NCBI GenBank assembly: GCA_944359725.1 | Contig: CALVSY010000003.1 | Span: forward strand, 1-64,000 | DNA: 64,000 bases | Source of the DNA: an uncultured Bacilli bacterium | GTDB lineage: Bacteria > Bacillota_I > Bacilli_A > RF39 > UBA660 | Reading direction: 5' to 3' | Shown: positions 1 through 64,000 of the stretch, one piece after another | How positions within the stretch are numbered: the stretch's first letter is position 1 | Layout: every line of letters starts with the position of its first letter | Made by a program: the position numbers and the translations under genes | Notes under the pieces: generated by a model | Seen by the model: the letters and a program-made list of their open reading frames with translations, nothing else | Database searches by the model: none | Told to the model about the DNA's origin: nothing

Positions 1-1026
1 TCTTTAACAGAACTTGATTTATCATCATTTGATACAAAAAACGTAATCAATATGGGAGAGATGTTTACTAATTGTTCATCGCTAATAAGTTTAAATGTAA
101 CATCATTTGATACATCTAGTGTTACAAATATGGTTTCTATGTTTTCAGGCTGTTCAAAATTAACAGAGCTTGATGTATCAACATTTAATACTTCAAAAGT
201 AACCAATATGAGTTCTATGTTTAGAAATTGTTCATCATTAACAAGTATAGATTTATCAAGCTTTGATACATCTCAAGTAATAAGTATGGATCGAATGTTT
301 TATGCTTGTCGTAAATTAATAGATTTAGATTTGTCATTATTTAATACGCAAACTTTAACCAATATGATATATATGTTTTATGGCTGTAGCTCATTGACTA
401 ATCTTGATTTATCATCATTTGATACAACAAACGTAACTTCTATTCGCGCTGTTTTTCAAAATTGTTCTTCATTGAGAAATCTTAATTTATCTACTTTCGA
501 TACAATAAACGTAACAAATATGGATAGTACTTTTGATAATTGCTCTTCATTAGTCGAACTTAATTTATCATCATTTAATACTTCGAAAGCAACAAATATG
601 TATGGTATGTTTAATAATTGTTCCTCATTAATAGAACTTAATGTATCTAATTTTAATACGGAAAAGGTTACAAATATGCAAAGTATGTTTCAAGGTTGTT
701 CAAATATAAGAAACTTAAATGTGTCTTCGTTTACTACAAATAATGTTACTAATATGGATCATATGTTTGCAAGATGCTCAAGTCTAACAGAACTTAATTT
801 ATCTTCATTCGACACTTTAAATGTTAAAAATATGGGTGGAATGTTTGATGATTGTAATAAGCTAATACTATTAGATATACGAAATTTTGATTTTTCAAAT
901 ACGACGAATATTAGATTTCGTCAAACTCCTAGTAATATGACTATATACGTAAAAGATGAAGCAGCCAAAAAAGTAATACTAAACAACAAATCTGATGCTA
1001 ACGTAATTATTCCAGAAAGTTTATAA
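1..1026 (+). CDS. DUF285/BspA-type surface repeat protein, 3' part
   Basis: The reading frame is open to base 1, so the gene starts outside the window and the first ATG at 52 is internal. The visible part has about 12 copies of a 26-residue (78-bp) repeat with the pattern L-x-x-L-x-[LV]-S-x-F-[DN]-T-x-x-V-T-N-M-x-x-M-F-x-x-C. This is the DUF285/BspA-like leucine-rich repeat known from mycoplasma and gut Firmicute surface proteins. Each unit has one Cys. The last ~45 residues are non-repetitive and close the solenoid. No LPxTG or C-terminal membrane helix is present, so any anchor or signal must be upstream. A role in adhesion or surface display is inferred from the family. A strong terminator follows. 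Confidence 0.85.
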   Translation, partial: SLTELDLSSFDTKNVINMGEMFTNCSSLISLNVTSFDTSSVTNMVSMFSGCSKLTELDVSTFNTSKVTNMSSMFRNCSSLTSIDLSSFDTSQVISMDRMFYACRKLIDLDLSLFNTQTLTNMIYMFYGCSSLTNLDLSSFDTTNVTSIRAVFQNCSSLRNLNLSTFDTINVTNMDSTFDNCSSLVELNLSSFNTSKATNMYGMFNNCSSLIELNVSNFNTEKVTNMQSMFQGCSNIRNLNVSSFTTNNVTNMDHMFARCSSLTELNLSSFDTLNVKNMGGMFDDCNKLILLDIRNFDFSNTTNIRFRQTPSNMTIYVKDEAAKKVILNNKSDANVIIPESL

Positions 1027-1031
1027 GAATT

Positions 1032-1065
1032 AAAAAGAAATATGGCAAAATATTTCTTTTTTTGT
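1032..1065 (+). terminator. intrinsic terminator
   Basis: A perfect 12-bp stem (1032-1043 with 1050-1061) closes a 6-base loop and runs into a T tract. It ends the DUF285 gene. Confidence 0.85.
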
Positions 1066-1083
1066 TATATATTTAGTTAATTG

Positions 1084-1092
1084 TGTTATAAT
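1084..1092 (+). promoter_or_regulatory. extended -10 promoter
   Basis: TGTTATAAT lies 55 bases upstream of the next start codon. No convincing -35 is seen, which fits extended -10 use. Confidence 0.6.
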
Positions 1093-1146
1093 ATAAGTCC
1101 AATTCATTGAATATTATGTATAGGTCTTTAAAAATGAGGTGATAAT

Positions 1147-1995
1147 ATGACTTATAAAGATATTAGAAGAGAAATTGAATTATATGAAAAGAAAGAAAAT
1201 GAAGCATTTATGATTTATGGAGATAATGCTCAAACAGAAGAGAAAAAATTACTTTTTTTGAAAGCTAAAAACAGAAAGGATGCAGCGATTGCAGCACTAT
1301 TTGATTTTTGTAAATTATATAGGTATAATAATCAAGAGGAAGATAAAGAAGTAAAAAAATATTTCTTAAAAACTGTTGAGGATTATGAGAAAGCAGAATC
1401 TAAAAAAGAAAAACTTGATTTAAAAGAAGAATTTAATTACATATATGGAAAAACTTTACTTTCAGTTTTGTCATTAGAGGGTAAAGATAAGCTGAAATTA
1501 ATTAAGTTTTCTGAAGAAAAAAGAAGACAACATCTTTTAATCGATAAAATAAAAAGGAATAGAAGAGATAGTAAAAGTATTAATTCTTTAGTAAAAAACG
1601 TTACTTCTAATTATGAAAAATATCAAAGTGATAAAAAATCAAGAAAGCAAGATTATTTCCATGTTGGAACATCTAAGGAGGATAAAGAAGCATACTATAA
1701 TTTGATAACTAAAGAGGAAGTTATGTATTTTCTTTTGTTAGGTGCAATAAAAGATGCAATTAGCTATAAAAAAGAAAAATTTATTTTGAATAAGGAATTA
1801 ATTTTAGGAGCATTTAAAGGTTTTAATATGCAAAATGAAAAAGAAGATAGGTTTTTTGATGAGGATGCTTACTTTTTATCTAGAAATGGTTTTGATACAT
1901 ATGAAAGTACTTTTGAAAGAGTGTATGATTTAAGTAGTGAGTACGAAGAAAAGTTAATTAAAAAACTAAATAATAAAATAAAAAAAGAACAATAA
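1147..1995 (+). CDS. hypothetical charged helical protein
   Basis: 282 residues, extremely rich in Lys and Glu, with long predicted helical or coiled-coil stretches over residues 1-165. There is no signal peptide, membrane segment or recognised catalytic motif. A cytoplasmic location is likely. The ATG has a good ribosome site (AGGTGAT) and its own extended -10 promoter, and a terminator overlaps its last codons, so it is a single-gene unit upstream of addB. I do not recognise the family. Confidence 0.6.
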   Translation: MTYKDIRREIELYEKKENEAFMIYGDNAQTEEKKLLFLKAKNRKDAAIAALFDFCKLYRYNNQEEDKEVKKYFLKTVEDYEKAESKKEKLDLKEEFNYIYGKTLLSVLSLEGKDKLKLIKFSEEKRRQHLLIDKIKRNRRDSKSINSLVKNVTSNYEKYQSDKKSRKQDYFHVGTSKEDKEAYYNLITKEEVMYFLLLGAIKDAISYKKEKFILNKELILGAFKGFNMQNEKEDRFFDEDAYFLSRNGFDTYESTFERVYDLSSEYEEKLIKKLNNKIKKEQ

Positions 1996-2008
1996 AATGT
2001 TCTTTTTT
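1981..2008 (+). terminator. terminator overlapping stop codon
   Basis: A 10-bp stem (1981-1990 with 1999-2008) has an 8-base loop containing the stop codon of the preceding gene. The T-rich arm runs straight into the addB -10. Confidence 0.75.
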
Positions 2009-2016
2009 GTTATAAT
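2008..2016 (+). promoter_or_regulatory. addB extended -10 promoter
   Basis: TGTTATAAT begins inside the T tract of the upstream terminator, 22 bases before the addB start codon. Confidence 0.65.
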
Positions 2017-2038
2017 TAATTTATATGGTGGTGATTAC

Positions 2039-4900
2039 ATGATTAAACTTATTAATGGTGATTTTAATGTAAATGATTTTGATTTTGTTATAACGCCATC
2101 TTATTTAGAAAATCATTATAAAGAGCGTTTTTTAGATGATGATGTTTTAATTTCTAACATGAAAAACTTTGTGTTAAATAGTTATACTGGTGATAAAACG
2201 CTTGCGAGTGATTTTGATTCATACGTTATTATGTATAACACGTTAAACAAGGTAAAAGATGATTTAACTTATTACAAGAACATACGCATTAAAGATATGG
2301 TAAATGAGCTTATTAACATGTATGATGATTTTTATGATTATGAACTAGTTGGTAATGAAAAAATAAATGATTTACGATTAATATATAAAAAGTTTGAAGA
2401 AGAACTTTTAAATAAAGGTCTTATTAACTATAGAATGTTATTTAATGATGTTTTAGAAAATAATAGTTTTAGTGGAAGTTATTTATTTACCTGTTTTTCA
2501 CATTTTGATAAAAAAGAACTTTCTTTGTTAGAAAAAATAAGTAAAGATGCATCTTTATACGTTTTACTAGATAACGTTTGTAATGATGCTTTGTATAAAG
2601 AATTAAAAAAAATAGATAGCACTTTAGAATTTAATTATGATGATGTTTTAAAGGAAGAGTATTACGTTAAAGCGTTAAATGACATTAGCGATGAGGTTAG
2701 TTTTGTAAGTAATGATATTGCATGTAAAATGTATAACAAAGAAGCTAGAAGTTATGATGATTTTTTAATTGTTACAAATAGTGTTAATGATTATTTGCCG
2801 TATTTTGAGTTGTTTTTTAATCATCCTTATACAAATGAAAAAACGTCTGGTTTACTTGTTAGCAGGTTTTTAAACGCTTTTTTAAAAGTGTTAAATGGTG
2901 ATTTTTCTTGTGGTACTTTTATTGATTTATTAAAAACAGAAGTTTTAAACGTGGATAAAAAGATGACCTCTTTAATTTATAATTATGTTTATCATTATGA
3001 TATTCATAACGAATTATTTTACTTACCGTTTAATAAAAATTATTATGCTAAAGACGTTTTAGACAAAATAAATGAAATAAAAGATATTATAATAAATCCG
3101 ATTAGGCATTTAGCGTTAAACGTTGTTAAAAGTAATAACAAAACTGAGATATTAAGGTATTTATATACTTATTTAAGTGAGGAAGGTATATTAGATAATT
3201 TGTATTTAAAAGATGAGGTGGGATGCGAATTATTAATTAGCCTTTTAGAAAGTATTAATAATAACTTGGATATAAACGCTGATTTAAAGGTTATAACTGA
3301 CGTTTTAGAAAATGCTTGTTTAACTAGGAATAAAGAAGTTTCTATGCAAGATTGCGTTACGGTCTCTAGTTTAAAAAACGCATGTTTTGAAGATAAAAAG
3401 TTTGTGTATTTAATTGGTGCGGATACCATTTTATCTGATTTTAAGATAAATGGTTTAATAAACGTAAATGACGTTTTAAAAAGCTTTTTAATAGATAAAA
3501 TAAATGATCATGAAAATTATGCTCACTACTTGTTTTATAAAGTGTTAAGTAAAAACGGGATAATTTCTTATCCTAAGTTGGGTAGTGATTTAAGGCTTAA
3601 AGAAGCATCACCACTTCTGGATTTAATAAGTAAAAAAGATTATGATGTAAGTAAAATATATGATAAAAACATGCTTATAAATGATTATGCAACAAGGTTA
3701 TCTAAAAATGAAATAGATGGTGTTTTAGACGATGATTTTAAGTTTATTAACGAATCAAATAATCATGATTTAAATTATACTGTGGATAAAGAAATAATAA
3801 AGAAAATATATGGTGATACGTTAAGCATCACTCCTAGTAAGATGGAGACTTATGCTAAATGTCCTTTTATGTTTTTTGTTAACTATACTTTAAACGTAAA
3901 TAATGGTGAAAAAGATTTGTTTGATAACAGAAAAATAGGAAGTCTTGTTCATTTTGTTTTAGAAGAAATAATAAAAAACGATATAACAAAGGTAAATGAT
4001 GATGTGATAGATGATCTTATATATAAGTATGCTATTTTGTATTTAAAAGAAAATGATATTACGATAACAAACGTTATTAATTACGTTGTAAAGCAAGTCT
4101 CTAAAAGTATAAAAGAGGTTATTAAAAACATTATTAAAGAAAGGGAAGTATCTAAGTTTAAACCTTTGTACTTAGAGTTTAGAATTAACGATGACGCACT
4201 TATTAAACCGGTTTTAATAAAACTTGATAACGCTAATTTAAAATTATCTGGAATAGTTGATAGAGTAGATGTATGCCAGGATGATGATAACTTTTACTTT
4301 CGCGTTATAGATTATAAAACTGGTGATAAAAAGTTTAGGTTAGATGATGTGTTAGACGGTCTTAATCTTCAAATGCTTTTATACATGCTTACGATAAATA
4401 AAGAAGGTAATAAGTTAACTAATAAGTGCGTTTATCCATCTGCTATTTTATATTACCCGGCTCTTGTAAAGAATCAAAATGCATCTAGATCTTTATCAAG
4501 TGCGGAAAAAGAAGAAAAAATTAGGGAGTCTTTAAAGATGAACGGAATGGTTTTAAATGATGATAAAGTACTATCTAATTTAGGTAGCAATAACGTGGGT
4601 AATTTTATTTCGTTTACAACCAGGGGTAAGATAAACGAAGAAAAAGTATATACTTTAGATGAGTTAGATGCTATTTTTAAATGTATAAAAAAAGTGCTTA
4701 AAACCTATGGTAATGATATTTTAAACGGACGGTTTAAAGCGGCACCTTTTAAAGGTAGAAATGATGCTTGTTTATATTGTAAGTATAGTGCTATATGTAA
4801 ATTTGATGGTGAAATGGATAAGAAAAGAAAAGCTCATGATATGAAAAATAAAGAAGCAATTAAATTGATGGAAGGTGAAAGTTATGCCGACATGGACTAA
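2039..4900 (+). CDS. addB: AddB/RexB-like subunit of the ATP-dependent helicase-nuclease
   Basis: Subunit B of the AddAB (RexAB) double-strand-break resection machine. 953 residues from the ATG at 2039, chosen for its GGTGGTG site; an upstream ATG at 1997 lies inside the terminator. The C-terminal PD-(D/E)XK nuclease is clear: CPFMFF near 607, a G-x-x-x-H helix, then VDRVDV and VIDYKTG near 740-760. Cysteines near 607 plus a C-x-x-C-x5-C group near 911-921 match the Fe-S clamp of AddB nucleases. The N-terminus lacks a Walker A P-loop, which B. subtilis AddB has but streptococcal RexB lacks. It overlaps addA by 17 bases. AddB is shorter here than the usual 1,070-1,170 residues. Confidence 0.9.
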   Translation: MIKLINGDFNVNDFDFVITPSYLENHYKERFLDDDVLISNMKNFVLNSYTGDKTLASDFDSYVIMYNTLNKVKDDLTYYKNIRIKDMVNELINMYDDFYDYELVGNEKINDLRLIYKKFEEELLNKGLINYRMLFNDVLENNSFSGSYLFTCFSHFDKKELSLLEKISKDASLYVLLDNVCNDALYKELKKIDSTLEFNYDDVLKEEYYVKALNDISDEVSFVSNDIACKMYNKEARSYDDFLIVTNSVNDYLPYFELFFNHPYTNEKTSGLLVSRFLNAFLKVLNGDFSCGTFIDLLKTEVLNVDKKMTSLIYNYVYHYDIHNELFYLPFNKNYYAKDVLDKINEIKDIIINPIRHLALNVVKSNNKTEILRYLYTYLSEEGILDNLYLKDEVGCELLISLLESINNNLDINADLKVITDVLENACLTRNKEVSMQDCVTVSSLKNACFEDKKFVYLIGADTILSDFKINGLINVNDVLKSFLIDKINDHENYAHYLFYKVLSKNGIISYPKLGSDLRLKEASPLLDLISKKDYDVSKIYDKNMLINDYATRLSKNEIDGVLDDDFKFINESNNHDLNYTVDKEIIKKIYGDTLSITPSKMETYAKCPFMFFVNYTLNVNNGEKDLFDNRKIGSLVHFVLEEIIKNDITKVNDDVIDDLIYKYAILYLKENDITITNVINYVVKQVSKSIKEVIKNIIKEREVSKFKPLYLEFRINDDALIKPVLIKLDNANLKLSGIVDRVDVCQDDDNFYFRVIDYKTGDKKFRLDDVLDGLNLQMLLYMLTINKEGNKLTNKCVYPSAILYYPALVKNQNASRSLSSAEKEEKIRESLKMNGMVLNDDKVLSNLGSNNVGNFISFTTRGKINEEKVYTLDELDAIFKCIKKVLKTYGNDILNGRFKAAPFKGRNDACLYCKYSAICKFDGEMDKKRKAHDMKNKEAIKLMEGESYADMD

Positions 4901-7900
4901 GGATCAAGAAAAAGCAATAAATGAATTCGGTGGCAAAATAATTGTTAGTGCGGCAGCAGGAAGCGGTAAAACAGCTGTTTTATCCCAAAGGGTAATAAAA
5001 CATATTACTTCTGGCATAAGCATAAGTGAGCTTCTTATCGTAACTTTTACTAATATGGCAGCAGGTGAAATGAAACAAAGGATTAAAAAAAACATCTTAA
5101 AAGAGTATCAGAAAAATCCTAATAACACGTTTTTAAAAGATCAAATAAGCTTAACTGATGTATCTGATATTACCACGATGGATGCGTTTTATAATAAATT
5201 AGTTAAAGAAAACTTTGAAAAGCTTGGAATAAAAAAAGATTATGGAATTTTATCTAATGAAGAAGAACTCGTTTTAAAAGAGCGGGTTGTAAAAAACGTA
5301 ATGGAAGGCGGTTTTAACAACGTAGAAAACTATTTGGACCTACTTTATAATTTTAGTTCTTATAACGTTAATTTAATAAAAAACACTATTTTTAAAGTAA
5401 GTAACTTTCTAAACACGCTTCCTTTTAAAGATGCGTTTATAAAAAAAATGATTAGTTATTATGGGGATGATAACGATTTTTATAAAAAGTGTTTAATAAA
5501 TCAAATAAAAGATAAAATGAGATCATACCTTTTAGCATACGATAACATAACAGATGCGTTATCAAGTGATGATTTATTTTCGAAGACATATGAAAATGCT
5601 TTAAAAGAAAAAAACATGATTAGTAATTTTTTACTTATAGATAACTTTGATGATTTATCAAGCAGTATAAGATCATTTTCATTTGATACTTTAAGAACAC
5701 CTAAAGGTGCAAAGGATGATCCAATAATTATTAGTTATAAAATGATAAGAGATGATTTAAAAGGCTATGTTAAAAAGGATTTAAATGAGCTTTGTTTTAT
5801 AAATGAAGAGGTTTATAACAAAGAAAAAAAGCGTATGCATGGTTTAACCAAGTCTTTAACTTACGTTGTTAAAGCATTTGATGATGCTTTAATAAATGAA
5901 AAAAGGAAAATAAATAAATACTCGTTTTCTGACATTGCTCATTTCGTAATTGAACTATTAATTAAAGATGGTGAAAAAACTCCTTTAGCGATTAATTTAT
6001 CTAAGCGTTATAAAGAAATATTGATAGATGAATATCAAGATACGAATAACTTACAAAACGTTATTTTTAGTGCTATTTCAAATGATAATAAAAACCTTTT
6101 TATAGTTGGAGATGTAAAGCAAAGCATTTATAAGTTTAGAAGTGCGGCTCCAGAGATTTTTAACAATGATAAAAACAGTGCCTTTAAAGATAAGTTTCCT
6201 AAGCTTATTACTTTGTCTAAGAACTTTAGAAGTAGAAAAGAGGTTTTAGATTTTTGTAACTTTATATTTTCTAATACAATGAGTAATTCCTTTGGAGAAG
6301 TAAATTATGATGCGGATGAGATGCTTTATCTTGGAGCATCGTTTAACAACAAAAACGATTTAGATGAGGAAGTTTATTTAATAGATGGTAATAAAAAAGA
6401 TACTGATGAAGAAGATGATTTAACAAAGACTCAAAAGGAAGCTATTTTAGTTGCAAACAAAGTAAAAGAAATGTTAGATTCTGGTTATATGATTTATGAT
6501 AATAAGAAAAACATCGATCGAAAAATAACGGAAAACGACATTGTTATTTTACTTAGGTCATTAAAAAATAGTAACGTGTTTAAAGATGCTTTAGTAAAAA
6601 GGGGTATAAGCGTTTACATGGACTCGTCTTTAGAATACTTTGATAATTATGAGGTTAAACTTGTAATTAACCTTTTAAAAGTAATTGATGATCCTTATGA
6701 TGATGAGGCCTTACTTAGCGTTTTAAACGCATCATTTACTAGTTTTAGTCTTGATTATATAGCAAATTTAAAGGCATCTTATAATGATAAATCCTTATAT
6801 GATAAGTTAGTTAGAAAAAATGATGATTTATCACGCTTTTTCATAAATAAATTAAACGAGTTAAAGGCGTATAGCCTAAATAATACCATTGCAAGTACTT
6901 TAAGTATGGTGTATAAAGCCTTTGACGTTATAAACGTATTATCAGCGCTTAATGATGGTAATAAAAGAAAAAAGAATTTAGTTCAAATGGTTAATCATGC
7001 GGTTAATTTTGAAAAGGATGATAAGAAAAGTTTTAATGAGTTTGTTTGTTATTTAGATGATGTTATTTTAAATAAAGCATCACTAGAAGGCGTTAATCCA
7101 CTTTCTTCTTCAAATAACGTTTTAATAACTACGATTCATAAATCTAAGGGATTAGAATATCCGGTTGTAATCCTTTCAGAAACTGGTAAAAACTTTAATT
7201 TTAAGGACTTAAAAGAAGAGGTTTTAATAAGTGATGATATGGGACTTTGTTTTAACCTTAAAGACCTTAATTACAATTTAAAATACGAAACGATTCCCGT
7301 TATGGTGTTTAAAGAAAATGAAATGAGTAAAATGTTATCAGAAGAACTTAGAATACTATACGTTGCCTTAACACGTGCTAAAGAAAAAATAATAATAACT
7401 GGCTTTTCTAACAACTTAAGCAATTTGGTTTTAAAAGCAGCATCTAAAATGGGTGATGATGATTTGGTATCTAATTTATACTTGAAAAAAGCAAGGAATT
7501 ACCTAGACATATTAATGCCTTGTCTTTTAAGGTATAATAAGAATCACGATTTAAGAAGTTATTGCACGCTTTCGCCAAAGACTTTTGCAAGTGAAGCGAA
7601 AATGAAAGTTAATATAGTAGATGCATCAATCATAGATGAAAAAGAGTTTTTAGAAAAGGAAAAAATAAAAAAGGATGTATTTGATTATGACTGGTATAAA
7701 ACGTTATTGAAGTATCATTATGATTATGCACCTATTCCGAAGTACGTAAGTGTAAGTGACATAAAAAATGATAAACGTTTTTTAAGAACTCCAAGCTTTA
7801 TGACAGATGGTATAAAAGGAAGCTACGTAGGAACTTTATATCACAAGATATTAGAGTTATTACCGGTTAGAAAATACACGGTTAAAACCTTAAGTGATTA

Positions 7901-8312
7901 TCTTAACAGTTTGGTATTTGTTGGTAAAATATCAAAGGAAGATTTAAAATTAATTAAGTTAGAGAAGATATTTTCTTATTTAACATCACCTTTATATGAT
8001 GAGGTAATAAATGCGGATAAAGTGTATAAGGAATATCAAGTTAACTTTAAAATTCCTTCTAGTTACTATGATAAAACATTAAAAAGTGGTAATATATTAA
8101 CTAGTGGAGTAATTGATTTATTGTTTTTATCATCTAATTGTTATTATATAGTAGATTATAAAACTGATGATGTAGAAGATATAAATGAGTTAGTAAACAG
8201 GTATAAGGTGCAGCTTGATTTATACGAAATAGCGATTAAAGAAAAATTTAACGCAAAAAGTATAAGAAAATTTATTTATTCTATAAAGCTAAATAAGTTT
8301 ATAGAATTATAA
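4884..8312 (+). CDS. addA: AddA helicase-nuclease subunit
   Basis: UvrD-family 3'-5' helicase fused to a RecB-type nuclease, the motor of AddAB. Start is the ATG at 4884 (1,142 residues), with GGAAGGTG at 4870-4877; a GTG at 4875 lies inside that site. Motifs in order: Walker A AAAGSGKT near 25; DEYQDT near 381; [12 protein letters not shown] near 410; [13 protein letters not shown] near 750; [10 protein letters not shown] near 825; and the nuclease motif IVDYKTD near 1090. Full length for the family. Translationally coupled to addB. Confidence 0.95.
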
Positions 8313-8325
8313 GGAGGATGATCTT

Positions 8326-9564
8326 GTGGTAGAAAAAATATTTGAAGTTATCGAAAAGGAAAAGAAAAGACAGCAAAACACGATTGAGTTAATTGCATCA
8401 GAGAACTTTGTAAGCGAAAACGTACTTAAAGCTCAAGGAAGCGTTTTAACTAATAAGTACGCAGAAGGCTATCCTAAAAAAAGGTATTACGGCGGATGCA
8501 AGTTTGTTGATGAAATAGAGGCCATGGCAATTGATGCCGCAACAAGGCTTTTTGGAGTAAGGTATGCTAACGTGCAACCTCATTCTGGTTCTTCTGCTAA
8601 CATGGCAGTATACCGTGCTTTACTTAAAAAAGGTGATAAGGTGCTTGCGATGAATCTAAATGATGGTGGGCATTTAACGCACGGAAGCGAGCAAAGCTTT
8701 TCTGGTCAAGATTACAAATTCGTTTTTTATGGTGTTGATAAGGAAAGTTCTATGATAAACTATGATGAGGTAAAGAAAATAGCATTAAAAGAAAAACCAA
8801 AACTAATTGTTGCGGGAGCATCTAGTTATCCAAGAAAAATTGATTTTGCGACGTTTCGTGATATAGCAAGGTCATGCGGGGCGTATTTAATGGTTGATAT
8901 GGCTCATATCGCAGGAATAGTTGCAGCGGGTCTTCATCAAAATCCATGTAGGTATGCTGATGTTGTAACATCAACTACTCATAAAACACTTCGTGGGCCT
9001 AGGGGTGGCATTATTTTAACTAATAATGAGCAGATAATAAAAAAGGTAAATAAAGTAATTTTCCCGGGTATTCAAGGTGGACCTTTAATGCACGTTATCG
9101 CAGCAAAGGCAGTATGCTTTGAAGAGGCTATGTCAACTGATTTTATAAATTATCAAAAAAGGGTAGTAAGTAATGCAAAGGCTTTATCTGATGCTTTAAA
9201 ATTAGAAGGCTTTAAAATCGTAACCGGTGGCACTGATAATCACATTGTTTTGGTAGATGTTAAAAAATCTGTTAACCTAACTGGTAAGGAAGCAGAGGAA
9301 ATACTTGATAAAGTAGGTATAACTTGTAATAAGAACATGATTCCTTATGATTTAACGACGCCTTTTATAACAAGTGGTATAAGACTTGGTACGGCTGCGA
9401 TGACGACCCGCGGGTTTAACGAAAAGGATTTTAAAGAAGTTGCTAAAATAATAAGTGCGTGTTTAACTAATTATGATAATAAATTAGTAATTGATGATTT
9501 AAAGTTGCGTGTTAAAAAGCTATGTGATGATCACCCTATTTATAAGGAGGTTTCTTATGTGTAA
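8326..9564 (+). CDS. glyA: serine hydroxymethyltransferase
   Basis: PLP enzyme that interconverts serine + THF with glycine + 5,10-methylene-THF, the main one-carbon source. 412 residues, full length. It starts at GTG, 8 bases after an excellent AAGGAGG. The PLP lysine lies in [13 protein letters not shown] near 220, and the N-terminal substrate region reads [13 protein letters not shown]. It sits 13 bases after addA with no terminator between, so it may share that transcript. It overlaps folD by 8 bases, which matches enzymes of consecutive steps. Confidence 0.97.
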
Positions 9565-10393
9565 CGTAATGGATGGTAAAGAAGCTAGCATGATATTAAA
9601 AAAAAGAATTAAAAAGAAAATAAATCAAGATGGTATTACTCCTTGTTTAGCGGTTATTTTAGTTGGTGATAATGAAGCTAGTAAAGTTTATATAAGAAAT
9701 AAGAAAAAAGCTTGTGAGGATGCAGGAATTAAATTTATTTTTACTAATTTTCCAGATACCATATCAGAGGATTTAGTAATTGAAGAAATAAAAAAACTAA
9801 ATAATGACAAAGATGTTAATGGTATTTTGGTTCAACTTCCACTTCCAAAGGGTTTTGATGAAGGAAGAATAATAAACACAATTGATCCGGTAAAGGACGT
9901 TGATGGACTTACTTATCCAAACGTTGGTAATTTAGTTTTAGAAAACGAATGCTTAGTTCCTTGTACACCACTTGGAGTAATGGAGCTTTTAAAGATGTAT
10001 AACGTTTCTTTAAAGGGTAAAAACGTATGCATTGTAGGAAGAAGCAACTTGGTTGGAAAACCTTTAATTCAGCTTTTATTACAGCGTGATGCAACGGTAA
10101 GTATATGTCATTCTAAAAGTATTAATATAAAAGATTATACAAAAATGGCCGACATACTTATAGTTGCTGTAGGGCACCCTAATTTGATTACTAAGGACAT
10201 GGTAAAAGATAAAGTAGTTGTAATAGACGTTGGAATAAATAAAGAAGGAAACGCTTTAATTGGCGATGTTTGTTTTGATGAGATAAGTAAAAAGGCATCT
10301 TTAATAACACCAGTTCCCGGTGGCGTAGGGCCTATGACGGTTGCTTGTTTATTAAAAAACGTAGTTAAAGCTTATGAAATTCAAAATAGGTAA
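9557..10393 (+). CDS. folD: methylene-THF dehydrogenase/cyclohydrolase
   Basis: Bifunctional FolD oxidises 5,10-methylene-THF and hydrolyses it to 10-formyl-THF, taking the product of glyA. 279 residues from the ATG at 9557, preceded by AAGGAGG inside the glyA end; an upstream in-frame ATG has no such site. Motifs: [14 protein letters not shown] with the catalytic Lys, VQLPLP, the Rossmann segment [10 protein letters not shown] and the C-terminal [10 protein letters not shown] signature. The 8-base overlap with glyA indicates coupling. Confidence 0.97.
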
Positions 10394-10398
10394 GTACT

Positions 10399-10659
10399 TT
10401 GAGTATTGATGATTATTTTATAGATAACTTGCCAACCCTCGATTTACATGGTGAAATAAGGCAGTCCGCACGGGTATTAGTAAAAGAGTTCATAAACGAT
10501 AATTACGTATTAAGAAATAAGAAAATAGTTATAATTCATGGTGTTGGAACAGGTGCGCTAAGAAAAGAGGTAAATGATATTTTAAAAAGTGATAAGAAAG
10601 TAGCTTCTTTTAAATTAGTTGGGTGTAATACCGGGTGTACTTTGGTATATTTAAAGTGA
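10399..10659 (+). CDS. stand-alone Smr-domain protein
   Basis: 86 residues with a TTG start and a weak AGG site overlapping the folD end. The sequence is essentially one Smr domain: LDLHGE near the N-terminus, then IIHGVGTGALRKEV, then a C-terminal GCNTGCTLVYL strand, as in the MutS2 C-terminus. Smr domains are nucleases acting on DNA or on mRNA at stalled or collided ribosomes; which applies here is unknown. Last gene of the addB-folD run. It ends at TGA, direct evidence that TGA is a stop in this genome. Confidence 0.8.
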   Translation: MSIDDYFIDNLPTLDLHGEIRQSARVLVKEFINDNYVLRNKKIVIIHGVGTGALRKEVNDILKSDKKVASFKLVGCNTGCTLVYLK

Positions 10660-10673
10660 AAAAATGTAATCTT

Positions 10674-10737
10674 TTGACTAAACTTATAAAAATATGTCAT
10701 TTTTTTTTAAAAGTTTAGTTAATTGGTCTTTTTTTTA
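10674..10737 (+). terminator. probable terminator with long loop
   Basis: A 9-12 bp stem (10674-10685 with 10711-10722) encloses an AT-rich 25-base loop and is followed 6 bases later by an 8-T tract. It would end the addBA-glyA-folD-smr run. Confidence 0.5.
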
Positions 10738-10795
10738 TTTAATAAACGTATTATAATTATAGTGTAATACATAAAAAAATGTTGCACGAAAAACG

Positions 10796-10827
10796 TTGAC
10801 AAATACATACTTTTGTGATAGTATAGA
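10796..10827 (+). promoter_or_regulatory. promoter with consensus -35
   Basis: TTGACA at 10796-10801 is followed by overlapping -10-like hexamers at 10817-10827, about 35 bases before the ATG of the Cys-rich gene. Confidence 0.6.
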
Positions 10828-10855
10828 GGGCATTCAAACAAAAGGGGGAGTTTTG

Positions 10856-12766
10856 ATGGAAGAAAAAAGAGGCTTAACCATAAAAGATATCTTAATAAGA
10901 TTGGTTCTTATAATAATCTTTATAGTGCTTCTTATATGGTTATTTCCAATGCCAGATTTAAAACCACTTAATAGCCAAATATTCTTAGATAACATTGATA
11001 GAATGAAAGATGTTGCAAAATCTTACTATACAATAGAAAGATTACCAGAAAACATTAATGATTCTAAGAAAATGACGTTAAGGGAAATGATTGATAATCA
11101 TTATATTTTACCTTTGATGGATTCTAATGGTAATTATTGTGACGAGGATGATTCTTATGTACAAATTACTAAGTTAGAAAACGAATACATAATAAAGGTT
11201 AACTTATCATGTACTGATAGGAAGGATTATGTAATAGAGCATTATGGATGTTATGATATTTGTAATGATGCTTGTAAAGTGTTAGAAACAACTTCTAAGT
11301 CAGGCCTTGCAGGTGACATAACAACTACTTATAAGAAAACTAATTCTTCTAACAAGACAACAACTAAGTTAACTACTAAGAAAACTGATAAAATAACAAC
11401 AACAAAACATGACAAAATATATGAGTATGAGTATGTTAAGAATTTTTGTACCGAAGAGTTTGATAAATACGTATGTCCTGAAGGTTATACTTTAGTTGGT
11501 GATAACTGTATAAAGACTGGTTCTAAAACAGAAACTTATCCAGCTGATAAAGAAATAACTAAAGTATATTCAACGGATACTAAGGACGCTGAGCCTATTG
11601 TTGATAGTACAACTGAGACAAAACCTGCTGAATGTAGGGAAGATTATAAGACTTCAACAATAGATGCAGGATATAAAAAGACAACTTATAGTGCTCAAAA
11701 AACAACTACAACTCAAAAAGTAACGGCAGATAAAACTTATTCATATGATGTTAAGGGTGCTGTTGCAACTACTAAAACAACTAATGCAAGTTATGAAATA
11801 ATTCAAAATTATGATGTTATAACTGCTGATAAAATTGCAAATGGTTATAAGTCGACTTATAAATCAACAATAACATCAAGAGATTCTGGTTTAGCTTACG
11901 AAAATGATAATGAAAAAGTAGTTTTAGTTGACCAATGGAAAGAACTTACTTGCGATACTTGTTTCACAACTGTAACTGTTTATAAATACTATAGATATGA
12001 GAAAACAGCAAATAGTTATACTTATTCATGCGATGCATATGATGGTTATACACTATATGATGGTAATAAATGTAGAAAGCCAACTACTCAAACTAAAAAA
12101 TGTCCAAGCGGATATGATCCTAATGGATCAGTATGTACAAAAACCGAAACAACCTATAGTTGTGATAAATACGGTTCAGATTACAAACTAGATTCATCAA
12201 GTAAGACATGTAAGAAAACTAACGTATCTTACACTTGTCCACCAGGTACTACAGAAACAAGTGATCCTAAGTATTGTAATAAAACGGTGACAACTTATAC
12301 TTGTCCTACTGGAACGGAAAAAGACGGTAATACATGTATTAAATATGATTATTATTGTCCAGATGATACATCAAACAAAACTTATACTTTAAACGGTTCT
12401 AAATGTACTGTTAAAACTAAGGTTAAGGTATGTTCTTGTCCGGAAGGTTCTGTACAATCAGAAGATAAGTTAAGCTGTGTTATAACATCTTCAACAACTA
12501 AGTATTCTTGTGATAAATATCCAGGATATACTTTAGAGGGAGATAAGTGTACGAAGACAACTGTTACTGATAAAGTAGTATACTCTTGTGATAAGTACGA
12601 AGGTAGTGTGTTAGACGGAACAAACTGTATTAAGACGGTTTCTACAACTGATACACAAAAAGCTGAAAAAACATATAAGACTTATTGTGAAAATAAGTAT
12701 ATGTGGTCAACAAGTACTTCGGTTGATGGATGGACGTACACTGGTAATAAAAGAGTAATAAACTAA
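10856..12766 (+). CDS. membrane-anchored Cys/Thr-rich repeat surface protein
   Basis: 636 residues from the ATG at 10856 (site GGGGGAG); the frame extends upstream only through the promoter. A short basic N-terminus precedes one membrane helix at about residues 10-32, so the bulk is probably outside the cell. Residues ~150-240 form a Thr/Lys-rich stalk. From ~380 to the end come tandem Cys repeats of 20-30 residues, Y-[ST]-C-[DP]-x2-G-Y/T-x3-G-x2-C-x-K-T, reminiscent of EGF-like or growth-factor-receptor repeats. Dense cysteine is unusual for a Gram-positive surface protein and implies disulfides; two exported thioredoxin-fold proteins (17790 and 46511) are candidates to handle them. Function unknown. 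It has its own promoter and terminator. Confidence 0.75.
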   Translation: MEEKRGLTIKDILIRLVLIIIFIVLLIWLFPMPDLKPLNSQIFLDNIDRMKDVAKSYYTIERLPENINDSKKMTLREMIDNHYILPLMDSNGNYCDEDDSYVQITKLENEYIIKVNLSCTDRKDYVIEHYGCYDICNDACKVLETTSKSGLAGDITTTYKKTNSSNKTTTKLTTKKTDKITTTKHDKIYEYEYVKNFCTEEFDKYVCPEGYTLVGDNCIKTGSKTETYPADKEITKVYSTDTKDAEPIVDSTTETKPAECREDYKTSTIDAGYKKTTYSAQKTTTTQKVTADKTYSYDVKGAVATTKTTNASYEIIQNYDVITADKIANGYKSTYKSTITSRDSGLAYENDNEKVVLVDQWKELTCDTCFTTVTVYKYYRYEKTANSYTYSCDAYDGYTLYDGNKCRKPTTQTKKCPSGYDPNGSVCTKTETTYSCDKYGSDYKLDSSSKTCKKTNVSYTCPPGTTETSDPKYCNKTVTTYTCPTGTEKDGNTCIKYDYYCPDDTSNKTYTLNGSKCTVKTKVKVCSCPEGSVQSEDKLSCVITSSTTKYSCDKYPGYTLEGDKCTKTTVTDKVVYSCDKYEGSVLDGTNCIKTVSTTDTQKAEKTYKTYCENKYMWSTSTSVDGWTYTGNKRVIN

Positions 12767-12779
12767 AAGAATAAAGGGG

Positions 12780-12808
12780 AAGAAGACTTTTGATAAGTCT
12801 TCTTTTTT
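12780..12808 (+). terminator. intrinsic terminator
   Basis: A 9-10 bp stem (12780-12789 with 12795-12804) with loop TTGAT is followed by a T tract that abuts the priA -10. Confidence 0.9.
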
Positions 12809-12816
12809 GATATAAT
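12808..12816 (+). promoter_or_regulatory. priA extended -10 promoter
   Basis: TGATATAAT starts at the last T of the preceding terminator, 22 bases before the priA ATG. Confidence 0.65.
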
Positions 12817-12837
12817 AAACTTAACGGAGATGATCTT

Positions 12838-15003
12838 ATGTACGTAGATGTTTTAATAGAAACACGGGTTAAATCAAATGATATGGTGTTTACCTATAAG
12901 TTACCTGCATCTTTAAGTTCTAATATAATTGGAAAAAGAGTGTTAGTTCCTTTTTCAAATAGGATTGTTGAAGGTTTTGTGTTAAATTATGGTGTGAAAA
13001 AAGATGATTATGATGTTAAAGATGTAATTAAGGTTGTTGATGAAGAGCCTGTATTAAATGATGAGCTATTAGATTTGGGCAAATTTATGAGTGAGAAGTA
13101 TTTATGTCCTTTAATATATGCATATCAAGCGATGCTTCCTAAGGCTTTAAAAGCAAATCACAAGGTTGATGGCAAAATAAAATATCAAACGTACGTAAGT
13201 TTAAATGATAATGTAAATTATGATGATATTAAGATAAAAAGTCAGTTAGAAATAATAAGGTTATTAAAAGAAGAAAAAGAAGTTTTAAAATTAACGATAA
13301 AAAGTAAATCATCTTTAAAAAAACTTGTTGATCAAGGAATTGTAACGGAGTTTAAAAAAGAAGTTTATCGTGATGTTTTTTATGATGATGAAAAAAAAAC
13401 TGTAACTTTAAATTCTGATCAACAAATGGCTGTAGAAAAAATCATTAATAGTTTTAATAAAGAAAAAACGATTTTATTATATGGAGTAACTGGAAGTGGT
13501 AAAACGGAGGTTTATATAGACGTAGTAAGGAAAGCTTTAAAACTTGGTAAAAGTGCCATAATACTTGTTCCAGAAATAAGTTTAACTCCACAAATAACTT
13601 CGAGGTTTAAATCAGTTTTTAAAGAAAGTATAGCAATTTTACATTCTTCTTTATCTGATGGGCAAAGGTATGATGAGTTTAGAAGGATAATTAAAGGTGA
13701 GGTAAAAGTTGTAATAGGAGCACGTAGTGCTATTTTTGCACCACTTAAAGATATTGGAGTAATAATAATAGATGAGGAGCATTCTGAAAGTTATAAACAA
13801 GAGAATAATCCAAGGTATAACACGCTTGATATAGCAACTAGAAGAAGCTTTTATCATAAGTGCCCAGTGGTACTTGGAAGTGCAACGCCAACCATTGAAA
13901 GTTATGCAAGGGCAAAAAAAGAATATTATGATTATATTGAGTTAAGTAAACGTGTTAATGAAAAACCGCTTCCTAAAGTTACCATAGTTGATATGAAAGG
14001 TGAAATAAAAAAAGGTAATAATATGTTTTCTAGTTTATTATTAGATAAAATTAAAGATAGATTAGAAAAAAAAGAGCAGGTAATGCTTCTTTTAAACAGG
14101 CGTGGTTATTCAAATTATCTTACTTGCCAAAACTGCGGATACACCTTTAAATGTCCTAATTGTGATATTACTTTAACTTACCATAAAACATCAGGTATGC
14201 TAAGATGTCATTATTGCGGTTATGCCCAAAATAAAAAAGATGTATGTCCAAGTTGTGGTGAGGTGGCAATTAAACAAATAGGAATTGGAACAGAACGTCT
14301 TGAAGAGAATATTTCGGGTGTGTTTAAAAATGCTAAAGTTCTTAGGATGGATGCTGATACAACGAGTAAAAAAGGTGCGCATCATAAAATAATAAACGAG
14401 TTTAATAATGGTTCTTATGATATTTTAGTTGGAACACAAATGATTGCAAAGGGACTTAATTTTCCAAACGTTACTTTAGTTGGTGTTATAAATGCTGATT
14501 CATCTTTAAACATACCAAACTTTAGAAGTAGTGAAAGAACTTTTAGCTTAATTGATCAAGTAACAGGCCGTGCGGGAAGAGTAAATAAAGAAGGAGAGGC
14601 CATCGTACAAACTTTTAATCCTGATCATTACAGCATTGTTTGTGCTTCTAATCATGATTATAAAACCTTTTTTGCTAAAGAGATGTTTATTAGAAAAAAG
14701 CTTAATTATCCACCGTACTGTTTTATTACGTTAATTAAAATTTCATCTAAGGATTTTAATTATGGCATTGGAGAGGCTAAAAAAATAAGTGAGTTTTTAA
14801 AAAGAAGTTTAAGCAATACCACAACCGTTTTAGGACCATCGATTGCAAACATCTTAAGAATAAATAATAATTATAATTTTCAGGTTATACTAAAATATAA
14901 AAAAGATGATAAGCTTTATAAGGCTTTAAACGAACTATTAAAAATATATGAAGGTAATAGTAAAATAAAGGTTGAATTTGATTTTAACCCAATAAATTTG
15001 TAG
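12838..15003 (+). CDS. priA: primosomal protein N' (replication restart helicase)
   Basis: DEAH-type 3'-5' helicase that reloads the replisome at collapsed forks. 721 residues, full length. The N-terminal 3'-DNA-binding domain precedes Walker A GVTGSGKTEVY near 217-227, DEEH near 310, and two zinc-binding groups with eight cysteines (C-x2-C-x5-C-x2-C, twice) near 431-475. C-terminal motifs include VGTQMIAKGLNFPNV and TGRAGR. Followed 8 bases later by the HD gene, probably in one transcript. Confidence 0.96.
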   Translation: MYVDVLIETRVKSNDMVFTYKLPASLSSNIIGKRVLVPFSNRIVEGFVLNYGVKKDDYDVKDVIKVVDEEPVLNDELLDLGKFMSEKYLCPLIYAYQAMLPKALKANHKVDGKIKYQTYVSLNDNVNYDDIKIKSQLEIIRLLKEEKEVLKLTIKSKSSLKKLVDQGIVTEFKKEVYRDVFYDDEKKTVTLNSDQQMAVEKIINSFNKEKTILLYGVTGSGKTEVYIDVVRKALKLGKSAIILVPEISLTPQITSRFKSVFKESIAILHSSLSDGQRYDEFRRIIKGEVKVVIGARSAIFAPLKDIGVIIIDEEHSESYKQENNPRYNTLDIATRRSFYHKCPVVLGSATPTIESYARAKKEYYDYIELSKRVNEKPLPKVTIVDMKGEIKKGNNMFSSLLLDKIKDRLEKKEQVMLLLNRRGYSNYLTCQNCGYTFKCPNCDITLTYHKTSGMLRCHYCGYAQNKKDVCPSCGEVAIKQIGIGTERLEENISGVFKNAKVLRMDADTTSKKGAHHKIINEFNNGSYDILVGTQMIAKGLNFPNVTLVGVINADSSLNIPNFRSSERTFSLIDQVTGRAGRVNKEGEAIVQTFNPDHYSIVCASNHDYKTFFAKEMFIRKKLNYPPYCFITLIKISSKDFNYGIGEAKKISEFLKRSLSNTTTVLGPSIANILRINNNYNFQVILKYKKDDKLYKALNELLKIYEGNSKIKVEFDFNPINL

Positions 15004-15011
15004 GAGGCTTT

Positions 15012-15638
15012 ATGAATAAGAATAAAAATATTATAGCGTTTTATATGCAAGCAGCAAAATTAAAAAATAAAATAAGAACTGGTTGGATAGAAGTTGATAT
15101 AAAAAAAGAAAGATTAGAATCAGTTGCAGAACACATATATGGTTGCTTGATTTTGGCTATCGCAATAGATAGTGAATATAAACTTGATTTGGATATGTAT
15201 AAAGTATTAAAAATGCTTACTTTACACGAGTTAGAAGAAATACTAATGGGCGACCTTACCATAAGGTCAAACGTTACCTCTGATGAAAAGATAAAAAAGG
15301 GTAAAAAGTGTGTTCATGAAGTGGTAAAAGGTTTAATGGATGCTAAAGAAATAGAAGCACTATTAGATGAGTTTAACGCACGCATTACAAAGGAAGCTTT
15401 ATTTTGCTATCACATTGATAAAATAGAGTGTGACCTTCAAGCAAAAACGTACGATTTAGAAGGTGCCTTTAGTTATGAAAAGGCTAAAGAAGACCTTGAG
15501 TTTTTTGGGGATAGAAGAAAAGAAGTTGAAGATAAATCAAAATGCGCAAGTGATGTATGGATTGAATATGATAAGCCAAAGTTTAGTAATGATGTGATAT
15601 TTGAATCATTAATAAACGAAGTACAAAAATTAAAATGA
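15012..15638 (+). CDS. HD-domain hydrolase, YfbR/HDDC2-like
   Basis: 208 residues with a strong TAGGAGG site. HD metal ligands are visible as VAEHIYG, LHELEEI and a downstream Asp (GDLT); the W-x-E-x-D-x-x-x-x-E-S-V-A-E-H layout resembles 5'-deoxynucleotidases of the YfbR/HDDC2 group, which dephosphorylate dNMPs. The substrate cannot be read from sequence. The C-terminal half is charged and variable. Located directly behind priA. Confidence 0.7.
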   Translation: MNKNKNIIAFYMQAAKLKNKIRTGWIEVDIKKERLESVAEHIYGCLILAIAIDSEYKLDLDMYKVLKMLTLHELEEILMGDLTIRSNVTSDEKIKKGKKCVHEVVKGLMDAKEIEALLDEFNARITKEALFCYHIDKIECDLQAKTYDLEGAFSYEKAKEDLEFFGDRRKEVEDKSKCASDVWIEYDKPKFSNDVIFESLINEVQKLK

Positions 15639-15684
15639 TTAATAAAAAATACTTGTTTTTCATTATAAAATATAAAAAAATTGC

Positions 15685-15714
15685 TTGTAACATATAATAA
15701 ATATGTGTTATAAT
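15685..15714 (+). promoter_or_regulatory. rpsB promoter
   Basis: TTGTAA at 15685-15690, 18 bases, then TATAAT at 15709-15714 with an upstream TG (15706-15707). The expected start is near 15721, giving a leader of about 120 bases. Confidence 0.7.
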
Positions 15715-15719
15715 ATGCA

Positions 15720-15841
15720 TGGTTTTTCTTAGAGGAAAGAAAAAAATACACACAAGTTTGGATTTGTATCTCAAGTGTCCGAAGAGGATGAGCGTACAAA
15801 GATGAAAAACTTGGAGGAAAAAACGAAGGAGGAAAAAAGAA
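15720..15841 (+). ncRNA. structured rpsB leader, probable S2 autoregulatory RNA
   Basis: The leader first forms a U-rich hairpin (15723-15740), then a long interrupted helix built from nested perfect pairings: 15753-15759 with 15807-15813, 15763-15768 with 15795-15800, 15770-15773 with 15789-15792, and 15778-15780 with 15786-15788. The ribosome site lies just 3' of it. Ribosomal protein operons in Firmicutes often carry leaders bound by one of their own products, and rpsB leaders are known in lactic acid bacteria. S2 binding here is inferred from position and folding. Confidence 0.6.
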
Positions 15842-16864
15842 ATGCCAGTTGTATCAATGAGTTACTTGCTAGAAGCAGGTGTACATTTTGGACATCAAAC
15901 AAAAAGATGGAATCCAAAAATGAAAGAGTATATTTTTACTGCAAGAGATGACATTTATATCATCGACTTACAAAAAACAGTAAAGAAATTAGAAGAAGCA
16001 TATGATGCTTTAAAAGAAATCGCCGCAAACGGTGGAAAGGTTATTTTTGTTGGAACTAAAAAGCAAGCTGAGGAAGCAACCGAAGAAGAAGCTAAAAGAT
16101 CAGATAGCTATTATGTTTCAAAACGTTGGTTAGGTGGAACACTTACTAACTTTAGAACGATAAGAAGAAGAATTAATCGCTTAGATCAAATCGAAAAAAT
16201 GGAAAAAGATGGTACTTTTGATAAGTTACCTAAAAAAGAAGTTGTTAAGATTCGTAAAGAATATGATAAATTAAATTCATATTTCTGCGGATTAAGAGAA
16301 ATGAAAAGATTACCACAAGCTATGATTATAGTAGATCCTAAAAAGGAACTTAATGCTATAAATGAAGCACATAAGTTAAATATTCCAGTATTTGGTATCG
16401 TAGATACTAACTGTGATCCAGATTTAGTAGATTATGTTATACCTGGTAATGATGATGCTATTCGTGCTGTTAAAATCGTACTTGGAGTTTTAAATAATGC
16501 TATTTGTGAAGCTACAAATAAGCCTATTGAAGATTATTTAACAGAAGAAGATAAGGCTAAAGAGAAAGTTAAAGCAAAAGAAGATACTAAAGAAAGTAAA
16601 AAAAGCACTGTAAAAGAAGAAGTTAAAGAAAAATCAGCAGAAGAGAAAAAAGCAGCACCTAAAAAAGAAGTAGTAAAAGAAGCTAAGGAAGAAAAGAAAC
16701 CTGCTAAAGAAGCTGCTTCTAAGGAAGTTAAAAAAGAAGTAAAAGAACTTGAGGATTTATCAAAGAAAACGGTTGCTGAGTTAAAAGCTATGGCTAAAGA
16801 AGCTAAATTAGAAGGATATTCTAAACTAAAGAAAGACGAGTTAATTAAAGCTTTAACAAAATAA
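15842..16864 (+). CDS. rpsB: 30S ribosomal protein S2 with a Rho_N/SAP-like C-terminal extension
   Basis: Residues 1-~225 are a standard S2 ([39 protein letters not shown]). S2 is usually ~230-260 residues; this one has 340. The extra part is a ~75-residue Lys/Glu/Ala-rich linker and then a compact C-terminal module at 303-340 of the form L-S-K-x-T-V-A-E-L-K-x-[ML]-A-K, ending in a KKDELIKAL helix. That is the pattern of Rho N-terminal and SAP-type helix-extended-helix modules that bind nucleic acid. Continuous open frame, no frameshift. An extra mRNA or rRNA contact is inferred. Confidence 0.93.
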
Positions 16865-16868
16865 ATAA

Positions 16869-16893
16869 AAAGATGATTTAGATAATCATCTTT
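16869..16893 (+). other. rpsB-tsf intergenic stem-loop
   Basis: A perfect 10-bp stem (16869-16878 with 16884-16893) with loop TAGAT lies between rpsB and tsf. Only three T's follow, so it is more likely an attenuator, RNA-end stabiliser or processing site than a full terminator. Confidence 0.6.
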
Positions 16894-16914
16894 AATTATA
16901 AAAGGAGAATGATT

Positions 16915-17787
16915 ATGAACGCTAGTTTAATAAGAGAATTAAGAGATATTTCTGGAGCTGGAATGATGGATTGTAAAAAGGCTTTAGAAGAAAATGGTAA
17001 TGATGTTAAAAAAGCAACAGAATGGTTAAGAGAAAAGGGAATTGCAAAGGCTGCTAAAAAAGCAGGAAGAATTGCTGCTGAGGGTTTATCAACGGTAATG
17101 GAAGATGGTAATAAAGCTGTTATCGTTGAAATTAACTGTGAAACTGACTTCGTTGCTAAAAACGAAAAGTTCCAAAAGTTCGTTGATGATGTTGCAAGAA
17201 CTATTTTAGCAAGTAACGCTAAGACTAATGAAGAAGCTTTAGCATTACCTTATGAAGATGGTACTTTAAATGATTATGTTACAAACATGACGGCAACTAT
17301 TGGAGAGAAAATTTCATTTAGAAGATTTGCATTACTTGAAAAAAATGATAATCAAAACTTCGGTAGTTACATCCACATGGGTGGTAAAATTTCTGTTTTA
17401 ACACTACTTGAAGGTGCATCAGTTGAGGTTGCTAAAGATGTATCTATGCACGCTGCTGCAATGCGCCCTGAGTTTGTAAAGAAAGAAGATGTTCCAGCTG
17501 ACAGAGTTGAACATGAAAAGAAAATTTTAACTGAGCAAGCAATTGCTGAAGGAAAACCAGCTGACATTGCCCAGAAGATGGTAATGGGAAGAATTAATAA
17601 ATTCTATAAGGAAATATGCTTAGAAGAACAAGAATTTGTTAAGGATAATTCTGTTAGCGTTGGTAAATACGTTAGCAATAATGGTGGAAAGATTATTGAT
17701 GTTGTAAGATTCGAAGTTGGTGAAGGAATTGAAAAACGTCAAGAAAATTTTGCTGAAGAAGTAGCTGCTCAAATGAAAGGTGAATAA
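16915..17787 (+). CDS. tsf: translation elongation factor Ts
   Basis: Guanine nucleotide exchange factor for EF-Tu. 290 residues from the ATG at 16915, 7 bases after AAAGGAG; the ATG at 16909 is too close to that site. The N-terminal UBA-like domain carries the TDFV-type signature as ETDFVAKNEKFQKFV, preceded by LRDISGAGMMDCKKAL. Full length. Downstream of rpsB, as in most bacteria. Confidence 0.97.
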   Translation: MNASLIRELRDISGAGMMDCKKALEENGNDVKKATEWLREKGIAKAAKKAGRIAAEGLSTVMEDGNKAVIVEINCETDFVAKNEKFQKFVDDVARTILASNAKTNEEALALPYEDGTLNDYVTNMTATIGEKISFRRFALLEKNDNQNFGSYIHMGGKISVLTLLEGASVEVAKDVSMHAAAMRPEFVKKEDVPADRVEHEKKILTEQAIAEGKPADIAQKMVMGRINKFYKEICLEEQEFVKDNSVSVGKYVSNNGGKIIDVVRFEVGEGIEKRQENFAEEVAAQMKGE

Positions 17788-17789
17788 TA

Positions 17790-18377
17790 ATGAAAAAGTT
17801 AGTGGCAGTAGTACTAACTTTTTTGCTTATATTAACTGGTTGTGATACTATAGAAGTTACAAAAGTAGAAGATGACGTTAGTACTGATAGTATAAGATTC
17901 AAAGATGAGTATAGTGAGGTTTCAAAAGATAATATTTATGAATACGCAACTTATTATAACGTAATTGATACCATCGAAAACGAAACGGGTATTATTTATC
18001 TTGGTTTTTCATCTTGTACATTATGTAAGGAAATCGTTCCGGTGTTAGATGAAGCTGCTAAAGATAAAGATATAAAACGTATATTATATTATGATTTTAA
18101 GGACATAAGAGATAATAATACACAAGAGTATCAGGATTTAGCAGAGTTACTTTCTGATTATATAAACGAAGATGATGAAGGTAATAAAAGAATTACTGCG
18201 CCAACGGTTATCTTTGTTAATAAAGGTAACATTGTAGGAGTCTACATTGGAACCATTAACTCTGATAATGAAGAAATAATAACGGACGAACAAAAAAATG
18301 ACTTAAAGGATAATTTTTCTAGTCTAATTGATAAGATGTTAATAGAAGAAGAAACTACAAGTGAAGAAACAGCTTAG
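17790..18377 (+). CDS. thioredoxin-fold lipoprotein
   Basis: 195 residues. The N-terminus is a lipoprotein signal ending in the lipobox LTGC at about residue 18. A thioredoxin-like domain follows, with FSSCTLCKEIVP (CxxC) near residue 75 and a cis-Pro-type segment TAPTVIFV near 135. It probably acts as a membrane-tethered thiol-disulfide or bacteriocin-accessory-type (BrcD-like) protein outside the membrane. It starts 2 bases after tsf, in the slot usually held by pyrH. It resembles the protein at 46511 (same GIIY-GFSSC core). Confidence 0.75.
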   Translation: MKKLVAVVLTFLLILTGCDTIEVTKVEDDVSTDSIRFKDEYSEVSKDNIYEYATYYNVIDTIENETGIIYLGFSSCTLCKEIVPVLDEAAKDKDIKRILYYDFKDIRDNNTQEYQDLAELLSDYINEDDEGNKRITAPTVIFVNKGNIVGVYIGTINSDNEEIITDEQKNDLKDNFSSLIDKMLIEEETTSEETA

Positions 18378-18390
18378 TAGTTTCTTTTAA
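18349..18390 (+). terminator. hairpin spanning the end of the lipoprotein gene
   Basis: A 10-bp stem (18349-18358 with 18377-18386) includes the last codons and stop. The T run is only 4 long, so termination is probably partial. Confidence 0.45.
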
Positions 18391-18404
18391 TTTGGTAAAA
18401 AAGC

Positions 18405-18434
18405 TTGTAATAAAGTCTTTTTTTATTATATAAT
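18405..18434 (+). promoter_or_regulatory. frr promoter
   Basis: TTGTAA at 18405-18410 and TATAAT at 18429-18434, separated by 18 bases. Confidence 0.6.
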
Positions 18435-18456
18435 ATTTACATGAAAGAGGGATATA

Positions 18457-19002
18457 ATGACAGATGATATTTTAAAAGAAGCAGAACAGAAAATGAATAA
18501 AGCAATAGAAGTAATGGAAGAAAGGTTTTTAAACGTACGTGCAGGACGTGCTAATCCAAGAATATTAGATAAGGTAGAAGTTGAGTACTATGGTGTTTTA
18601 ACTCCGTTAATACAGTTAGCAACTATATCTGTTCCAGAAGCTCGTAAGTTAGTAATTAAGCCTTTTGATAGAAACTCTATAAACGCTATTGAAAAGGGTA
18701 TTTTCGAAGCTAATATAGGTCTTACTCCAAATAATAACGGCGAAACAATTATGCTTGTAATTCCGGAGCTTACCGAAGAAAGAAGAAAAGAATATGTAAA
18801 AGAAGCTAAAGCTTTAGAAGAAGAGGCAAAAATAGCTTTAAGAAACATAAGACAGGATGCTAATAATGCTATTAAAAAACTAGAAATACCTGAAGACGAG
18901 GAAAAAAGAGCTCAAGACAGAGTTCAAGATTTAATTTCTAAGTATAATAAAATAGCAGATGAAAAATTAAAGGAAAAAGAAGCAGAATTAATGAGTATTT
19001 AA
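18457..19002 (+). CDS. frr: ribosome recycling factor
   Basis: Splits the post-termination ribosome together with EF-G. 181 residues, slightly short of the usual ~185. Diagnostic core VRAGRANPRILDKVEVEYYG near 29-48, LATISVPEARKLVIKPFD, and the C-terminal helix with RDDANN-like RQDANNAIKK. It has its own promoter and terminator, so it is separated from rpsB-tsf. Confidence 0.97.
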   Translation: MTDDILKEAEQKMNKAIEVMEERFLNVRAGRANPRILDKVEVEYYGVLTPLIQLATISVPEARKLVIKPFDRNSINAIEKGIFEANIGLTPNNNGETIMLVIPELTEERRKEYVKEAKALEEEAKIALRNIRQDANNAIKKLEIPEDEEKRAQDRVQDLISKYNKIADEKLKEKEAELMSI

Positions 19003-19028
19003 ACGATAACTTTTGTTATTGTTTTTTT
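19001..19028 (+). terminator. frr terminator
   Basis: A 10-bp stem (19001-19010 with 19015-19024) with a TTTT loop is followed by T's. Confidence 0.8.
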
Positions 19029-19041
19029 CTTAAATACCTTG

Positions 19042-19047
19042 TATAAT
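19042..19047 (+). promoter_or_regulatory. -10 element
   Basis: TATAAT 23 bases upstream of the start at 19071; no clear -35. Confidence 0.5.
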
Positions 19048-19070
19048 TATTATAGGCTGGGTGATTTAGT

Positions 19071-19730
19071 ATGCAAAAAGACAAACGAAATATTTTAATT
19101 CTTGTAATAGTAATAGTAATTATAATTATTGTTAGTTATTTTATGTTTACATCGGGTACAACTGGTAATATAAAAGCTAGTATAGAAAAGCTTTCGGCAC
19201 AAAGTGGTGATTATAACGTAAGTGATTTACCTGTTATTGATTTTGTTGTTAATTCAAGTGGTGAAAAATATGTAAATACAGACGTTGCAATTACCGTTAA
19301 TGCTTCTAGTAAATACAAAATAGATAAACTTTATTATTCATATGATTTAGAGCATTTTAAAGAGGTAAAAGATGATTTAGATGATACTGAAATTACAAGT
19401 AAAATAGTTTTTAGCGATACCATGAATGAAAAAGTGTACATAATAGCAGAAAACGAAAAAGGATATAGAAGTTATGCTTATGAAACCTTGGTTAAAATAG
19501 ACAAAGAAAATCCTAAAGTAAAAGTATCAAAAGACGGTAATGACGTTGTGATAAAGGCTAGTGATAACAACGAGTTAAAATACATTCAGTATTCATCAGA
19601 TGGCGTTAATTGGACTGATGAGGAGACTTCTGGCGAGGAAATTACCATGACTAAGGAAAACTTTGATTATAAATACGTAAGAGTAGTAGATATGGTTGGA
19701 AACATAAGTAAAGAAGTAAAGGTTAAGTAA
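19071..19730 (+). CDS. membrane-anchored Ig-like/bacterial surface domain protein
   Basis: 219 residues. An N-terminal membrane helix at ~7-28 (ILILVIVIVIIIIVSYFMF) acts as a signal anchor. Two beta-rich segments follow with the layout of bacterial Ig-like repeats: D-x-x-x-P-V-I-D-F-V-V-N-S, then YSYDLEHFKEV and YSSDGVNWTDEE, ending in VRVVDMVGNISKEV, a phrase common in Ig-like/OmpL47-type domains. Probably exposed outside the membrane. No enzymatic motif. Monocistronic between two terminators. Confidence 0.6.
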   Translation: MQKDKRNILILVIVIVIIIIVSYFMFTSGTTGNIKASIEKLSAQSGDYNVSDLPVIDFVVNSSGEKYVNTDVAITVNASSKYKIDKLYYSYDLEHFKEVKDDLDDTEITSKIVFSDTMNEKVYIIAENEKGYRSYAYETLVKIDKENPKVKVSKDGNDVVIKASDNNELKYIQYSSDGVNWTDEETSGEEITMTKENFDYKYVRVVDMVGNISKEVKVK

Positions 19731-19752
19731 TCGCTTGCTTAACTTTTTTTTT
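19722..19752 (+). terminator. intrinsic terminator
   Basis: A 9-bp stem (19722-19730 with 19735-19743, one G-U) includes the stop codon and is followed by a long T tract. Confidence 0.85.
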
Positions 19753-19754
19753 TA

Positions 19755-19763
19755 TGTTACAAT
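19755..19763 (+). promoter_or_regulatory. pheST extended -10 promoter
   Basis: TGTTACAAT just upstream of the T-box leader. Confidence 0.6.
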
Positions 19764-19769
19764 ACACGT

Positions 19770-19990
19770 ATGTAAAAAGCAGTGAAGAAGAGTAGTAATA
19801 AGAAAAAAACCTATAGAGAGTTAGCGTATGGTGGAAGCTAATGGTGTAATATCTTATGAATTCGCTTTGGAGCTTAATAACCTAAAGTTATTACGTTAGC
19901 TTGCGTTAAAAGTTTAAGTGCATAGTAAATCTATGAAACAAGGTGGTACCACGGAAATGTCTTTCGCCCTTGTCTCATAGATTTTTTTAA
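19770..19990 (+). promoter_or_regulatory. T-box leader, phenylalanine
   Basis: A complete T-box riboswitch precedes pheS. The T-box core AGGTGGTACCACG is at 19941-19953. The candidate specifier codon UUC (Phe) is at 19861-19863 in the Stem I internal loop context ATGAATTCG. The terminator helix pairs 19931-19943 with 19968-19980 and runs into seven T's. Uncharged tRNA-Phe should stabilise the antiterminator and allow pheST transcription. The specifier matches the downstream enzyme. Confidence 0.95.
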
Positions 19991-20006
19991 ATAGGAGGAA
20001 AGTATT

Positions 20007-21053
20007 ATGAAAGAAAAAGTAAATGAAATTAAAAAGCAGTTTGATAAAGATGCTATATGCGTTACTGATATGAAAACTTTAAATGATATAAGGGTAAAGT
20101 ACCTAGGTAAACAAGGTATGGTAACCGAACTTTCTAAAATGATGAAAGAGGTTCCAAACGAGCAAAAAAAAGAGTTTGGAATGCTTGTTAACGAGGCAAG
20201 AAGTCATGTTACAAACGCATTAGAAGAAAAGAAAGCTGCATTAGAAAAAGAAGCATTAGATAAAGAATTAGCTAGTGAAAAAATAGATATAACACTTCCT
20301 GCAACTAAGATTCCACAAGGTTCTGCAAACATCCTTGAAAGAATGATTGAAGAGATAGAACAGGTATGCATGAGTATGGGTTATGACGTTGTTGATGGAC
20401 CTGAAATAGAAGAGGATCACTATAACTTTGAACTTTTAAACATTCCAAAAAATCATCCTGCAAGAGATGCTCAAGATACGTTTTACGTAGAAGGAGATAG
20501 ATTATTATTAAGAAGCCAAACATCTCCCGTTCAAGCACGTGTTATGCTTGCTAATAAGGGAGAAAAACCTATTAGAATGATATGTCCTGGTAAGACTTAT
20601 AGAAGAGATGATGATGATGCAACTCACTCTCATCAATTTATGCAAATAGAAGGTTTATTAGTTGATAAAAACATTAGTTTATCTGATTTAAAGGGAACGT
20701 TTGATGTTATTGCTAAAAAATTATTTGGTGATGATATTAAAACTCGCTTTAGACCAAGTTATTATCCTTTTACGGAACCTTCCGTTGAAACTGATATATC
20801 ATGCTTTAACTGTCATGGTAAAGGCTGCAGCATCTGTAAAAACACGGGATGGATTACGGTTTCAGGAGCCGGTATGGTAAATCCTAAGGTTTTAGAAGAT
20901 TGTGGTTATGATCCAAAGGTTTGGAGCGGTTTTGCATTTGGCTTTGGAGCAGAACGCTTAGCAATGCTAAAATACGGAATAAATGATATTAGAACGTTTT
21001 ATAACACTGACTTAAGAGAACTTAAAAACTTTGATAGAAAGGAAGGTGAATAA
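20007..21053 (+). CDS. pheS: phenylalanyl-tRNA synthetase alpha subunit
   Basis: Catalytic subunit of the alpha2-beta2 PheRS. 348 residues, full length. An N-terminal coiled coil (1-~90) is followed by class II motifs: motif 2 (PGKTYRRDDDDATHSHQFMQIEGL), FRPSYYPFTEPSVE, and motif 3 GFAFGFGAERLAML. Site AGGAGG. Two bases separate it from pheT. Controlled by the Phe T-box. Confidence 0.98.
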   Translation: MKEKVNEIKKQFDKDAICVTDMKTLNDIRVKYLGKQGMVTELSKMMKEVPNEQKKEFGMLVNEARSHVTNALEEKKAALEKEALDKELASEKIDITLPATKIPQGSANILERMIEEIEQVCMSMGYDVVDGPEIEEDHYNFELLNIPKNHPARDAQDTFYVEGDRLLLRSQTSPVQARVMLANKGEKPIRMICPGKTYRRDDDDATHSHQFMQIEGLLVDKNISLSDLKGTFDVIAKKLFGDDIKTRFRPSYYPFTEPSVETDISCFNCHGKGCSICKNTGWITVSGAGMVNPKVLEDCGYDPKVWSGFAFGFGAERLAMLKYGINDIRTFYNTDLRELKNFDRKEGE

Positions 21054-21055
21054 TT

Positions 21056-23428
21056 ATGATAAGCATGAACTGGGTAGGAGATTATGTTGATATAAAGAAT
21101 GAAGATTTAAAAGAACTTGCCGTTAAGATAACTAATTATGGTATGAACGTTGAAAAAGTAATAACTAATAAAATAGATAACTTAGTAATCGGACAGATAA
21201 AAGAAGTTAAAAGACATCCTGATAGTGACCATTTAAACGTTTGCATGGTAGATATTGGAAGTGAAACTGTTCAAATAGTGTGTGGTGCATCTAACGTAAA
21301 AGAAGGTCTTAAGGTAATCGTTGCAAAGCCTGGGTGCGTACTTCCTGGTGATAATGAAATAAAAAAAGGAAAAATAAGAGGCGTAGAATCAAACGGAATG
21401 ATATGCGCGTTATTTGAACTTGGCTTAGAAGAAAAAACGGAAGAAACTTACGCAAAAGGTATTACTGAATTAGGTGATGATGCTATCGTTGGAGAAGATC
21501 CTTTAAATTACCTAGGCCTAGATGATACGGTATATGAACTAGACGTCCATAAGCACCGTAACAATGACTGTTATTATCATATTGGTTTTGCATACATCGT
21601 TGCATCCATTTTGAATAAAAAAGTAAAAATGCCAGACCTTTCATTTAAAGAGGAAAAAGAAAGCGTAAAAGATAATTTTAAACTAACGGTAGATACGGAT
21701 AATTGTCCATATTATTTAGCGAAATTGGTTTGTGATGTAAAAATAGGAGAGTCACCAGACTTTATTAAAAAAAGACTTATATCCGCAGGTATGAGACCAA
21801 TTAATAACGTTGTTGATATTTCAAATTACGTAATGCTAGAATTTGGTCAGCCGCTTCACTTTTTTGATAAAGATAGATTAGGTAATAAAGTTTTAGTTAG
21901 AATGGCTAAAGACGGTGAAGAAATAACAACCTTAGATAAAAAGCAAAGGACGTTAACAAGTAATGATATAGTTATAACAGATGGTGAAAAACCAGTTTGT
22001 ATCGCTGGCGTTATGGGCGGAGAAAACACCGAAGTAGAAAGTGATACTAAAAACATTTTAATAGAAAGTGCTATTTTTAATCCATATAGTATCCGTAACA
22101 CCGCGGGGCGCTTAAACTTAAGAAGTGAAGCATCAATTAGGTATGGTAAAGGTCTTTCTTATGAATACACCATGATGGCTATTAAAAGAGCTTGTCACCT
22201 TTTAGAAAAATATGCTGGTGGAAAGGTTTTAAGTGATACGGTTATTCATGATAAGATAGATAAAACGGAAAAAGTAGTTACGTTTAAAGCTTTTGAAGTA
22301 AACAAATTACTTGGCATTCAAATATCAGATGATGACATGAAATTAGAACTTGAAAAACTTGATTTTAAATACACGTATAAAGATGGCGTATTTAAATGTA
22401 CGATTCCATCAAGAAGAGGGGATATTGATCCTAAAGTAGCGGATATCGCCGAAGAAATAGGCATGCTATATGGTTATCATAATTTAAAAAGTACGCTTCC
22501 TTTGGTTGAAACTAAAAAAGGAGAATACAAAGGCGACGTTGGTCTTAGAAAATCAATTTCTAAAAAGCTTAGAGCCCTAGGTTTAAACGAGGTTAAAACT
22601 TATACTTTAGTATCAAAAGAAATGTCAGAACAATTTAATTATGACCATAAGGAAAATAAGTATTTACCTAATCCTATGAGTGCTGATAAAGCAGTAATTA
22701 GAACAAGCATATTACCATCACTTTTAAACATTTATTCATATAACAAAAAAAGACACGTAAATGATATAAACATATATGAAATTGCTAAAACGTACGATGT
22801 AAATTATGAAGAGGATAGTAAAATAGCTATTTTAATGAGTGGAAATTACGTTACAAACGCATGGCAAAATACTTCTATAAAAGCCAATTTCTACCTTTTA
22901 AAAGGAATTATAGAAAACATACTTGACTTTTTAGGATTTAAAAACAGATACCATTTCGAAGTTTTAGATGATGAAAACTTTCATCCTGGTATAAGTGCTA
23001 AGATTATCCTTGATAAAGAAGAAGTTGGTGTGATTGGAAGAATACATCCAAGCATAAATAAGGATGACATATACCTAGCGGAAGTTTCAATGACCAAATT
23101 AAATAGAAACGTTAAGCCACTAAAATTTAAAGCGGCACCTATTTATCCGGAGATAGTTAAGGACGTTGCGTTTATCATCTCTAAAGAAATAACTTCAAGT
23201 GATGTTGAAAAGGTAATTAAAAAAGCAGGTGGAAGGCTACTTTCTAACATAGACGTATTTGACGTTTATACTGGTGAAAAAGTTAAAGAAAACGAAAAAC
23301 AAATAGCATATAAACTTACCTTTAATTCAGAAAACAGAACCCTAACTGAAGATGAGGTTATGCAAAGTTTTAATAACATAATAAAAAAAGTTACTGAAGA
23401 GGTTCCAGCAACTTTAAGAAATAATTAG
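21056..23428 (+). CDS. pheT: phenylalanyl-tRNA synthetase beta subunit
   Basis: 790 residues, normal length. Order: N-terminal OB/EMAP tRNA-binding domain (IGQIKEVKRHPDSDHLNVCMVDIG), the B3/B4 editing region that hydrolyses Tyr-tRNA-Phe, B5, a pseudo-catalytic core, and a C-terminal FDX-ACB domain (APIYPEIVKDVAFII). Its stop codon overlaps the 3' end of sspI on the other strand, so its terminator lies inside sspI. Confidence 0.98.
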   Translation: MISMNWVGDYVDIKNEDLKELAVKITNYGMNVEKVITNKIDNLVIGQIKEVKRHPDSDHLNVCMVDIGSETVQIVCGASNVKEGLKVIVAKPGCVLPGDNEIKKGKIRGVESNGMICALFELGLEEKTEETYAKGITELGDDAIVGEDPLNYLGLDDTVYELDVHKHRNNDCYYHIGFAYIVASILNKKVKMPDLSFKEEKESVKDNFKLTVDTDNCPYYLAKLVCDVKIGESPDFIKKRLISAGMRPINNVVDISNYVMLEFGQPLHFFDKDRLGNKVLVRMAKDGEEITTLDKKQRTLTSNDIVITDGEKPVCIAGVMGGENTEVESDTKNILIESAIFNPYSIRNTAGRLNLRSEASIRYGKGLSYEYTMMAIKRACHLLEKYAGGKVLSDTVIHDKIDKTEKVVTFKAFEVNKLLGIQISDDDMKLELEKLDFKYTYKDGVFKCTIPSRRGDIDPKVADIAEEIGMLYGYHNLKSTLPLVETKKGEYKGDVGLRKSISKKLRALGLNEVKTYTLVSKEMSEQFNYDHKENKYLPNPMSADKAVIRTSILPSLLNIYSYNKKRHVNDINIYEIAKTYDVNYEEDSKIAILMSGNYVTNAWQNTSIKANFYLLKGIIENILDFLGFKNRYHFEVLDDENFHPGISAKIILDKEEVGVIGRIHPSINKDDIYLAEVSMTKLNRNVKPLKFKAAPIYPEIVKDVAFIISKEITSSDVEKVIKKAGGRLLSNIDVFDVYTGEKVKENEKQIAYKLTFNSENRTLTEDEVMQSFNNIIKKVTEEVPATLRNN

Positions 23429-23634
23429 TTTAAATGAGCTTTTATGATTTCTAAAAGCTCTTTTTTTAATTCATCTGATGCATTATTCCATATTATTTCC
23501 ATAAATACACCAAGACCTGGTAACGCTTCTTCAAGACCTTCTTTTATAGTGCTTTCAATCGATTCTTTTATTTCACTTTCATTATCATCTTTAAAAGAGT
23601 CTATTATGTATTTTCTGATGCTAATGTTTTCCAT
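23425..23634 (-). CDS. sspI: small acid-soluble spore protein, SspI family
   Basis: 69 residues on the minus strand with an excellent AAGGAAGG site. The centre reads ALPGLGVFMEIIWNNAS, matching the LPGLGVLFEVIW core that defines SspI; the length (~70) and N-terminal RKYII helix also fit. SspI is a minor forespore protein of Bacillus. In B. subtilis sspI also lies near pheS-pheT, so synteny supports the call. Tail-to-tail with pheT, overlapping by 4 bases. A forespore-sigma promoter is expected; I could not identify one with confidence. Confidence 0.8.
   Translation of the reverse strand: MENISIRKYIIDSFKDDNESEIKESIESTIKEGLEEALPGLGVFMEIIWNNASDELKKELLEIIKAHLN
23436..23467 (+). terminator. pheT terminator embedded in sspI
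   Basis: A 9-bp stem (23436-23444 with 23452-23460) is followed by seven T's. It lies entirely inside the coding sequence of the convergent sspI gene. Confidence 0.85.
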
Positions 23635-23691
23635 AAAAACCTTCCTTTCAGTATATTTTTTGTAAAATACTTAAAAATATACGTTATTTTA

Positions 23692-23720
23692 TTGATAAAG
23701 GTTTTTAAACGTTATATAAT
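23692..23720 (+). promoter_or_regulatory. strong promoter
   Basis: TTGATA at 23692-23697, exactly 17 bases, then TATAAT at 23715-23720, upstream of the N/Q-rich protein. Confidence 0.75.
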
Positions 23721-23743
23721 TAAATAAAATAGGAGGTATGTTT

Positions 23744-24844
23744 ATGGATTCAAATATGGATTCTAGTTTTGTTGTGGATACATCTTATAGCCTAAGTCCA
23801 GGTTTAATAGTTGTTCTTTCAATTATTGGAACGATAATAGTTATAGCGGTAGTTGCTTTTGTAATAATATACGTAATGAAAAAAAAGAAAAAGAAAGAAG
23901 TAAAAAAAGAAGAAGTTAATAATGAGGATGATAGTTCATTAGATGATGATACTTATATTCCAGTGCGTGATGAGTTTCAGGGATATGACGCACCTAGTTT
24001 TGATACACCGCAGGATCAGGTTGTAATGCCTAGTAATGATGCTTCAGGTTTTTCATTTAATAATAACGTTAATCAAGATTTTAATAATCAAGCAAACGTT
24101 ATGACAAATCAAAATGGTGTTAGTAATACTGGTAATGAAGGTATGTTTAACCCTAACTTTCAAAATAATTATCAAAACATGAATCAGCAAGAAACTTATA
24201 ATAACGTTAATAATCAAGCGGAAAACCAATCAGCTGGTACGTTTATAAATTATGGTGTTCAAGCAAATGATTTTACTAACCAGGTTGGCAGTAATATTAA
24301 TATGAATAATGCTTATGCTGGTAGTGAACCTAATCAGATGCAAACTGATAATCAAATAAATCAAATGAATGTTAATAACGCTGGTTTACAAAATCAGGAT
24401 ATTAATGTAAATCCGGTTAATTATCAGAGTCAGAATGTAAATGCAAATTCTATGGCTTATCAAGCTCAAAACATGAATGTAGATCCTAATAATTATCAAA
24501 CTTGGGATGCTTCTACTAATTTAAATAATAATGTTAGTATAAATAACGTAGATAATAACATAAATCAGAATAATAATCCTAATAATTCAAGTGATGCTAA
24601 TGTGGAAGCTAACTTAAATCCTACTGTTAATGATCCAAATGTAACTTCGTTTAATAATGCACAAGCACAAGATTCTCAAAATGTGGATCAATCATTAACT
24701 GATGCTAGTTTAAATAATGATGTTTCAAATGAAAATGCAGATTATGAAAATTCAAATGTAAATCCTAATTCTAATCAAACAGTGCAGGATAATATAAATG
24801 ATACAAATGCATCATCATCTAATAATAATATTCAAAATAATTAA
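23744..24844 (+). CDS. single-pass membrane protein with Asn/Gln-rich tail
   Basis: 366 residues from the ATG at 23744, 7 bases after AGGAGG; the ATG at 23738 is only one base from that site. A ~20-residue N-terminus precedes one membrane helix (~20-45), then a block of six Lys and a Lys/Glu segment, so by the positive-inside rule the ~310-residue remainder is cytoplasmic. That remainder is dominated by Asn and Gln (NNNNQ-type runs, imperfect NxxNYQxQNxN units) with few hydrophobics: an intrinsically disordered, prion-like composition. No catalytic domain. A scaffold or stress-condensate role is only a guess. Confidence 0.65.
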   Translation: MDSNMDSSFVVDTSYSLSPGLIVVLSIIGTIIVIAVVAFVIIYVMKKKKKKEVKKEEVNNEDDSSLDDDTYIPVRDEFQGYDAPSFDTPQDQVVMPSNDASGFSFNNNVNQDFNNQANVMTNQNGVSNTGNEGMFNPNFQNNYQNMNQQETYNNVNNQAENQSAGTFINYGVQANDFTNQVGSNINMNNAYAGSEPNQMQTDNQINQMNVNNAGLQNQDINVNPVNYQSQNVNANSMAYQAQNMNVDPNNYQTWDASTNLNNNVSINNVDNNINQNNNPNNSSDANVEANLNPTVNDPNVTSFNNAQAQDSQNVDQSLTDASLNNDVSNENADYENSNVNPNSNQTVQDNINDTNASSSNNNIQNN

Positions 24845-24952
24845 AGAACAATTTATATTTTAATAAAATAAATGGTTTTAACTACTTACATAATCTTCTT
24901 TTATACTAATATTAAAAACTAAATGAAGAAAAAGTATTTGACCGTTTTTAAG

Positions 24953-24979
24953 CATTATTCCGTGGGAATAATGTTTTTT
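24953..24979 (+). terminator. intrinsic terminator
   Basis: A perfect 9-bp stem (24953-24961 with 24965-24973) with loop GTG and six T's. The polA -10 starts 3 bases later. Confidence 0.9.
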
Positions 24980-24981
24980 CG

Positions 24982-24990
24982 TGTTATAAT
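24982..24990 (+). promoter_or_regulatory. polA extended -10 promoter
   Basis: TGTTATAAT, 17 bases before the polA ATG. Confidence 0.65.
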
Positions 24991-25007
24991 AAACTTAGGT
25001 GGTAAAA

Positions 25008-27587
25008 ATGAAAAAAGTTATATTAGTAGATGGAAATAATTTATTGTTTAGAAGTTATTATGCGACTGCATATCAAGGTAATTTTATGAAAAACAAAGAT
25101 GGTTTTCCAACTAATGCATTATATGGTTTTGTAAACATGATTCATAAAATAATAAATGATGAAAGACCGGAGTATATGCTTGTTGCTTTTGATAAGGGAA
25201 AAACGTTTAGACATGATAAATATGAGGATTATAAAGCTGGTAGAATAAAGATGCCTGATGAACTTAAAAGTCAGTTTCCAGTTGCAAAAGAAATACTTAC
25301 TAATTTAGGTATTAAATGGTTTGAAATAGATAATTATGAAGCTGATGATATAATTGGTACACTTGCGAAAAAAATTGATCAAACAGATGATTATAAAGGT
25401 TTAATCGTAAGTAGTGATAAAGACCTTTTACAACTTATATCAGATAAAGTAATTATGAAACTTTTAAAGTCAAAAGATTATGTAATAATGACCAATGAGA
25501 CTTTTTATGATGAATATAAACTTACACCAGATAAAATGATAGATATAAAAGCATTACAAGGTGATTCTTCTGATAACATAGAAGGCGTAAAAGGAATTGG
25601 TGAGAAAACTGCTTTAAAACTCTTACAAGAATATGGCTCATTAGAAAATATATATGAAAATATTACTTCTATTAAAGGGGCTGTTGCAACAAAGTTAATA
25701 AACGGAAAAGAAAAAGCCTTTGAAAGCAAAGACTTGGTTACCATATATAAAGACGTTCCTTTGGATTTTGACTTAAGTAGTACTAAAATAACAACTGGTA
25801 ACCTAGAAGGTTTAAAAAAACTTTACGAACAACTAGAGTTTTATTCGTTTTTGAAAAACATGAAAATAAATAGAGAAAATAAAGATATTGAAGTAATAGA
25901 AATAAATGACGCAAACGAACTTGATAATTTATCATCTCCTGTTAGTATTTATGCAGAGTTAAACAAAACGAATTATCATGTAGCATCAATACTTGCATTA
26001 GGTATATATGATGGTAAAAACATTTATTATGTAAAAAAAGAATTAATAAAAGATGCGGTAGAAAAAATAAATAAATTAGATAAGTATACGTATGATTTAA
26101 AAAAACATTATGTTGCTTTAAAAAAACTTGGAATAAATTTGCAAAACGTGTTGTTTGATTCTATGATAGCAGCTTACTTACTTAACTATAACGTTAAAGA
26201 TGATATTTCATATTTAGCAAATCAGTTTGGCTATGATATTTCGTTTTTTGAAATAATATCAAAATCTAAAAACGTTGATGAAGAAACGTTAAAAAAATTA
26301 GTGGCCGAAAAAGTAAAGTTTATTTATGAAACTAAGCGTGAATTAGAAACTGAAATGCAAAAGGAAGATTGCAATTATTTATTCAATGAAATTGAAATGC
26401 CTTTGTCGATCGTTTTGGGAGACATGGAATATCAGGGAATAAGAGTAGATGTTAACGTTTTAAAGCAAATGAATACCGAAATAGAAGAAAAAATAAAAGA
26501 AATATCAGAAAAGATATATGATTTAGCAGGTGAGAAATTTAACATTTCGTCCCCAAGGCAATTAGGTGAGGTATTGTTTTCACATCTTCAAATAGGTAAA
26601 GGTAAAAAGACCAAAAGTGGTTATTCAACGGACAAAAACGTATTAGAAAAGTATAAAGACAGACACCCTATAGTGCCGCTTATACTTGAACATAGAATGC
26701 TTACTAAACTTCAAAGTACCTATATAGTTGGTTTAGAAAACAGCATATTAGAAGATGGAAAAATTCATACTATCTACACACAAACATTAACCAGAACTGG
26801 AAGATTGTCGTCAATCGAGCCTAATTTACAAAACATACCAGTTAGAACTACCTATGGAAAGTTAATTAGAAAAGCTTTTGTCCCAGAGGAAGGTTGCGTG
26901 TTATTATCAAGCGATTACTCGCAAATAGAATTACGTGTTTTTGCGCACTTCTCTAAAGTACCTAACTTGATTGATGCTTTTAAAAACGATATGGATATTC
27001 ATACACGTACGGCAATGGATATTTTTGGTGTTGAAGAAAAAGACGTTACTCCATTAATGAGAAGGCAAGCAAAAGCGGTAAATTTTGGTATTCTTTACGG
27101 AATAAGTAGTTTTGGATTGTCTGAAGATTTAGGTATTCCTGTTAAAGAAGCTAAAGCTTTTATAGATAAATATTTTGAAACTTATAGTGGTATCAAAAAA
27201 TACATGGATAGCGTTGTTAAAGATGCTTATGATAAAGGATACGTATTAACTATTATGAACCGTAAAAGAAGAATTGATGAGCTTCATAATACTAATTACA
27301 TGATAAGGCAGCAAGGTGAGAGAATGGCACTTAATACTCCTATTCAAGGATCTAGTGCTGATATATTAAAAAAGGCCATGATAGATATTTATAAAGAGTT
27401 CCAAAAAAAGAACATTAAAAGTAAAATGATACTTCAAGTGCATGATGAACTTATCTTTAACGTTCTAAAACAAGAAGAAGATGAGGTTAAAAAAATAGTT
27501 GATTACTGTATGGATAATGCTTACAAACTTGACGTTCCTTTAAAAGTTGACATTGAAACCGGTGATAACTGGTATGATGCAAAGTAG
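25008..27587 (+). CDS. polA: DNA polymerase I
   Basis: 859 residues. Start is the ATG at 25008 after AGGTGG; the in-frame GTG at 24999 lies inside that site. The N-terminal 5'-nuclease (LVDGNNLLFRSYYA, YEADDIIGT, SSDKDLLQL) is intact. In the central 3'-5' exonuclease domain the D-x-E metal-binding motif is replaced (IYAELNK near 312), so proofreading is probably absent, as in B. subtilis PolI. Polymerase motifs: TRTGRLSSIEPNLQNIP, motif A SSDYSQIELRV, motif B RRQAKAVNFGILYG, motif C QVHDEL. Coupled to mutM, 10 bases away, fitting gap filling in base-excision repair. Confidence 0.97.
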   Translation: MKKVILVDGNNLLFRSYYATAYQGNFMKNKDGFPTNALYGFVNMIHKIINDERPEYMLVAFDKGKTFRHDKYEDYKAGRIKMPDELKSQFPVAKEILTNLGIKWFEIDNYEADDIIGTLAKKIDQTDDYKGLIVSSDKDLLQLISDKVIMKLLKSKDYVIMTNETFYDEYKLTPDKMIDIKALQGDSSDNIEGVKGIGEKTALKLLQEYGSLENIYENITSIKGAVATKLINGKEKAFESKDLVTIYKDVPLDFDLSSTKITTGNLEGLKKLYEQLEFYSFLKNMKINRENKDIEVIEINDANELDNLSSPVSIYAELNKTNYHVASILALGIYDGKNIYYVKKELIKDAVEKINKLDKYTYDLKKHYVALKKLGINLQNVLFDSMIAAYLLNYNVKDDISYLANQFGYDISFFEIISKSKNVDEETLKKLVAEKVKFIYETKRELETEMQKEDCNYLFNEIEMPLSIVLGDMEYQGIRVDVNVLKQMNTEIEEKIKEISEKIYDLAGEKFNISSPRQLGEVLFSHLQIGKGKKTKSGYSTDKNVLEKYKDRHPIVPLILEHRMLTKLQSTYIVGLENSILEDGKIHTIYTQTLTRTGRLSSIEPNLQNIPVRTTYGKLIRKAFVPEEGCVLLSSDYSQIELRVFAHFSKVPNLIDAFKNDMDIHTRTAMDIFGVEEKDVTPLMRRQAKAVNFGILYGISSFGLSEDLGIPVKEAKAFIDKYFETYSGIKKYMDSVVKDAYDKGYVLTIMNRKRRIDELHNTNYMIRQQGERMALNTPIQGSSADILKKAMIDIYKEFQKKNIKSKMILQVHDELIFNVLKQEEDEVKKIVDYCMDNAYKLDVPLKVDIETGDNWYDAK

Positions 27588-27597
27588 GTGATTTAAC

Positions 27598-28410
27598 ATG
27601 CCGGAATTAGCAGAAGTAGAAACAACAAGAAGAGATTTGAGCAAAATAATAGCGGGAAAGAAAATTAATAAAGTAGAAGTTTATTTAGATAAAATCGTTT
27701 ATAATAAAAAGGAAAGTTTTATAAAAGATACATCTGGTAAAGATGTAATGAGTGTTAAAAGAAGAGGTAAATGGCTTTTATTTGAACTTAATGATAAATA
27801 TTTAATAATTCATTTTAGAATGGAAGGAAGATTCTACCTTCTTCCTTTAGATGCAAAAAAAGACAAACATGATTATGTAATATTTTATTTTGATGATTTT
27901 TCACTTCATTATAATGATCCAAGATTGTTTGGAAAAATGCAGGTAATTGATAAAGATAAAATAGATGAGTTCTTTAAAGAAAAGAAGTTAGGACTTGAAT
28001 ATACTGATCCTAATTTGACGCCTATGTATTTAAAGCAACAATTTAAAACACATCATACTGATATTAAAAAAATACTTTTAGATCAGAGTTATATTACTGG
28101 TATAGGAAATATTTACGCAGACGAAATTCTTTTTGAATCAAAGATTAATCCTATGTCTTATGCAGATAAGATTACTAAGCCAAAGCTTCAAGAGATAATT
28201 AATAATACTAAAATGGTTTTTGAGCATGCTTTAAAATATAAAGGGACTTATCCGAATATTGATGGCAAAAGAGGTACGTTTGAAGCGCATTTAAAGGTGC
28301 ATGGAAGACAGAACAAGCCTTGTTATGAATGTGGTACTTTAATAAAAAAAGAAAAAATTGGAGGGCGTGGCACGTATTATTGCCCAAAATGTCAGCGAAA
28401 AAAATATTAA
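27598..28410 (+). CDS. mutM: formamidopyrimidine-DNA glycosylase
   Basis: Removes 8-oxoguanine and FaPy lesions and nicks the site by beta/delta elimination. 270 residues. The N-terminal Pro2-Glu3 nucleophile pair is present (MPELAEVET; most homologues have MPELPEVET). The helix-two-turn-helix segment reads SYITGIGNIYADEILF and the C-terminal zinc finger has C-x2-C-x16-C-x2-C. Directly behind polA. Confidence 0.97.
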   Translation: MPELAEVETTRRDLSKIIAGKKINKVEVYLDKIVYNKKESFIKDTSGKDVMSVKRRGKWLLFELNDKYLIIHFRMEGRFYLLPLDAKKDKHDYVIFYFDDFSLHYNDPRLFGKMQVIDKDKIDEFFKEKKLGLEYTDPNLTPMYLKQQFKTHHTDIKKILLDQSYITGIGNIYADEILFESKINPMSYADKITKPKLQEIINNTKMVFEHALKYKGTYPNIDGKRGTFEAHLKVHGRQNKPCYECGTLIKKEKIGGRGTYYCPKCQRKKY

Positions 28411-28421
28411 GAGGTGGTAAA

Positions 28422-28625
28422 ATGAATAAAAATAGTAGTAAAGTAAATACGTTAAAAGATATTAAAAGCATTGATTCTTTAATCGCTGGTATGGATCTTT
28501 GCGAATTTTATGGTAAAATTTCTAAGAAGTTTGTAGATGACGGTGGCTATAACTTAAGCGAATTTATATATGGCCAAAAATTAGGTAGAAAAAATAAATA
28601 TAAAAAACATAAAAACAGTAAATAA
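28422..28625 (+). CDS. small basic hypothetical protein
   Basis: 67 residues with a good site (GAGGTGG), 11 bases after mutM. Helical core (LKDIKSIDSLIAGMDLCEFYGKI) and a Lys/Asn-rich, strongly basic C-terminus that could contact nucleic acid. I do not recognise the family. Probably the last gene of the polA-mutM unit. Confidence 0.55.
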   Translation: MNKNSSKVNTLKDIKSIDSLIAGMDLCEFYGKISKKFVDDGGYNLSEFIYGQKLGRKNKYKKHKNSK

Positions 28626-28682
28626 TGCATAAATTATAAGTAAATAAGTAGAATGCTTTATTATACAAATGTGTAAGTAAAA

Positions 28683-28711
28683 TTGACATTTCTTGTCGTT
28701 TGTGTTATAAT
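28683..28711 (+). promoter_or_regulatory. near-consensus promoter
   Basis: TTGACA at 28683-28688, exactly 17 bases, then TATAAT at 28706-28711 with TG at 28703-28704. This is the closest match to an ideal housekeeping promoter in the window. Confidence 0.85.
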
Positions 28712-28720
28712 ACCACTACC

Positions 28721-28751
28721 AATTGGGTAAAATGTGTTTGTTTTACCAATT
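28721..28751 (+). promoter_or_regulatory. 5' UTR hairpin
   Basis: An 11-bp stem with one bulged G (28721-28732 with 28741-28751) begins within a few bases of the predicted transcript start and ends before the ribosome site. This is typical of mRNA-stabilising 5' hairpins. Confidence 0.6.
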
Positions 28752-28770
28752 AAAAAGAGGGGGTTATACT

Positions 28771-29196
28771 ATGAAAGGATCTTATATATTTGAATATCTA
28801 AACGAAAATGAATTCAAAAAGCTAGAACGTTCTGTAAAGAAGTATAATATGTTAGCGTATAAGAAAATGGTTTTTGAATTTTATCCAGAGTTAAAAGAAG
28901 GTAATTTTTTAGGAAAACTGGTTAATGAAAACGTTAAGGATAATACCAAGAGCTATGAGCTTAAATTACCTACGGATGATTTATTTGTAAGAGTGCATGG
29001 AGAGGTTGTTTTGCACTATTCGGTATGTGAAAACAGTCATACCATAATACTTGAAACCATAACACCTGAAACATTATTATCAGAAGGTCACAGGCAAGAA
29101 CTTCAAGCATATAAGGGAGTTATGATTTCAAAGGCTAATCAAGAAAAAGATAAATTTAAAATTGATTTACTTAATATGCTACAAAATGGCGATTAA
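28771..29196 (+). CDS. hypothetical protein under a strong promoter
   Basis: 141 residues from the ATG at 28771 (site GAGGGGG); an upstream in-frame ATG falls in the leader hairpin. Soluble, with no signal or membrane segment. An N-terminal charged helix is followed by a beta-rich middle (YELKLPTDDLFVRVHGEVVLHYSV, THTII-type strands) and a C-terminal helix. Family not recognised. The near-perfect promoter, leader hairpin and strong terminator suggest high expression as a single gene. Confidence 0.6.
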   Translation: MKGSYIFEYLNENEFKKLERSVKKYNMLAYKKMVFEFYPELKEGNFLGKLVNENVKDNTKSYELKLPTDDLFVRVHGEVVLHYSVCENSHTIILETITPETLLSEGHRQELQAYKGVMISKANQEKDKFKIDLLNMLQNGD

Positions 29197-29210
29197 TTCG
29201 TCATTTTTTT
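29185..29210 (+). terminator. intrinsic terminator
   Basis: An 8-bp stem (29185-29192 with 29198-29205) contains the stop codon region and is followed by T's. Confidence 0.8.
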
Positions 29211-29280
29211 AATTTTTTTTAAATTATCATATTGATTAAGTTTAAAGAATATGATAATATATATAAGCAAGTGATGTTTT

Positions 29281-29357
29281 GGACCCTTAGCTCAGTTGGT
29301 TAGAGCATCCGGCTCATAACCGGCAGGTCGTAGGTTCGAGTCCTACAGGGTCCACCA
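29281..29357 (+). tRNA. tRNA with CAU anticodon, probably tRNA-Ile2
   Basis: Complete cloverleaf with encoded CCA. Acceptor 29281-29287 pairs with 29347-29353. Anticodon CAT at 29315-29317 in loop CTCATAA. The G1-C72 end rules out the initiator. The GGACC-type acceptor with AGGGTCCA, and the GGCTCATAACC arm, resemble Firmicute tRNA-Ile(CAU), which TilS converts to lysidine, more than elongator Met. The first anticodon-stem pair is a T-C mismatch. Confidence 0.85.
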
Positions 29358-29362
29358 CTTGT

Positions 29363-29447
29363 GCGGGTATGGCGAAATTGGCAGACGCGCTAGACTTAGG
29401 ATCTAGTGGAGTAATCCGTGGGGGTTCAAGTCCCTTTACCCGCACCA
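29363..29447 (+). tRNA. tRNA-Leu (TAG)
   Basis: 85 bases including encoded CCA. Acceptor GCGGGTA pairs with TACCCGC. Anticodon TAG at 29397-29399 and a long variable arm typical of Leu. Five bases after the preceding tRNA, so co-transcribed. Confidence 0.93.
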
Positions 29448-29456
29448 TATAAAAGC

Positions 29457-29478
29457 AAAGACCTTATCGGTCTTTTTC
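29457..29478 (+). terminator. terminator of the tRNA pair
   Basis: A 7-bp stem (29457-29463 with 29469-29475) followed by T's. Confidence 0.75.
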
Positions 29479-29482
29479 TTTT

Positions 29483-29568
29483 ACTCGAAACCTACGACCC
29501 ACCATATTAAATTTAACATTTGTAAAGATATACAACAAAATGTGACGTTTTTTGCTCTAACCAACCTG
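29483..29568 (-). other. inverted tRNA-Ile2 debris
   Basis: Two blocks, read on the minus strand, match the neighbouring tRNA-Ile2: 29554-29568 matches its D arm (TTGGTTAGAGC) and 29483-29500 matches its variable-T arm (GGTCGTAGG..CGAG). Each carries one extra base. The order is as in a tRNA, but 53 bases of AT-rich sequence replace the anticodon arm, and no acceptor or second T-stem half is left. A tRNA pseudogene or integration scar. Confidence 0.6.
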
Positions 29569-29602
29569 TATTCTATTTCTCAAAAAAAGGAGAAATTTTT
29601 AC

Positions 29603-30355
29603 ATGAATACTGATTTTAAAGAAATAATTGATAAATTTATAAAAATAAATCAAAAAGGCTATGTATTGGGAATTAACAATAATCAAATAAATAGTGCAGG
29701 TTTAACCTTAGAACATTTGCTTGGTAAAAAAGCGGATAGTATGTTTTTTCCTGATTATTATGGAATAGAAGTCAAATGCACAAGTAGGTTTAGTAGATAC
29801 AATATAAGTTTATTTTCTATTAGTTTTGATGGACCAAATTTGTTTGAAAGCAATTACCTTTTAGAACAGTATGGAACTTATGATGAAGATTATAAAGAAA
29901 AAAAGAAATTGATAGTAAATTTTAAAATAAATGAAAAAGTATTAGTAGGAAAATATTATTTTGAGCTTAAAATAGATGATGAAAATGAAAAATTATTCAT
30001 AAATATTTATGATTTGAATTTTAATTTAATTGAGAAAAGTGGTTATCTTTCTTTTGATACATTAAAAAAAAGAATACAGATAAAATTAAGTAAACTAGCT
30101 TTGATTTTTGCTAGTAAGAAAAAAACTGATGATAATTTATTTTTTAGATATTATAAAATAGTTTGTTTAACTATAAAAGATTTTAACACGTTTTTAGGTT
30201 TACTAAAAAGCAGTGATGTAAAAGCGTGCTTAATGCTAAGATTTTCTAAAAGCGGAGTTGATATTTTAAAAAATAAAAATAAAAACATGTGTTTTTCCAT
30301 AAAGAAAAAAAGTATTTATAAATTATTTAACGAAGTTTTTAAATATGAAAACTAA
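29603..30355 (+). CDS. MvaI/BcnI-family restriction endonuclease-like protein
   Basis: 250 residues with site AAAGGAG. The N-terminal half has G-L-T-L-E-H-L-L-G-K-K-A-D near 33-45, then DYYGIEVKCTSR near 52-63, a PD-(D/E)XK core (Asp...Glu-x-Lys) in the arrangement of MvaI/BcnI-type enzymes. The C-terminal half is Lys-rich and variable. Those enzymes cut CC(W/S)GG-type sites and normally pair with a methyltransferase; none is within reach here, so it may be an orphan nuclease, a nicking repair enzyme, or guarded by a distant methylase. It lies just behind tRNA genes and next to tRNA debris, suggesting transfer. Confidence 0.7.
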   Translation: MNTDFKEIIDKFIKINQKGYVLGINNNQINSAGLTLEHLLGKKADSMFFPDYYGIEVKCTSRFSRYNISLFSISFDGPNLFESNYLLEQYGTYDEDYKEKKKLIVNFKINEKVLVGKYYFELKIDDENEKLFINIYDLNFNLIEKSGYLSFDTLKKRIQIKLSKLALIFASKKKTDDNLFFRYYKIVCLTIKDFNTFLGLLKSSDVKACLMLRFSKSGVDILKNKNKNMCFSIKKKSIYKLFNEVFKYEN

Positions 30356-30380
30356 TTTGGTTACAAAATGAATTATTAGA

Positions 30381-30389
30381 TGTTATAAT
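30381..30389 (+). promoter_or_regulatory. extended -10 promoter
   Basis: TGTTATAAT 54 bases upstream of the next gene. Confidence 0.55.
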
Positions 30390-30443
30390 ATGGATGATGA
30401 ACATAAATGTTTTTGATTTACAAAGATTAAAGGTGATGTAAAT

Positions 30444-32042
30444 ATGAGTGAAATAAAATCTAAAACAGATGAAGATATTTTAGATACAAAACTTATGGAA
30501 AAATTATTGTCTAATGGTGATTATTATGACTTTTTAAAAAAAGGTATATTAAGTAGTTATCGTGCTTTTTCTATTAAAGAGGACGAGGAAGATGAACTTT
30601 TAAAAGTAAAAGAAGCAGGTAATCCAATAGATGTTTTAAATAAAATAAAGCAAGCGATAGAAACTGGAACTTTAAAACTAAATGATGAGCAAAAAAATAA
30701 CTATTGTTTTTTGCTTGACAATGCATCTATAAATAGATTTATTGATGATTATAAAGATAAGATTTTTGAGATGAATATAAAAGGAAGTAGTGTAACAATT
30801 CCATGCAAATACTTTATTGATTTTTTAAGTCTGTCAAATAAGGATTATGATGACTTTTTTAGTGATGAAATAAAAGGGTTTAAAGAATACGAAAAAAAAG
30901 ATTTTTTATATTTGTTCATGAATTTTATAAGAAAAGAACTATTGTTTAGAAGGTACGTTTTTCAAGGCGAGTATGAAAGCAGAATAAAGGAAATAACAAA
31001 TTGTGAAAGATTAGATGTTGAATATTTATATTACAATAATCCAAATGTTGTAAGGTACAAGAATTTAGATGACATTAAAATAACAGATGAATTAATAAAA
31101 GAGGTAACTGGTGAAATTCCAAATGATTTAGATCAAATTGAAAAGACAATTTATATTTATATTAAACTTTGTAAAACACTTTCTTATGATCCTGAGTTTT
31201 ATGCTTTAGGCCAAGGAATATTGGCAGTTGATAAACACCGTAACATAAATAATATCGAGTTTGTAACACCCGATAATAACGAAGTTGTATGTTACGAGTT
31301 TTGTGCTATTTACGCAAAACTAATTAAAGAATTGGGATTTGATTATGAAATAGATGGAGATCCACTAGCAATGCTTTTAGGTAATCATCAAAGTTTAAAA
31401 ACCTTACTTGGAAAATACTTTGTATCAGTTGATTCTGTTACTTCGGTTTTATATGGTGACATGACTTGTGCTAAACTAAACCAGCCACTTGAAGGTATAA
31501 AATGCCTTAATAAAAGTCAAAAAAGTAAAAAAGAATTTGAATTAAAATTAATTAAAGTTTATAGTTTGATAGTAAATAATGAAAAAAATAAAATAAAGGA
31601 TTATACTAAACTTACTTTTGATGATCTATTTAAACAAAACGGTTTGGATCCAAACAAAAGCACTTTTGAAGATAAAATAATGATATTAATAAAAGAAGCT
31701 AACAAACTTGCTTTAAAAACGGTAGATTTAATGGGATACATAAGAAAACTTGTAAAGACTTTGTTTGAATCTAGCGAAAAAGATAACAACGTAAAATTTT
31801 CTGTTATAAATGACAAAGAAAGGGTAAAGGAAGGTCAAAAAGCAACGGTAAGTGGTGTTTTTACAATAATTGATGGTGAAAAAACGTCTTATTTGTTATA
31901 CAATGATAATGAAAAACTACTTATTCCAATAACGAAAATTGATCTAAACAATATGTTTACAGAAGGTAAATTAAACTACATAGATAAGCAAAGTACAATG
32001 ATACCAGGTATTGATGTTGAAGGATTTACCTCAATTAAATAG
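30444..32042 (+). CDS. large protein with transglutaminase-like core
   Basis: 532 residues, no signal peptide or membrane helix, site AAAGGTGATG. Residues 1-220 are helical and charged. Near 285-345 the order Cys (EVVCYEFCAIYAKLIKELGF), His (GNHQSLK) and Asp (VSVDSVTSVLYGD) resembles the Cys-His-Asp triad of transglutaminase-like folds. The C-terminal ~70 residues are beta-rich (KATVSGVFTIIDGEKTSYLLY). Enzymatic activity is inferred only from the triad spacing. It uses AAT-GTT and other AT-ending codons more than the core genes nearby. Confidence 0.5.
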   Translation: MSEIKSKTDEDILDTKLMEKLLSNGDYYDFLKKGILSSYRAFSIKEDEEDELLKVKEAGNPIDVLNKIKQAIETGTLKLNDEQKNNYCFLLDNASINRFIDDYKDKIFEMNIKGSSVTIPCKYFIDFLSLSNKDYDDFFSDEIKGFKEYEKKDFLYLFMNFIRKELLFRRYVFQGEYESRIKEITNCERLDVEYLYYNNPNVVRYKNLDDIKITDELIKEVTGEIPNDLDQIEKTIYIYIKLCKTLSYDPEFYALGQGILAVDKHRNINNIEFVTPDNNEVVCYEFCAIYAKLIKELGFDYEIDGDPLAMLLGNHQSLKTLLGKYFVSVDSVTSVLYGDMTCAKLNQPLEGIKCLNKSQKSKKEFELKLIKVYSLIVNNEKNKIKDYTKLTFDDLFKQNGLDPNKSTFEDKIMILIKEANKLALKTVDLMGYIRKLVKTLFESSEKDNNVKFSVINDKERVKEGQKATVSGVFTIIDGEKTSYLLYNDNEKLLIPITKIDLNNMFTEGKLNYIDKQSTMIPGIDVEGFTSIK

Positions 32043-32108
32043 TTATAGAATTAATTAAAATGCGTAAAATATTATAAAGAATGATATTTTTAAATTGTAA
32101 AGTTATCA

Positions 32109-32123
32109 TATAATTAGTATAAT
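32109..32123 (+). promoter_or_regulatory. tandem -10 elements
   Basis: Two TATAAT hexamers, 32109-32114 and 32118-32123, precede the small membrane gene. Confidence 0.45.
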
Positions 32124-32145
32124 TAAAATAGTAGGAGTTGAAAGT

Positions 32146-32496
32146 ATGGTAGTTGCGGACATATCGAAATGGATTATATTGATCCTTATTATTGCAGCGA
32201 TTATATTTGTTATAAAAGCTGGAATGAAAATAATTAACATTTTAATCATGGTTGTTGTTTTAGCCTTTTGCTGGTATTCGTTTTTTACGGAAGAAGGATG
32301 TGCTAGATTATCAATAATGTTATCAGGCCATCCAATAATTGCTTACACAACTGATTTAGAAAAACAAGAAAGTATTTCAACTGACGAAGAAACTTACTTT
32401 ACATCATCTAAAGACGTTGTTGTAAATGGTGAAAAAAAAGAATACGTAAAATGTTACACAAAATGGATCGTAAGGATTCCAAGTGTTGGAGAATAA
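32146..32496 (+). CDS. small membrane protein
   Basis: 116 residues. Two closely spaced hydrophobic helices (~8-28 and ~31-47) are followed by a ~65-residue polar domain with two Cys (GCARLS, VKCYTKW). No family recognised. Site AGGAG; monocistronic. Confidence 0.55.
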   Translation: MVVADISKWIILILIIAAIIFVIKAGMKIINILIMVVVLAFCWYSFFTEEGCARLSIMLSGHPIIAYTTDLEKQESISTDEETYFTSSKDVVVNGEKKEYVKCYTKWIVRIPSVGE

Positions 32497-32515
32497 CCTT
32501 TATAGGTTGTTTTTT
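32494..32515 (+). terminator. short terminator
   Basis: A 5-6 bp stem (AACCT/AGGTT) right after the stop codon, followed by six T's. Confidence 0.5.
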
Positions 32516-32626
32516 CATAAATTTGATTTATAACATTTATAAAAAATATCGATTGGACAATCACATATTTCAAAAGTAAAATAAAAGTGTAAATAAAAAT
32601 TATTTTGTTTTTGAAAGGAATGTAAT

Positions 32627-33712
32627 ATGAAGATATTTAAAATTGCCTTAACCGGTGGACCTTGTGCTGGTAAAACAACTATGTTAAAAAAGATAACTGA
32701 ACATTTGAATGAAAAAGGAATCAGTAATGTTGTTGTTCCAGAAACCGCAACTGAATTAATTGTTAATGGAGTTGTTCCTAAGGGAACAAATAAGAGTGTG
32801 AAATGGTTTCAAGACATTGTTTTAAGAACACAGGTTTTTAAAGAAGATATGTCTAAAAGCTATGTTTCTAACATGTATTATCCTGCTTCTTTTGCCGTTA
32901 TGATTTGTGATAGAGGTATAATTGATGGAAAAGCCTATTTATCTAATGGCAAGGATTTTGATGACATATTAAAAAGTAATAACATGTCATACATAAACAC
33001 ATTAGATAGTTACGATTTGGTACTTGATTTAATAACACTTGCTGATTGTAATAAAGATCTTTATAATTTAGACAATGAAGCAAGAACAGAAACTAAAGAA
33101 CAAGCAATAAAACTTGATAGAAAAACCTCTAATGCTTGGGCAATGCACAGAAATTTAAAAATAATAAACACTTCCGTTTGTATAGATGAAGAAGCATCAT
33201 TGATTTTTAAATACATAGATGAATTATTATCTTTTCAAAAAAAGAAGATAGAAAATTATTTGGTTGACTTAGACTTTGATGCTATAAATAATTATGATTT
33301 TAGTACTTTGGTTTGTGACGATTATTATTTGGATATTAACAATAACGGATATGATTACGTTGTTAAAAAAAGAACTCAAGATGATGATGCTTCATACTTG
33401 TTTAGCGTATCAAAAGAAAAGCAAGGAGATGTTACCATAATAGAAGATAAGGTTATTTCTAAAGATGATTTTGATAGTTTGTTAAATAAATATAACGTAA
33501 TTAAAAAACTTCATTATGATAAATTGTGTTTTGTTTATAATAGACAATTATACACTTTTAAATTAAATGGTAATGATGTTATACTAGAAGTGGAAAAAAA
33601 CAAACTTAACAAATCGTTCAAAACGCCATCATGTGTTAATTCCATGCTTAAGATTTCGAGCTTAACCGCACATGGTTTGCTAACGGAATCAAAGGTGTTT
33701 GTAAAAAAATAA
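32627..33712 (+). CDS. TTD14-like P-loop NTPase with CYTH-like domain
   Basis: 361 residues. The N-terminal domain (1-~200) is an AAA_28-type P-loop NTPase: GGPCAGKTT at 10-18, PETATELI, then a CDRG motif near 100. The C-terminal domain (~205-361) has the alternating E-x-x/K-R pattern of CYTH triphosphate-tunnel folds: VKKRTQDDDASYLFSVSK, EDKVISKDDFDSLL, IKKLHYDKLCFVYN and LEVEKNK. This order is that of the TTD14-like family, whose members bind GTP. Substrate unknown. The stop overlaps a possible ATG of the LysR gene, so the two are coupled. Confidence 0.7.
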   Translation: MKIFKIALTGGPCAGKTTMLKKITEHLNEKGISNVVVPETATELIVNGVVPKGTNKSVKWFQDIVLRTQVFKEDMSKSYVSNMYYPASFAVMICDRGIIDGKAYLSNGKDFDDILKSNNMSYINTLDSYDLVLDLITLADCNKDLYNLDNEARTETKEQAIKLDRKTSNAWAMHRNLKIINTSVCIDEEASLIFKYIDELLSFQKKKIENYLVDLDFDAINNYDFSTLVCDDYYLDINNNGYDYVVKKRTQDDDASYLFSVSKEKQGDVTIIEDKVISKDDFDSLLNKYNVIKKLHYDKLCFVYNRQLYTFKLNGNDVILEVEKNKLNKSFKTPSCVNSMLKISSLTAHGLLTESKVFVKK

Positions 33713-33723
33713 TGGAGGAAATA

Positions 33724-34644
33724 ATGGGAATATATGATATTAATTATGATCTAAATAAGTATAAGGTTTTTTATGCCGTTGCCCAGTGTAATAGTTTTTC
33801 CAAAGCTGCGGAAATACTTCACATATCACAGCCAGCGATTAGTTATTCTATAAAAGAACTTGAAGACCAGCTTGATATAAAGTTATTCATAAGAAACAAA
33901 ACCAGCATTAAGTTAACTGATGATGGCGAGAAATTAATGTATTACGTACAAAAAGCTTTAGGTAATATATTAAAGGCTGAGGAGATTTTAAAAGAAAAAC
34001 AAAAGGATGTAACAAGAGTTATTAGAATAGGAATATACTCTCATATATCACTAATTATGCTTCCTAACATAATTAAAAATTTTATCAAAATGTATCCTAA
34101 CGCAAAATTTTCAGTAACATCCTCAACTAATTACGAATTAAAAGAAATGTTAAGGCATAAAGAACTAGATTTCATCGTAATACAGTATCCGGCATTTTTG
34201 ATGCAAAATGATTATAAAGAAGATATTTTATGTGAAATGGAAAATTGCTTTTTCGGAACTAAAGATAATTATTTGACATATAAAAAGGATAAATCACTTA
34301 ATGATATATCAGTAATTTTACCTTTTGAGGGTTATTCGGATATTGATGGTTTAGAAGAAAAATTAAAAAGAGAAAATATTTTAATTAAAAACAACGTAAG
34401 AAGCTATACTAATGAGCTTTTAAAAACATTTGTTAAAAAAGGCTTAGGTATTGGCTGGGGTCCTAAAAAAACGATAGAAAAAGAATTAAATGAAAAAGAA
34501 CTATATGAAATACCAATTGATATTAAAATACCAAACACCATTTTTAGTATTATTTACGATGATAAATTTTTAACTGATGCTGCAAGGACTTTCTTAAATT
34601 ATTTTAAAGAACACGTAAATGAAGAAATAAAGATCAAAGAGTAA
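33724..34644 (+). CDS. LysR-family transcriptional regulator
   Basis: 306 residues from the ATG at 33724, preceded by GGAGG; the ATG at 33712 is upstream of that site. N-terminal winged HTH: FSKAAEILHISQPAISYSIKELEDQL near 25-50, LFIRN, and LTDDGEKL. The C-terminal LysR substrate-binding fold starts near 92. Overlaps or abuts the TTD14-like gene, so it may respond to a related metabolite. Target genes unknown. Confidence 0.9.
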   Translation: MGIYDINYDLNKYKVFYAVAQCNSFSKAAEILHISQPAISYSIKELEDQLDIKLFIRNKTSIKLTDDGEKLMYYVQKALGNILKAEEILKEKQKDVTRVIRIGIYSHISLIMLPNIIKNFIKMYPNAKFSVTSSTNYELKEMLRHKELDFIVIQYPAFLMQNDYKEDILCEMENCFFGTKDNYLTYKKDKSLNDISVILPFEGYSDIDGLEEKLKRENILIKNNVRSYTNELLKTFVKKGLGIGWGPKKTIEKELNEKELYEIPIDIKIPNTIFSIIYDDKFLTDAARTFLNYFKEHVNEEIKIKE

Positions 34645-34663
34645 CCTTTTTAGGTTATTTTTT
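34642..34663 (+). terminator. intrinsic terminator
   Basis: A 6-bp stem (34642-34647 with 34652-34657) with a TTTT loop and six T's overlaps the stop codon. Confidence 0.65.
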
Positions 34664-34716
34664 CTTTAAAAACAGTTGCTATTTAAATTTAAATGTAGTA
34701 AAATATTATTGCATTT

Positions 34717-34793
34717 GGATGCTTAGCTCAGTTGGTTAGAGCACTTGCCTTACAAGCAAGGGGTCATAGGTTCGAGTCCTATAGCGTCCACCA
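34717..34793 (+). tRNA. tRNA-Val (TAC)
   Basis: 77 bases with encoded CCA. Acceptor GGATGCT pairs with AGCGTCC (one T-G pair). Anticodon TAC in loop CTTACAA. Confidence 0.93.
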
Positions 34794-34851
34794 TTTTAAA
34801 ATAAGTGTTTTCAAAATATCAAAAATGTGATATACTTATTAAGTACTTTGT

Positions 34852-34927
34852 GGACCGTTAGCTCAGCTGGTAGAGCAACTGACTCTTAATCAGTGGGTCT
34901 AGGGTTCGAATCCCTAACGGTCCACCA
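34852..34927 (+). tRNA. tRNA-Lys (CTT)
   Basis: 76 bases with encoded CCA. Acceptor GGACCGT pairs with ACGGTCC. Anticodon CTT in loop CTCTTAA. The 58-base gap from tRNA-Val holds a possible promoter. Confidence 0.9.
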
Positions 34928-34940
34928 TATTATATCAACT

Positions 34941-34965
34941 AACAAGTTTCATAACTTGTTTTTTT
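34941..34965 (+). terminator. tRNA terminator
   Basis: An 8-bp stem (34941-34948 with 34953-34960) with loop TCAT and a T tract. Confidence 0.85.
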
Positions 34966-35042
34966 ATGTAAACAAACGTTTAACATGATTGCACCTTTCT
35001 TAATAATGTGTTATTATTTTTATAGTAGTTGGAGGTAATTTT

Positions 35043-35360
35043 ATGGCATACATTGATTTAGTTGTATTAATAGTTTTATTAGTATTTGTAATAATATATT
35101 CAAAAAGATTTCAAACGTATATGTTTGGTTTTGGAATGATTGATATACTATTTAGAATTCTTAATTTAATAAATGGTTTTATTCCGATTAAAGAAGTAAG
35201 AACTTTTATATCAACATATATTCCAGAATCAATTCCATCTGTAATTAATCATTACACATCTGGTGTTTTTAACACGGTTCTTATTTGGGTTTATATCGTT
35301 ATAATGGCAATATTCTTATATTTTGTGGTAATGGTATTTTTAAAAAGGAAAAAGATTTAA
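35043..35360 (+). CDS. small membrane protein, two helices
   Basis: 105 residues with site GGAGGT. Hydrophobic segments at ~5-20 and ~78-100 flank a ~50-residue middle part, and the C-terminus is basic (KRKKI), so it is probably inside. No family recognised. Own terminator. Confidence 0.55.
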   Translation: MAYIDLVVLIVLLVFVIIYSKRFQTYMFGFGMIDILFRILNLINGFIPIKEVRTFISTYIPESIPSVINHYTSGVFNTVLIWVYIVIMAIFLYFVVMVFLKRKKI

Positions 35361-35363
35361 TTT

Positions 35364-35397
35364 ACACTAACTTTAATTGGTTAGTGTTCTTTTTTTA
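35364..35397 (+). terminator. intrinsic terminator
   Basis: An 8-bp stem (35364-35371 with 35380-35387) followed by T's. Confidence 0.8.
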
Positions 35398-35403
35398 TTT
35401 ATT

Positions 35404-35412
35404 TGTTATAAT
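35404..35412 (+). promoter_or_regulatory. tex extended -10 promoter
   Basis: TGTTATAAT 35 bases upstream of the tex ATG. Confidence 0.6.
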
Positions 35413-35447
35413 TAAATGGTACAACATATGATAGGAGACGTAAAAAA

Positions 35448-37610
35448 ATGAATGAAGAAATAATTAAACAGATTGCAAACGAATTAAACATAACTGACAG
35501 TCAAGTCAAAGTAACACTCGAAATGTTAGAAGAAGGAAATACCATTCCTTTTATTGCAAGATATAGAAAAGAACGTACAAAAGGCTTAACCGAAGAAGAA
35601 ATAAAGGTTATTTCTGATGCCTATTTATACCAAGTTAACCTGCTTAAAAGAAAAGAAGACGTTATAAGATTAATAGATGAAAAAGGCCTTTTAACCGACG
35701 AGTTAAAAAACAAAATAATGTCATGTACAAAATTAGTTGAGGTAGAGGATCTTTATAGACCATATAAAGAAAAGAAAAAAACAAAAGCAACGGAAGCTAT
35801 TAAAAACGGTCTTGAACCACTTGCTAAAATGATTATGTCATGTCCTTTAAAAGGAGATGTTAGCGATTTAGCACGTAAGTTTATAAACGATAAAGTAAAA
35901 GATGTTAAAAGCGCAATAGAAGGTGCTAAATACATAATTGCGGAGTGGATTTCTGATAACGCATCCTACAGAAAATATATTAGAAATTACATGTATAAAA
36001 ATGGTGTTCTAACAACCAAAAAGAAAAAAGATGCTAAGGATGATAATAAAACGTATGATATGTATTACGATTATAATGAAGCGGTATCTAAAATAAAACC
36101 ACACCGAATACTTGCGATTAACCGAGCTGAAAAAGAAGACGTAATAAATGTTAAAATTGATGTTAATACCGATAACATAATTAGTTATTTGGAAGAAAAT
36201 AATATAAAAAACAAGGATAGTTTTTGTGCAGATTACATAAAAGAGGGGGTAGAAGATGCCTTTAAAAGATTAATATATCCATCTGTTCAAAGAGAAATAA
36301 GAAGTGATCTAACAGAAAAAGCTATGGAATCTGCCATTAATAACTTCAGTAAAAACTTAGAAGCACTTTTACTTACCCCTCCGATGAAGGAAAAAGTTGT
36401 TCTTGCTTTTGATCCTGGTTTTGTTAATGGTTGTAAACTTGCGGTAATTGATAAAACTGGTAAATATTTAGATTCTACCGTTATTAAACCTTTTGTAAAA
36501 AATATAACAGAAGAACAATTAAACAGGTGTAAGATGGAAGTTGCAGCGCTAATACAAAAGTATAACGTCGATATAATTGCAATCGGAAACGGAACGGCAT
36601 CAAGAGAGTCAGAGCGGTTTTGTGCAGAATTAATAAAGAAATATAACATACCTTGTAAATACGTAATCGTATCAGAAGCAGGGGCGTCAATTTATAGTGC
36701 TAGTAAAATAGGCGTAGAAGAATTTCCTGATTTAGCAGTTGAAAAAAGAAGTGCAGTATCAATTGGAAGAAGACTTCAAGATCCATTATCCGAACTTGTT
36801 AAAGTGCCGCCGGAAGGTATAGGAGTTGGTCTTTACCAGCACGATGTTCAAGGTAAAAAGTTGTCTGAAAGCTTGGATTTCGTTGTTTCTAAAGCCGTTA
36901 ATTTAGTTGGTGTAAACGTAAACACCGCATCACCGTCACTTTTAAAATACGTATCAGGTCTTAAGAAAAACAACATTGATAAAATAATAGATTACAGAAA
37001 CAAACATGGCAAAATAAATTCAAGGGATGAAATCAAAAAGGTTAAGTTATTAAGCGATAAAACCTATGAGCAAGCAATTGGCTTTTTAAGGATTACCGAA
37101 GGTGATAACATACTAGATGAAACGGCGATTCACCCAGAAAGTTATGATGTCGCGTTAAAACTTTTAGACAAGTTAGGTTTTGCTTTAAACGATGTTGGAA
37201 AAGATAAATTAATTGAAAGTCTAAATAGCGTAGATAAAGAAAAACTAATAAATGAGTTAAACACCGATAGTTATACATTAGACGACGTTATTGAATCCTT
37301 AAAAAAACCAAATAGAGACCCAAGAGATGAAATGCCTCAGCCAATATTAAAAAGTGATGTTTTATCAATCGATGATTTAAAAGTAGGTATGAAACTTCAA
37401 GGAACGGTTAGAAACGTAGTTGATTTTGGAGCGTTTATTGATATTGGCTTGCATGATGATGGACTTGTTCATATTTCTAAAATATCTAAAAACTACATAA
37501 AGCATCCATCTGATGTGTTAAGCGTAGGTGATATTACCAATTGTTATGTTATAGATGTTAATAAAGATAAAGAAAAGGTATCATTAAGTCTTATTGATCC
37601 AAATGAATAA
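35448..37610 (+). CDS. tex: Tex-family RNA-binding protein
   Basis: 720 residues, full length. Order: N-terminal helical domain (TIPFIARYRKERTKGL), YqgF-like domain (VVLAFDPGFVNGCKLAVID near 322), helix-hairpin-helix repeats (NTASPSLLKYVSGL), and a C-terminal S1 domain (GTVRNVVDFGAFIDIGLHDDG near 645-715). Tex proteins bind RNA and affect transcription or translation; the exact job is debated. Confidence 0.95.
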   Translation: MNEEIIKQIANELNITDSQVKVTLEMLEEGNTIPFIARYRKERTKGLTEEEIKVISDAYLYQVNLLKRKEDVIRLIDEKGLLTDELKNKIMSCTKLVEVEDLYRPYKEKKKTKATEAIKNGLEPLAKMIMSCPLKGDVSDLARKFINDKVKDVKSAIEGAKYIIAEWISDNASYRKYIRNYMYKNGVLTTKKKKDAKDDNKTYDMYYDYNEAVSKIKPHRILAINRAEKEDVINVKIDVNTDNIISYLEENNIKNKDSFCADYIKEGVEDAFKRLIYPSVQREIRSDLTEKAMESAINNFSKNLEALLLTPPMKEKVVLAFDPGFVNGCKLAVIDKTGKYLDSTVIKPFVKNITEEQLNRCKMEVAALIQKYNVDIIAIGNGTASRESERFCAELIKKYNIPCKYVIVSEAGASIYSASKIGVEEFPDLAVEKRSAVSIGRRLQDPLSELVKVPPEGIGVGLYQHDVQGKKLSESLDFVVSKAVNLVGVNVNTASPSLLKYVSGLKKNNIDKIIDYRNKHGKINSRDEIKKVKLLSDKTYEQAIGFLRITEGDNILDETAIHPESYDVALKLLDKLGFALNDVGKDKLIESLNSVDKEKLINELNTDSYTLDDVIESLKKPNRDPRDEMPQPILKSDVLSIDDLKVGMKLQGTVRNVVDFGAFIDIGLHDDGLVHISKISKNYIKHPSDVLSVGDITNCYVIDVNKDKEKVSLSLIDPNE

Positions 37611-37611
37611 G

Positions 37612-37642
37612 GCACGAAAAATGGCACCTTTTCTTTTTTTTA
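37612..37642 (+). terminator. weak terminator
   Basis: AAGG..CCTT closes an imperfect stem with internal mismatches; a T-rich tract follows. Termination is plausible but poorly supported. Confidence 0.35.
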
Positions 37643-37670
37643 TTGACAAAGTATAAAAATTGAGTATTAT
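37643..37670 (+). promoter_or_regulatory. promoter
   Basis: TTGACA at 37643-37648, 16 bases, TATTAT at 37665-37670. Confidence 0.65.
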
Positions 37671-37688
37671 ATTTTCTAATGGAGATAT

Positions 37689-38741
37689 ATGAATATGAAA
37701 AAAACACAAGCAGATATTTTAAAACAAGAAATAAATGATTTTAGAAGTATATTAACTGAAAAAATAACAAACTGTAATCAAGTGTTTCTTATTTCACATA
37801 ATATACCAGATTTTGATTCTATAGCATCACTTGGTGCTGCATCATTAATATGTAAAAAGCATAAAAAAGCTTCTTACATAATAATAAATGATGATTATAA
37901 AGACTTATCTGAAGAAGTAATAGACATGATAGAAAAGGTAAAGGAAAAATTTATCGTAATAACACTTGATGATTATAAACAAACTAGAACTGATAATGAT
38001 TTATTAATTACCGTTGATGTTAATCAAGGATTTAGAACCGCACTAGATGGAAAATATAAATTATTTAAGGATATCATAATAATAGATCATCATAATGAAA
38101 GTGATAGTACTATTAAAACGAAAAATAAATTAATTCCTAAAACAGTGTCTAGTTGTAGTGAGATAATGTATTTTTTACTTAATCAGTATAAAATAAAGTC
38201 TTCTGATCCACGTTATTATACATTTCTTTTAGCGGGTATTTACGTTGACAATGATCAAGGAAAAAACATAAAGCTTCAAAGTACTTATGATGCTGCAAGT
38301 GGTTTATCTAAAAAAGGTGCTGATCAATCAGAGGTTGAAAGACTTTTTTCACTTGATTATGCAAGTGATAGAAGGTCGCAGAACTTACTTGATGTTGCAC
38401 TACCGGTAAATATAAATGTTATGGTTTCTGTAAGTAGTGATGTATGCTCAGAAGAAGAAATATCTAGAGCTTCAGATTATGCTTTAAACTATAAGTGTGA
38501 TGCCTCAATTGTTGCAGCAAAATTAGAAGATGGAACGTTTAAAGTAAGTGCAAGAAGTAAGGGACATATTAGTGTTGCAAACATAATGAGTGCCTTATGT
38601 GAAAATGGTGGGGGAGACATGTTTAAAGCAGCGTGTAAATATAAGTTTGTTGATGATAATATTTCTGACTTAGATAAAGCAAATATATTAAAAGAAGAAA
38701 TAATAAAAGTTCTAAGTTATGGTAAACTAAATAAGAATTAA
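37689..38741 (+). CDS. stand-alone DHH/DHHA1 phosphodiesterase, GdpP catalytic-core-like
   Basis: 350 residues. The DHH domain shows SHNIPDFDSIAS near 37 (D-x-D), VDVN near 110 and the IDHHNES signature near 133. The DHHA1 domain holds KVSARSKGHISV and ENGGGDMFKAAC. It matches the catalytic half of the c-di-AMP hydrolase GdpP, but with no membrane, PAS or GGDEF parts. The usual GGGH of DHHA1 reads GGGD here. It could act on c-di-AMP, pApA or nanoRNA. ATG at 37689 (GGAG 4 bases before) or at 37695. Confidence 0.75.
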   Translation: MNMKKTQADILKQEINDFRSILTEKITNCNQVFLISHNIPDFDSIASLGAASLICKKHKKASYIIINDDYKDLSEEVIDMIEKVKEKFIVITLDDYKQTRTDNDLLITVDVNQGFRTALDGKYKLFKDIIIIDHHNESDSTIKTKNKLIPKTVSSCSEIMYFLLNQYKIKSSDPRYYTFLLAGIYVDNDQGKNIKLQSTYDAASGLSKKGADQSEVERLFSLDYASDRRSQNLLDVALPVNINVMVSVSSDVCSEEEISRASDYALNYKCDASIVAAKLEDGTFKVSARSKGHISVANIMSALCENGGGDMFKAACKYKFVDDNISDLDKANILKEEIIKVLSYGKLNKN

Positions 38742-38743
38742 AT

Positions 38744-38770
38744 GAAGAATATTAAAGTTGTTCTTCTTTT
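38744..38770 (+). terminator. weak terminator
   Basis: A 6-bp GAAGAA/TTCTTC stem followed by four T's. Confidence 0.4.
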
Positions 38771-38778
38771 GTTTAACT

Positions 38779-38814
38779 TAGTACTTGACAATGCATAGTA
38801 CTTGGTGATATTAT
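38779..38814 (+). promoter_or_regulatory. padR promoter with direct-repeat operator
   Basis: TTGACA at 38785-38790, 18 bases, then TATTAT at 38809-38814 with TG at 38806-38807. A 9-bp direct repeat TAGTACTTG (38779-38787 and 38796-38804, 17 bases apart, each holding a GTAC palindrome) covers the -35 and spacer. PadR proteins usually repress their own promoter, so this is the likely operator. Confidence 0.65.
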
Positions 38815-38834
38815 TAAAGCGTGAGGTGATTATT

Positions 38835-39158
38835 ATTAATACCCAGTTTAAAAAGGGAGTATTAGAACTCCTTGTAATGTTAATTGTAGAAAGGAAAGAT
38901 AAGTATGGATATGAATTAGTTGAAGAGGTATCTAAAATAGTTGACGTAAACGAAGGAACTATATATCCGATACTAAAAAGATTAACTAATGAACATTATT
39001 TTGAAACTTACTTAAAAGAATCAACTGAGGGGCCACCGAGAAAGTATTATCATTTAACGGTTCTTGGAAAAGAAAGAACAGATGAACTTTTAAAAGAGTG
39101 GACTAAGTTTAATGAAAGTGTAAACAAATTCATAAAGGAGAGTGGAGAAGTTGAGTAA
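38835..39158 (+). CDS. PadR-family regulator with probable ATT start
   Basis: 107 residues if it starts at the ATT at 38835. The N-terminus of this subfamily is M-N-T-Q-F-K-K-G-x-L-E; here N-T-Q-F-K-K-G follows directly on that ATT, and GAGGTGAT, an 8-base match to the anti-Shine-Dalgarno, ends about 5 bases before it. The only upstream standard starts are a TTG inside the promoter and a GTG inside the ribosome site. PadR winged helix: DKYGYELVEEVS and EGTIYPILKRLTNEHYF. Overlaps the HAAS gene by 8 bases, the usual PadR-HAAS pair. Confidence 0.85.
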   Translation: MNTQFKKGVLELLVMLIVERKDKYGYELVEEVSKIVDVNEGTIYPILKRLTNEHYFETYLKESTEGPPRKYYHLTVLGKERTDELLKEWTKFNESVNKFIKESGEVE

Positions 39159-40617
39159 AAAAGTCTTTTTACAGAAGTTAAGAGATAGACTTAAGATATT
39201 AAATCAAGATGAAATAGAAGATATCATAGAAGAGTATGAAGGTCATATTAATGAAAAAGTAGCATCAGGAAAAACCGAGGAAGAGGCAATAAAGGATTTC
39301 GGAGATTTTGATGAACTTGTAAAAGAAATATTATCAGCTTATAAAATAAACGAAGATTATGAAAGTAAGTTAAAAGAAAAAAATGTTATCCAGGATTTTA
39401 TTGAAAGCTGCATACAATTTTTTAAAGATTTAATAAAAAACATCTCAAAAAGATCAAAGGAAGATATCATAAAATTCATATTTGAATTTTTAGTACTTAT
39501 AATATTTATTGCAATCCTAAGATTACCTGTTATGTTTGTAGAGGAGTTAGGGTGCTGGATATTTGAAAGGTTTATGTCGCCTTTTGGAGATGTATTATCA
39601 TTTATATGGAAATACATGATAGAAATAATTTATTTCGTGCTTTCTATAGTAGGAATTATAAGCTTTGTTAAGAAAAGATATTTAGAAGGTGAAAGTGTGG
39701 AAGAAAATACTGTAAAAAATAATGAAGATAAAAAAAACGTTAAAAGAGAAGAAAGAGTAAAAGAAGTAAAAAAGCCAAAGGAAAAAACTAAAAAAGAATC
39801 AAGTGGTACTTTTTCAAAGATAGTAGTTAGTATAATTAAAGTATTTTTAATATTTGTTTTATTACCAGCTATATTTAGTTTTGTAGGGGCACTTATTTGC
39901 ATTGTAATTGGTATTATCCTTTTATTTAGTGGACTTCCTTATTTCGGAATATTCCTATGCTGCTTAACCTACGCGATTTTAAATTATATATTTATAGATT
40001 TGTGCATTAGGTTTATATTTAATAAAAAGTTAAATGGAAAAGTGTTATTAACCAGCGTAGGGTTAACTGTTATATTATTTGTAATAGGTGTTGGTCTTTC
40101 GTTTAACGAAGTGGTAAACACAACGTTCGTTGATGGGGTTCCAAGTAAGTACAAAGAAATTACTAAAGAAAAAACGCAAAGATACACAGATGATACTAAT
40201 CTTACGTGCAACAATTTATATCACACCAGATGTCATTATGAAATTGATGAGAACCAAGGCGATAACATAACGGCGACGGTTACGTACTATGATTATGAAA
40301 ACAGAAACTTTGATATAACTGATGATTTAAAATACGTAAGAAAGGAAAATAAGGTATATTCTTTAAAAGATGCGTATTCTACATTTGTAAATGATTTAAA
40401 AGAAAGAAAGATTTATAATTACGCAGAATTATATCAAGTAGATGTTACCATAAAGGTAAGTAGTGCAACTAAAGAAAAATTAATTCAAAGAAGAAACGCA
40501 CTATTCTGCGAGGGAAAAGAAAATTGTTATTGCACCGATGATGGTTGTTATTACGATGATGATTATGATGAGGAAACAAATTATTTTGAAGAGTTTGATT
40601 ATTATGAAAAGTTTTAA
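39151..40617 (+). CDS. HAAS/DUF1700-type multi-pass membrane protein
   Basis: 488 residues from the TTG at 39151, inside the padR end; a GTG at 39142 is an alternative. The N-terminal HAAS domain (FLQKLRDRLKIL, EEYEGHINEK, AIKDFGDF) occupies ~1-65. Five to six membrane helices follow: two near 110-180, three at ~225-290 after a Lys/Glu linker, one near 300-320. The C-terminal ~140 residues face outside, with paired Cys (NLTCNNLYHTRCHYE) and an acidic Tyr/Asp-rich end. PadR-HAAS pairs are common envelope or antimicrobial-response modules in Firmicutes; this ligand is unknown. Confidence 0.75.
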   Translation: MSKKVFLQKLRDRLKILNQDEIEDIIEEYEGHINEKVASGKTEEEAIKDFGDFDELVKEILSAYKINEDYESKLKEKNVIQDFIESCIQFFKDLIKNISKRSKEDIIKFIFEFLVLIIFIAILRLPVMFVEELGCWIFERFMSPFGDVLSFIWKYMIEIIYFVLSIVGIISFVKKRYLEGESVEENTVKNNEDKKNVKREERVKEVKKPKEKTKKESSGTFSKIVVSIIKVFLIFVLLPAIFSFVGALICIVIGIILLFSGLPYFGIFLCCLTYAILNYIFIDLCIRFIFNKKLNGKVLLTSVGLTVILFVIGVGLSFNEVVNTTFVDGVPSKYKEITKEKTQRYTDDTNLTCNNLYHTRCHYEIDENQGDNITATVTYYDYENRNFDITDDLKYVRKENKVYSLKDAYSTFVNDLKERKIYNYAELYQVDVTIKVSSATKEKLIQRRNALFCEGKENCYCTDDGCYYDDDYDEETNYFEEFDYYEKF

Positions 40618-40645
40618 AGGTTAGAAGATGCTTCTAATCTTTTTG
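40616..40645 (+). terminator. intrinsic terminator
   Basis: A 12-bp stem with one G-U (40616-40627 with 40631-40642), loop ATG, overlapping the stop codon. Confidence 0.8.
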
Positions 40646-40651
40646 TTTTCA

Positions 40652-40660
40652 TGATATAAT
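40652..40660 (+). promoter_or_regulatory. ppa extended -10 promoter
   Basis: TGATATAAT 27 bases before the ppa ATG. Confidence 0.6.
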
Positions 40661-40687
40661 TAACATAGTAAAGAAAGGAAATGATTT

Positions 40688-41185
40688 ATGAAAAACGACG
40701 TAGTACAAGCAATAATAGAAATACCATACAGATCAAGAAATAAGTATGAGGTAGATCATGAAACAAAAAAAATAAAATTAGATAGGGTATTATATTCAGC
40801 GATGGCGTATCCAGCGGAGTATGGATTTTTAGAAGATACATTAGCACTTGATGGGGATCCTTTGGATATTTTAGTAATCGGAACAGAACCTACTTATCCA
40901 GGATGCATTGTTCCAGCAAGAGTAGTTGGGTATTTAGAGGCAATCGATAACGGAAATGAAGATTATAAGTTAATATCAGTTGTTGACGTTGATCCAAGGT
41001 ATCATGGCGTAAAAGAATTAAGTGATTTATCGCCATTTATATTAGATGAAATAAAAAACTTTTTTGAAAACTATAAGACTTTACAAAAAATAGAGGTTAA
41101 AGTAGGTAGTTATCATGATAAGAAAGATGCATTAGAATTAATTGAAAAATGTAAAGAAAGATATAAGAGGCATAATCATGAATAA
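40688..41185 (+). CDS. ppa: inorganic pyrophosphatase, family I
   Basis: Hydrolyses PPi from biosynthesis. 165 residues. Family I signature DGDPLDILV near 58-66, active-site YRSRNKYEVD near 15-24, and DVDPRYHGV. Most Bacilli instead carry the unrelated family II (DHH) enzyme, so the type is worth noting. Overlaps the next gene by 8 bases. Confidence 0.95.
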   Translation: MKNDVVQAIIEIPYRSRNKYEVDHETKKIKLDRVLYSAMAYPAEYGFLEDTLALDGDPLDILVIGTEPTYPGCIVPARVVGYLEAIDNGNEDYKLISVVDVDPRYHGVKELSDLSPFILDEIKNFFENYKTLQKIEVKVGSYHDKKDALELIEKCKERYKRHNHE

Positions 41186-41984
41186 AAAAACTGCTATAAT
41201 AATTGTAGTTGCAATATTTCTAGTTGTTTCACTAGCAGCTTACTTAAATGAAACTAAGATAAATGAGAAAATAGAAAATAACGCAGAAGAAAAAGAAGAA
41301 GATAAAGAAACAAATGCTACTAATAACACCGATGAAGAAAGAAAGGATGATGACGTTATGGATGGTATAACTTTAAATTATCAATCATCAATAAGAATAG
41401 AAAAAGACGGTAAAATAATTTATTTTGATCCTTATAAAATAGAAAGTAATTCAAATGATGCTGATTACATTTTTATAACGCATTCACACTATGATCATTA
41501 CTCAGAAGATGATATTAAAAAAATAATGAAAAATGACACTAAGTTTGTTGTAACAAGTGATTTAGAAAATAAGGTTAAAGCACTTGGCGTTTTGGAAGAT
41601 AACGTGCTTGTTGTTTATCCTAACGAAGAGCATAATATAGATGATATATCCTTTGAGACGGTACCTGCGTACAACATAGATAAAACATATCATAAAAAGT
41701 CATATAACTGGGTAGGATACGTTATTGATTTAGATGGTGTTAAGTATTATGATGTTGGAGATAGCGATGTAACTGATGAGTTTAAAAACGTATCTTGTGA
41801 CGTTATATTCGTACCTGTTGGAGGAACTTATACCATGACTGATAGTGAGGCAGCAAGCGCGGTAAACGAAATGAAACCAAAGTATGCTGTTCCTGTTCAT
41901 TACGGTGAAGTTGGATCAAGCGCTAACGCAGATAATTTTGTTAATAATTTAAATGATGATATAACAGGAGTAATTTTAAAATAA
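41178..41984 (+). CDS. membrane-anchored metallo-beta-lactamase-fold protein
   Basis: 268 residues from the ATG at 41178, inside the ppa end, with AGAGG before it. A signal-anchor helix (~5-22) and an acidic linker precede an UlaG-like MBL domain: THSHYDHYSEDD (HxHxDH) near 107, a Asp in VGDSDV near 195, and VPVHYGE near 237. The enzyme probably faces outside, which is unusual for UlaG-like hydrolases; in Bacteroidetes and Firmicutes similar proteins are annotated as Zn-dependent hydrolases of unknown substrate. TAATG overlap with the next gene. Confidence 0.8.
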   Translation: MNKKTAIIIVVAIFLVVSLAAYLNETKINEKIENNAEEKEEDKETNATNNTDEERKDDDVMDGITLNYQSSIRIEKDGKIIYFDPYKIESNSNDADYIFITHSHYDHYSEDDIKKIMKNDTKFVVTSDLENKVKALGVLEDNVLVVYPNEEHNIDDISFETVPAYNIDKTYHKKSYNWVGYVIDLDGVKYYDVGDSDVTDEFKNVSCDVIFVPVGGTYTMTDSEAASAVNEMKPKYAVPVHYGEVGSSANADNFVNNLNDDITGVILK

Positions 41985-42367
41985 TGAAAAAGGAAAAGAA
42001 TAAAGAAACTAAAAAGAAAAATAACTTATTAAGAACATTTAAAAATGGTGCTTGGGTATTTTTGAATATTTTTGGTGTTTATACATTTACGTATAAATTA
42101 CCATATTTCGTAGTTTTGGGTTTCTTTATTATATCAACTGGTTTTATCTTTTTTCCATGGTTAGATAATTTAGTTGGTTTATTTAAAACAAGTATAACAA
42201 CTAAAAATAAATGGTTTATATTTATAGTAAGTTTGTTTTTAGCGGCATATTTAATTACACCAGAAGAGACTAATTACGTAAGGTGCATATTACCAATTGG
42301 TTTAACAATAGTATTGTGGATAGGTGTTATTATTTATAGGAAATTAAAAGAAAGTTCTAAAAAATAG
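41984..42367 (+). CDS. three-helix membrane protein
   Basis: 127 residues, starting within the stop of the MBL gene (TAATG), so translation is coupled. Lys-rich N-terminus, then helices at ~22-42, ~48-68 and ~80-118. The C-terminus is basic. Not recognised. It may form a membrane unit with the MBL-fold protein. Confidence 0.6.
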   Translation: MKKEKNKETKKKNNLLRTFKNGAWVFLNIFGVYTFTYKLPYFVVLGFFIISTGFIFFPWLDNLVGLFKTSITTKNKWFIFIVSLFLAAYLITPEETNYVRCILPIGLTIVLWIGVIIYRKLKESSKK

Positions 42368-42378
42368 AACTTTTTTTA
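42351..42378 (+). terminator. intrinsic terminator
   Basis: A perfect 9-bp stem (42351-42359 with 42365-42373) followed by T's, overlapping the last codons. Confidence 0.85.
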
Positions 42379-42404
42379 ATGCTATTTTAATTAAAAATAA
42401 ATAA

Positions 42405-42413
42405 TGTTATAAT
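42405..42413 (+). promoter_or_regulatory. extended -10 promoter
   Basis: TGTTATAAT 23 bases before the CinA-like start. Confidence 0.6.
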
Positions 42414-42436
42414 TATAAATGAAAAGGGAAGATAAA

Positions 42437-42904
42437 ATGTTAAATTATATAGTAGAACAATTAACTAAGAAAAAGAAAACGATATCTACGATGGAGTCAT
42501 GTACCGGTGGTGCTTTAGCAAACGAGATTACTAACGTGGAAGGTGCATCAGATATATTTAAGTTTTCGGCGGTTACTTATTCTAATCGGTTTAAGATAAA
42601 AATGGGAGTATCTAAAGATGTGATTGATAAATACTCGGTATATAGCATGGAGGCTGCTTGTGAAATGAGCTATAACATATCAAAGTTTACTAATAGTAAT
42701 TATGGTGTTGGTATAACAGGCAAGTTTGGAAACGCCTATAAAGAAAATTTATATGGTGATAATTATACCGTGTTTATTAGTATTTATGATAAGGATAATA
42801 ACAAGTTTTATAATGATACGGTAAAAGCTGTAAAACAAAACAGAAAAGAAAATAAGATGCTTGTAATTAAAAAAGTAAATGATATGTTACTTAAAATAAT
42901 ATAA
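42437..42904 (+). CDS. CinA C-terminal-domain protein (NMN amidase-like)
   Basis: 155 residues from the ATG at 42437 after AAGGGAAG; an ATG at 42419 would fall at the transcript start. STMESCTGGALANEIT near 17-32 and VGITGKFG near 98 are hallmarks of the CinA C-terminal/PncC family, which deamidates nicotinamide mononucleotide. The stand-alone form lacks the MoaB-like N-terminal half. Next to nadK, consistent with NAD metabolism. Confidence 0.85.
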   Translation: MLNYIVEQLTKKKKTISTMESCTGGALANEITNVEGASDIFKFSAVTYSNRFKIKMGVSKDVIDKYSVYSMEAACEMSYNISKFTNSNYGVGITGKFGNAYKENLYGDNYTVFISIYDKDNNKFYNDTVKAVKQNRKENKMLVIKKVNDMLLKII

Positions 42905-42924
42905 TTTAATAGGGAGTGTTAGGT

Positions 42925-43722
42925 ATGGAAAGTATAAGAAGTTTTAAATTATTTAGTAATAATAACGAAAAATCTGAAATGGTAGAAGAAAAAGTAAGGG
43001 AAAAGTTAACAAAAAATGAATTTGTTGAAAAAGAAAGTGGCTATGATTTAGCGATTGCAATCGGCGGGGATGGCTCGTTTTTAAGAATGGTAAAGCAAAC
43101 TAATTTTAATAGTAGCATTTTATATGTTGGAGTAAATGCTGGTACTCTTGGTTTTGCGCAAGAAGTAGAATTAAATGACATAGATGAATTTATTGAAGAA
43201 TTAAAAAATAATAATTATAAAGTAGATAGTATAGGTATTCAAGAAACAAAGGTTATAACGGATAAGGGGGATTCTAATTTTTACTCATTAAACGAAATAG
43301 TTGTAAGACAAAAGGATCTTAATACGATGGTTGTAAACGTAAAGATAGATGACGTGTTTTTAGAAAAATTTATTGGTGATGGACTTTTGGTTGCTACATC
43401 ATTTGGATCTACTGCGTATAATTTAAGTTTTGGAGGAAGTATAGTTTATAATACTTTTCATACTTTACAATTAACACCTATTGCACCTTTAAATAACAAA
43501 TCATATCATAATTTATTAAATTCTGTTGTACTTCCAGAAGATAAAGTAATTACTTTATTTCCGGTAAGTAGTAATGACTTACTTATAACGGTAGATGGTG
43601 AAAACAAATTCTATGATAATGTTAATCAAATTAAAACCGTTGTTAATAAAAAAAGAATAAAGTGCTTAAGAAGAAAAGACTATGACTTTTCTAAGAAAAT
43701 AAATGAGAAGTTTTTAAAATAG
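42925..43722 (+). CDS. nadK: NAD kinase
   Basis: Phosphorylates NAD to NADP. 266 residues from the ATG at 42925 (AGGGAG upstream). Motifs AIGGDGSFLRM near 50, GTLGFAQE near 75, the GDGLLVATSFGSTAYNLSFGG segment near 153, and VDGE near 226. Full length. Probably in one transcript with the CinA-like gene (20-base gap). Confidence 0.95.
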   Translation: MESIRSFKLFSNNNEKSEMVEEKVREKLTKNEFVEKESGYDLAIAIGGDGSFLRMVKQTNFNSSILYVGVNAGTLGFAQEVELNDIDEFIEELKNNNYKVDSIGIQETKVITDKGDSNFYSLNEIVVRQKDLNTMVVNVKIDDVFLEKFIGDGLLVATSFGSTAYNLSFGGSIVYNTFHTLQLTPIAPLNNKSYHNLLNSVVLPEDKVITLFPVSSNDLLITVDGENKFYDNVNQIKTVVNKKRIKCLRRKDYDFSKKINEKFLK

Positions 43723-43725
43723 TTA

Positions 43726-43734
43726 TGATATAAT
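43726..43734 (+). promoter_or_regulatory. mnmA extended -10 promoter
   Basis: TGATATAAT; the 5' UTR to mnmA is then about 100 bases with no clear structure. Confidence 0.55.
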
Positions 43735-43843
43735 ATGTTTTGTTTTAGAAGAAGTACAAAAAGTTTAAATAAGAAATTATTTGATTTGATATTTAAAATA
43801 ATAATAAACAGAATAGAAAGTAAAGAAATTGGAAGTGTTAATT

Positions 43844-44887
43844 ATGAATAAAAAAGTAGTTGTTGGAATAAGCGGTGGTGTTGATTCAGCAGTTGCGGCC
43901 GTTCTTTTAAAAAATAAGGGATACGAAGTTATTGGTGTAACATTCGTTTTTACTGATGATTTTGATTCAAAAGATGCAAGGTTAGTGTGTGAAAAATTAG
44001 ATATAGAGCACCACGTAATAGATTATAAAAAAGAGTTTAAAGAAAAGGTAATAGATAAGTTTATTAGTGATTATAAAAAGGGTATAACTCCAAATCCTTG
44101 CATTATGTGTAACAGATACGTTAAGTTTAAGTTTTTGTATGATGCTAGTGTAAAGTTTAATGCAGATTATATCGCAACTGGTCATTATGCAAAGGTAATA
44201 GATAACCATTTATATAAAAGTAGCGATTTAAATAAAGATCAAACATACTTTTTATGTGAACTTACAAAAGAAGAATTATCAAAGGTATTATTTCCTTTAG
44301 AAGGTATTTCTAAAGATGAGGTAAGAAAAATTGCAAGTGATGTTGGACTTGTTAATGCTAACAAAAAAGATTCAACTGACGTTTGTTTTATAACTAATAA
44401 TTTTAAAAATTATATAAATGATGCTATTAAGGATAAAAAGGGCGATGTAATAGATATTACTTCAATGAAAAAAATAGGAGAGCATAACGGATTATCGAGG
44501 TTTACAATTGGTCAAAGGAAAGGACTTAACATCGGAGGCGCAAGCGATAGAATGTTTGTTGTTGGAAAAGACATGGATAAAAACATTTTATATGTTGCGG
44601 TGGGAAGCAACACCGATTACTTACTATCTGATTCATGTGTTTTAGATAATGTTAACTTATTTAATGATGATATTAATTGTGATAATCTAACGGCAAAATT
44701 TAGGTATAGACAAACTGAGGTGCCAGTAAAAGTAGAGAAAATTAATGATAAATTATTAGTTAAATATGATAATGTTAAATCAGTTGCACCAGGACAAATA
44801 TGCGCCATTTATAAAGATGATGAATGCATCGGTGGAGGTATAATAACAGAGGTTATGAAAGATGGTAAAAAATTATGGTATTTATAA
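43844..44887 (+). CDS. mnmA: tRNA-specific 2-thiouridylase
   Basis: Thiolates U34 of Lys, Glu and Gln tRNAs. 347 residues, from the ATG at 43844 (GGAAGTG upstream). PP-loop GISGGVDSAVAAVLL near 6-20; catalytic Cys pair in PNPCIMCN near 88 and STDVCFI near 182; FTIGQRKGL near 222. About 20-30 residues shorter than B. subtilis MnmA, mainly in loops. Confidence 0.95.
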   Translation: MNKKVVVGISGGVDSAVAAVLLKNKGYEVIGVTFVFTDDFDSKDARLVCEKLDIEHHVIDYKKEFKEKVIDKFISDYKKGITPNPCIMCNRYVKFKFLYDASVKFNADYIATGHYAKVIDNHLYKSSDLNKDQTYFLCELTKEELSKVLFPLEGISKDEVRKIASDVGLVNANKKDSTDVCFITNNFKNYINDAIKDKKGDVIDITSMKKIGEHNGLSRFTIGQRKGLNIGGASDRMFVVGKDMDKNILYVAVGSNTDYLLSDSCVLDNVNLFNDDINCDNLTAKFRYRQTEVPVKVEKINDKLLVKYDNVKSVAPGQICAIYKDDECIGGGIITEVMKDGKKLWYL

Positions 44888-44904
44888 AATCATAATTTTT
44901 TTAA
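44869..44904 (+). terminator. mnmA terminator
   Basis: A 9-bp stem (44869-44877 with 44891-44899) with a 13-base loop containing the stop codon, followed by T's. Confidence 0.65.
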
Positions 44905-45016
44905 TTTGTGTAATTTATACAAAAATAGAATTTTTGATATTATGACAGTTACAAAAAATAATAAATTATTATATAAAAATTTGATTTTTGTAAATAAAAA
45001 TATGCTAAAAGTCATT
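44905..45016. other. AT-rich gap with no gene seen
   Basis: Very AT-rich with short palindromes (AATAATAAATTATT). I see no gene or clear site before the toxin promoter. Confidence 0.5.
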
Positions 45017-45045
45017 TTGCATTATATTTTCATATGTGATATTAT
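45017..45045 (+). promoter_or_regulatory. toxin mRNA promoter
   Basis: TTGCAT at 45017-45022, exactly 17 bases, then TATTAT at 45040-45045 with TG at 45037-45038. Predicted start near 45052. Confidence 0.75.
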
Positions 45046-45069
45046 GCATTTGGAGCATTTATAGTTTGG

Positions 45070-45232
45070 GTGTCAGCCTCTTAATTCTTGAAAGGAATAG
45101 GAGGTGATAGATGAATGAAAAAACGAATCTTTGTAATCAAAGTATTTTGTTACATCACCATCATTTTATCACTCTTATTAGCAATAATAATAGTAATAAA
45201 AAAATGACACCAGCTTTAAACTAGTGTCAGCC
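45070..45232 (+). repeat. 9-bp direct repeat in the toxin mRNA
   Basis: GTGTCAGCC occurs at 45070-45078 in the leader and at 45224-45232 in the 3' region. TTTGGG at 45065-45070 can also pair with CCCAAA at 45231-45236, joining the two ends of the mRNA. Confidence 0.75.
45115..45207 (+). CDS. small hydrophobic type I toxin-like peptide
   Basis: 30 residues: basic start (MKKRIFVIKVF), one membrane helix (YITIILSLLLAIIIVI) and KK at the end, ending at TGA. The frame starts at ATG 45115; another ATG at 45111 in a different frame gives a non-hydrophobic His/Asn peptide. GGAGGTGAT at 45100-45108 serves either. Size, topology, strong promoter, ~60-base leader and overlapping antisense RNA are those of Fst/TxpA-like type I toxins, which damage the membrane when the antitoxin RNA is lost. 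No sequence-family match is claimed. Confidence 0.65.
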   Translation: MKKRIFVIKVFCYITIILSLLLAIIIVIKK

Positions 45233-45296
45233 CAAATTTAGGTTGGCATTCAAACGATATGAATGCTCCTCTTTTATTTTATGAAGTTTCCTTCAT
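45198..45296 (-). ncRNA. antisense RNA, probable antitoxin
   Basis: On the minus strand a promoter (45303-45331) faces the toxin gene. The transcript would end at the hairpin 45205-45213/45221-45229, followed on that strand by seven T's (45198-45204), right over the toxin stop codon. This ~99-base RNA is complementary to the 3' half of the toxin mRNA and, through the direct repeat, to its leader. Confidence 0.65.
45246..45277 (+). terminator. toxin mRNA 3' hairpin
   Basis: A 6-bp stem GCATTC/GAATGC (45246-45251 with 45261-45266) followed by a T-rich stretch. The likely end of the toxin transcript. Confidence 0.55.
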
Positions 45297-45302
45297 CTAC
45301 AT

Positions 45303-45331
45303 ACATAATAACATAAATTTAATTAATAATC
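45303..45331 (-). promoter_or_regulatory. antitoxin RNA promoter
   Basis: Reading the minus strand: TTGATT (45331-45326), exactly 17 bases, TATTAT (45308-45303), with TG one base upstream of the -10. Confidence 0.7.
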
Positions 45332-45347
45332 AATTCTTTAATTTTAT

Positions 45348-45353
45348 AGTATA
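45348..45353 (+). promoter_or_regulatory. rhomboid -10 element
   Basis: TATAAT 25 bases before the rhomboid ATG; no clear -35. Confidence 0.5.
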
Positions 45354-45378
45354 ATGGTTTTAGTAAAGGTGAGGTTAT

Positions 45379-45936
45379 ATGGAAGTAATAAATTATTTTA
45401 GCTATAATTCAGTCGTTATTTTATCATTCTTTTTTATATCACTTTTTGCACTTATACTAAATTACATAACTAAAGGCAAGAGTAATATAACACTGTTTTC
45501 TTCTTATAGAAGTAGCATGCTTAATCCAATCACGTATGTAAGATTATTTACTCATATATTTGGTCATGCTAATTGGAGTCATTTTATGAATAACTTTTTA
45601 TACATTTTACTTATTGGACCAATGGTGGAAGAAAAGTATGGTAGTATAAACTTAATTATAATGATACTTACAACGGCAGGAGTAACGGGCATTATAAACT
45701 CATTATTTTCTAAAAAAAGAATACTAGGCGCAAGTGGCATAGTATTTATGCTTATTATTTTAAGTTCGTTCGTTAACATAGAATCCGGAAAGATTCCAAT
45801 AACTTTAATATTAATTTGCATATTCTATGTTGTAAACGAAATAATACAAGGAATTTTTAAGAAAGATGATGTATCACACATGGGGCATTTAATTGGTGCG
45901 GTATGTGGATTTGTTTTTGGGTACTTTATATTTTAA
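45379..45936 (+). CDS. rhomboid-family intramembrane serine protease
   Basis: 185 residues, six membrane helices. Catalytic Ser in LGASGIVFM near 117-119, catalytic His in HMGHLIGA near 166-170, and the HxxxN helix as WSHFMNNFLY near 67-76. Compact six-helix bacterial form with no extra domains. Substrates unknown. Tail-to-tail with the next gene, overlapping 4 bases. Confidence 0.88.
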   Translation: MEVINYFSYNSVVILSFFFISLFALILNYITKGKSNITLFSSYRSSMLNPITYVRLFTHIFGHANWSHFMNNFLYILLIGPMVEEKYGSINLIIMILTTAGVTGIINSLFSKKRILGASGIVFMLIILSSFVNIESGKIPITLILICIFYVVNEIIQGIFKKDDVSHMGHLIGAVCGFVFGYFIF

Positions 45937-46421
45937 TCTCTAATTTTCAAATATTCATTATATAATTTTTCATCAATGCCTTTTGGGCAATATAAAGGTG
46001 ATGTAGAAGGAAGGTATAAAGCCTCCTTTTTTGTTTTAGTAAGCAAGTACTTATTATATAAGTTATAAGCTTTTCTGCCTAAGGTAAATATCTTTTCAAC
46101 GTTTGTTTCTTTTAATAATTTATTTATGTTATTTACTTTTACGTTACTAATAGAAGAGTCACTAGAGCCTGTTATGTTGCATGAAGCAATAACGTCCCAT
46201 AGTGCTATTTTATGCCTTTTTAAAAAATCTTTTTTATCATCTATGGCCTTTGGTAAATCTTCATCATATACTTTCGCTAGAGTCTTCCAAAACCTATTTT
46301 GCGGATGCATGTAATAAAAACCAAGTTCTCTTGATTTAACTGAGGGCATACTTCCTAATATTAAAACTTTAGAATCCGTATTATAATATGGTTCTAACTC
46401 ATGATATACTTTCTTTTTCAT
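45933..46421 (-). CDS. UDG-superfamily DNA-deoxyinosine glycosylase
   Basis: 162 residues, minus strand, site AAGGAG. N-terminal motif LILGSMPSVKSRELGFYYMHPQNRFWKTL near 20-48 and C-terminal LPSTSPLYCP near 138 match the hypoxanthine/xanthine-removing branch (family 6) of uracil-DNA glycosylases. Acts on deaminated purines in DNA. Divergent from the thioredoxin-like gene. Confidence 0.85.
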   Translation of the reverse strand: MKKKVYHELEPYYNTDSKVLILGSMPSVKSRELGFYYMHPQNRFWKTLAKVYDEDLPKAIDDKKDFLKRHKIALWDVIASCNITGSSDSSISNVKVNNINKLLKETNVEKIFTLGRKAYNLYNKYLLTKTKKEALYLPSTSPLYCPKGIDEKLYNEYLKIRD

Positions 46422-46477
46422 AATAAACTCCTTTTTGTAAACTGAAAATTAATTATATATTAAATATAACATATTTT

Positions 46478-46486
46478 TGGTATAAT
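46478..46486 (+). promoter_or_regulatory. extended -10 promoter
   Basis: TGGTATAAT. The ATG at 46493 would be at the transcript start, so the ATG at 46511 is preferred. Confidence 0.6.
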
Positions 46487-46510
46487 AGATTTATGAAAGA
46501 AGTGGTTAGA

Positions 46511-47224
46511 ATGAAAAATAAAAGAAAAATTACACTATTAATTATACTATTATTAACACTTATTGTACTTGGAGTATTATTGTTTTTTAATTTAAATAAA
46601 GAAGATAAAAAAACAAATATAAATACTGATGCGGTTAAGTTTAAAGAAGAGTATGAAAGTTTAAATGGAAGTGAAGCTGAAAACGGATATACTTATCCTA
46701 AAGTAGCATTAGAAGATAATAACCCTTTTGTTTACGCAAGCGTAGATGATGCGATTAAAGCATTAGAAAACGGTACTGGAATAATATATTTTGGTTATTC
46801 AAGTTGTCCTTGGTGTCGTAACGCGGTAAACGTTTTACAACATGTTAATATAAATGAAATATTATATGTAGATATGAGTGATCAAAGAGATACTTATGAA
46901 GTAATAGATGGTGTTTTAACGAAAACTAAGGACGGAACGGATGGTTATTATAAGTTACTTGAACTTTTAGATTCTGTTTTAGAAGATTACTTGGTAGATG
47001 GTATACCAACTGGTGAAAAAAGGATGTACGTACCATTAGTTGTGGGTGTTAAAGAAGGAGAAATCGTTGGTTCTCATGAAGCTACGGTTGATTTAAATGA
47101 TAGGCAAACCGCTTATGATGCCTTAACTGATGACCAACAAGAAGAGTTAAAAGATGTATATGATGGGATTGTATCTAAAGTAAATGCTAACGTTTGTGAT
47201 ATAGATTCTGATAGAGGATGTTAA
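46511..47224 (+). CDS. membrane-anchored thioredoxin-fold protein
   Basis: 238 residues or fewer, from the ATG at 46511. Signal-anchor helix at ~5-27 (KITLLIILLLTLIVLGVLLFF), no lipobox Cys. Thioredoxin-like domain with YSSCPWCRNAV (CPWC) near 96-106, a D-x-S-D-x-R stretch, and a cis-Pro-like VPLVVGV near 172. It shares the FKEEY and GIIYFGYSSC blocks with the lipoprotein at 17790, so they are paralogues. A possible partner for disulfides in exported proteins. Overlaps or abuts the UDG gene. Confidence 0.75.
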   Translation: MKNKRKITLLIILLLTLIVLGVLLFFNLNKEDKKTNINTDAVKFKEEYESLNGSEAENGYTYPKVALEDNNPFVYASVDDAIKALENGTGIIYFGYSSCPWCRNAVNVLQHVNINEILYVDMSDQRDTYEVIDGVLTKTKDGTDGYYKLLELLDSVLEDYLVDGIPTGEKRMYVPLVVGVKEGEIVGSHEATVDLNDRQTAYDALTDDQQEELKDVYDGIVSKVNANVCDIDSDRGC

Positions 47225-47244
47225 GTTTTAATGAGGATATTTTT

Positions 47245-47928
47245 ATGCAAGTTGCTTTATTAAGTAAAAAAGAAGAACTAGAAAAATTAAATAAAAGCTA
47301 CAATAGACTTCAAAAGAGATTTGGTGCAAAAGAACTTGATTCTATATGTAATGGTGGAAAAATAGATAATCCAGATATTTGCTTTATATTTATGAATCCA
47401 ACAGGAAGAAACATTGCATCTTTAAAATCATGGACTGGTATTAAAGCTCCATGGCTCGGTACTAAAAACATTTGGAAGTTATTTAATAAAGTTGGTTTAA
47501 TGGATGATGAGATATATAACGAAATACTATCTAAAAAACCAAAGGACTGGGATTATTCATTTTCAAACAAGGTTTATAAAAACGTAAGTGATAATAATTA
47601 TTTCATAACTAATTTAGGAAAATGTACGCAAGTTGATGCAAGGCCTTTATCTGATGACGTGTTAAGAAGTTATTTGAAATTGTTATTAAAAGAAATAGAC
47701 ATAGTAAAACCAAAGGTAATAATAACACTTGGTAATCAAGTAAGTTCTATTGTACTTAATAAAAAAATATCGGTATCAGAAAATAGAAAAACATATTATG
47801 AAAAGAAAATAAAAGGTAACACTTATAAGATATTTCCTGTTTATTACCCCGTTGGTAATGGTATATTTAACATGGATAAATCCATAGAAGACATAAGATG
47901 GATAATTGATCATTTTGTAAAAAATTAA
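47245..47928 (+). CDS. uracil-DNA glycosylase superfamily protein
   Basis: 227 residues from the ATG at 47245 (TGAGGA 7 bases upstream); an ATG at 47218 overlaps the previous gene. Core: ICFIFMNPTGRNIA near 49 in place of the GEAPG motif, YFITNLGKCTQ near 128, VIITLGNQVS near 162 and VYYPVGNG near 198. The layout is that of UDG-like glycosylases (family 4/5-like), but the catalytic residues differ, so the substrate is unclear. Confidence 0.65.
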   Translation: MQVALLSKKEELEKLNKSYNRLQKRFGAKELDSICNGGKIDNPDICFIFMNPTGRNIASLKSWTGIKAPWLGTKNIWKLFNKVGLMDDEIYNEILSKKPKDWDYSFSNKVYKNVSDNNYFITNLGKCTQVDARPLSDDVLRSYLKLLLKEIDIVKPKVIITLGNQVSSIVLNKKISVSENRKTYYEKKIKGNTYKIFPVYYPVGNGIFNMDKSIEDIRWIIDHFVKN

Positions 47929-47954
47929 AAGAAGTTGAAAGGAATTATGCTTAT

Positions 47955-49152
47955 ATGAATAAACAAATACAAGATTTTGGAAAAAGAAATATAATGTTAA
48001 TTTATATACATACTTTTTTATCAACTTTTATATTATATTACATATGTGATACTTTATTTTATATTGAAAGAGGATTATCATCTAGCCAATATATTAGTTT
48101 TGTTGGAATAGCTTTTTTTAGTTAAATTTATATTTGAAATCCCTTTTGGTGTAATAGCGGATAAATATAACAAAAAAAGATTATTATTAATTAGTAATTT
48201 ACTATTTATTATCGCGACAATAATATTCATAATTTCTAATAATTATTTTACATTTTTAATTGCAATAGTAGTTAAAGCAATAAGTGATTCACTTGGCTCA
48301 GGAATAACAAATTCAATTTTATATGAAAACTTAAAAGATAAAACTGCCTTTAACAAAATTTTATTTTTTAATTCTTTATTTTATTGTATTTCATACATGG
48401 CGGCTATGATATTAGGGGGATATATTGGGCAAAGATTTAGTTTAGTTACAACTTATTACATTACGATAATTCCATTTATTGTTGATTTTTTTGTTTTGTT
48501 AATGCTTAAAGTAAAAAACAAACATTATAATTCTAAACATAAAAATGATAATATATTAATTTTAAAAAATGGTGTTGATGAGATAAAGAATAATTTTCAT
48601 TTATCCAAATTAATATTTAAAAGTGCTATATTATTTTCTGGAATAAAACTTTTAGAAGAAAGTCACCCAGAATATTCTTCAAATATTGGTATTTCTGTTT
48701 TTATAATTGGAATATATACTGCTATGATATTAGTATTTTGTATAGTCGGTAGTTACATTGGAAGTAAAATAAATAAAAGTAAATATAATATGATTTTAAA
48801 TATTAATCCCATAATAGTAGGAGTTTGTATATTATTAACGGGGTTATTAAATAATTATATTGGTATACTATTTATATTGTTAATCTATATTTTTAGTGAA
48901 AGTTTTGATAATATAATGATATCTGAGCTTCATAATAATATTTCATCTAAATCAAGGGTTACTGTTGAATCAATAAATCAATTTATATTAGGAATATTTG
49001 GATTTATATTTAGTTTATTAATGTCATTTTTATTAAAATTTATGGACATAAGTGATATGTACATATTAATAGGCATTATAACTATTATATTAGAATCAGT
49101 ATTTATTTTTAAATCAAAAAAGCGTAAAAGAAAAACTATTAATAAATTATGA
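47955..49152 (+). pseudogene. MFS transporter with a T-tract frameshift
   Basis: From the ATG at 47955 the frame reads an MFS N-terminus for ~55 residues and stops at 48123-48125, right after a run of seven T's (48113-48119). With six T's it would continue as ..GIAFLVKFIFEIPFGVIADKYNKK.., the MFS motif A region, through 11-12 helices to the stop at 49150. Intact length would be ~399 residues. Either a fresh pseudogene, a phase-variable gene or a sequencing error in the homopolymer. Substrate unknown. The 48397 ATG is internal. Confidence 0.8.
49063..49066 (+). other. see MFS pseudogene
   Basis: No separate element here; the last helix of the frameshifted transporter runs through this point. 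Confidence 0.1.
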
Positions 49153-49162
49153 TTATTAAACT

Positions 49163-49197
49163 AAAATAACAGGTTAATTATTAGCCTGTTATTTTTA
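49163..49197 (+). terminator. intrinsic terminator
   Basis: An 11-bp stem (49163-49173 with 49185-49195) with an 11-base loop and T's. Confidence 0.85.
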
Positions 49198-49288
49198 TAT
49201 AAAGTAATTCATAATTTTCATAGTTAATGAAAAATTATTAATTTTAATAATAGTTTGAAATTTTGAAAATATTTTATGGAAATTGTTT

Positions 49289-49552
49289 TTAAATATCTTT
49301 TTTTGATCTATTATCTATTAAAAAATCATCAATCTTTTTATCTAAAATTATTGATATTTTATATAGTAGTGTTAATGAACAATTTTTTTTATCATCGTTT
49401 GGTGATTCTATTCTCTTTAAATATTCTGGTGTTACACCAAGTATTTCTGCTAAATCCATTAAGCGCATACCTTTTTCTTTTCTATAATTTTTTATGTTGT
49501 TGCAAATAATCGCTTTAAAGTCAGGATTATAATTATTATATTTTTCCATCAT
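49289..49552 (-). CDS. Xre-family HTH regulator
   Basis: 87 residues, minus strand. Lambda-repressor HTH: IKNYRKEKGMRLMDLAEIL then GVTPEYLKRIESP near 20-52, followed by a helical C-terminal part (LLYKISIILDKKIDDFL). Two adjacent ATGs; AGGTGAT fits either. Probably represses itself through the operator at 49571 and may control the divergent gene at 49674. Confidence 0.85.
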   Translation of the reverse strand: MMEKYNNYNPDFKAIICNNIKNYRKEKGMRLMDLAEILGVTPEYLKRIESPNDDKKNCSLTLLYKISIILDKKIDDFLIDNRSKKDI

Positions 49553-49570
49553 TTATATCACCTGATATTA

Positions 49571-49581
49571 TTGTGTCACAA
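49571..49581. promoter_or_regulatory. palindromic Xre operator
   Basis: TTGTGTCACAA, an 11-base perfect inverted repeat (5+1+5), lies 19 bases upstream of the Xre start in its promoter region and between divergent genes. Confidence 0.6.
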
Positions 49582-49673
49582 AGAAAAAAATAAATAAGTA
49601 AACTTTTTGTCCTTGAACTATTTATTTTAATTTTTTTATATGATAAAATAAATTAAAGGAGTAGGATGTTTTT

Positions 49674-50768
49674 ATGGTTGTAAAAAAGGAAAAAAATGAA
49701 AATTCTGAGATAAGGAGTAAAAAAGTTAAAAAGAAAAAAATAAAAATTAGTAAAAAAATTATTTTAGTATTACTAATAGCACTAATTTCTATTATGGTAT
49801 TAATAGGAGCAATAATATTTTTTGTAAATAAAATACCTTCTAAATATTATGGTACTTATATTGATTATTATTATTTAAATGGTGAGGAATCATCAACTTC
49901 ATATAAAATATCACCTTTATCAATAAAATTAACTAATGAATATACTGAGGATGGTAAAAAGAAGGTTGAAGAGAAAAATATTGATTATTATAAAAAGGGT
50001 AAAGATTTAATTATAAATCAAAATGGTGTGGAAGAGTATGTTATATTAGAGGATGACCGCTTATATATAGAATCTAGTAAGGATATTTCTTTTTCTAAGG
50101 AATATGGATTCTTTTACTGGAATAAGGATTCTGATGAAGCTGATTTATATGAAATTGAGGATAAATCAGAAGGAATAGAAAATTTGATAGAAACTACGGT
50201 TAATTCATGGACTAGGGAAATAATTTATGATACATCAAATCAAGAAATGGAAGATTCAAATTTTTATATTTTTGAATCAGATGAAAAAACAGATAAGACG
50301 GATTTAAATACTTACGAAATTAAATTTGATGCTGCAGGCGGAGAACTAAGCTTATATTATAATAGAAAAAGCAAAGAATTAGAAAGAATATATTTTTCAG
50401 GATCAGTTTTAGCAACAAGCTACGGAGGGGTTGATACAGATAGTATGAGTGTCAATGATTTATATGATTGTCGAGCTATGCTTTTAGCTAGTATGTATAT
50501 TCTTGGAAATAAAGATGACATTGAATTAAATCAGGATACTGAAAATACAAAAGATTATAGTAAAGCATTAGAAGATTTATCATATAGAACTGAAGTTGCT
50601 GAAGAATTTGATGAGTTATTTAAAAATGAAACTAAGGATGAGGTTTACGAGGATGAAATCACATATTCCTTAAGCAATGATAAGTATAACGTAAGGTATG
50701 AAAGCTGGGTAACTTCATATACATATTCTGTTTCAGGAATTATATCATGGGATATAAGTTTAAAATAA
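49674..50768 (+). CDS. anchored extracellular protein, unknown
   Basis: 364 residues. A Lys-rich cytoplasmic start (~1-32) and one membrane helix (~33-58) are followed by ~305 outside residues, acidic and beta-rich (YYGTYIDYYYLNGEE, KISPLSIKLTNEY), with a C-terminal all-beta end (YSVSGIISWDISLK). One Cys only. No family recognised. Located in the accessory zone, AT-rich codon use, divergent from the Xre gene. Confidence 0.55.
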   Translation: MVVKKEKNENSEIRSKKVKKKKIKISKKIILVLLIALISIMVLIGAIIFFVNKIPSKYYGTYIDYYYLNGEESSTSYKISPLSIKLTNEYTEDGKKKVEEKNIDYYKKGKDLIINQNGVEEYVILEDDRLYIESSKDISFSKEYGFFYWNKDSDEADLYEIEDKSEGIENLIETTVNSWTREIIYDTSNQEMEDSNFYIFESDEKTDKTDLNTYEIKFDAAGGELSLYYNRKSKELERIYFSGSVLATSYGGVDTDSMSVNDLYDCRAMLLASMYILGNKDDIELNQDTENTKDYSKALEDLSYRTEVAEEFDELFKNETKDEVYEDEITYSLSNDKYNVRYESWVTSYTYSVSGIISWDISLK

Positions 50769-50842
50769 TGTATAATTCATCGTTAATAGTGTTTTTTAAA
50801 TTATAATTCAATTAATAAAAAGTAGATTAGGAGGAAAATCAC

Positions 50843-51721
50843 ATGAAGTTTAATAAAAAAAGTATACATGATAATATTCAAAAGAAAAAATTACCTAAAT
50901 GGATGGTTGTAATTATTATTTTAACTATTATTGCTGTTTTAGCTATTGTTTGTTTAATAATATTTGGAAAAGAAAAAGATGTTAATGGTGAATATGATTC
51001 AAATGGAAATCCGGTATATGTAGAGAATTCAAAAATTAGCGATATTTTTACAAATACTGATTCTTATAAGGGACAATTTGTTGATTTTTCTGGCCGTGTT
51101 TTTACTGATCCTGAATCAAGTGATGGTACGTTAGCTTTTCAGATGTGGACAGATCCTGTTAACTTAGAAAAAGATATAGTTGTATATTATAATGGTAATT
51201 TAGATTTAAAAACTGATGATTATGTAAAACTTACTGGTTATATATATGGAACTCTTGAAGGAGAAAACGCTTTTGGGGCATCGGTTACTGCACCAATTAT
51301 AGTTGCTACAAAATTGGAAAAATCCTCATATATGGACGTTGTAGAACCAACATTAAAATCTATTGAATATACGGATAAAGTTATAAATCAGCAAGGATAT
51401 CAAATAGAAGTTACTAAAGTAGAATTTGCTGAGAATGAAACGCGTGTTTATGTAACTGCTACAAATAATACAAATGAGGAATTCAGTATATATACTTATA
51501 GTGTAACTGCAATTCAAGGTAATAAACAATATGAAGTTACAAGTAATTATGATGCTGACTATTCGGAATTACAAAGTGATTTGCAACCAAGTGTTACAAG
51601 TTCAGGAATTTTAGTATTTGATTCTTTGGAACAATCGGATTTTAGATTGGTTATAGAAGGCTCTTCTAGTAATTGGGATATTGATTTAGAAAACTATGCG
51701 TTTGATTTAGAATTAAAATAA
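50843..51721 (+). CDS. anchored protein with OB-like and DUF4352-like domains
   Basis: 292 residues, site AGGAGG. Basic start, membrane helix ~20-44, then an OB-fold-like domain (~63-165: TDSYKGQFVDFSGRVF, VKLTGYIYGTLEG) and a C-terminal Ig-like domain resembling DUF4352/telokin-like modules (~180-292: QQGYQIEVTKVEFAENETRV, YVTATNNTNEEFSIY). Outside-facing; function unknown. Similar two-domain lipoproteins occur in Firmicute mobile regions. A strong terminator follows. Confidence 0.65.
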   Translation: MKFNKKSIHDNIQKKKLPKWMVVIIILTIIAVLAIVCLIIFGKEKDVNGEYDSNGNPVYVENSKISDIFTNTDSYKGQFVDFSGRVFTDPESSDGTLAFQMWTDPVNLEKDIVVYYNGNLDLKTDDYVKLTGYIYGTLEGENAFGASVTAPIIVATKLEKSSYMDVVEPTLKSIEYTDKVINQQGYQIEVTKVEFAENETRVYVTATNNTNEEFSIYTYSVTAIQGNKQYEVTSNYDADYSELQSDLQPSVTSSGILVFDSLEQSDFRLVIEGSSSNWDIDLENYAFDLELK

Positions 51722-51740
51722 TTAAAAAAATATTACTACT

Positions 51741-51780
51741 AAAAAAGGAAACCATTGGTATGTTTCATGGTTTCCTTTTT
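51741..51780 (+). terminator. strong bidirectional-looking terminator
   Basis: A 9-bp GC-containing stem (51747-51755 with 51767-51775) is extended by A6/T6. Confidence 0.9.
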
Positions 51781-51839
51781 ACTTTTAAAAAGCATTAGAC
51801 AAATGATATAACTATAAGTAATTTTGCAAAGGTGATTTA

Positions 51840-52064
51840 ATGTTAAAAGAGGTAAAAATAGAACTTACTAATAAATGTTCTAGAAATTACAAATATTTTT
51901 CAAGTAATGCAATTAGTAAACCTGATAATTTAAAAGAATTAGGTATAAAGGATGCTATAAAAATTATCAAATAAGCAGAATTAATGGGTATTGATACAAT
52001 AGTTTTTACCGGTGGTGAGTCTTTAATGTATGATAAACTTTCAGATTTAATAGAATTAACATAA
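51840..52064 (+). pseudogene. radical SAM gene remnant
   Basis: Two fragments in one frame, split by a TAA at 51972-51974. The first holds VKIELTNKCSRN, where a radical SAM protein would continue CxxC; here the second and third cluster cysteines are Tyr and Phe. The second holds GIDTIVFTGGESLMY, the SAM-binding TGGEPL-type strand. Only ~75 codons remain, far too short. A dead fragment of a peptide- or tRNA-modifying radical SAM enzyme. Confidence 0.75.
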
Positions 52065-52098
52065 AATAAATAATAATTAATAATATTAAAATAATCAA

Positions 52099-52107
52099 TG
52101 TTATAAT
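52099..52107 (+). promoter_or_regulatory. abi extended -10 promoter
   Basis: TGTTATAAT 21 bases before the Abi start codon. Confidence 0.6.
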
Positions 52108-52128
52108 AGAGGTACAAGAGGTGGCTTT

Positions 52129-53646
52129 ATGGAAACTAATTCAACTAATAAACTTATTACAATAGCAGAAAATAAGGGAATAAAATTTTTAAGAGGAGAT
52201 AGAGTTCTATTTAAAAAATATAGTTATTTTCAAGTTATTAATGCTTACAAAAACCTTTTTGCATATGATGAGGATAATATTGATGAGATAAAGGATAATA
52301 TTACAAATAAGATTAAATTAGATTATTATAGAAAATCTTTTCAAATAAAAGATGAAGTTGCAGATAGTGATTTATATGAAACAATATGTGATAGAATCTG
52401 CAAGAAATATGGATTGTGCGGAAAAACGTTACAAGAAAAAGAAGAACAAATAAAAATTATTAAATATCATCACCACATTTATAATCCTGAGACTTTATAT
52501 ACAGATTTTGTGAGAATGTATAAATTTGAACACGAATTAAGAATGATGTTATTAAAATATACATTAATAGTTGAAGAAAGTATAAAAAATATTTTTATTT
52601 CTTACCTTAATGACATAAGTGCTGAACCTAATTATTTAGTTAATATGGATAACTACAATACAAATTCCTTAAAATCAAAATCATTTGATACAATGAAGCT
52701 AATAATTGATAAATATGATAATCAAAAATCTAAACCAATAAAGAGAAAGAGGGATCAGCATTTGATTGTCCCATATTGGATTATTATAAATGAACTAGCT
52801 ATGAATCAAACATACTATGCAATTGCAAACTTGAATTCAAATAATTCGTATAAAATATTTTTAAGATGCTTAAACTTTTTTACGCAACTTAATTTATCAG
52901 AAGAGAATAGAGGAAAAACTCAAAAACAAATAATTTATGAAAAGAGAATGGTTAATAATTTCAAAACATTATTATGCTATTTAGGTGAATTTAGAAATAT
53001 GTTAGCCCATAATCAGCCAATATATTGTTATAATGTATTAAATTATAGTATTAATGGTAATTCTAAATTTGAATATGAATTACCAATGGCTAATCCTGAA
53101 TATAGAGATAAAAAAGGTAACAAAGTGCCTATTGAGAAACAGCAAATAAATATAATGGGATCATTAATGAATAGTTTAAGAGAATATTATGGCAGTGATA
53201 ATTTTAACTCAAATAATTCCACTAAACTAAATCTTTCAAAAATAATATACATTTTATATAAAATGTTACAACATATTGATAAAAACACTAATTTTTATTC
53301 AGAATTGGTAGAAATATATTCAAAATATAATATAGTTTTAAATAAATCTATTATTAAAGTTGAAAACCCAAAGCAAATCGATGAACTTAAAAGTGTTATT
53401 TCAGAACTTTCTAAATACGATATGGAAACATCTAGTTTTATTGAAAAAATTGAATCTGGAAAAGCATATAAAATGAAATTAAAAGCAAAAGAAAAACAAC
53501 TAAAAGAAATAATAAAACAAATAAATTCTATATCAAAAAATATAAACGTTAATGAAATTAAATCTAAATATAAACATTTTCCAGCAAGAAAACGATATAC
53601 TGAATTTACAGGAATAAATGCGAACTTTTTTACTAATATCAAATAG
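52129..53646 (+). CDS. Abi_2 (AbiD/AbiF-like) HEPN abortive-infection protein
   Basis: 505 residues, site AGAGGTGG. Abi_2 landmarks: N-terminal GIKFLRGDRVLFKKYSYFQVINAYKN, central FEHELRMMLLKYTLIVEESIKN, VPYWIIINELAMNQTYY-type helix, and RNMLAHNQPIY near 290, an R-x4-H HEPN ribonuclease motif. A Lys/Glu-rich coiled coil covers ~420-485, extending it beyond the usual ~300-400 residues. Such proteins stop growth of phage-infected cells, probably by RNA cleavage. AT-rich codon use; flanked by a dead gene and an RNA unit, so acquired DNA. Confidence 0.8.
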   Translation: METNSTNKLITIAENKGIKFLRGDRVLFKKYSYFQVINAYKNLFAYDEDNIDEIKDNITNKIKLDYYRKSFQIKDEVADSDLYETICDRICKKYGLCGKTLQEKEEQIKIIKYHHHIYNPETLYTDFVRMYKFEHELRMMLLKYTLIVEESIKNIFISYLNDISAEPNYLVNMDNYNTNSLKSKSFDTMKLIIDKYDNQKSKPIKRKRDQHLIVPYWIIINELAMNQTYYAIANLNSNNSYKIFLRCLNFFTQLNLSEENRGKTQKQIIYEKRMVNNFKTLLCYLGEFRNMLAHNQPIYCYNVLNYSINGNSKFEYELPMANPEYRDKKGNKVPIEKQQINIMGSLMNSLREYYGSDNFNSNNSTKLNLSKIIYILYKMLQHIDKNTNFYSELVEIYSKYNIVLNKSIIKVENPKQIDELKSVISELSKYDMETSSFIEKIESGKAYKMKLKAKEKQLKEIIKQINSISKNINVNEIKSKYKHFPARKRYTEFTGINANFFTNIK

Positions 53647-53692
53647 AATGTATATTTATTTAAAAAAAACATATAAATATAATGGTTACATA

Positions 53693-53721
53693 TTTACAAA
53701 GATATTAAAATATGGTATCAT
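53693..53721 (+). promoter_or_regulatory. promoter of the abi-linked small RNA
   Basis: TTTACA at 53693-53698, exactly 17 bases, TATCAT at 53716-53721 with TG at 53713-53714. Start predicted near 53728. Confidence 0.75.
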
Positions 53722-53727
53722 GAATAT

Positions 53728-53780
53728 GTAATTAAATTCCGTTATTGACGGGGGAAAGAGGAACTGAGGTTCCTTTTTTC
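53728..53780 (+). ncRNA. ~52-nt small RNA downstream of the Abi gene
   Basis: Between promoter and terminator there is no start codon with a ribosome site. Two hairpins: CCGT/ACGG (53739-53742 with 53748-53751, loop TATTG; two T-G pairs can extend it) and AGGAAC/GTTCCT (53759-53764 with 53769-53774, loop TGAG) followed by T's. A purine linker GGGAAAG joins them. It begins ~82 bases after the Abi stop and could be an antitoxin or guide RNA. Structured RNAs linked to abiF-type genes have been described; whether this is one I cannot check. Confidence 0.6.
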
Positions 53781-53789
53781 TTGCTATAA

Positions 53790-54353
53790 AAAGGAATAAA
53801 AAATTCCATTCATGTTGAAGGAATCTCTAGCTTTATTCATTTTTTAATTCAAAATCATGTAAAAAAAGATGTTGTAATAGAATATCTTAAATATCATTAT
53901 GCAGATGGTTCTACTAATGGCACTGGTATAAACAGATTATCAGCTGAAGAATATAAAAAGAATAACCAAGAAAAAATAAATATGATTAATCATGAAATTA
54001 ATAATGAGTATTTACTTATGAAGGTTATTGAAAGATTTGTATTAAAGGGTAACATAAGTGATAAAATGATAGATGCAATACTATTTGGGGTTAATGATGA
54101 TTTTATTTGGATTAAGAAGGAAGATATTATTAAGGTTATTTTATCTAAAAAAGATGTTTATTCTAGCGTTGTTCATTTTGGACCACTTACAATTCAACCA
54201 TTGGATAGATGTTTGAATCGAAATCCAAAATACGAAAAAAGGCGCTTTTGCATACAAGTTAAATGGTATAACTTAGCCGATGATATAATTGAAAATATGA
54301 ATGAATGTTATATGACTCAATCTTTATATAAAAACGAACCGCATCATTCCTAA
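53790..54353 (+). pseudogene. 5'-truncated gene remnant
   Basis: An open frame of 187 codons with no ATG, GTG or TTG before 53982, so the start is missing; from 53982 it would give 123 residues without a ribosome site. The sequence is well formed (VVIEYLKYHYADGSTNGTGINRL, HFGPLTIQPLDRCLNRNPKYE), looking like the C-terminal part of a soluble protein. Family not recognised. It ends exactly at the inverted tRNA-Gly fragment, suggesting a recombination junction. Confidence 0.6.
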
Positions 54354-54367
54354 GCTGTATACGGGAG
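54345..54367 (+). repeat. inverted tRNA-Gly fragment, 3' half
   Basis: AAGCTGTATACGGGAG (54352-54367) is identical to the anticodon-to-T-arm part of the tRNA-Gly gene that lies 50 bases further on the opposite strand. With one inserted T the match extends to TTCC of the anticodon loop. Confidence 0.8.
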
Positions 54368-54377
54368 CAACAAGTAT

Positions 54378-54405
54378 AAAAAAACAGACTAATTATTAGT
54401 CTGTT
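54378..54405 (-). terminator. tRNA-Gly terminator
   Basis: A near-perfect stem (54383-54392 with 54396-54405); on the minus strand it is followed by seven T's. Confidence 0.8.
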
Positions 54406-54415
54406 AACTTTTATA

Positions 54416-54489
54416 TGGAGCAGGTGAGGAGAATCGAACTCCCGTATACAGCTTGGAAGGCTGTGGTTCTACCATTAAACTACACCTGC
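54416..54489 (-). tRNA. tRNA-Gly (TCC)
   Basis: 74 bases with encoded CCA, minus strand. Acceptor GCAGGTG pairs with CACCTGC. Anticodon TCC in loop CTTCCAA. Intact. Confidence 0.94.
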
Positions 54490-54536
54490 ATTAAGTAGGC
54501 ATTTTTAATTATACTTATTTTTAAGATATTGTCAAT

Positions 54537-54547
54537 AGCCTTCCAAG
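54537..54547 (+). repeat. inverted tRNA-Gly fragment, anticodon arm
   Basis: AGCCTTCCAAG, identical to 11 bases of the tRNA-Gly anticodon arm, on the opposite strand to the gene and 47 bases outside it. Confidence 0.55.
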
Positions 54548-54639
54548 AAAAAATGAAAAGAATTTAGAAAACTATTACATGATTATTATATGCTAATTAT
54601 TTTAAAATTATTAAATATTTATTTACTTAGTTTATTACC

Positions 54640-54669
54640 CATACACCATAGCCTTTAGATGTATATAAT
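54640..54669 (+). promoter_or_regulatory. cotJ promoter region
   Basis: CATACA at 54640-54645 resembles a sporulation SigE -10, and TATAAT at 54664-54669 a housekeeping -10. Neither has a convincing -35. Confidence 0.35.
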
Positions 54670-54687
54670 AGGCTAGGAGGTAAGAAA

Positions 54688-55200
54688 ATGACAGAAAATT
54701 ATACATATGGTATGGATGATATTTTGTATAGAACATTTATGATGCCCGCTGTTATGCCAAACAATACCAATTTAAACACTCAAATGAACATGATAAGTAA
54801 AACAAATACTAATGCTAGTTTTAATAATCAAAACATGATGAATAAAAACAATAAGTTTTTAAGCCCTAAGGAAGGTTTTTTAAGGGGTAACATGGAAGCA
54901 GGAACTTATATTCCATATAAAAACATGACTTATATTCCAACAAAAGTAAATACACCAAGAGAAAGTGATTTATATAAGTTACAAGAAATAGCTTTTGCAG
55001 CTCATGACATTAATCTTTATTTAGATACTCATCCAAATGATACTAATGCAATAAAATTGTACAACGAATATAATAAGCAGGAGAGAATGCTTAATGATCA
55101 ATATGAAAGGAAATATGGTCCGGTTGATTTATCTGACACAGAAGGCCTTAGCATGACGCCTTGGGCTTGGATAGAAAATCCTTGGCCATGGAATGAGTAG
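54688..55200 (+). CDS. spore coat CotJA-CotJB fusion
   Basis: 170 residues, site AGGAGGT. Residues ~1-65 are Asn/Met-rich. ~66-85 (GNMEAGTYIPYKNMTYIP) resembles CotJA. ~90-170 is a full CotJB: LYKLQEIAFAAHDINLYLDT, HPND, YNEYNKQ, YGPVDL and the C-terminal WAWIENPWPWNE. CotJA and CotJB are normally separate genes before cotJC; here one frame covers both. They belong to the mother-cell inner coat. CotJC follows 11 bases later. Confidence 0.85.
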   Translation: MTENYTYGMDDILYRTFMMPAVMPNNTNLNTQMNMISKTNTNASFNNQNMMNKNNKFLSPKEGFLRGNMEAGTYIPYKNMTYIPTKVNTPRESDLYKLQEIAFAAHDINLYLDTHPNDTNAIKLYNEYNKQERMLNDQYERKYGPVDLSDTEGLSMTPWAWIENPWPWNE

Positions 55201-55211
55201 GGGGTATAAAT

Positions 55212-55775
55212 ATGTGGAAGTATTCAAAAAAATTACAATATCCAATAGATATTAAGAAAAAGAACCTAAAAATGGCAAAGGCCGTTATAAGTCAGTACGG
55301 TGGTGCACAAGGCGAACTTGGTGCCGCACTTAGATATTTAAACCAAAGATACACGATGCCTGATGCAAAAGGAAGAGCACTTTTAAATGACATTGGAACG
55401 GAAGAGCTTGCTCACGTTGAAATGATTTGTACGATGGTAAGTCAAATGATGAAAGGAGCAACTATAGAAGAGTTAAAAGCAGCAGGACTAGAGGGAAACT
55501 ATACCGAGCATGGTTTAGCATTATTTCCAACTGATGCTAACGGAGTTCCTTGGACAGCAACATATATTTCAACGACTGGTGATCCAGTAGCAGATTTAGA
55601 AGAGGATTTGGCCGCTGAACAAAAAGCACGTGCAATCTATGAGCATTTAATTGACTTATCCGATGATCCAGATATTACCGGACCATTACTATGGCTAAGA
55701 CAAAGAGAAATAGTTCACTATAACAGGTTTAAAGAGTTATCAGATGAATATAAAGCTAAATATTATTATAAATAA
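55212..55775 (+). CDS. cotJC: spore coat protein CotJC, manganese-catalase-like
   Basis: 187 residues, full length. MWKYSKKLQYPI at the N-terminus, GGAQGELGAALRYLNQRYTMPD near 30-52, GTEELAHVEMI near 64, and C-terminal LRQREIVHYNRF near 165. The Glu and His residues in these helices form the di-manganese ferritin-like site of Mn catalases. It may detoxify peroxide in the coat. Ends in a terminator shared with the convergent gene. Confidence 0.95.
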   Translation: MWKYSKKLQYPIDIKKKNLKMAKAVISQYGGAQGELGAALRYLNQRYTMPDAKGRALLNDIGTEELAHVEMICTMVSQMMKGATIEELKAAGLEGNYTEHGLALFPTDANGVPWTATYISTTGDPVADLEEDLAAEQKARAIYEHLIDLSDDPDITGPLLWLRQREIVHYNRFKELSDEYKAKYYYK

Positions 55776-55777
55776 AA

Positions 55778-55808
55778 AGCTTACGAGTTTAGCTCGTAAG
55801 TTTTTTTA
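55778..55808. terminator. bidirectional terminator
   Basis: An 8-bp stem (55780-55787 with 55793-55800) flanked by A's and T's, usable by cotJC and the minus-strand gene. Confidence 0.85.
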
Positions 55809-56243
55809 ATACGTTAATGGATTAATATCAAAGTTTAGGTTTTCTATTTCATCTTTAACTTTTAAATCATTAAGTATTTGCCTGTTATCAATAAGTACGT
55901 TTTCTTTTACATAAGAAAAATGATATATTATGTAATCTTTTAAATCTTTAAAGTTGTAACTTGCAAGTGGGCTTTCATTTAAAGCAAGTGATACGTCTTT
56001 TACTAGTTTTTTTATTATTTTTTCTTTTATGCTTTTAGAGGATGCTATTATTAATGAACCATTTTGCTTTTGAAAACAAATGCTTAAGTAATCTTTTATA
56101 TCTTCATTATTTATACTTTTAATCTCTATTTCGTAATTTTCACATTCACCTTGTTTTACTAAGCATTCATATTCTTCTTTTAAAACGGTAAAGATCTTTG
56201 CAAAAGCACTAATATAACCTTGCTCATATTCTTTTGTTAGCAT
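55806..56243 (-). CDS. hypothetical protein
   Basis: 145 residues, minus strand, GGTGAT site. Soluble, helical, acidic; two Cys close to each other (ECLVKQGECEN). The middle (GSLIIASSKSIKEKIIKKLV) could be a strand-helix unit. Family not recognised. Downstream of proS but separated from it by a terminator. Confidence 0.5.
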   Translation of the reverse strand: MLTKEYEQGYISAFAKIFTVLKEEYECLVKQGECENYEIEIKSINNEDIKDYLSICFQKQNGSLIIASSKSIKEKIIKKLVKDVSLALNESPLASYNFKDLKDYIIYHFSYVKENVLIDNRQILNDLKVKDEIENLNFDINPLTY

Positions 56244-56274
56244 TTTATATCACCATTATAATTATATTTATAAT

Positions 56275-56301
56275 AAAAAAACTTATGATTTACTCATAAG
56301 T
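56275..56301 (-). terminator. proS terminator
   Basis: An 8-bp stem (56281-56288 with 56294-56301), followed on the minus strand by six T's. Confidence 0.8.
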
Positions 56302-57738
56302 TTAATATTGTTTAGCCCAGTATATTTTAGTTGTTGCTTTCTTACCGCAGCATACGCACGTTTTATCGCCGGTAGGCTCTTTACCTTCAAAAGGAATGCA
56401 TCTTGATTTTAAACCTAAGTCATCTTTTATTTTGTTTTCACACGCTTCATCACCACACCAGTTAGTAAAGATAAAGCCTTGTTTTTCTTTAGCAATCTTT
56501 GTCATTTCCTCATAATTAGATGCTTCATATATCATGCTGTTACGTCTTTTTAAGGCTCTTTCGTACATGTCATTTTGGATGTTTATTAAAAGTTCATTAA
56601 CTTTCATTACTGCTTCATCAGCAGGCACTTTTATTTTCTCTAAAGTATCACGTCTTACTATTGTAACTATTCCTTCTTTTAAATCACGTTTTCCAACTTC
56701 TATTCTAATAGGATATCCTTTAACCTCAGCCTCAGCAAACTTAAATCCAGGAGTTTTATTTGAGTTATCTATTTTATAAGTAATTAGTGAATCACTTAAA
56801 TCTTCTTTTATAGAATCTACCGTTTTGTTTATCTCCTCATCATCAGAAATAGGAATTATAATTACTTTATATGGTGCTATTCTAGGAGGTAAGACAAGTC
56901 CTCTATTATCACCGTGAACCATAACAAGTGCTCCAATCATTCTAGTTGTACATCCCCAGGATGTTTGATAAGGATATTTTAACTTGTTATCTTTATCTAA
57001 AAACTTAATATCAAATGCTTTTGCAAAACCTTGTCCAAAATAGTGCGAAGTTGCGTTTTGAAGGGCAATGCCATCATACATCATTGCTTCTATTGCGTAG
57101 GTTTCTTCTGCTCCAGCAAACTTTTCTTTATCGGTTTTTTTACCAGTAAAAACAGGTATTGCAAGAATGTTTTTTTGAAAGTCCTCATATATTTTAAGCA
57201 TTCTTAAAGTTTCTTCTTTAGCTTCTTTTTCAGTAGCATGCATGGTGTGACCTTCTTGCCATAAAATCTCACGACTTCTTAAGAAAGGCCTTGTTGTTTT
57301 TTCCCATCTAACAATCGTGCACCACTGGTTATATAAAACAGGTAAGTCACGGTATGATTTAATTATCTTTTTAAAATGTTCGCAAAAAAGAGTTTCAGAA
57401 GTAGGCCTTACGCACATTCTTTCTTCTAGTTTGTTATTACCTCCATAAGTTACCCAAGCTACTTCTGGTGCAAAGCCTAAAACGTGCTCTTTTTCAACAT
57501 TTAAAAGACTTTCTGGTATAAACATAGGCATTTGTACGTTTTCGTGATTGGTGCTTTTAAATTTTTTATCTAATATACTTTGCATGTTTTCCCAAATAGC
57601 ATAGCCATAAGGCCTTATTATCATGCTTCCCTTAACGGATGAATAATCTATTAAGTCAGCTTTTTTAACAACGTCCGTGTACCATTTAGCAAAATCTACA
57701 TCTCTATTTGTTATTTCTTTTACCTGATTATCATTCAT
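56302..57738 (-). CDS. proS: prolyl-tRNA synthetase, archaeal/eukaryotic-type
   Basis: 478 residues, site AGGGAG. This is the short ProS form without the INS editing domain: FAKWYTDVVKKADLIDYS, motif 1 GSMIIRPYGYAIWE, motif 2 NQWCTIVRWEKTTRPFLRSREILWQEGHTMHAT, motif 3 TTRMIGALVMVHGDNRGLVLPP, and a C-terminal zinc-binding region (NWCGDEACE, CVCCGKK) ending in Tyr. Most Bacilli have the long bacterial form; the short one occurs in mycoplasmas, clostridia and some gut lineages. Confidence 0.96.
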   Translation of the reverse strand: MNDNQVKEITNRDVDFAKWYTDVVKKADLIDYSSVKGSMIIRPYGYAIWENMQSILDKKFKSTNHENVQMPMFIPESLLNVEKEHVLGFAPEVAWVTYGGNNKLEERMCVRPTSETLFCEHFKKIIKSYRDLPVLYNQWCTIVRWEKTTRPFLRSREILWQEGHTMHATEKEAKEETLRMLKIYEDFQKNILAIPVFTGKKTDKEKFAGAEETYAIEAMMYDGIALQNATSHYFGQGFAKAFDIKFLDKDNKLKYPYQTSWGCTTRMIGALVMVHGDNRGLVLPPRIAPYKVIIIPISDDEEINKTVDSIKEDLSDSLITYKIDNSNKTPGFKFAEAEVKGYPIRIEVGKRDLKEGIVTIVRRDTLEKIKVPADEAVMKVNELLINIQNDMYERALKRRNSMIYEASNYEEMTKIAKEKQGFIFTNWCGDEACENKIKDDLGLKSRCIPFEGKEPTGDKTCVCCGKKATTKIYWAKQY

Positions 57739-57908
57739 TTTAACACTCCCTATTTGGATAATTCATGTTTAATATTATAGCATATTTTAATAATTTATGA
57801 TAATTATTGAATAAAAAACAAAAATAATGTAAAGAAAAGGAAAATATTACGTCTAATTTAAAATTAAATTAATAAGTGTGATAAAATATTTATAAGAGGT
57901 AAATAAAA

Positions 57909-58616
57909 ATGGAGAAAATATTAATTGATACTAATGAAAAATTAAAAGAGTTTTTAATCCGTTGCGGTATTAATGAACATATTTTTTATCATGCCTCAAA
58001 AATGGATGTAAGTATAATAAGATTATTTAAAGAAAAGATAATTAATAATTATAATTTAAAAACACTTGATGAAGTAACAAAAAACCTACTTGGTGTTTAT
58101 GGAAACTTTATCGCTACATGTTATTGCCATGCATTATTTAATGATGTAAAAAATGAAGTTCCAATAAAAGATAAAACCGGTAAAATAATTACAAAGGCCG
58201 ATATATCATACGTTGATAATGATGGTATGTTAAATTATTGTGAGGTAAAAGCGGCTCATCAAATAATTGATAACATAAGAAATTACGTTGATGAAGATAG
58301 CCCTAAAGAAGGCTTTTACGAAGATAAGGACTTTGAAATAATAAAATATAAAAACATTGGAAAAAAATTAATAACTCAAGTAAAAAAACTAAGTGGTACT
58401 GGTAAAAAAGTAAACGTATTTATATTTAAAGGTTGCTACGTTGATGATGTTATAAAAAGAAAACTAAAAGAATTAAACGTGAGTTTACATGTTATTATGG
58501 TTGACATAAAACAGCTAGAAGATGAAATAACGCGTATGATAATGTTAATAAGACAATCAGTAAATAAAAATGTTATTGTAAGTATAGATGATGAAAACGT
58601 ATTAAAGAAAAGGTGA
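57909..58616 (+). CDS. putative PD-(D/E)XK-type protein
   Basis: 235 residues, site AGAGG. An N-terminal helical half is followed near 95-115 by KADISYVDNDGMLNYCEVKAAH, with the Asp...Glu-x-Lys spacing of PD-(D/E)XK nucleases, then strand-rich NVFIFKGCYV and VIMVDIKQL. Function unknown; could be a repair or defence nuclease. Divergent from proS. Confidence 0.5.
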   Translation: MEKILIDTNEKLKEFLIRCGINEHIFYHASKMDVSIIRLFKEKIINNYNLKTLDEVTKNLLGVYGNFIATCYCHALFNDVKNEVPIKDKTGKIITKADISYVDNDGMLNYCEVKAAHQIIDNIRNYVDEDSPKEGFYEDKDFEIIKYKNIGKKLITQVKKLSGTGKKVNVFIFKGCYVDDVIKRKLKELNVSLHVIMVDIKQLEDEITRMIMLIRQSVNKNVIVSIDDENVLKKR

Positions 58617-58631
58617 TAAATCATCTTTTTT
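58608..58631 (+). terminator. intrinsic terminator
   Basis: A ~8-9 bp stem (58608-58616 with 58621-58629) overlapping the stop codon, T-rich end. Confidence 0.7.
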
Positions 58632-58638
58632 AAATGCA

Positions 58639-58644
58639 TATAAT
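58639..58644 (+). promoter_or_regulatory. murF -10 element
   Basis: TATAAT just after the preceding terminator and 17 bases before the TTG start. Confidence 0.5.
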
Positions 58645-58661
58645 TTAACAGGTGATAAAAA

Positions 58662-60035
58662 TTGGTTAAAATAACGGTTAAAGATGTTTTGGAAAATTGC
58701 GATGCTAAATTATTAATTGGAGATGAAAAAACAGAAATAAAAGAAGGGTTTATAAATTCTAAAGACGTAGTTTCTGGTGGATGTTTTTTTGGAATAAAAG
58801 GGAGTAATACGGATGGTTCTTTATATTATAAAGAGGCTTTTAAAAACGGTGCAAGCATTTGCATTTTAAGTAAATTAAAAGATTTAGATCTAACTGGCTA
58901 TGATGATAAGACGGTTTTAATTTCAAATGACGTAAAAAAATGCTTGCAAGATATTGCCTCCTATAAAAGAAGTTTATTTAAAGGTTATGTAATCGCGGTA
59001 ACCGGAAGCGTTGGAAAAACATCTACTAAAGAGATGATTGCAAACGTTTTAAAACATAAATACAAGGTTTTAAAAACAATTGGTAACCAAAATAGTCAAA
59101 TAGGCCTTCCGCTTACCATTTTAAGATTAAAAGACGAAGACGTTATGATTTTAGAAATGGGTATGAGTGCTTTAGGACATATTCATAATTTATCGGTAAT
59201 TGCAAAACCTGATATCGCACTTATTACAAATGTACATGAAAATCACATTGAAAGTTTAAAAACTAAGGAAAATATTTTTAAAGCAAAAATGGAAATAATT
59301 GATGCCATGAAAACTGGTACTTTAATCGTTAATAACGATGATGAGTTTTTAAGTAAGGTAGATGAAAACGTAAAAGCCGGCATTAAACTTTTAACTTTTG
59401 GAATTAATAATAAAAGTAACGTAATGCCAGATAATATCAAAGATGATTTTATAACTACTTTTGATATAGCAGATATAAAAGACATTAAGGTAAATTTTGG
59501 AACTACTTTTATTTATAATGCATTACCAGCGTTCTTAATAGGTAAGATGCTTGGTTTATCAAGGAGCATGATAAAAGATGGCATAAATGCGTTTACAAGT
59601 CAAAACCATAGGTTAGAAGAGGTTAACATAAATAATAACGTTACTTTAATAGATGATACATATAATGCTTCTTTTGACTCTATTAAGCTTGCTGTTAATT
59701 ATTTAAACAAGTTTAGCAATAGAAAAATAATAGTTTTAGCAGATGTCTTAGAACTTGGAAAAGAATCTAAAAAAATACATAAAAAAATAGGTTATGAACT
59801 ATCTAAAACTAACGCTAGTTATTTAATTACGATAGGAAATTATTCTAAGTTAATTGCAAAGGAAGCAAAAAAACTAGGCTTTAAAGGCAAGTGTAAACAC
59901 TTTAAAAACGAGGTAAAATCACGCAAATATTTAAAATCGTTAATAAAAAAAGATGATGTTATATTACTTAAAGGATCACATGGGATGAATTTGGTTAACT
60001 TGGTTAATTTTTTAAAAGAAGGATTAATGTTTTAA
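58662..60035 (+). CDS. murF: UDP-MurNAc-tripeptide D-Ala-D-Ala ligase
   Basis: Adds D-Ala-D-Ala to the peptidoglycan precursor. 457 residues with a TTG start after AGGTGAT. N-terminal UDP-binding domain; ATP motif TGSVGKTSTKEMI near 110; EMGMSALGHIHNLS near 162; ITNVHENHIES near 188; DDTYNASFDSI near 329. Full length, so this organism builds a wall, unlike mollicutes. Its end overlaps pflA on the other strand by 12 bases. Confidence 0.96.
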   Translation: MVKITVKDVLENCDAKLLIGDEKTEIKEGFINSKDVVSGGCFFGIKGSNTDGSLYYKEAFKNGASICILSKLKDLDLTGYDDKTVLISNDVKKCLQDIASYKRSLFKGYVIAVTGSVGKTSTKEMIANVLKHKYKVLKTIGNQNSQIGLPLTILRLKDEDVMILEMGMSALGHIHNLSVIAKPDIALITNVHENHIESLKTKENIFKAKMEIIDAMKTGTLIVNNDDEFLSKVDENVKAGIKLLTFGINNKSNVMPDNIKDDFITTFDIADIKDIKVNFGTTFIYNALPAFLIGKMLGLSRSMIKDGINAFTSQNHRLEEVNINNNVTLIDDTYNASFDSIKLAVNYLNKFSNRKIIVLADVLELGKESKKIHKKIGYELSKTNASYLITIGNYSKLIAKEAKKLGFKGKCKHFKNEVKSRKYLKSLIKKDDVILLKGSHGMNLVNLVNFLKEGLMF

Positions 60036-60047
60036 TCCTTCTTTTAA
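60014..60047. terminator. bidirectional terminator inside overlapping coding ends
   Basis: A perfect 14-bp stem (60014-60027 with 60032-60045), loop TGTT. It spans the stop codons of both murF and pflA and has T's on either strand. Confidence 0.9.
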
Positions 60048-60737
60048 CATGTCTTCTAACTTTTTACATTTGTCTTGATCCATATCCTTAACATCTTTTA
60101 ATGGATAATCTATTTTTAATTCTTCATATTTATGAACTCCTAAAGTGTGATATGGTAAAAATTCTATTTTTTCTACGTTTTTAATAGGTTTAATAAATTT
60201 AATAAGTTCATCTATATATTCTTTTGTATCGTTTATGCCAGGAACTATTACAACTCGTAACCAAAGTTTTTTATTCATTTTTTCACATAGTTTTATAAAT
60301 TTAGCGGTGTTATCAAAATTGCCAGAAGTCATTTCTTTATAATTTTCTTTATTTGTGCCTTTAATATCTAATAAAACAAGATCAGTATACATTAATACTT
60401 CTTCACAATCAGGAATGCTTCCTGCGGTATCTAAGCAAGTATTAATGTCATTTTGTTTACAAAGCTTTAAGCATTCAAGCAAGAATTCTTTTTGCATTAA
60501 AGGTTCGCCACCGGAGAAGGTAACTCCACCATTTCTTTTGAAATAAGGTTTATAATTTAGTATTTTTTTTACAATTTCTTCTGGCGTATAGTTATCTGCT
60601 TTCCCGTTTAATTTCCATGTTTCCGGATTATGACAAAACTTACATCTTAATGGACATCCTTGCATAAATACTACGAATCTAACACCTGGTCCGTCTACTA
60701 ACCCCATTGTTTCTATACTATTAATTTTTCCAATCAT
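60024..60737 (-). CDS. pflA: pyruvate formate-lyase activating enzyme
   Basis: Radical SAM enzyme that installs the glycyl radical on PFL. 237 residues, site AAGGTGAT. Cluster cysteines C28, C32, C35 (GCPLRCKFCHNPETW), TFSGGEPLMQ near 74. Full length. Downstream of pflB, separated by a terminator, so partly independent. Confidence 0.96.
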   Translation of the reverse strand: MIGKINSIETMGLVDGPGVRFVVFMQGCPLRCKFCHNPETWKLNGKADNYTPEEIVKKILNYKPYFKRNGGVTFSGGEPLMQKEFLLECLKLCKQNDINTCLDTAGSIPDCEEVLMYTDLVLLDIKGTNKENYKEMTSGNFDNTAKFIKLCEKMNKKLWLRVVIVPGINDTKEYIDELIKFIKPIKNVEKIEFLPYHTLGVHKYEELKIDYPLKDVKDMDQDKCKKLEDMLKEGLKH

Positions 60738-60814
60738 TTTTAATCACCTTGTATAATTATATATTAAATGTTTATATTATCCAAGAATTTTCTTTAAAAA
60801 TATTAAATAAACTA

Positions 60815-60851
60815 TAAAAAAAACGTAAGTTTTATAACTACTTACGTTTTT
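60815..60851 (-). terminator. pflB terminator
   Basis: An 11-bp stem (60820-60830 with 60840-60850) followed by T's on the minus strand. Confidence 0.85.
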
Positions 60852-60857
60852 GAATTA

Positions 60858-63083
60858 TTACATTTTTTCATGGAACGTACGTGCGATTACTTCTTTTTTA
60901 TGTTCTAATGATAATTTATCAAATAAAACAGCGTAACCAGATACTCTAATTGTTAAAGTAGGGTACTTACCAGGATTGTTCATTGCATCAATTAATAACT
61001 CACGGTTAAGAACGTTAACGTTTATGTGATGAGCTCCTTTTTCAAAGTATCCATCAAGTACGTTTACTAAGTTTTGAATTTGTTCATCTTTAGAATGACC
61101 TAGTGCACTTGGAACGATAGAAAACGTGTTTGAAATACCGTCTTCACAGCAATTTGTGTATGGCATTTTAGCAACTGAGTTAAGTGAAGCAAGTGCGCCG
61201 CTTGAATCTCTACCATGCATTGGGTTAGCTCCTGGTGCAAATGCTATGCCTGCTTTTCTTCCATCTGGAGTAGATCCAGTTTTCTTACCATACATAACGT
61301 TTGAAGTTATTGTTAAAACGGATAGCGTATGTTTTGCACCACGATATGCTGGATGTTCTTTTAAGTCATTATAGAACTCTTCTAAAAGTTCTTTTCCTAA
61401 TTCGTCAGCTCTATCATCATCATTACCATATTTAGGGAATTCTCCTTCAACTTCAAAGTCAACGGCAATACCATTTTCGTCTCTAATTGGTTTTACTTTT
61501 GCAAACTTTATAGCAGAAAGTGAGTCTATTGCAACTGAAAAACCTGCGATACCAAACGCCATTAAACGATCAACCTTAGTGTCGTGTAGTGCCATTTGAC
61601 CTCTTTCGTAAGCATATTTATCATGCATAAAGTGAATTATGTTCATTGCATCAACGTAAGTTTTAGCAATTTTTTTCATAGCTTTAGAATATGCTTTTCT
61701 AACGGTATCATAATCTAGATATTCATCTAGAATCTTATCTAGTCCATCAACAACTAATTCTTTTTTAATCTCATCATAGCCACCGTTAATTGCATATAAT
61801 AATGTCTTAGCTAAGTTACATCTAGCTCCAAAGAATTGCATTTGCTTACCAACCGTCATAGCAGAAACGCAGCATGCAATAGCATAATCACATCCGTGAA
61901 TAGGTCTCATTAATTCGTCTGATTCATACTGAATAGCATCCGTGTCAATTGATACTTTAGCACAGTATTTTTTGAAGTTTTCAGGCAAATTATCACTCCA
62001 TAAAATAGTTAGGTTAGGTTCAGGTGCTGATCCTAAATTATATAAAGTGTGTAAGTATCTGTATGAGTTTTTAGTAACAAGAGATTTTCCATCTTCTGTC
62101 ATACCACCGATTGATTCGGTAACCCAAGTTGGATCTCCTGCGAATAATTCGTTATAATCAGGAGTTCTTAAGTGTCTTGCCATTCTAAGTTTCATGATGA
62201 ACTGATCTATTATTTCTTGAGCGTCAGTTTCTGTTATCGTGCCGTTTTTTAAATCTCTTTCAAAGTAGATATCTAAGAATGTAGATGTTCTACCTAAACT
62301 CATTGCCGCACCATTATTTTCTTTTATAGCAGCAAGATATCCAAAGTATAACCATTGTGTTGCTTCTTTGGCATTAGATGCGGGTTTAGAAATATCAAAA
62401 CCATAACTTTTAGCCATGTCTTTTATTTCGCCTAAAGCTTTAATTTGTTCTGATACTTCTTCTCTTAGACGAATCATTTCCTCAGTTAACGCTTCTTTTT
62501 CTAGATCAATTAAGTCTTTTTTCTTTTCTTCTATTAGAAAATCAATACCATAAAGGGCAACTCTTCTATAATCGCCAATTATTCTTCCTCTTCCATAAGC
62601 ATCAGGAAGACCTGTTAAAAGTCCTGCGTGTCTTGCTTTTCTAATGTCTGTTGTATAAGCATCAAACACACCTTCGTTATGAGTTTTTCTGTATTCAAAT
62701 CTTTTTTTGAACTCATCATCTAATTCATAACCATATGCTTCTAGTGCTTGTTTTGCCATACGCATTCCACCAAAAGCATTTGTGATTCTTTTTAAAGGCT
62801 CATCAGTTTGAAAACCAACGATTACCTCATCTTCTTTAATTAGGTATCCAGGTTTATAATTATTTATTCCTGATACCGTTTTAGTATCAACGTCATATAT
62901 ACCTTTTTCTATTTCTATTTTTGACATTTTACTATATTTATCATTTAATCTTTTTGTTTTTTCTGTAGGCCCTACTAGAAAACTTTCATCTCCTTTATAT
63001 TCAGTGTAGTTGTCTAATATAAACTGTTTTACATCAATTGTTTGTTTCCAGCTTTCGCCTTTAAAATCTTTCCATGCTTCCAT
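60858..63083 (-). CDS. pflB: formate C-acetyltransferase (pyruvate formate-lyase)
   Basis: Converts pyruvate + CoA to acetyl-CoA + formate without oxygen. 741 residues, site AAGGAGGT. Catalytic Cys pair in IACCVSAM near 404-409, glycyl-radical site RVSGYAV near 712, and the Gly-rich [10 protein letters not shown] before it. Full length. A key fermentation enzyme; marks an anaerobe or facultative anaerobe. Confidence 0.98.
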
Positions 63084-63114
63084 TTTATTACCTCCTTATT
63101 TATATCACGTATCT

Positions 63115-63123
63115 ATTATACCA
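63115..63123 (-). promoter_or_regulatory. pflB extended -10 promoter
   Basis: On the minus strand TGGTATAAT, ~30 bases before the ATG. Confidence 0.6.
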
Positions 63124-63133
63124 ACTTTTAATA

Positions 63134-63167
63134 AAATATCAATGTTGCTTTTGCAACATTGATATTT
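63134..63167 (-). terminator. 15-bp perfect hairpin
   Basis: 63134-63148 pairs with 63153-63167, loop TTTT. It follows the permease gene on the minus strand; the T run after it is short. Confidence 0.75.
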
Positions 63168-63191
63168 ATATTATACATACTTTACATTTTT

Positions 63192-64000
63192 TTATTCATA
63201 ATTTTTTAATGCTTCTACCATGTCTAGTTTTTTTAAGTCATAATGCATGAATATATTAACGATGAATAAGAACACTAAGGTCATTATAAGTGATAGTATA
63301 TAACTTAATATACTTATACTAAAGCTAAACATGAACTGGTTTGTTTCACATGCTTTAATAACGTAGTAGGTAAGGAAACTACCTGCTATTAAGCCTAATA
63401 ACGAACCTATTATAGTTAGGATTATGTTTTCTTTATTAATGTAGTTTGTAACCTCACCATCGTAAAAGCCTAACACTTTTATTGTTGCAAGTTCTTTTTT
63501 TCTTTCGCTTATGTTAACGCTAGATAAATTGTATAACACAACGAATGCTAGTGCTGCCGCTGATACAATAAGAATTAAAGCAACGTAATTTAAAGTAGCC
63601 ATCATGTCTTTATAACTATTTATCGTGTTTGTTTTAATGTTTACGGAAAGAATACCAGTTAAATTAGATAAATCTTGTGCCAGAGCTTCTTCATCATCAT
63701 CTTTCAAATCTTTATTAACCATTAAAATGCTGTTATAATTAACATCTTCCTCGGTAAGTTTTTTATATAAATCCTTTGACAAATAAACGTAATGCTCAAT
63801 GTAGTTTTCACATATAGCTTTTATTTTAACTTTTACTTCTTTAGCATTTATTATTAAAGTTATGGTATCATTTTTTTTCTTATTAAGTAAGTTTGATAAT
63901 TTTTCTGATATTATAACGCCATCATCACTTAATTTTAATTTATCATCAGTTTTAGCATCTTTTAAACTAATAAAATCATCCAGCTTTTTATTGTTTTCCG
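63192..64000 (-). CDS. FtsX-type ABC transporter permease, C-terminal part
   Basis: The frame is open to the end of the window, so the N-terminus is missing; the TTG at 63782 is internal. 269 visible codons. An extracellular MacB-like part (SDKLKLSDDGVIISEKL, YNSILMV) is followed by three helices: ~VALILIVSAAALAFVVLYN, ~IILTIIGSLLGLIAGSFLTYYV and ~ILSYILSLIMTLVFLFIVNIF, with the FtsX signature NISERKKELATIKVLGF after the first. It ends in DMVEALKNYE. Probably paired with an ABC ATPase upstream; antimicrobial-peptide or lipoprotein export types share this fold. Confidence 0.85.
   Translation of the reverse strand, partial: ENNKKLDDFISLKDAKTDDKLKLSDDGVIISEKLSNLLNKKKNDTITLIINAKEVKVKIKAICENYIEHYVYLSKDLYKKLTEEDVNYNSILMVNKDLKDDDEEALAQDLSNLTGILSVNIKTNTINSYKDMMATLNYVALILIVSAAALAFVVLYNLSSVNISERKKELATIKVLGFYDGEVTNYINKENIILTIIGSLLGLIAGSFLTYYVIKACETNQFMFSFSISILSYILSLIMTLVFLFIVNIFMHYDLKKLDMVEALKNYE

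Follow-up and report, generated by a model that had tools for sequence, protein, structure and literature searches.

A small RNA gene directly behind a long AbiF-type HEPN protein gene: a probable toxin-antitoxin pair in an uncultured Bacilli bacterium

Directly behind an Abi_2/HEPN protein gene of an uncultured Bacilli bacterium lies a short stretch that reads as a promoter, a structured RNA and a terminator, and the question it raises is whether this RNA controls the protein encoded next to it. The locus was analysed within the first 64,000 nucleotides of contig CALVSY010000003.1, a stretch referred to here as the window; its features are collected in Table 1. The first-pass annotation of this DNA had proposed that a toxic HEPN protein is paired with a tiny RNA, either as an RNA antitoxin or as part of an RNA-guided defence.

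Table 1. Features of the abi-RNA locus, in coordinates of the window
Feature	Position	Strand	Basis
abi gene promoter, extended -10 TGtTATAAT, without a good -35	52099..52107	+	sequence; kept in close homologues
abi gene ribosome-binding site GAGGTGG	52118..52124	+	read from sequence
AbiF/AbiD-type HEPN protein gene (Abi_2), 505 aa	52129..53646	+	Pfam, PADLOC, homologue alignment, model
Left arm GTTACATATT of inverted repeat	53685..53694	+	compensatory changes in L051, L056
RNA promoter: TTTACA (53693-53698), 17-bp spacer, TATCAT (53716-53721), TG 1 base upstream of the -10	53693..53721	+	sequence; 17-bp spacing in homologues
Right arm AATATGTAAT of inverted repeat, overlapping the predicted RNA start	53723..53732	+	compensatory changes in L051, L056
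Putative antitoxin RNA, ~52 nt, predicted start G53728, single-stranded leader GUAAUUAAAUUCC	53728..53779	+	fold, homologue conservation
Hairpin 1 of the RNA, UCCGUU-AUU-GACGGG	53738..53752	+	pairing kept, sequence free to vary among homologues
Intrinsic terminator hairpin GGAAAGAGGAAC-TGAG-GTTCCTTTTTTC, doubling as the 3' half of the RNA	53753..53780	+	fold

The 505-aa product matches Pfam Abi_2 over residues 113-299 (E 1.6e-14; 55.1 bits vs a cut-off of 25.6) and the AbiD model of PADLOC (E 2.7e-11). It carries a single conserved RxxxxH motif of the HEPN type, RNMLAH (R289-N-M-L-A-H294), and the pattern RNxLAH is kept in 17/17 aligned homologues. An AlphaFold2 model built on 17 homologues (pLDDT 88) found one significant match in the PDB, the PbAbiF dimer bound to its ncRNA (8vz6; Foldseek E 8e-6), with which it superposes over 286 of 297 residues at a Z of 20.0 and an rmsd of 3.4. 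The next-best fold matches were Cas13d (Z 8.6) and Cas13a (Z 6.8), values to which common helical arrangements can also give rise. Relative to PbAbiF (505 vs 300 aa), the modelled protein has extra helices within its first ~112 residues and a helical hairpin at about 414-471, the size and place of both additions being estimates from lengths and anchor residues. This C-terminal helical hairpin represents the coiled-coil tail that the first-pass annotation had described as longer than usual. Judged by the predicted structure, the protein has the AbiF fold and belongs to a longer AbiF subfamily.

The entire promoter-RNA-terminator unit behind the gene spans 53693-53780. Positions 53728-53785 fold at -19.9 kcal/mol (z -3.5), a stability that 0/200 shuffled sequences attained, and the folded RNA is ordered as leader, hairpin 1 and terminator hairpin. 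Its earlier description as two hairpins joined by a purine linker was right in outline, but in the minimum-free-energy fold most of the linker is absorbed into the terminator stem. As had also been noted, the RNA contains no usable ORF. The promoter is present as originally read, with TTTACA, 17 bases and TGgTATCAT. Promoters with 10 of 12 consensus positions occur at chance level in this AT-rich DNA (28 sites found vs 26.2 expected), and the case for the RNA unit therefore rests on comparison, since it is recurrence behind homologous genes that lifts the promoter above chance. The strong terminator after ~52 bases likewise folds as a hairpin with a T-run and recurs in homologues, although a terminator scan did not list it because the stem extends into the T-run. 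The Rfam scan of the window and the locus returned no known family at the RNA unit, and sub-threshold matches to SSRC34, S774 and miRNA models were dismissed as chance. The search for tandem repeats within the unit and for a CRISPR array at the locus found neither. An alternative promoter slightly upstream (TATAAT at 53677) was rejected, its hexamer not being kept in two homologous loci (L027, L031), whereas TTTACA-17-TATnAT is kept. A weaker match of the RNA model at 43507-43561 (E 0.0076) has no such promoter, lies in coding-like sequence and was attributed to chance.

Conservation of the RNA beside homologous abi genes was the check on which the earlier proposal hinged, and the proposal passed it: the unit lies directly behind the stop codon in 18/18 testable homologous genes (38-93% protein identity to the window protein), the homologues coming mostly from one bacterial order. 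Kinship among them inflates simple counts and makes the statistics given here descriptive, not strict probabilities. Spacing, extended -10, leader, hairpins and terminator all recur. Seven near homologues with 78-93% identity came from a genome_contigs search, and the unit is found in all six whose DNA continues well past the gene end; the seventh (L012), whose contig stops 71 bp after the match, was left out. Whole-genome searches added distant copies down to 38-49% identity, in which a 17-bp-spaced promoter comes right after the stop codon, with GTAAT close to where the RNA is predicted to begin, and then 4-10 hairpin pairs, a G/A-rich linker and a terminator. Homology between loci begins just upstream of the gene and ends at the terminator, and the flanking DNA is mostly unrelated. 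In one genome (G061) the gene has decayed through several in-frame stops and the unit behind it is still intact; a second and more decayed gene fragment (L035) is without the unit. No close relatives of either protein or RNA were found among viral_contigs, plasmids and phages, where the only match, at 25.6%, was in a Streptococcus satellite phage.

Within the conserved unit, the parts of the RNA evolve in different ways. The leader GUAAUKRAAUNCC is nearly invariant, and its 13 nt are identical in 6/6 near homologues. The sequence of hairpin 1 differs wholly between homologues and its pairing is kept, as in CCGUU..GACGG, CCUCUC..GAGAGG, CUCCUGG..CUGGGAG and UGAUUAGU..ACUAAUCA. Double compensatory changes were present in 9/14 pairs (alignment A6), and the covariation score was 0.396 vs 0.251 for shuffled alignments, a real value reached in 0/500 shuffles and lost when the partner was slid. 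The two halves of hairpin 1 pair at -7.9 with their own partner vs -3.7 when swapped (0/2000). Overall, the RNA diverges by 2-9% vs 22-46% at four-fold degenerate sites of the gene, and RNA and protein distances are correlated (Mantel r 0.895; 0/5000).

The RNA promoter is moreover embedded in an inverted repeat, whose two arms have changed together in L051 and L056 and so remain complementary (permutation fraction ~0.0004, counting Watson-Crick pairs). The repeat is weak or missing in L018 and L029 and can therefore be dispensed with. It may serve as an operator, or its arms may pair in read-through mRNA and thereby mask the leader. Because the leader also belongs to this repeat, part of its conservation may act at the DNA level.

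A covariance model of the RNA, run on 385 genomes of the order, identified 21 RNA loci: 15 beside the gene, five solitary and one at a contig end (L045). The solitary RNAs (L048, L050, L051, L052 and L056) have no trace of the gene; L056 is the weakest match to the model (E 2.3e-4) and L050 is decaying, and L051 and L056 retain promoter and hairpins. Among the testable genes and the 385 genomes, whose assemblies are incomplete, no intact gene without the RNA was found, nor was a long abi gene found elsewhere in the genomes searched, incomplete as they are. At L048, 740 bp of upstream flank are ~90% identical to L031/L032 and run straight into the RNA, itself 94% identical; by this sequence comparison it is a clear case in which the toxin gene and the -35 of the RNA promoter were deleted and the RNA body was kept. 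Such asymmetry, with the gene always accompanied by the RNA but the RNA sometimes alone, is the pattern of a toxin-antitoxin pair. The solitary RNAs could be relics. On the reverse strand just upstream of the one at L052, a promoter-like stretch leads into a long hairpin, CACATGAG...CTCATGTG, with a T-run, possibly a further small RNA.

From these comparisons it is likely that the locus is a two-gene AbiF-type toxin-antitoxin module whose RNA binds and blocks the HEPN nuclease, and the module probably has an anti-phage role. The 505-aa ribonuclease would dimerise through its HEPN domain and, when free, would cut cellular RNA and cause growth arrest. The downstream gene, with its own strong promoter and terminator, would yield a short-lived RNA of ~52 nt, with an unpaired 5' leader, the variable hairpin 1 and the terminator hairpin, which would bind the protein and block the nuclease. 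Since the toxin gene has an extended -10 only and the RNA promoter has both a -35 and an extended -10, the RNA would be expected in excess over the toxin. Phage infection or stress that halts host transcription or degrades RNA would remove the RNA first and thereby free the nuclease. Transcription, RNA-protein binding, inhibition, toxicity, dimerisation and a phage trigger are what we infer for this pair. Of the two possibilities originally raised, RNA-guided defence found no support. The comparative evidence speaks strongly for an RNA-antitoxin pair: gene and RNA are obligately associated, the RNA covaries, the toxin has been lost naturally at a locus where the RNA stayed, and the protein fold matches that of an ncRNA-bound AbiF.

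In the guided alternative the RNA would not inhibit the nuclease but activate or guide it, recruiting it to phage RNA in the manner of Cas13. This reading draws on the resemblance of the fold to those of Cas13d and Cas13a, with Z values below that for PbAbiF, and on the proposal that AbiF is the ancestor of Cas13 (PMC12737573). A guide should, however, vary, and here the unpaired leader hardly changes; the surroundings of the locus contain neither a repeat array nor a variable segment resembling a spacer, the HEPN motif is single, and an activator leaves unexplained why the RNA outlives loss of the protein. We regard this reading as very unlikely. Just as unlikely is antisense control of the type I kind, in which the small RNA would pair with the start of the abi mRNA and block translation. 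A small, strongly conserved RNA with its own promoter would suit such a role, but it lies downstream of the gene in the same direction, not opposite to it. In most homologues, the pairing of the RNA with positions -30..+40 of the gene beside it does not exceed that with shuffled targets (in the window -8.3 vs a shuffled mean of -10.4), a clear excess being seen only in L031, and pairing with the abi start was rejected on this ground.

The element might also be no RNA antitoxin at all but only a conserved terminator, an element for 3'-end processing and regulation of the abi mRNA, or a small RNA whose targets are other genes. The terminator does make up half of the unit, the arms of the inverted repeat could pair in read-through mRNA, and solitary copies exist. 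Nevertheless, an extended -10 promoter with 17-bp spacing, a near-invariant leader and a covarying first hairpin would be superfluous for a terminator, and the element is strictly linked to one protein family; explanations of this kind are very improbable. With the toxin-antitoxin module thus preferred, a more far-reaching version of it is possible though rather doubtful: a distinct AbiF toxin-antitoxin class with an autonomous downstream antitoxin RNA gene, independent of toxin transcription, in which a solitary RNA persists and protects against incoming copies and in which free toxin or the complex may control RNA synthesis through the co-varying inverted repeat.

Other Abi_2 genes of the same order have flanks of their own. 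Loci with 295-aa Abi_2 genes (L003, L004, L005 and L061-L081) share another conserved RNA motif, ~ACUYAGGAAACUUUYGAAGCCCURAGUC, which flanks both gene ends, in the 5' UTR behind the promoter and just past the stop codon; L003-L005 gave no Rfam match. Two genes of ~330 aa (L083, L085) are followed by GTCCRCRCGGGATACTTAGGATCA; in L085 this repeats, in inverted orientation, the TGATCTTCGGTATCCTGTGTGGAC that stands before the gene, so that the mRNA ends could pair together. A ~310-aa Abi_2 homologue is nearly universal in the order, occurring in 187/198 sampled genomes, G000 included. At the two examples L086 and L088 no flanking RNA is obvious, and the gene that follows encodes a putative membrane protein, as though an Abi gene had turned into a core gene. 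In the window, the stretch directly upstream of the abi gene (51841-52063) was recognised by eye as what is left of a radical-SAM-like gene, interrupted by in-frame stops. Further downstream, the 16 bases at 54352-54367 repeat exactly, in inverted orientation, part of a tRNA gene (minus strand, 54419-54489) 71 bases away, perhaps the relic attachment site of an integrated element; a 123-aa ORF (53982-54353) without a family match precedes them.

Pairs of AbiF and an ncRNA acting as toxin and antitoxin have been known since 2025. PbAbiF, to whose structure the protein was matched over 286/297 residues (Z 20), reportedly has an associated ncRNA named AbiFr (Zilberzwige-Tal et al. 2025, as cited in PMC12373285 and PMC12737573). 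It shares with the locus described here the protein fold and an associated ncRNA, and differs in length, having 300 aa where the present protein, with its enlarged N-terminal part and helical C-terminal insert, has 505; it is possible that the RNA found here already falls within the covariance models of that study. The closest counterpart studied so far comes from C. difficile: its AbiF is toxic, R202/H207 in the RNxxxH motif being required, and the small RNA RCd22 neutralises it in trans by binding it directly (PMC12373285). In this AbiF-RCd22 pair of phage phi027, too, an Abi_2 HEPN protein adjoins a structured small RNA that runs from a sigma-A promoter to an intrinsic terminator (PMC12373285). 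However, RCd22 precedes the toxin gene within the 5' UTR of the toxin's transcript, is about 88-132 nt long, starts from a promoter that read-through makes serve the gene as well, and contains two RF03085 motifs (PMC12373285), whereas the present RNA lies downstream, measures ~52 nt, has its own promoter and has no RF03085 match; the protein here also exceeds both PbAbiF and proteins of the L. lactis type in length. The proposed covariance search with this abiF motif gave no match at the locus (E up to 10), in the genome or in five homologous loci, and samples of the class and phylum yielded nothing over the cut-off and thus no positive control for the sensitivity of the model. Because the RNA lacks an RF03085 match and lies downstream, the known AbiF mechanism is transferred here by protein homology (fold and motif) and genetics only.

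In type III systems (ToxIN, CptIN and TenpIN) an upstream RNA made of tandem repeats is separated from the toxin by a terminator, and there is one promoter (PMC5086642). These systems resemble the present pair, as inferred, in joining a ribonuclease toxin to an RNA antitoxin with an abortive-infection logic. The present pair has a single downstream RNA unit without repeats, two promoters, a different gene order and a HEPN toxin fold rather than that of ToxN, and so falls outside canonical type III. Cas13 of type VI CRISPR is a HEPN RNase relative (Z 8.6, 6.8), and AbiF-RNA pairs are its proposed ancestors, but the locus has one HEPN motif where type VI has two, no CRISPR array and no guide segment. 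The new arrangement of this AbiF-type pair is nonetheless real: a separate downstream transcription unit, an RNA outside RF03085 and a longer AbiF subfamily. It suggests that the Rfam abiF model misses such RNAs, and AbiF antitoxins are therefore probably under-annotated. The subfamily offers a compact pair that lends itself to testing and whose antitoxin has a gene of its own, together with natural solitary RNAs and one natural toxin deletion, and the freely changing hairpin beside a fixed leader suggests which parts of the RNA the protein reads.
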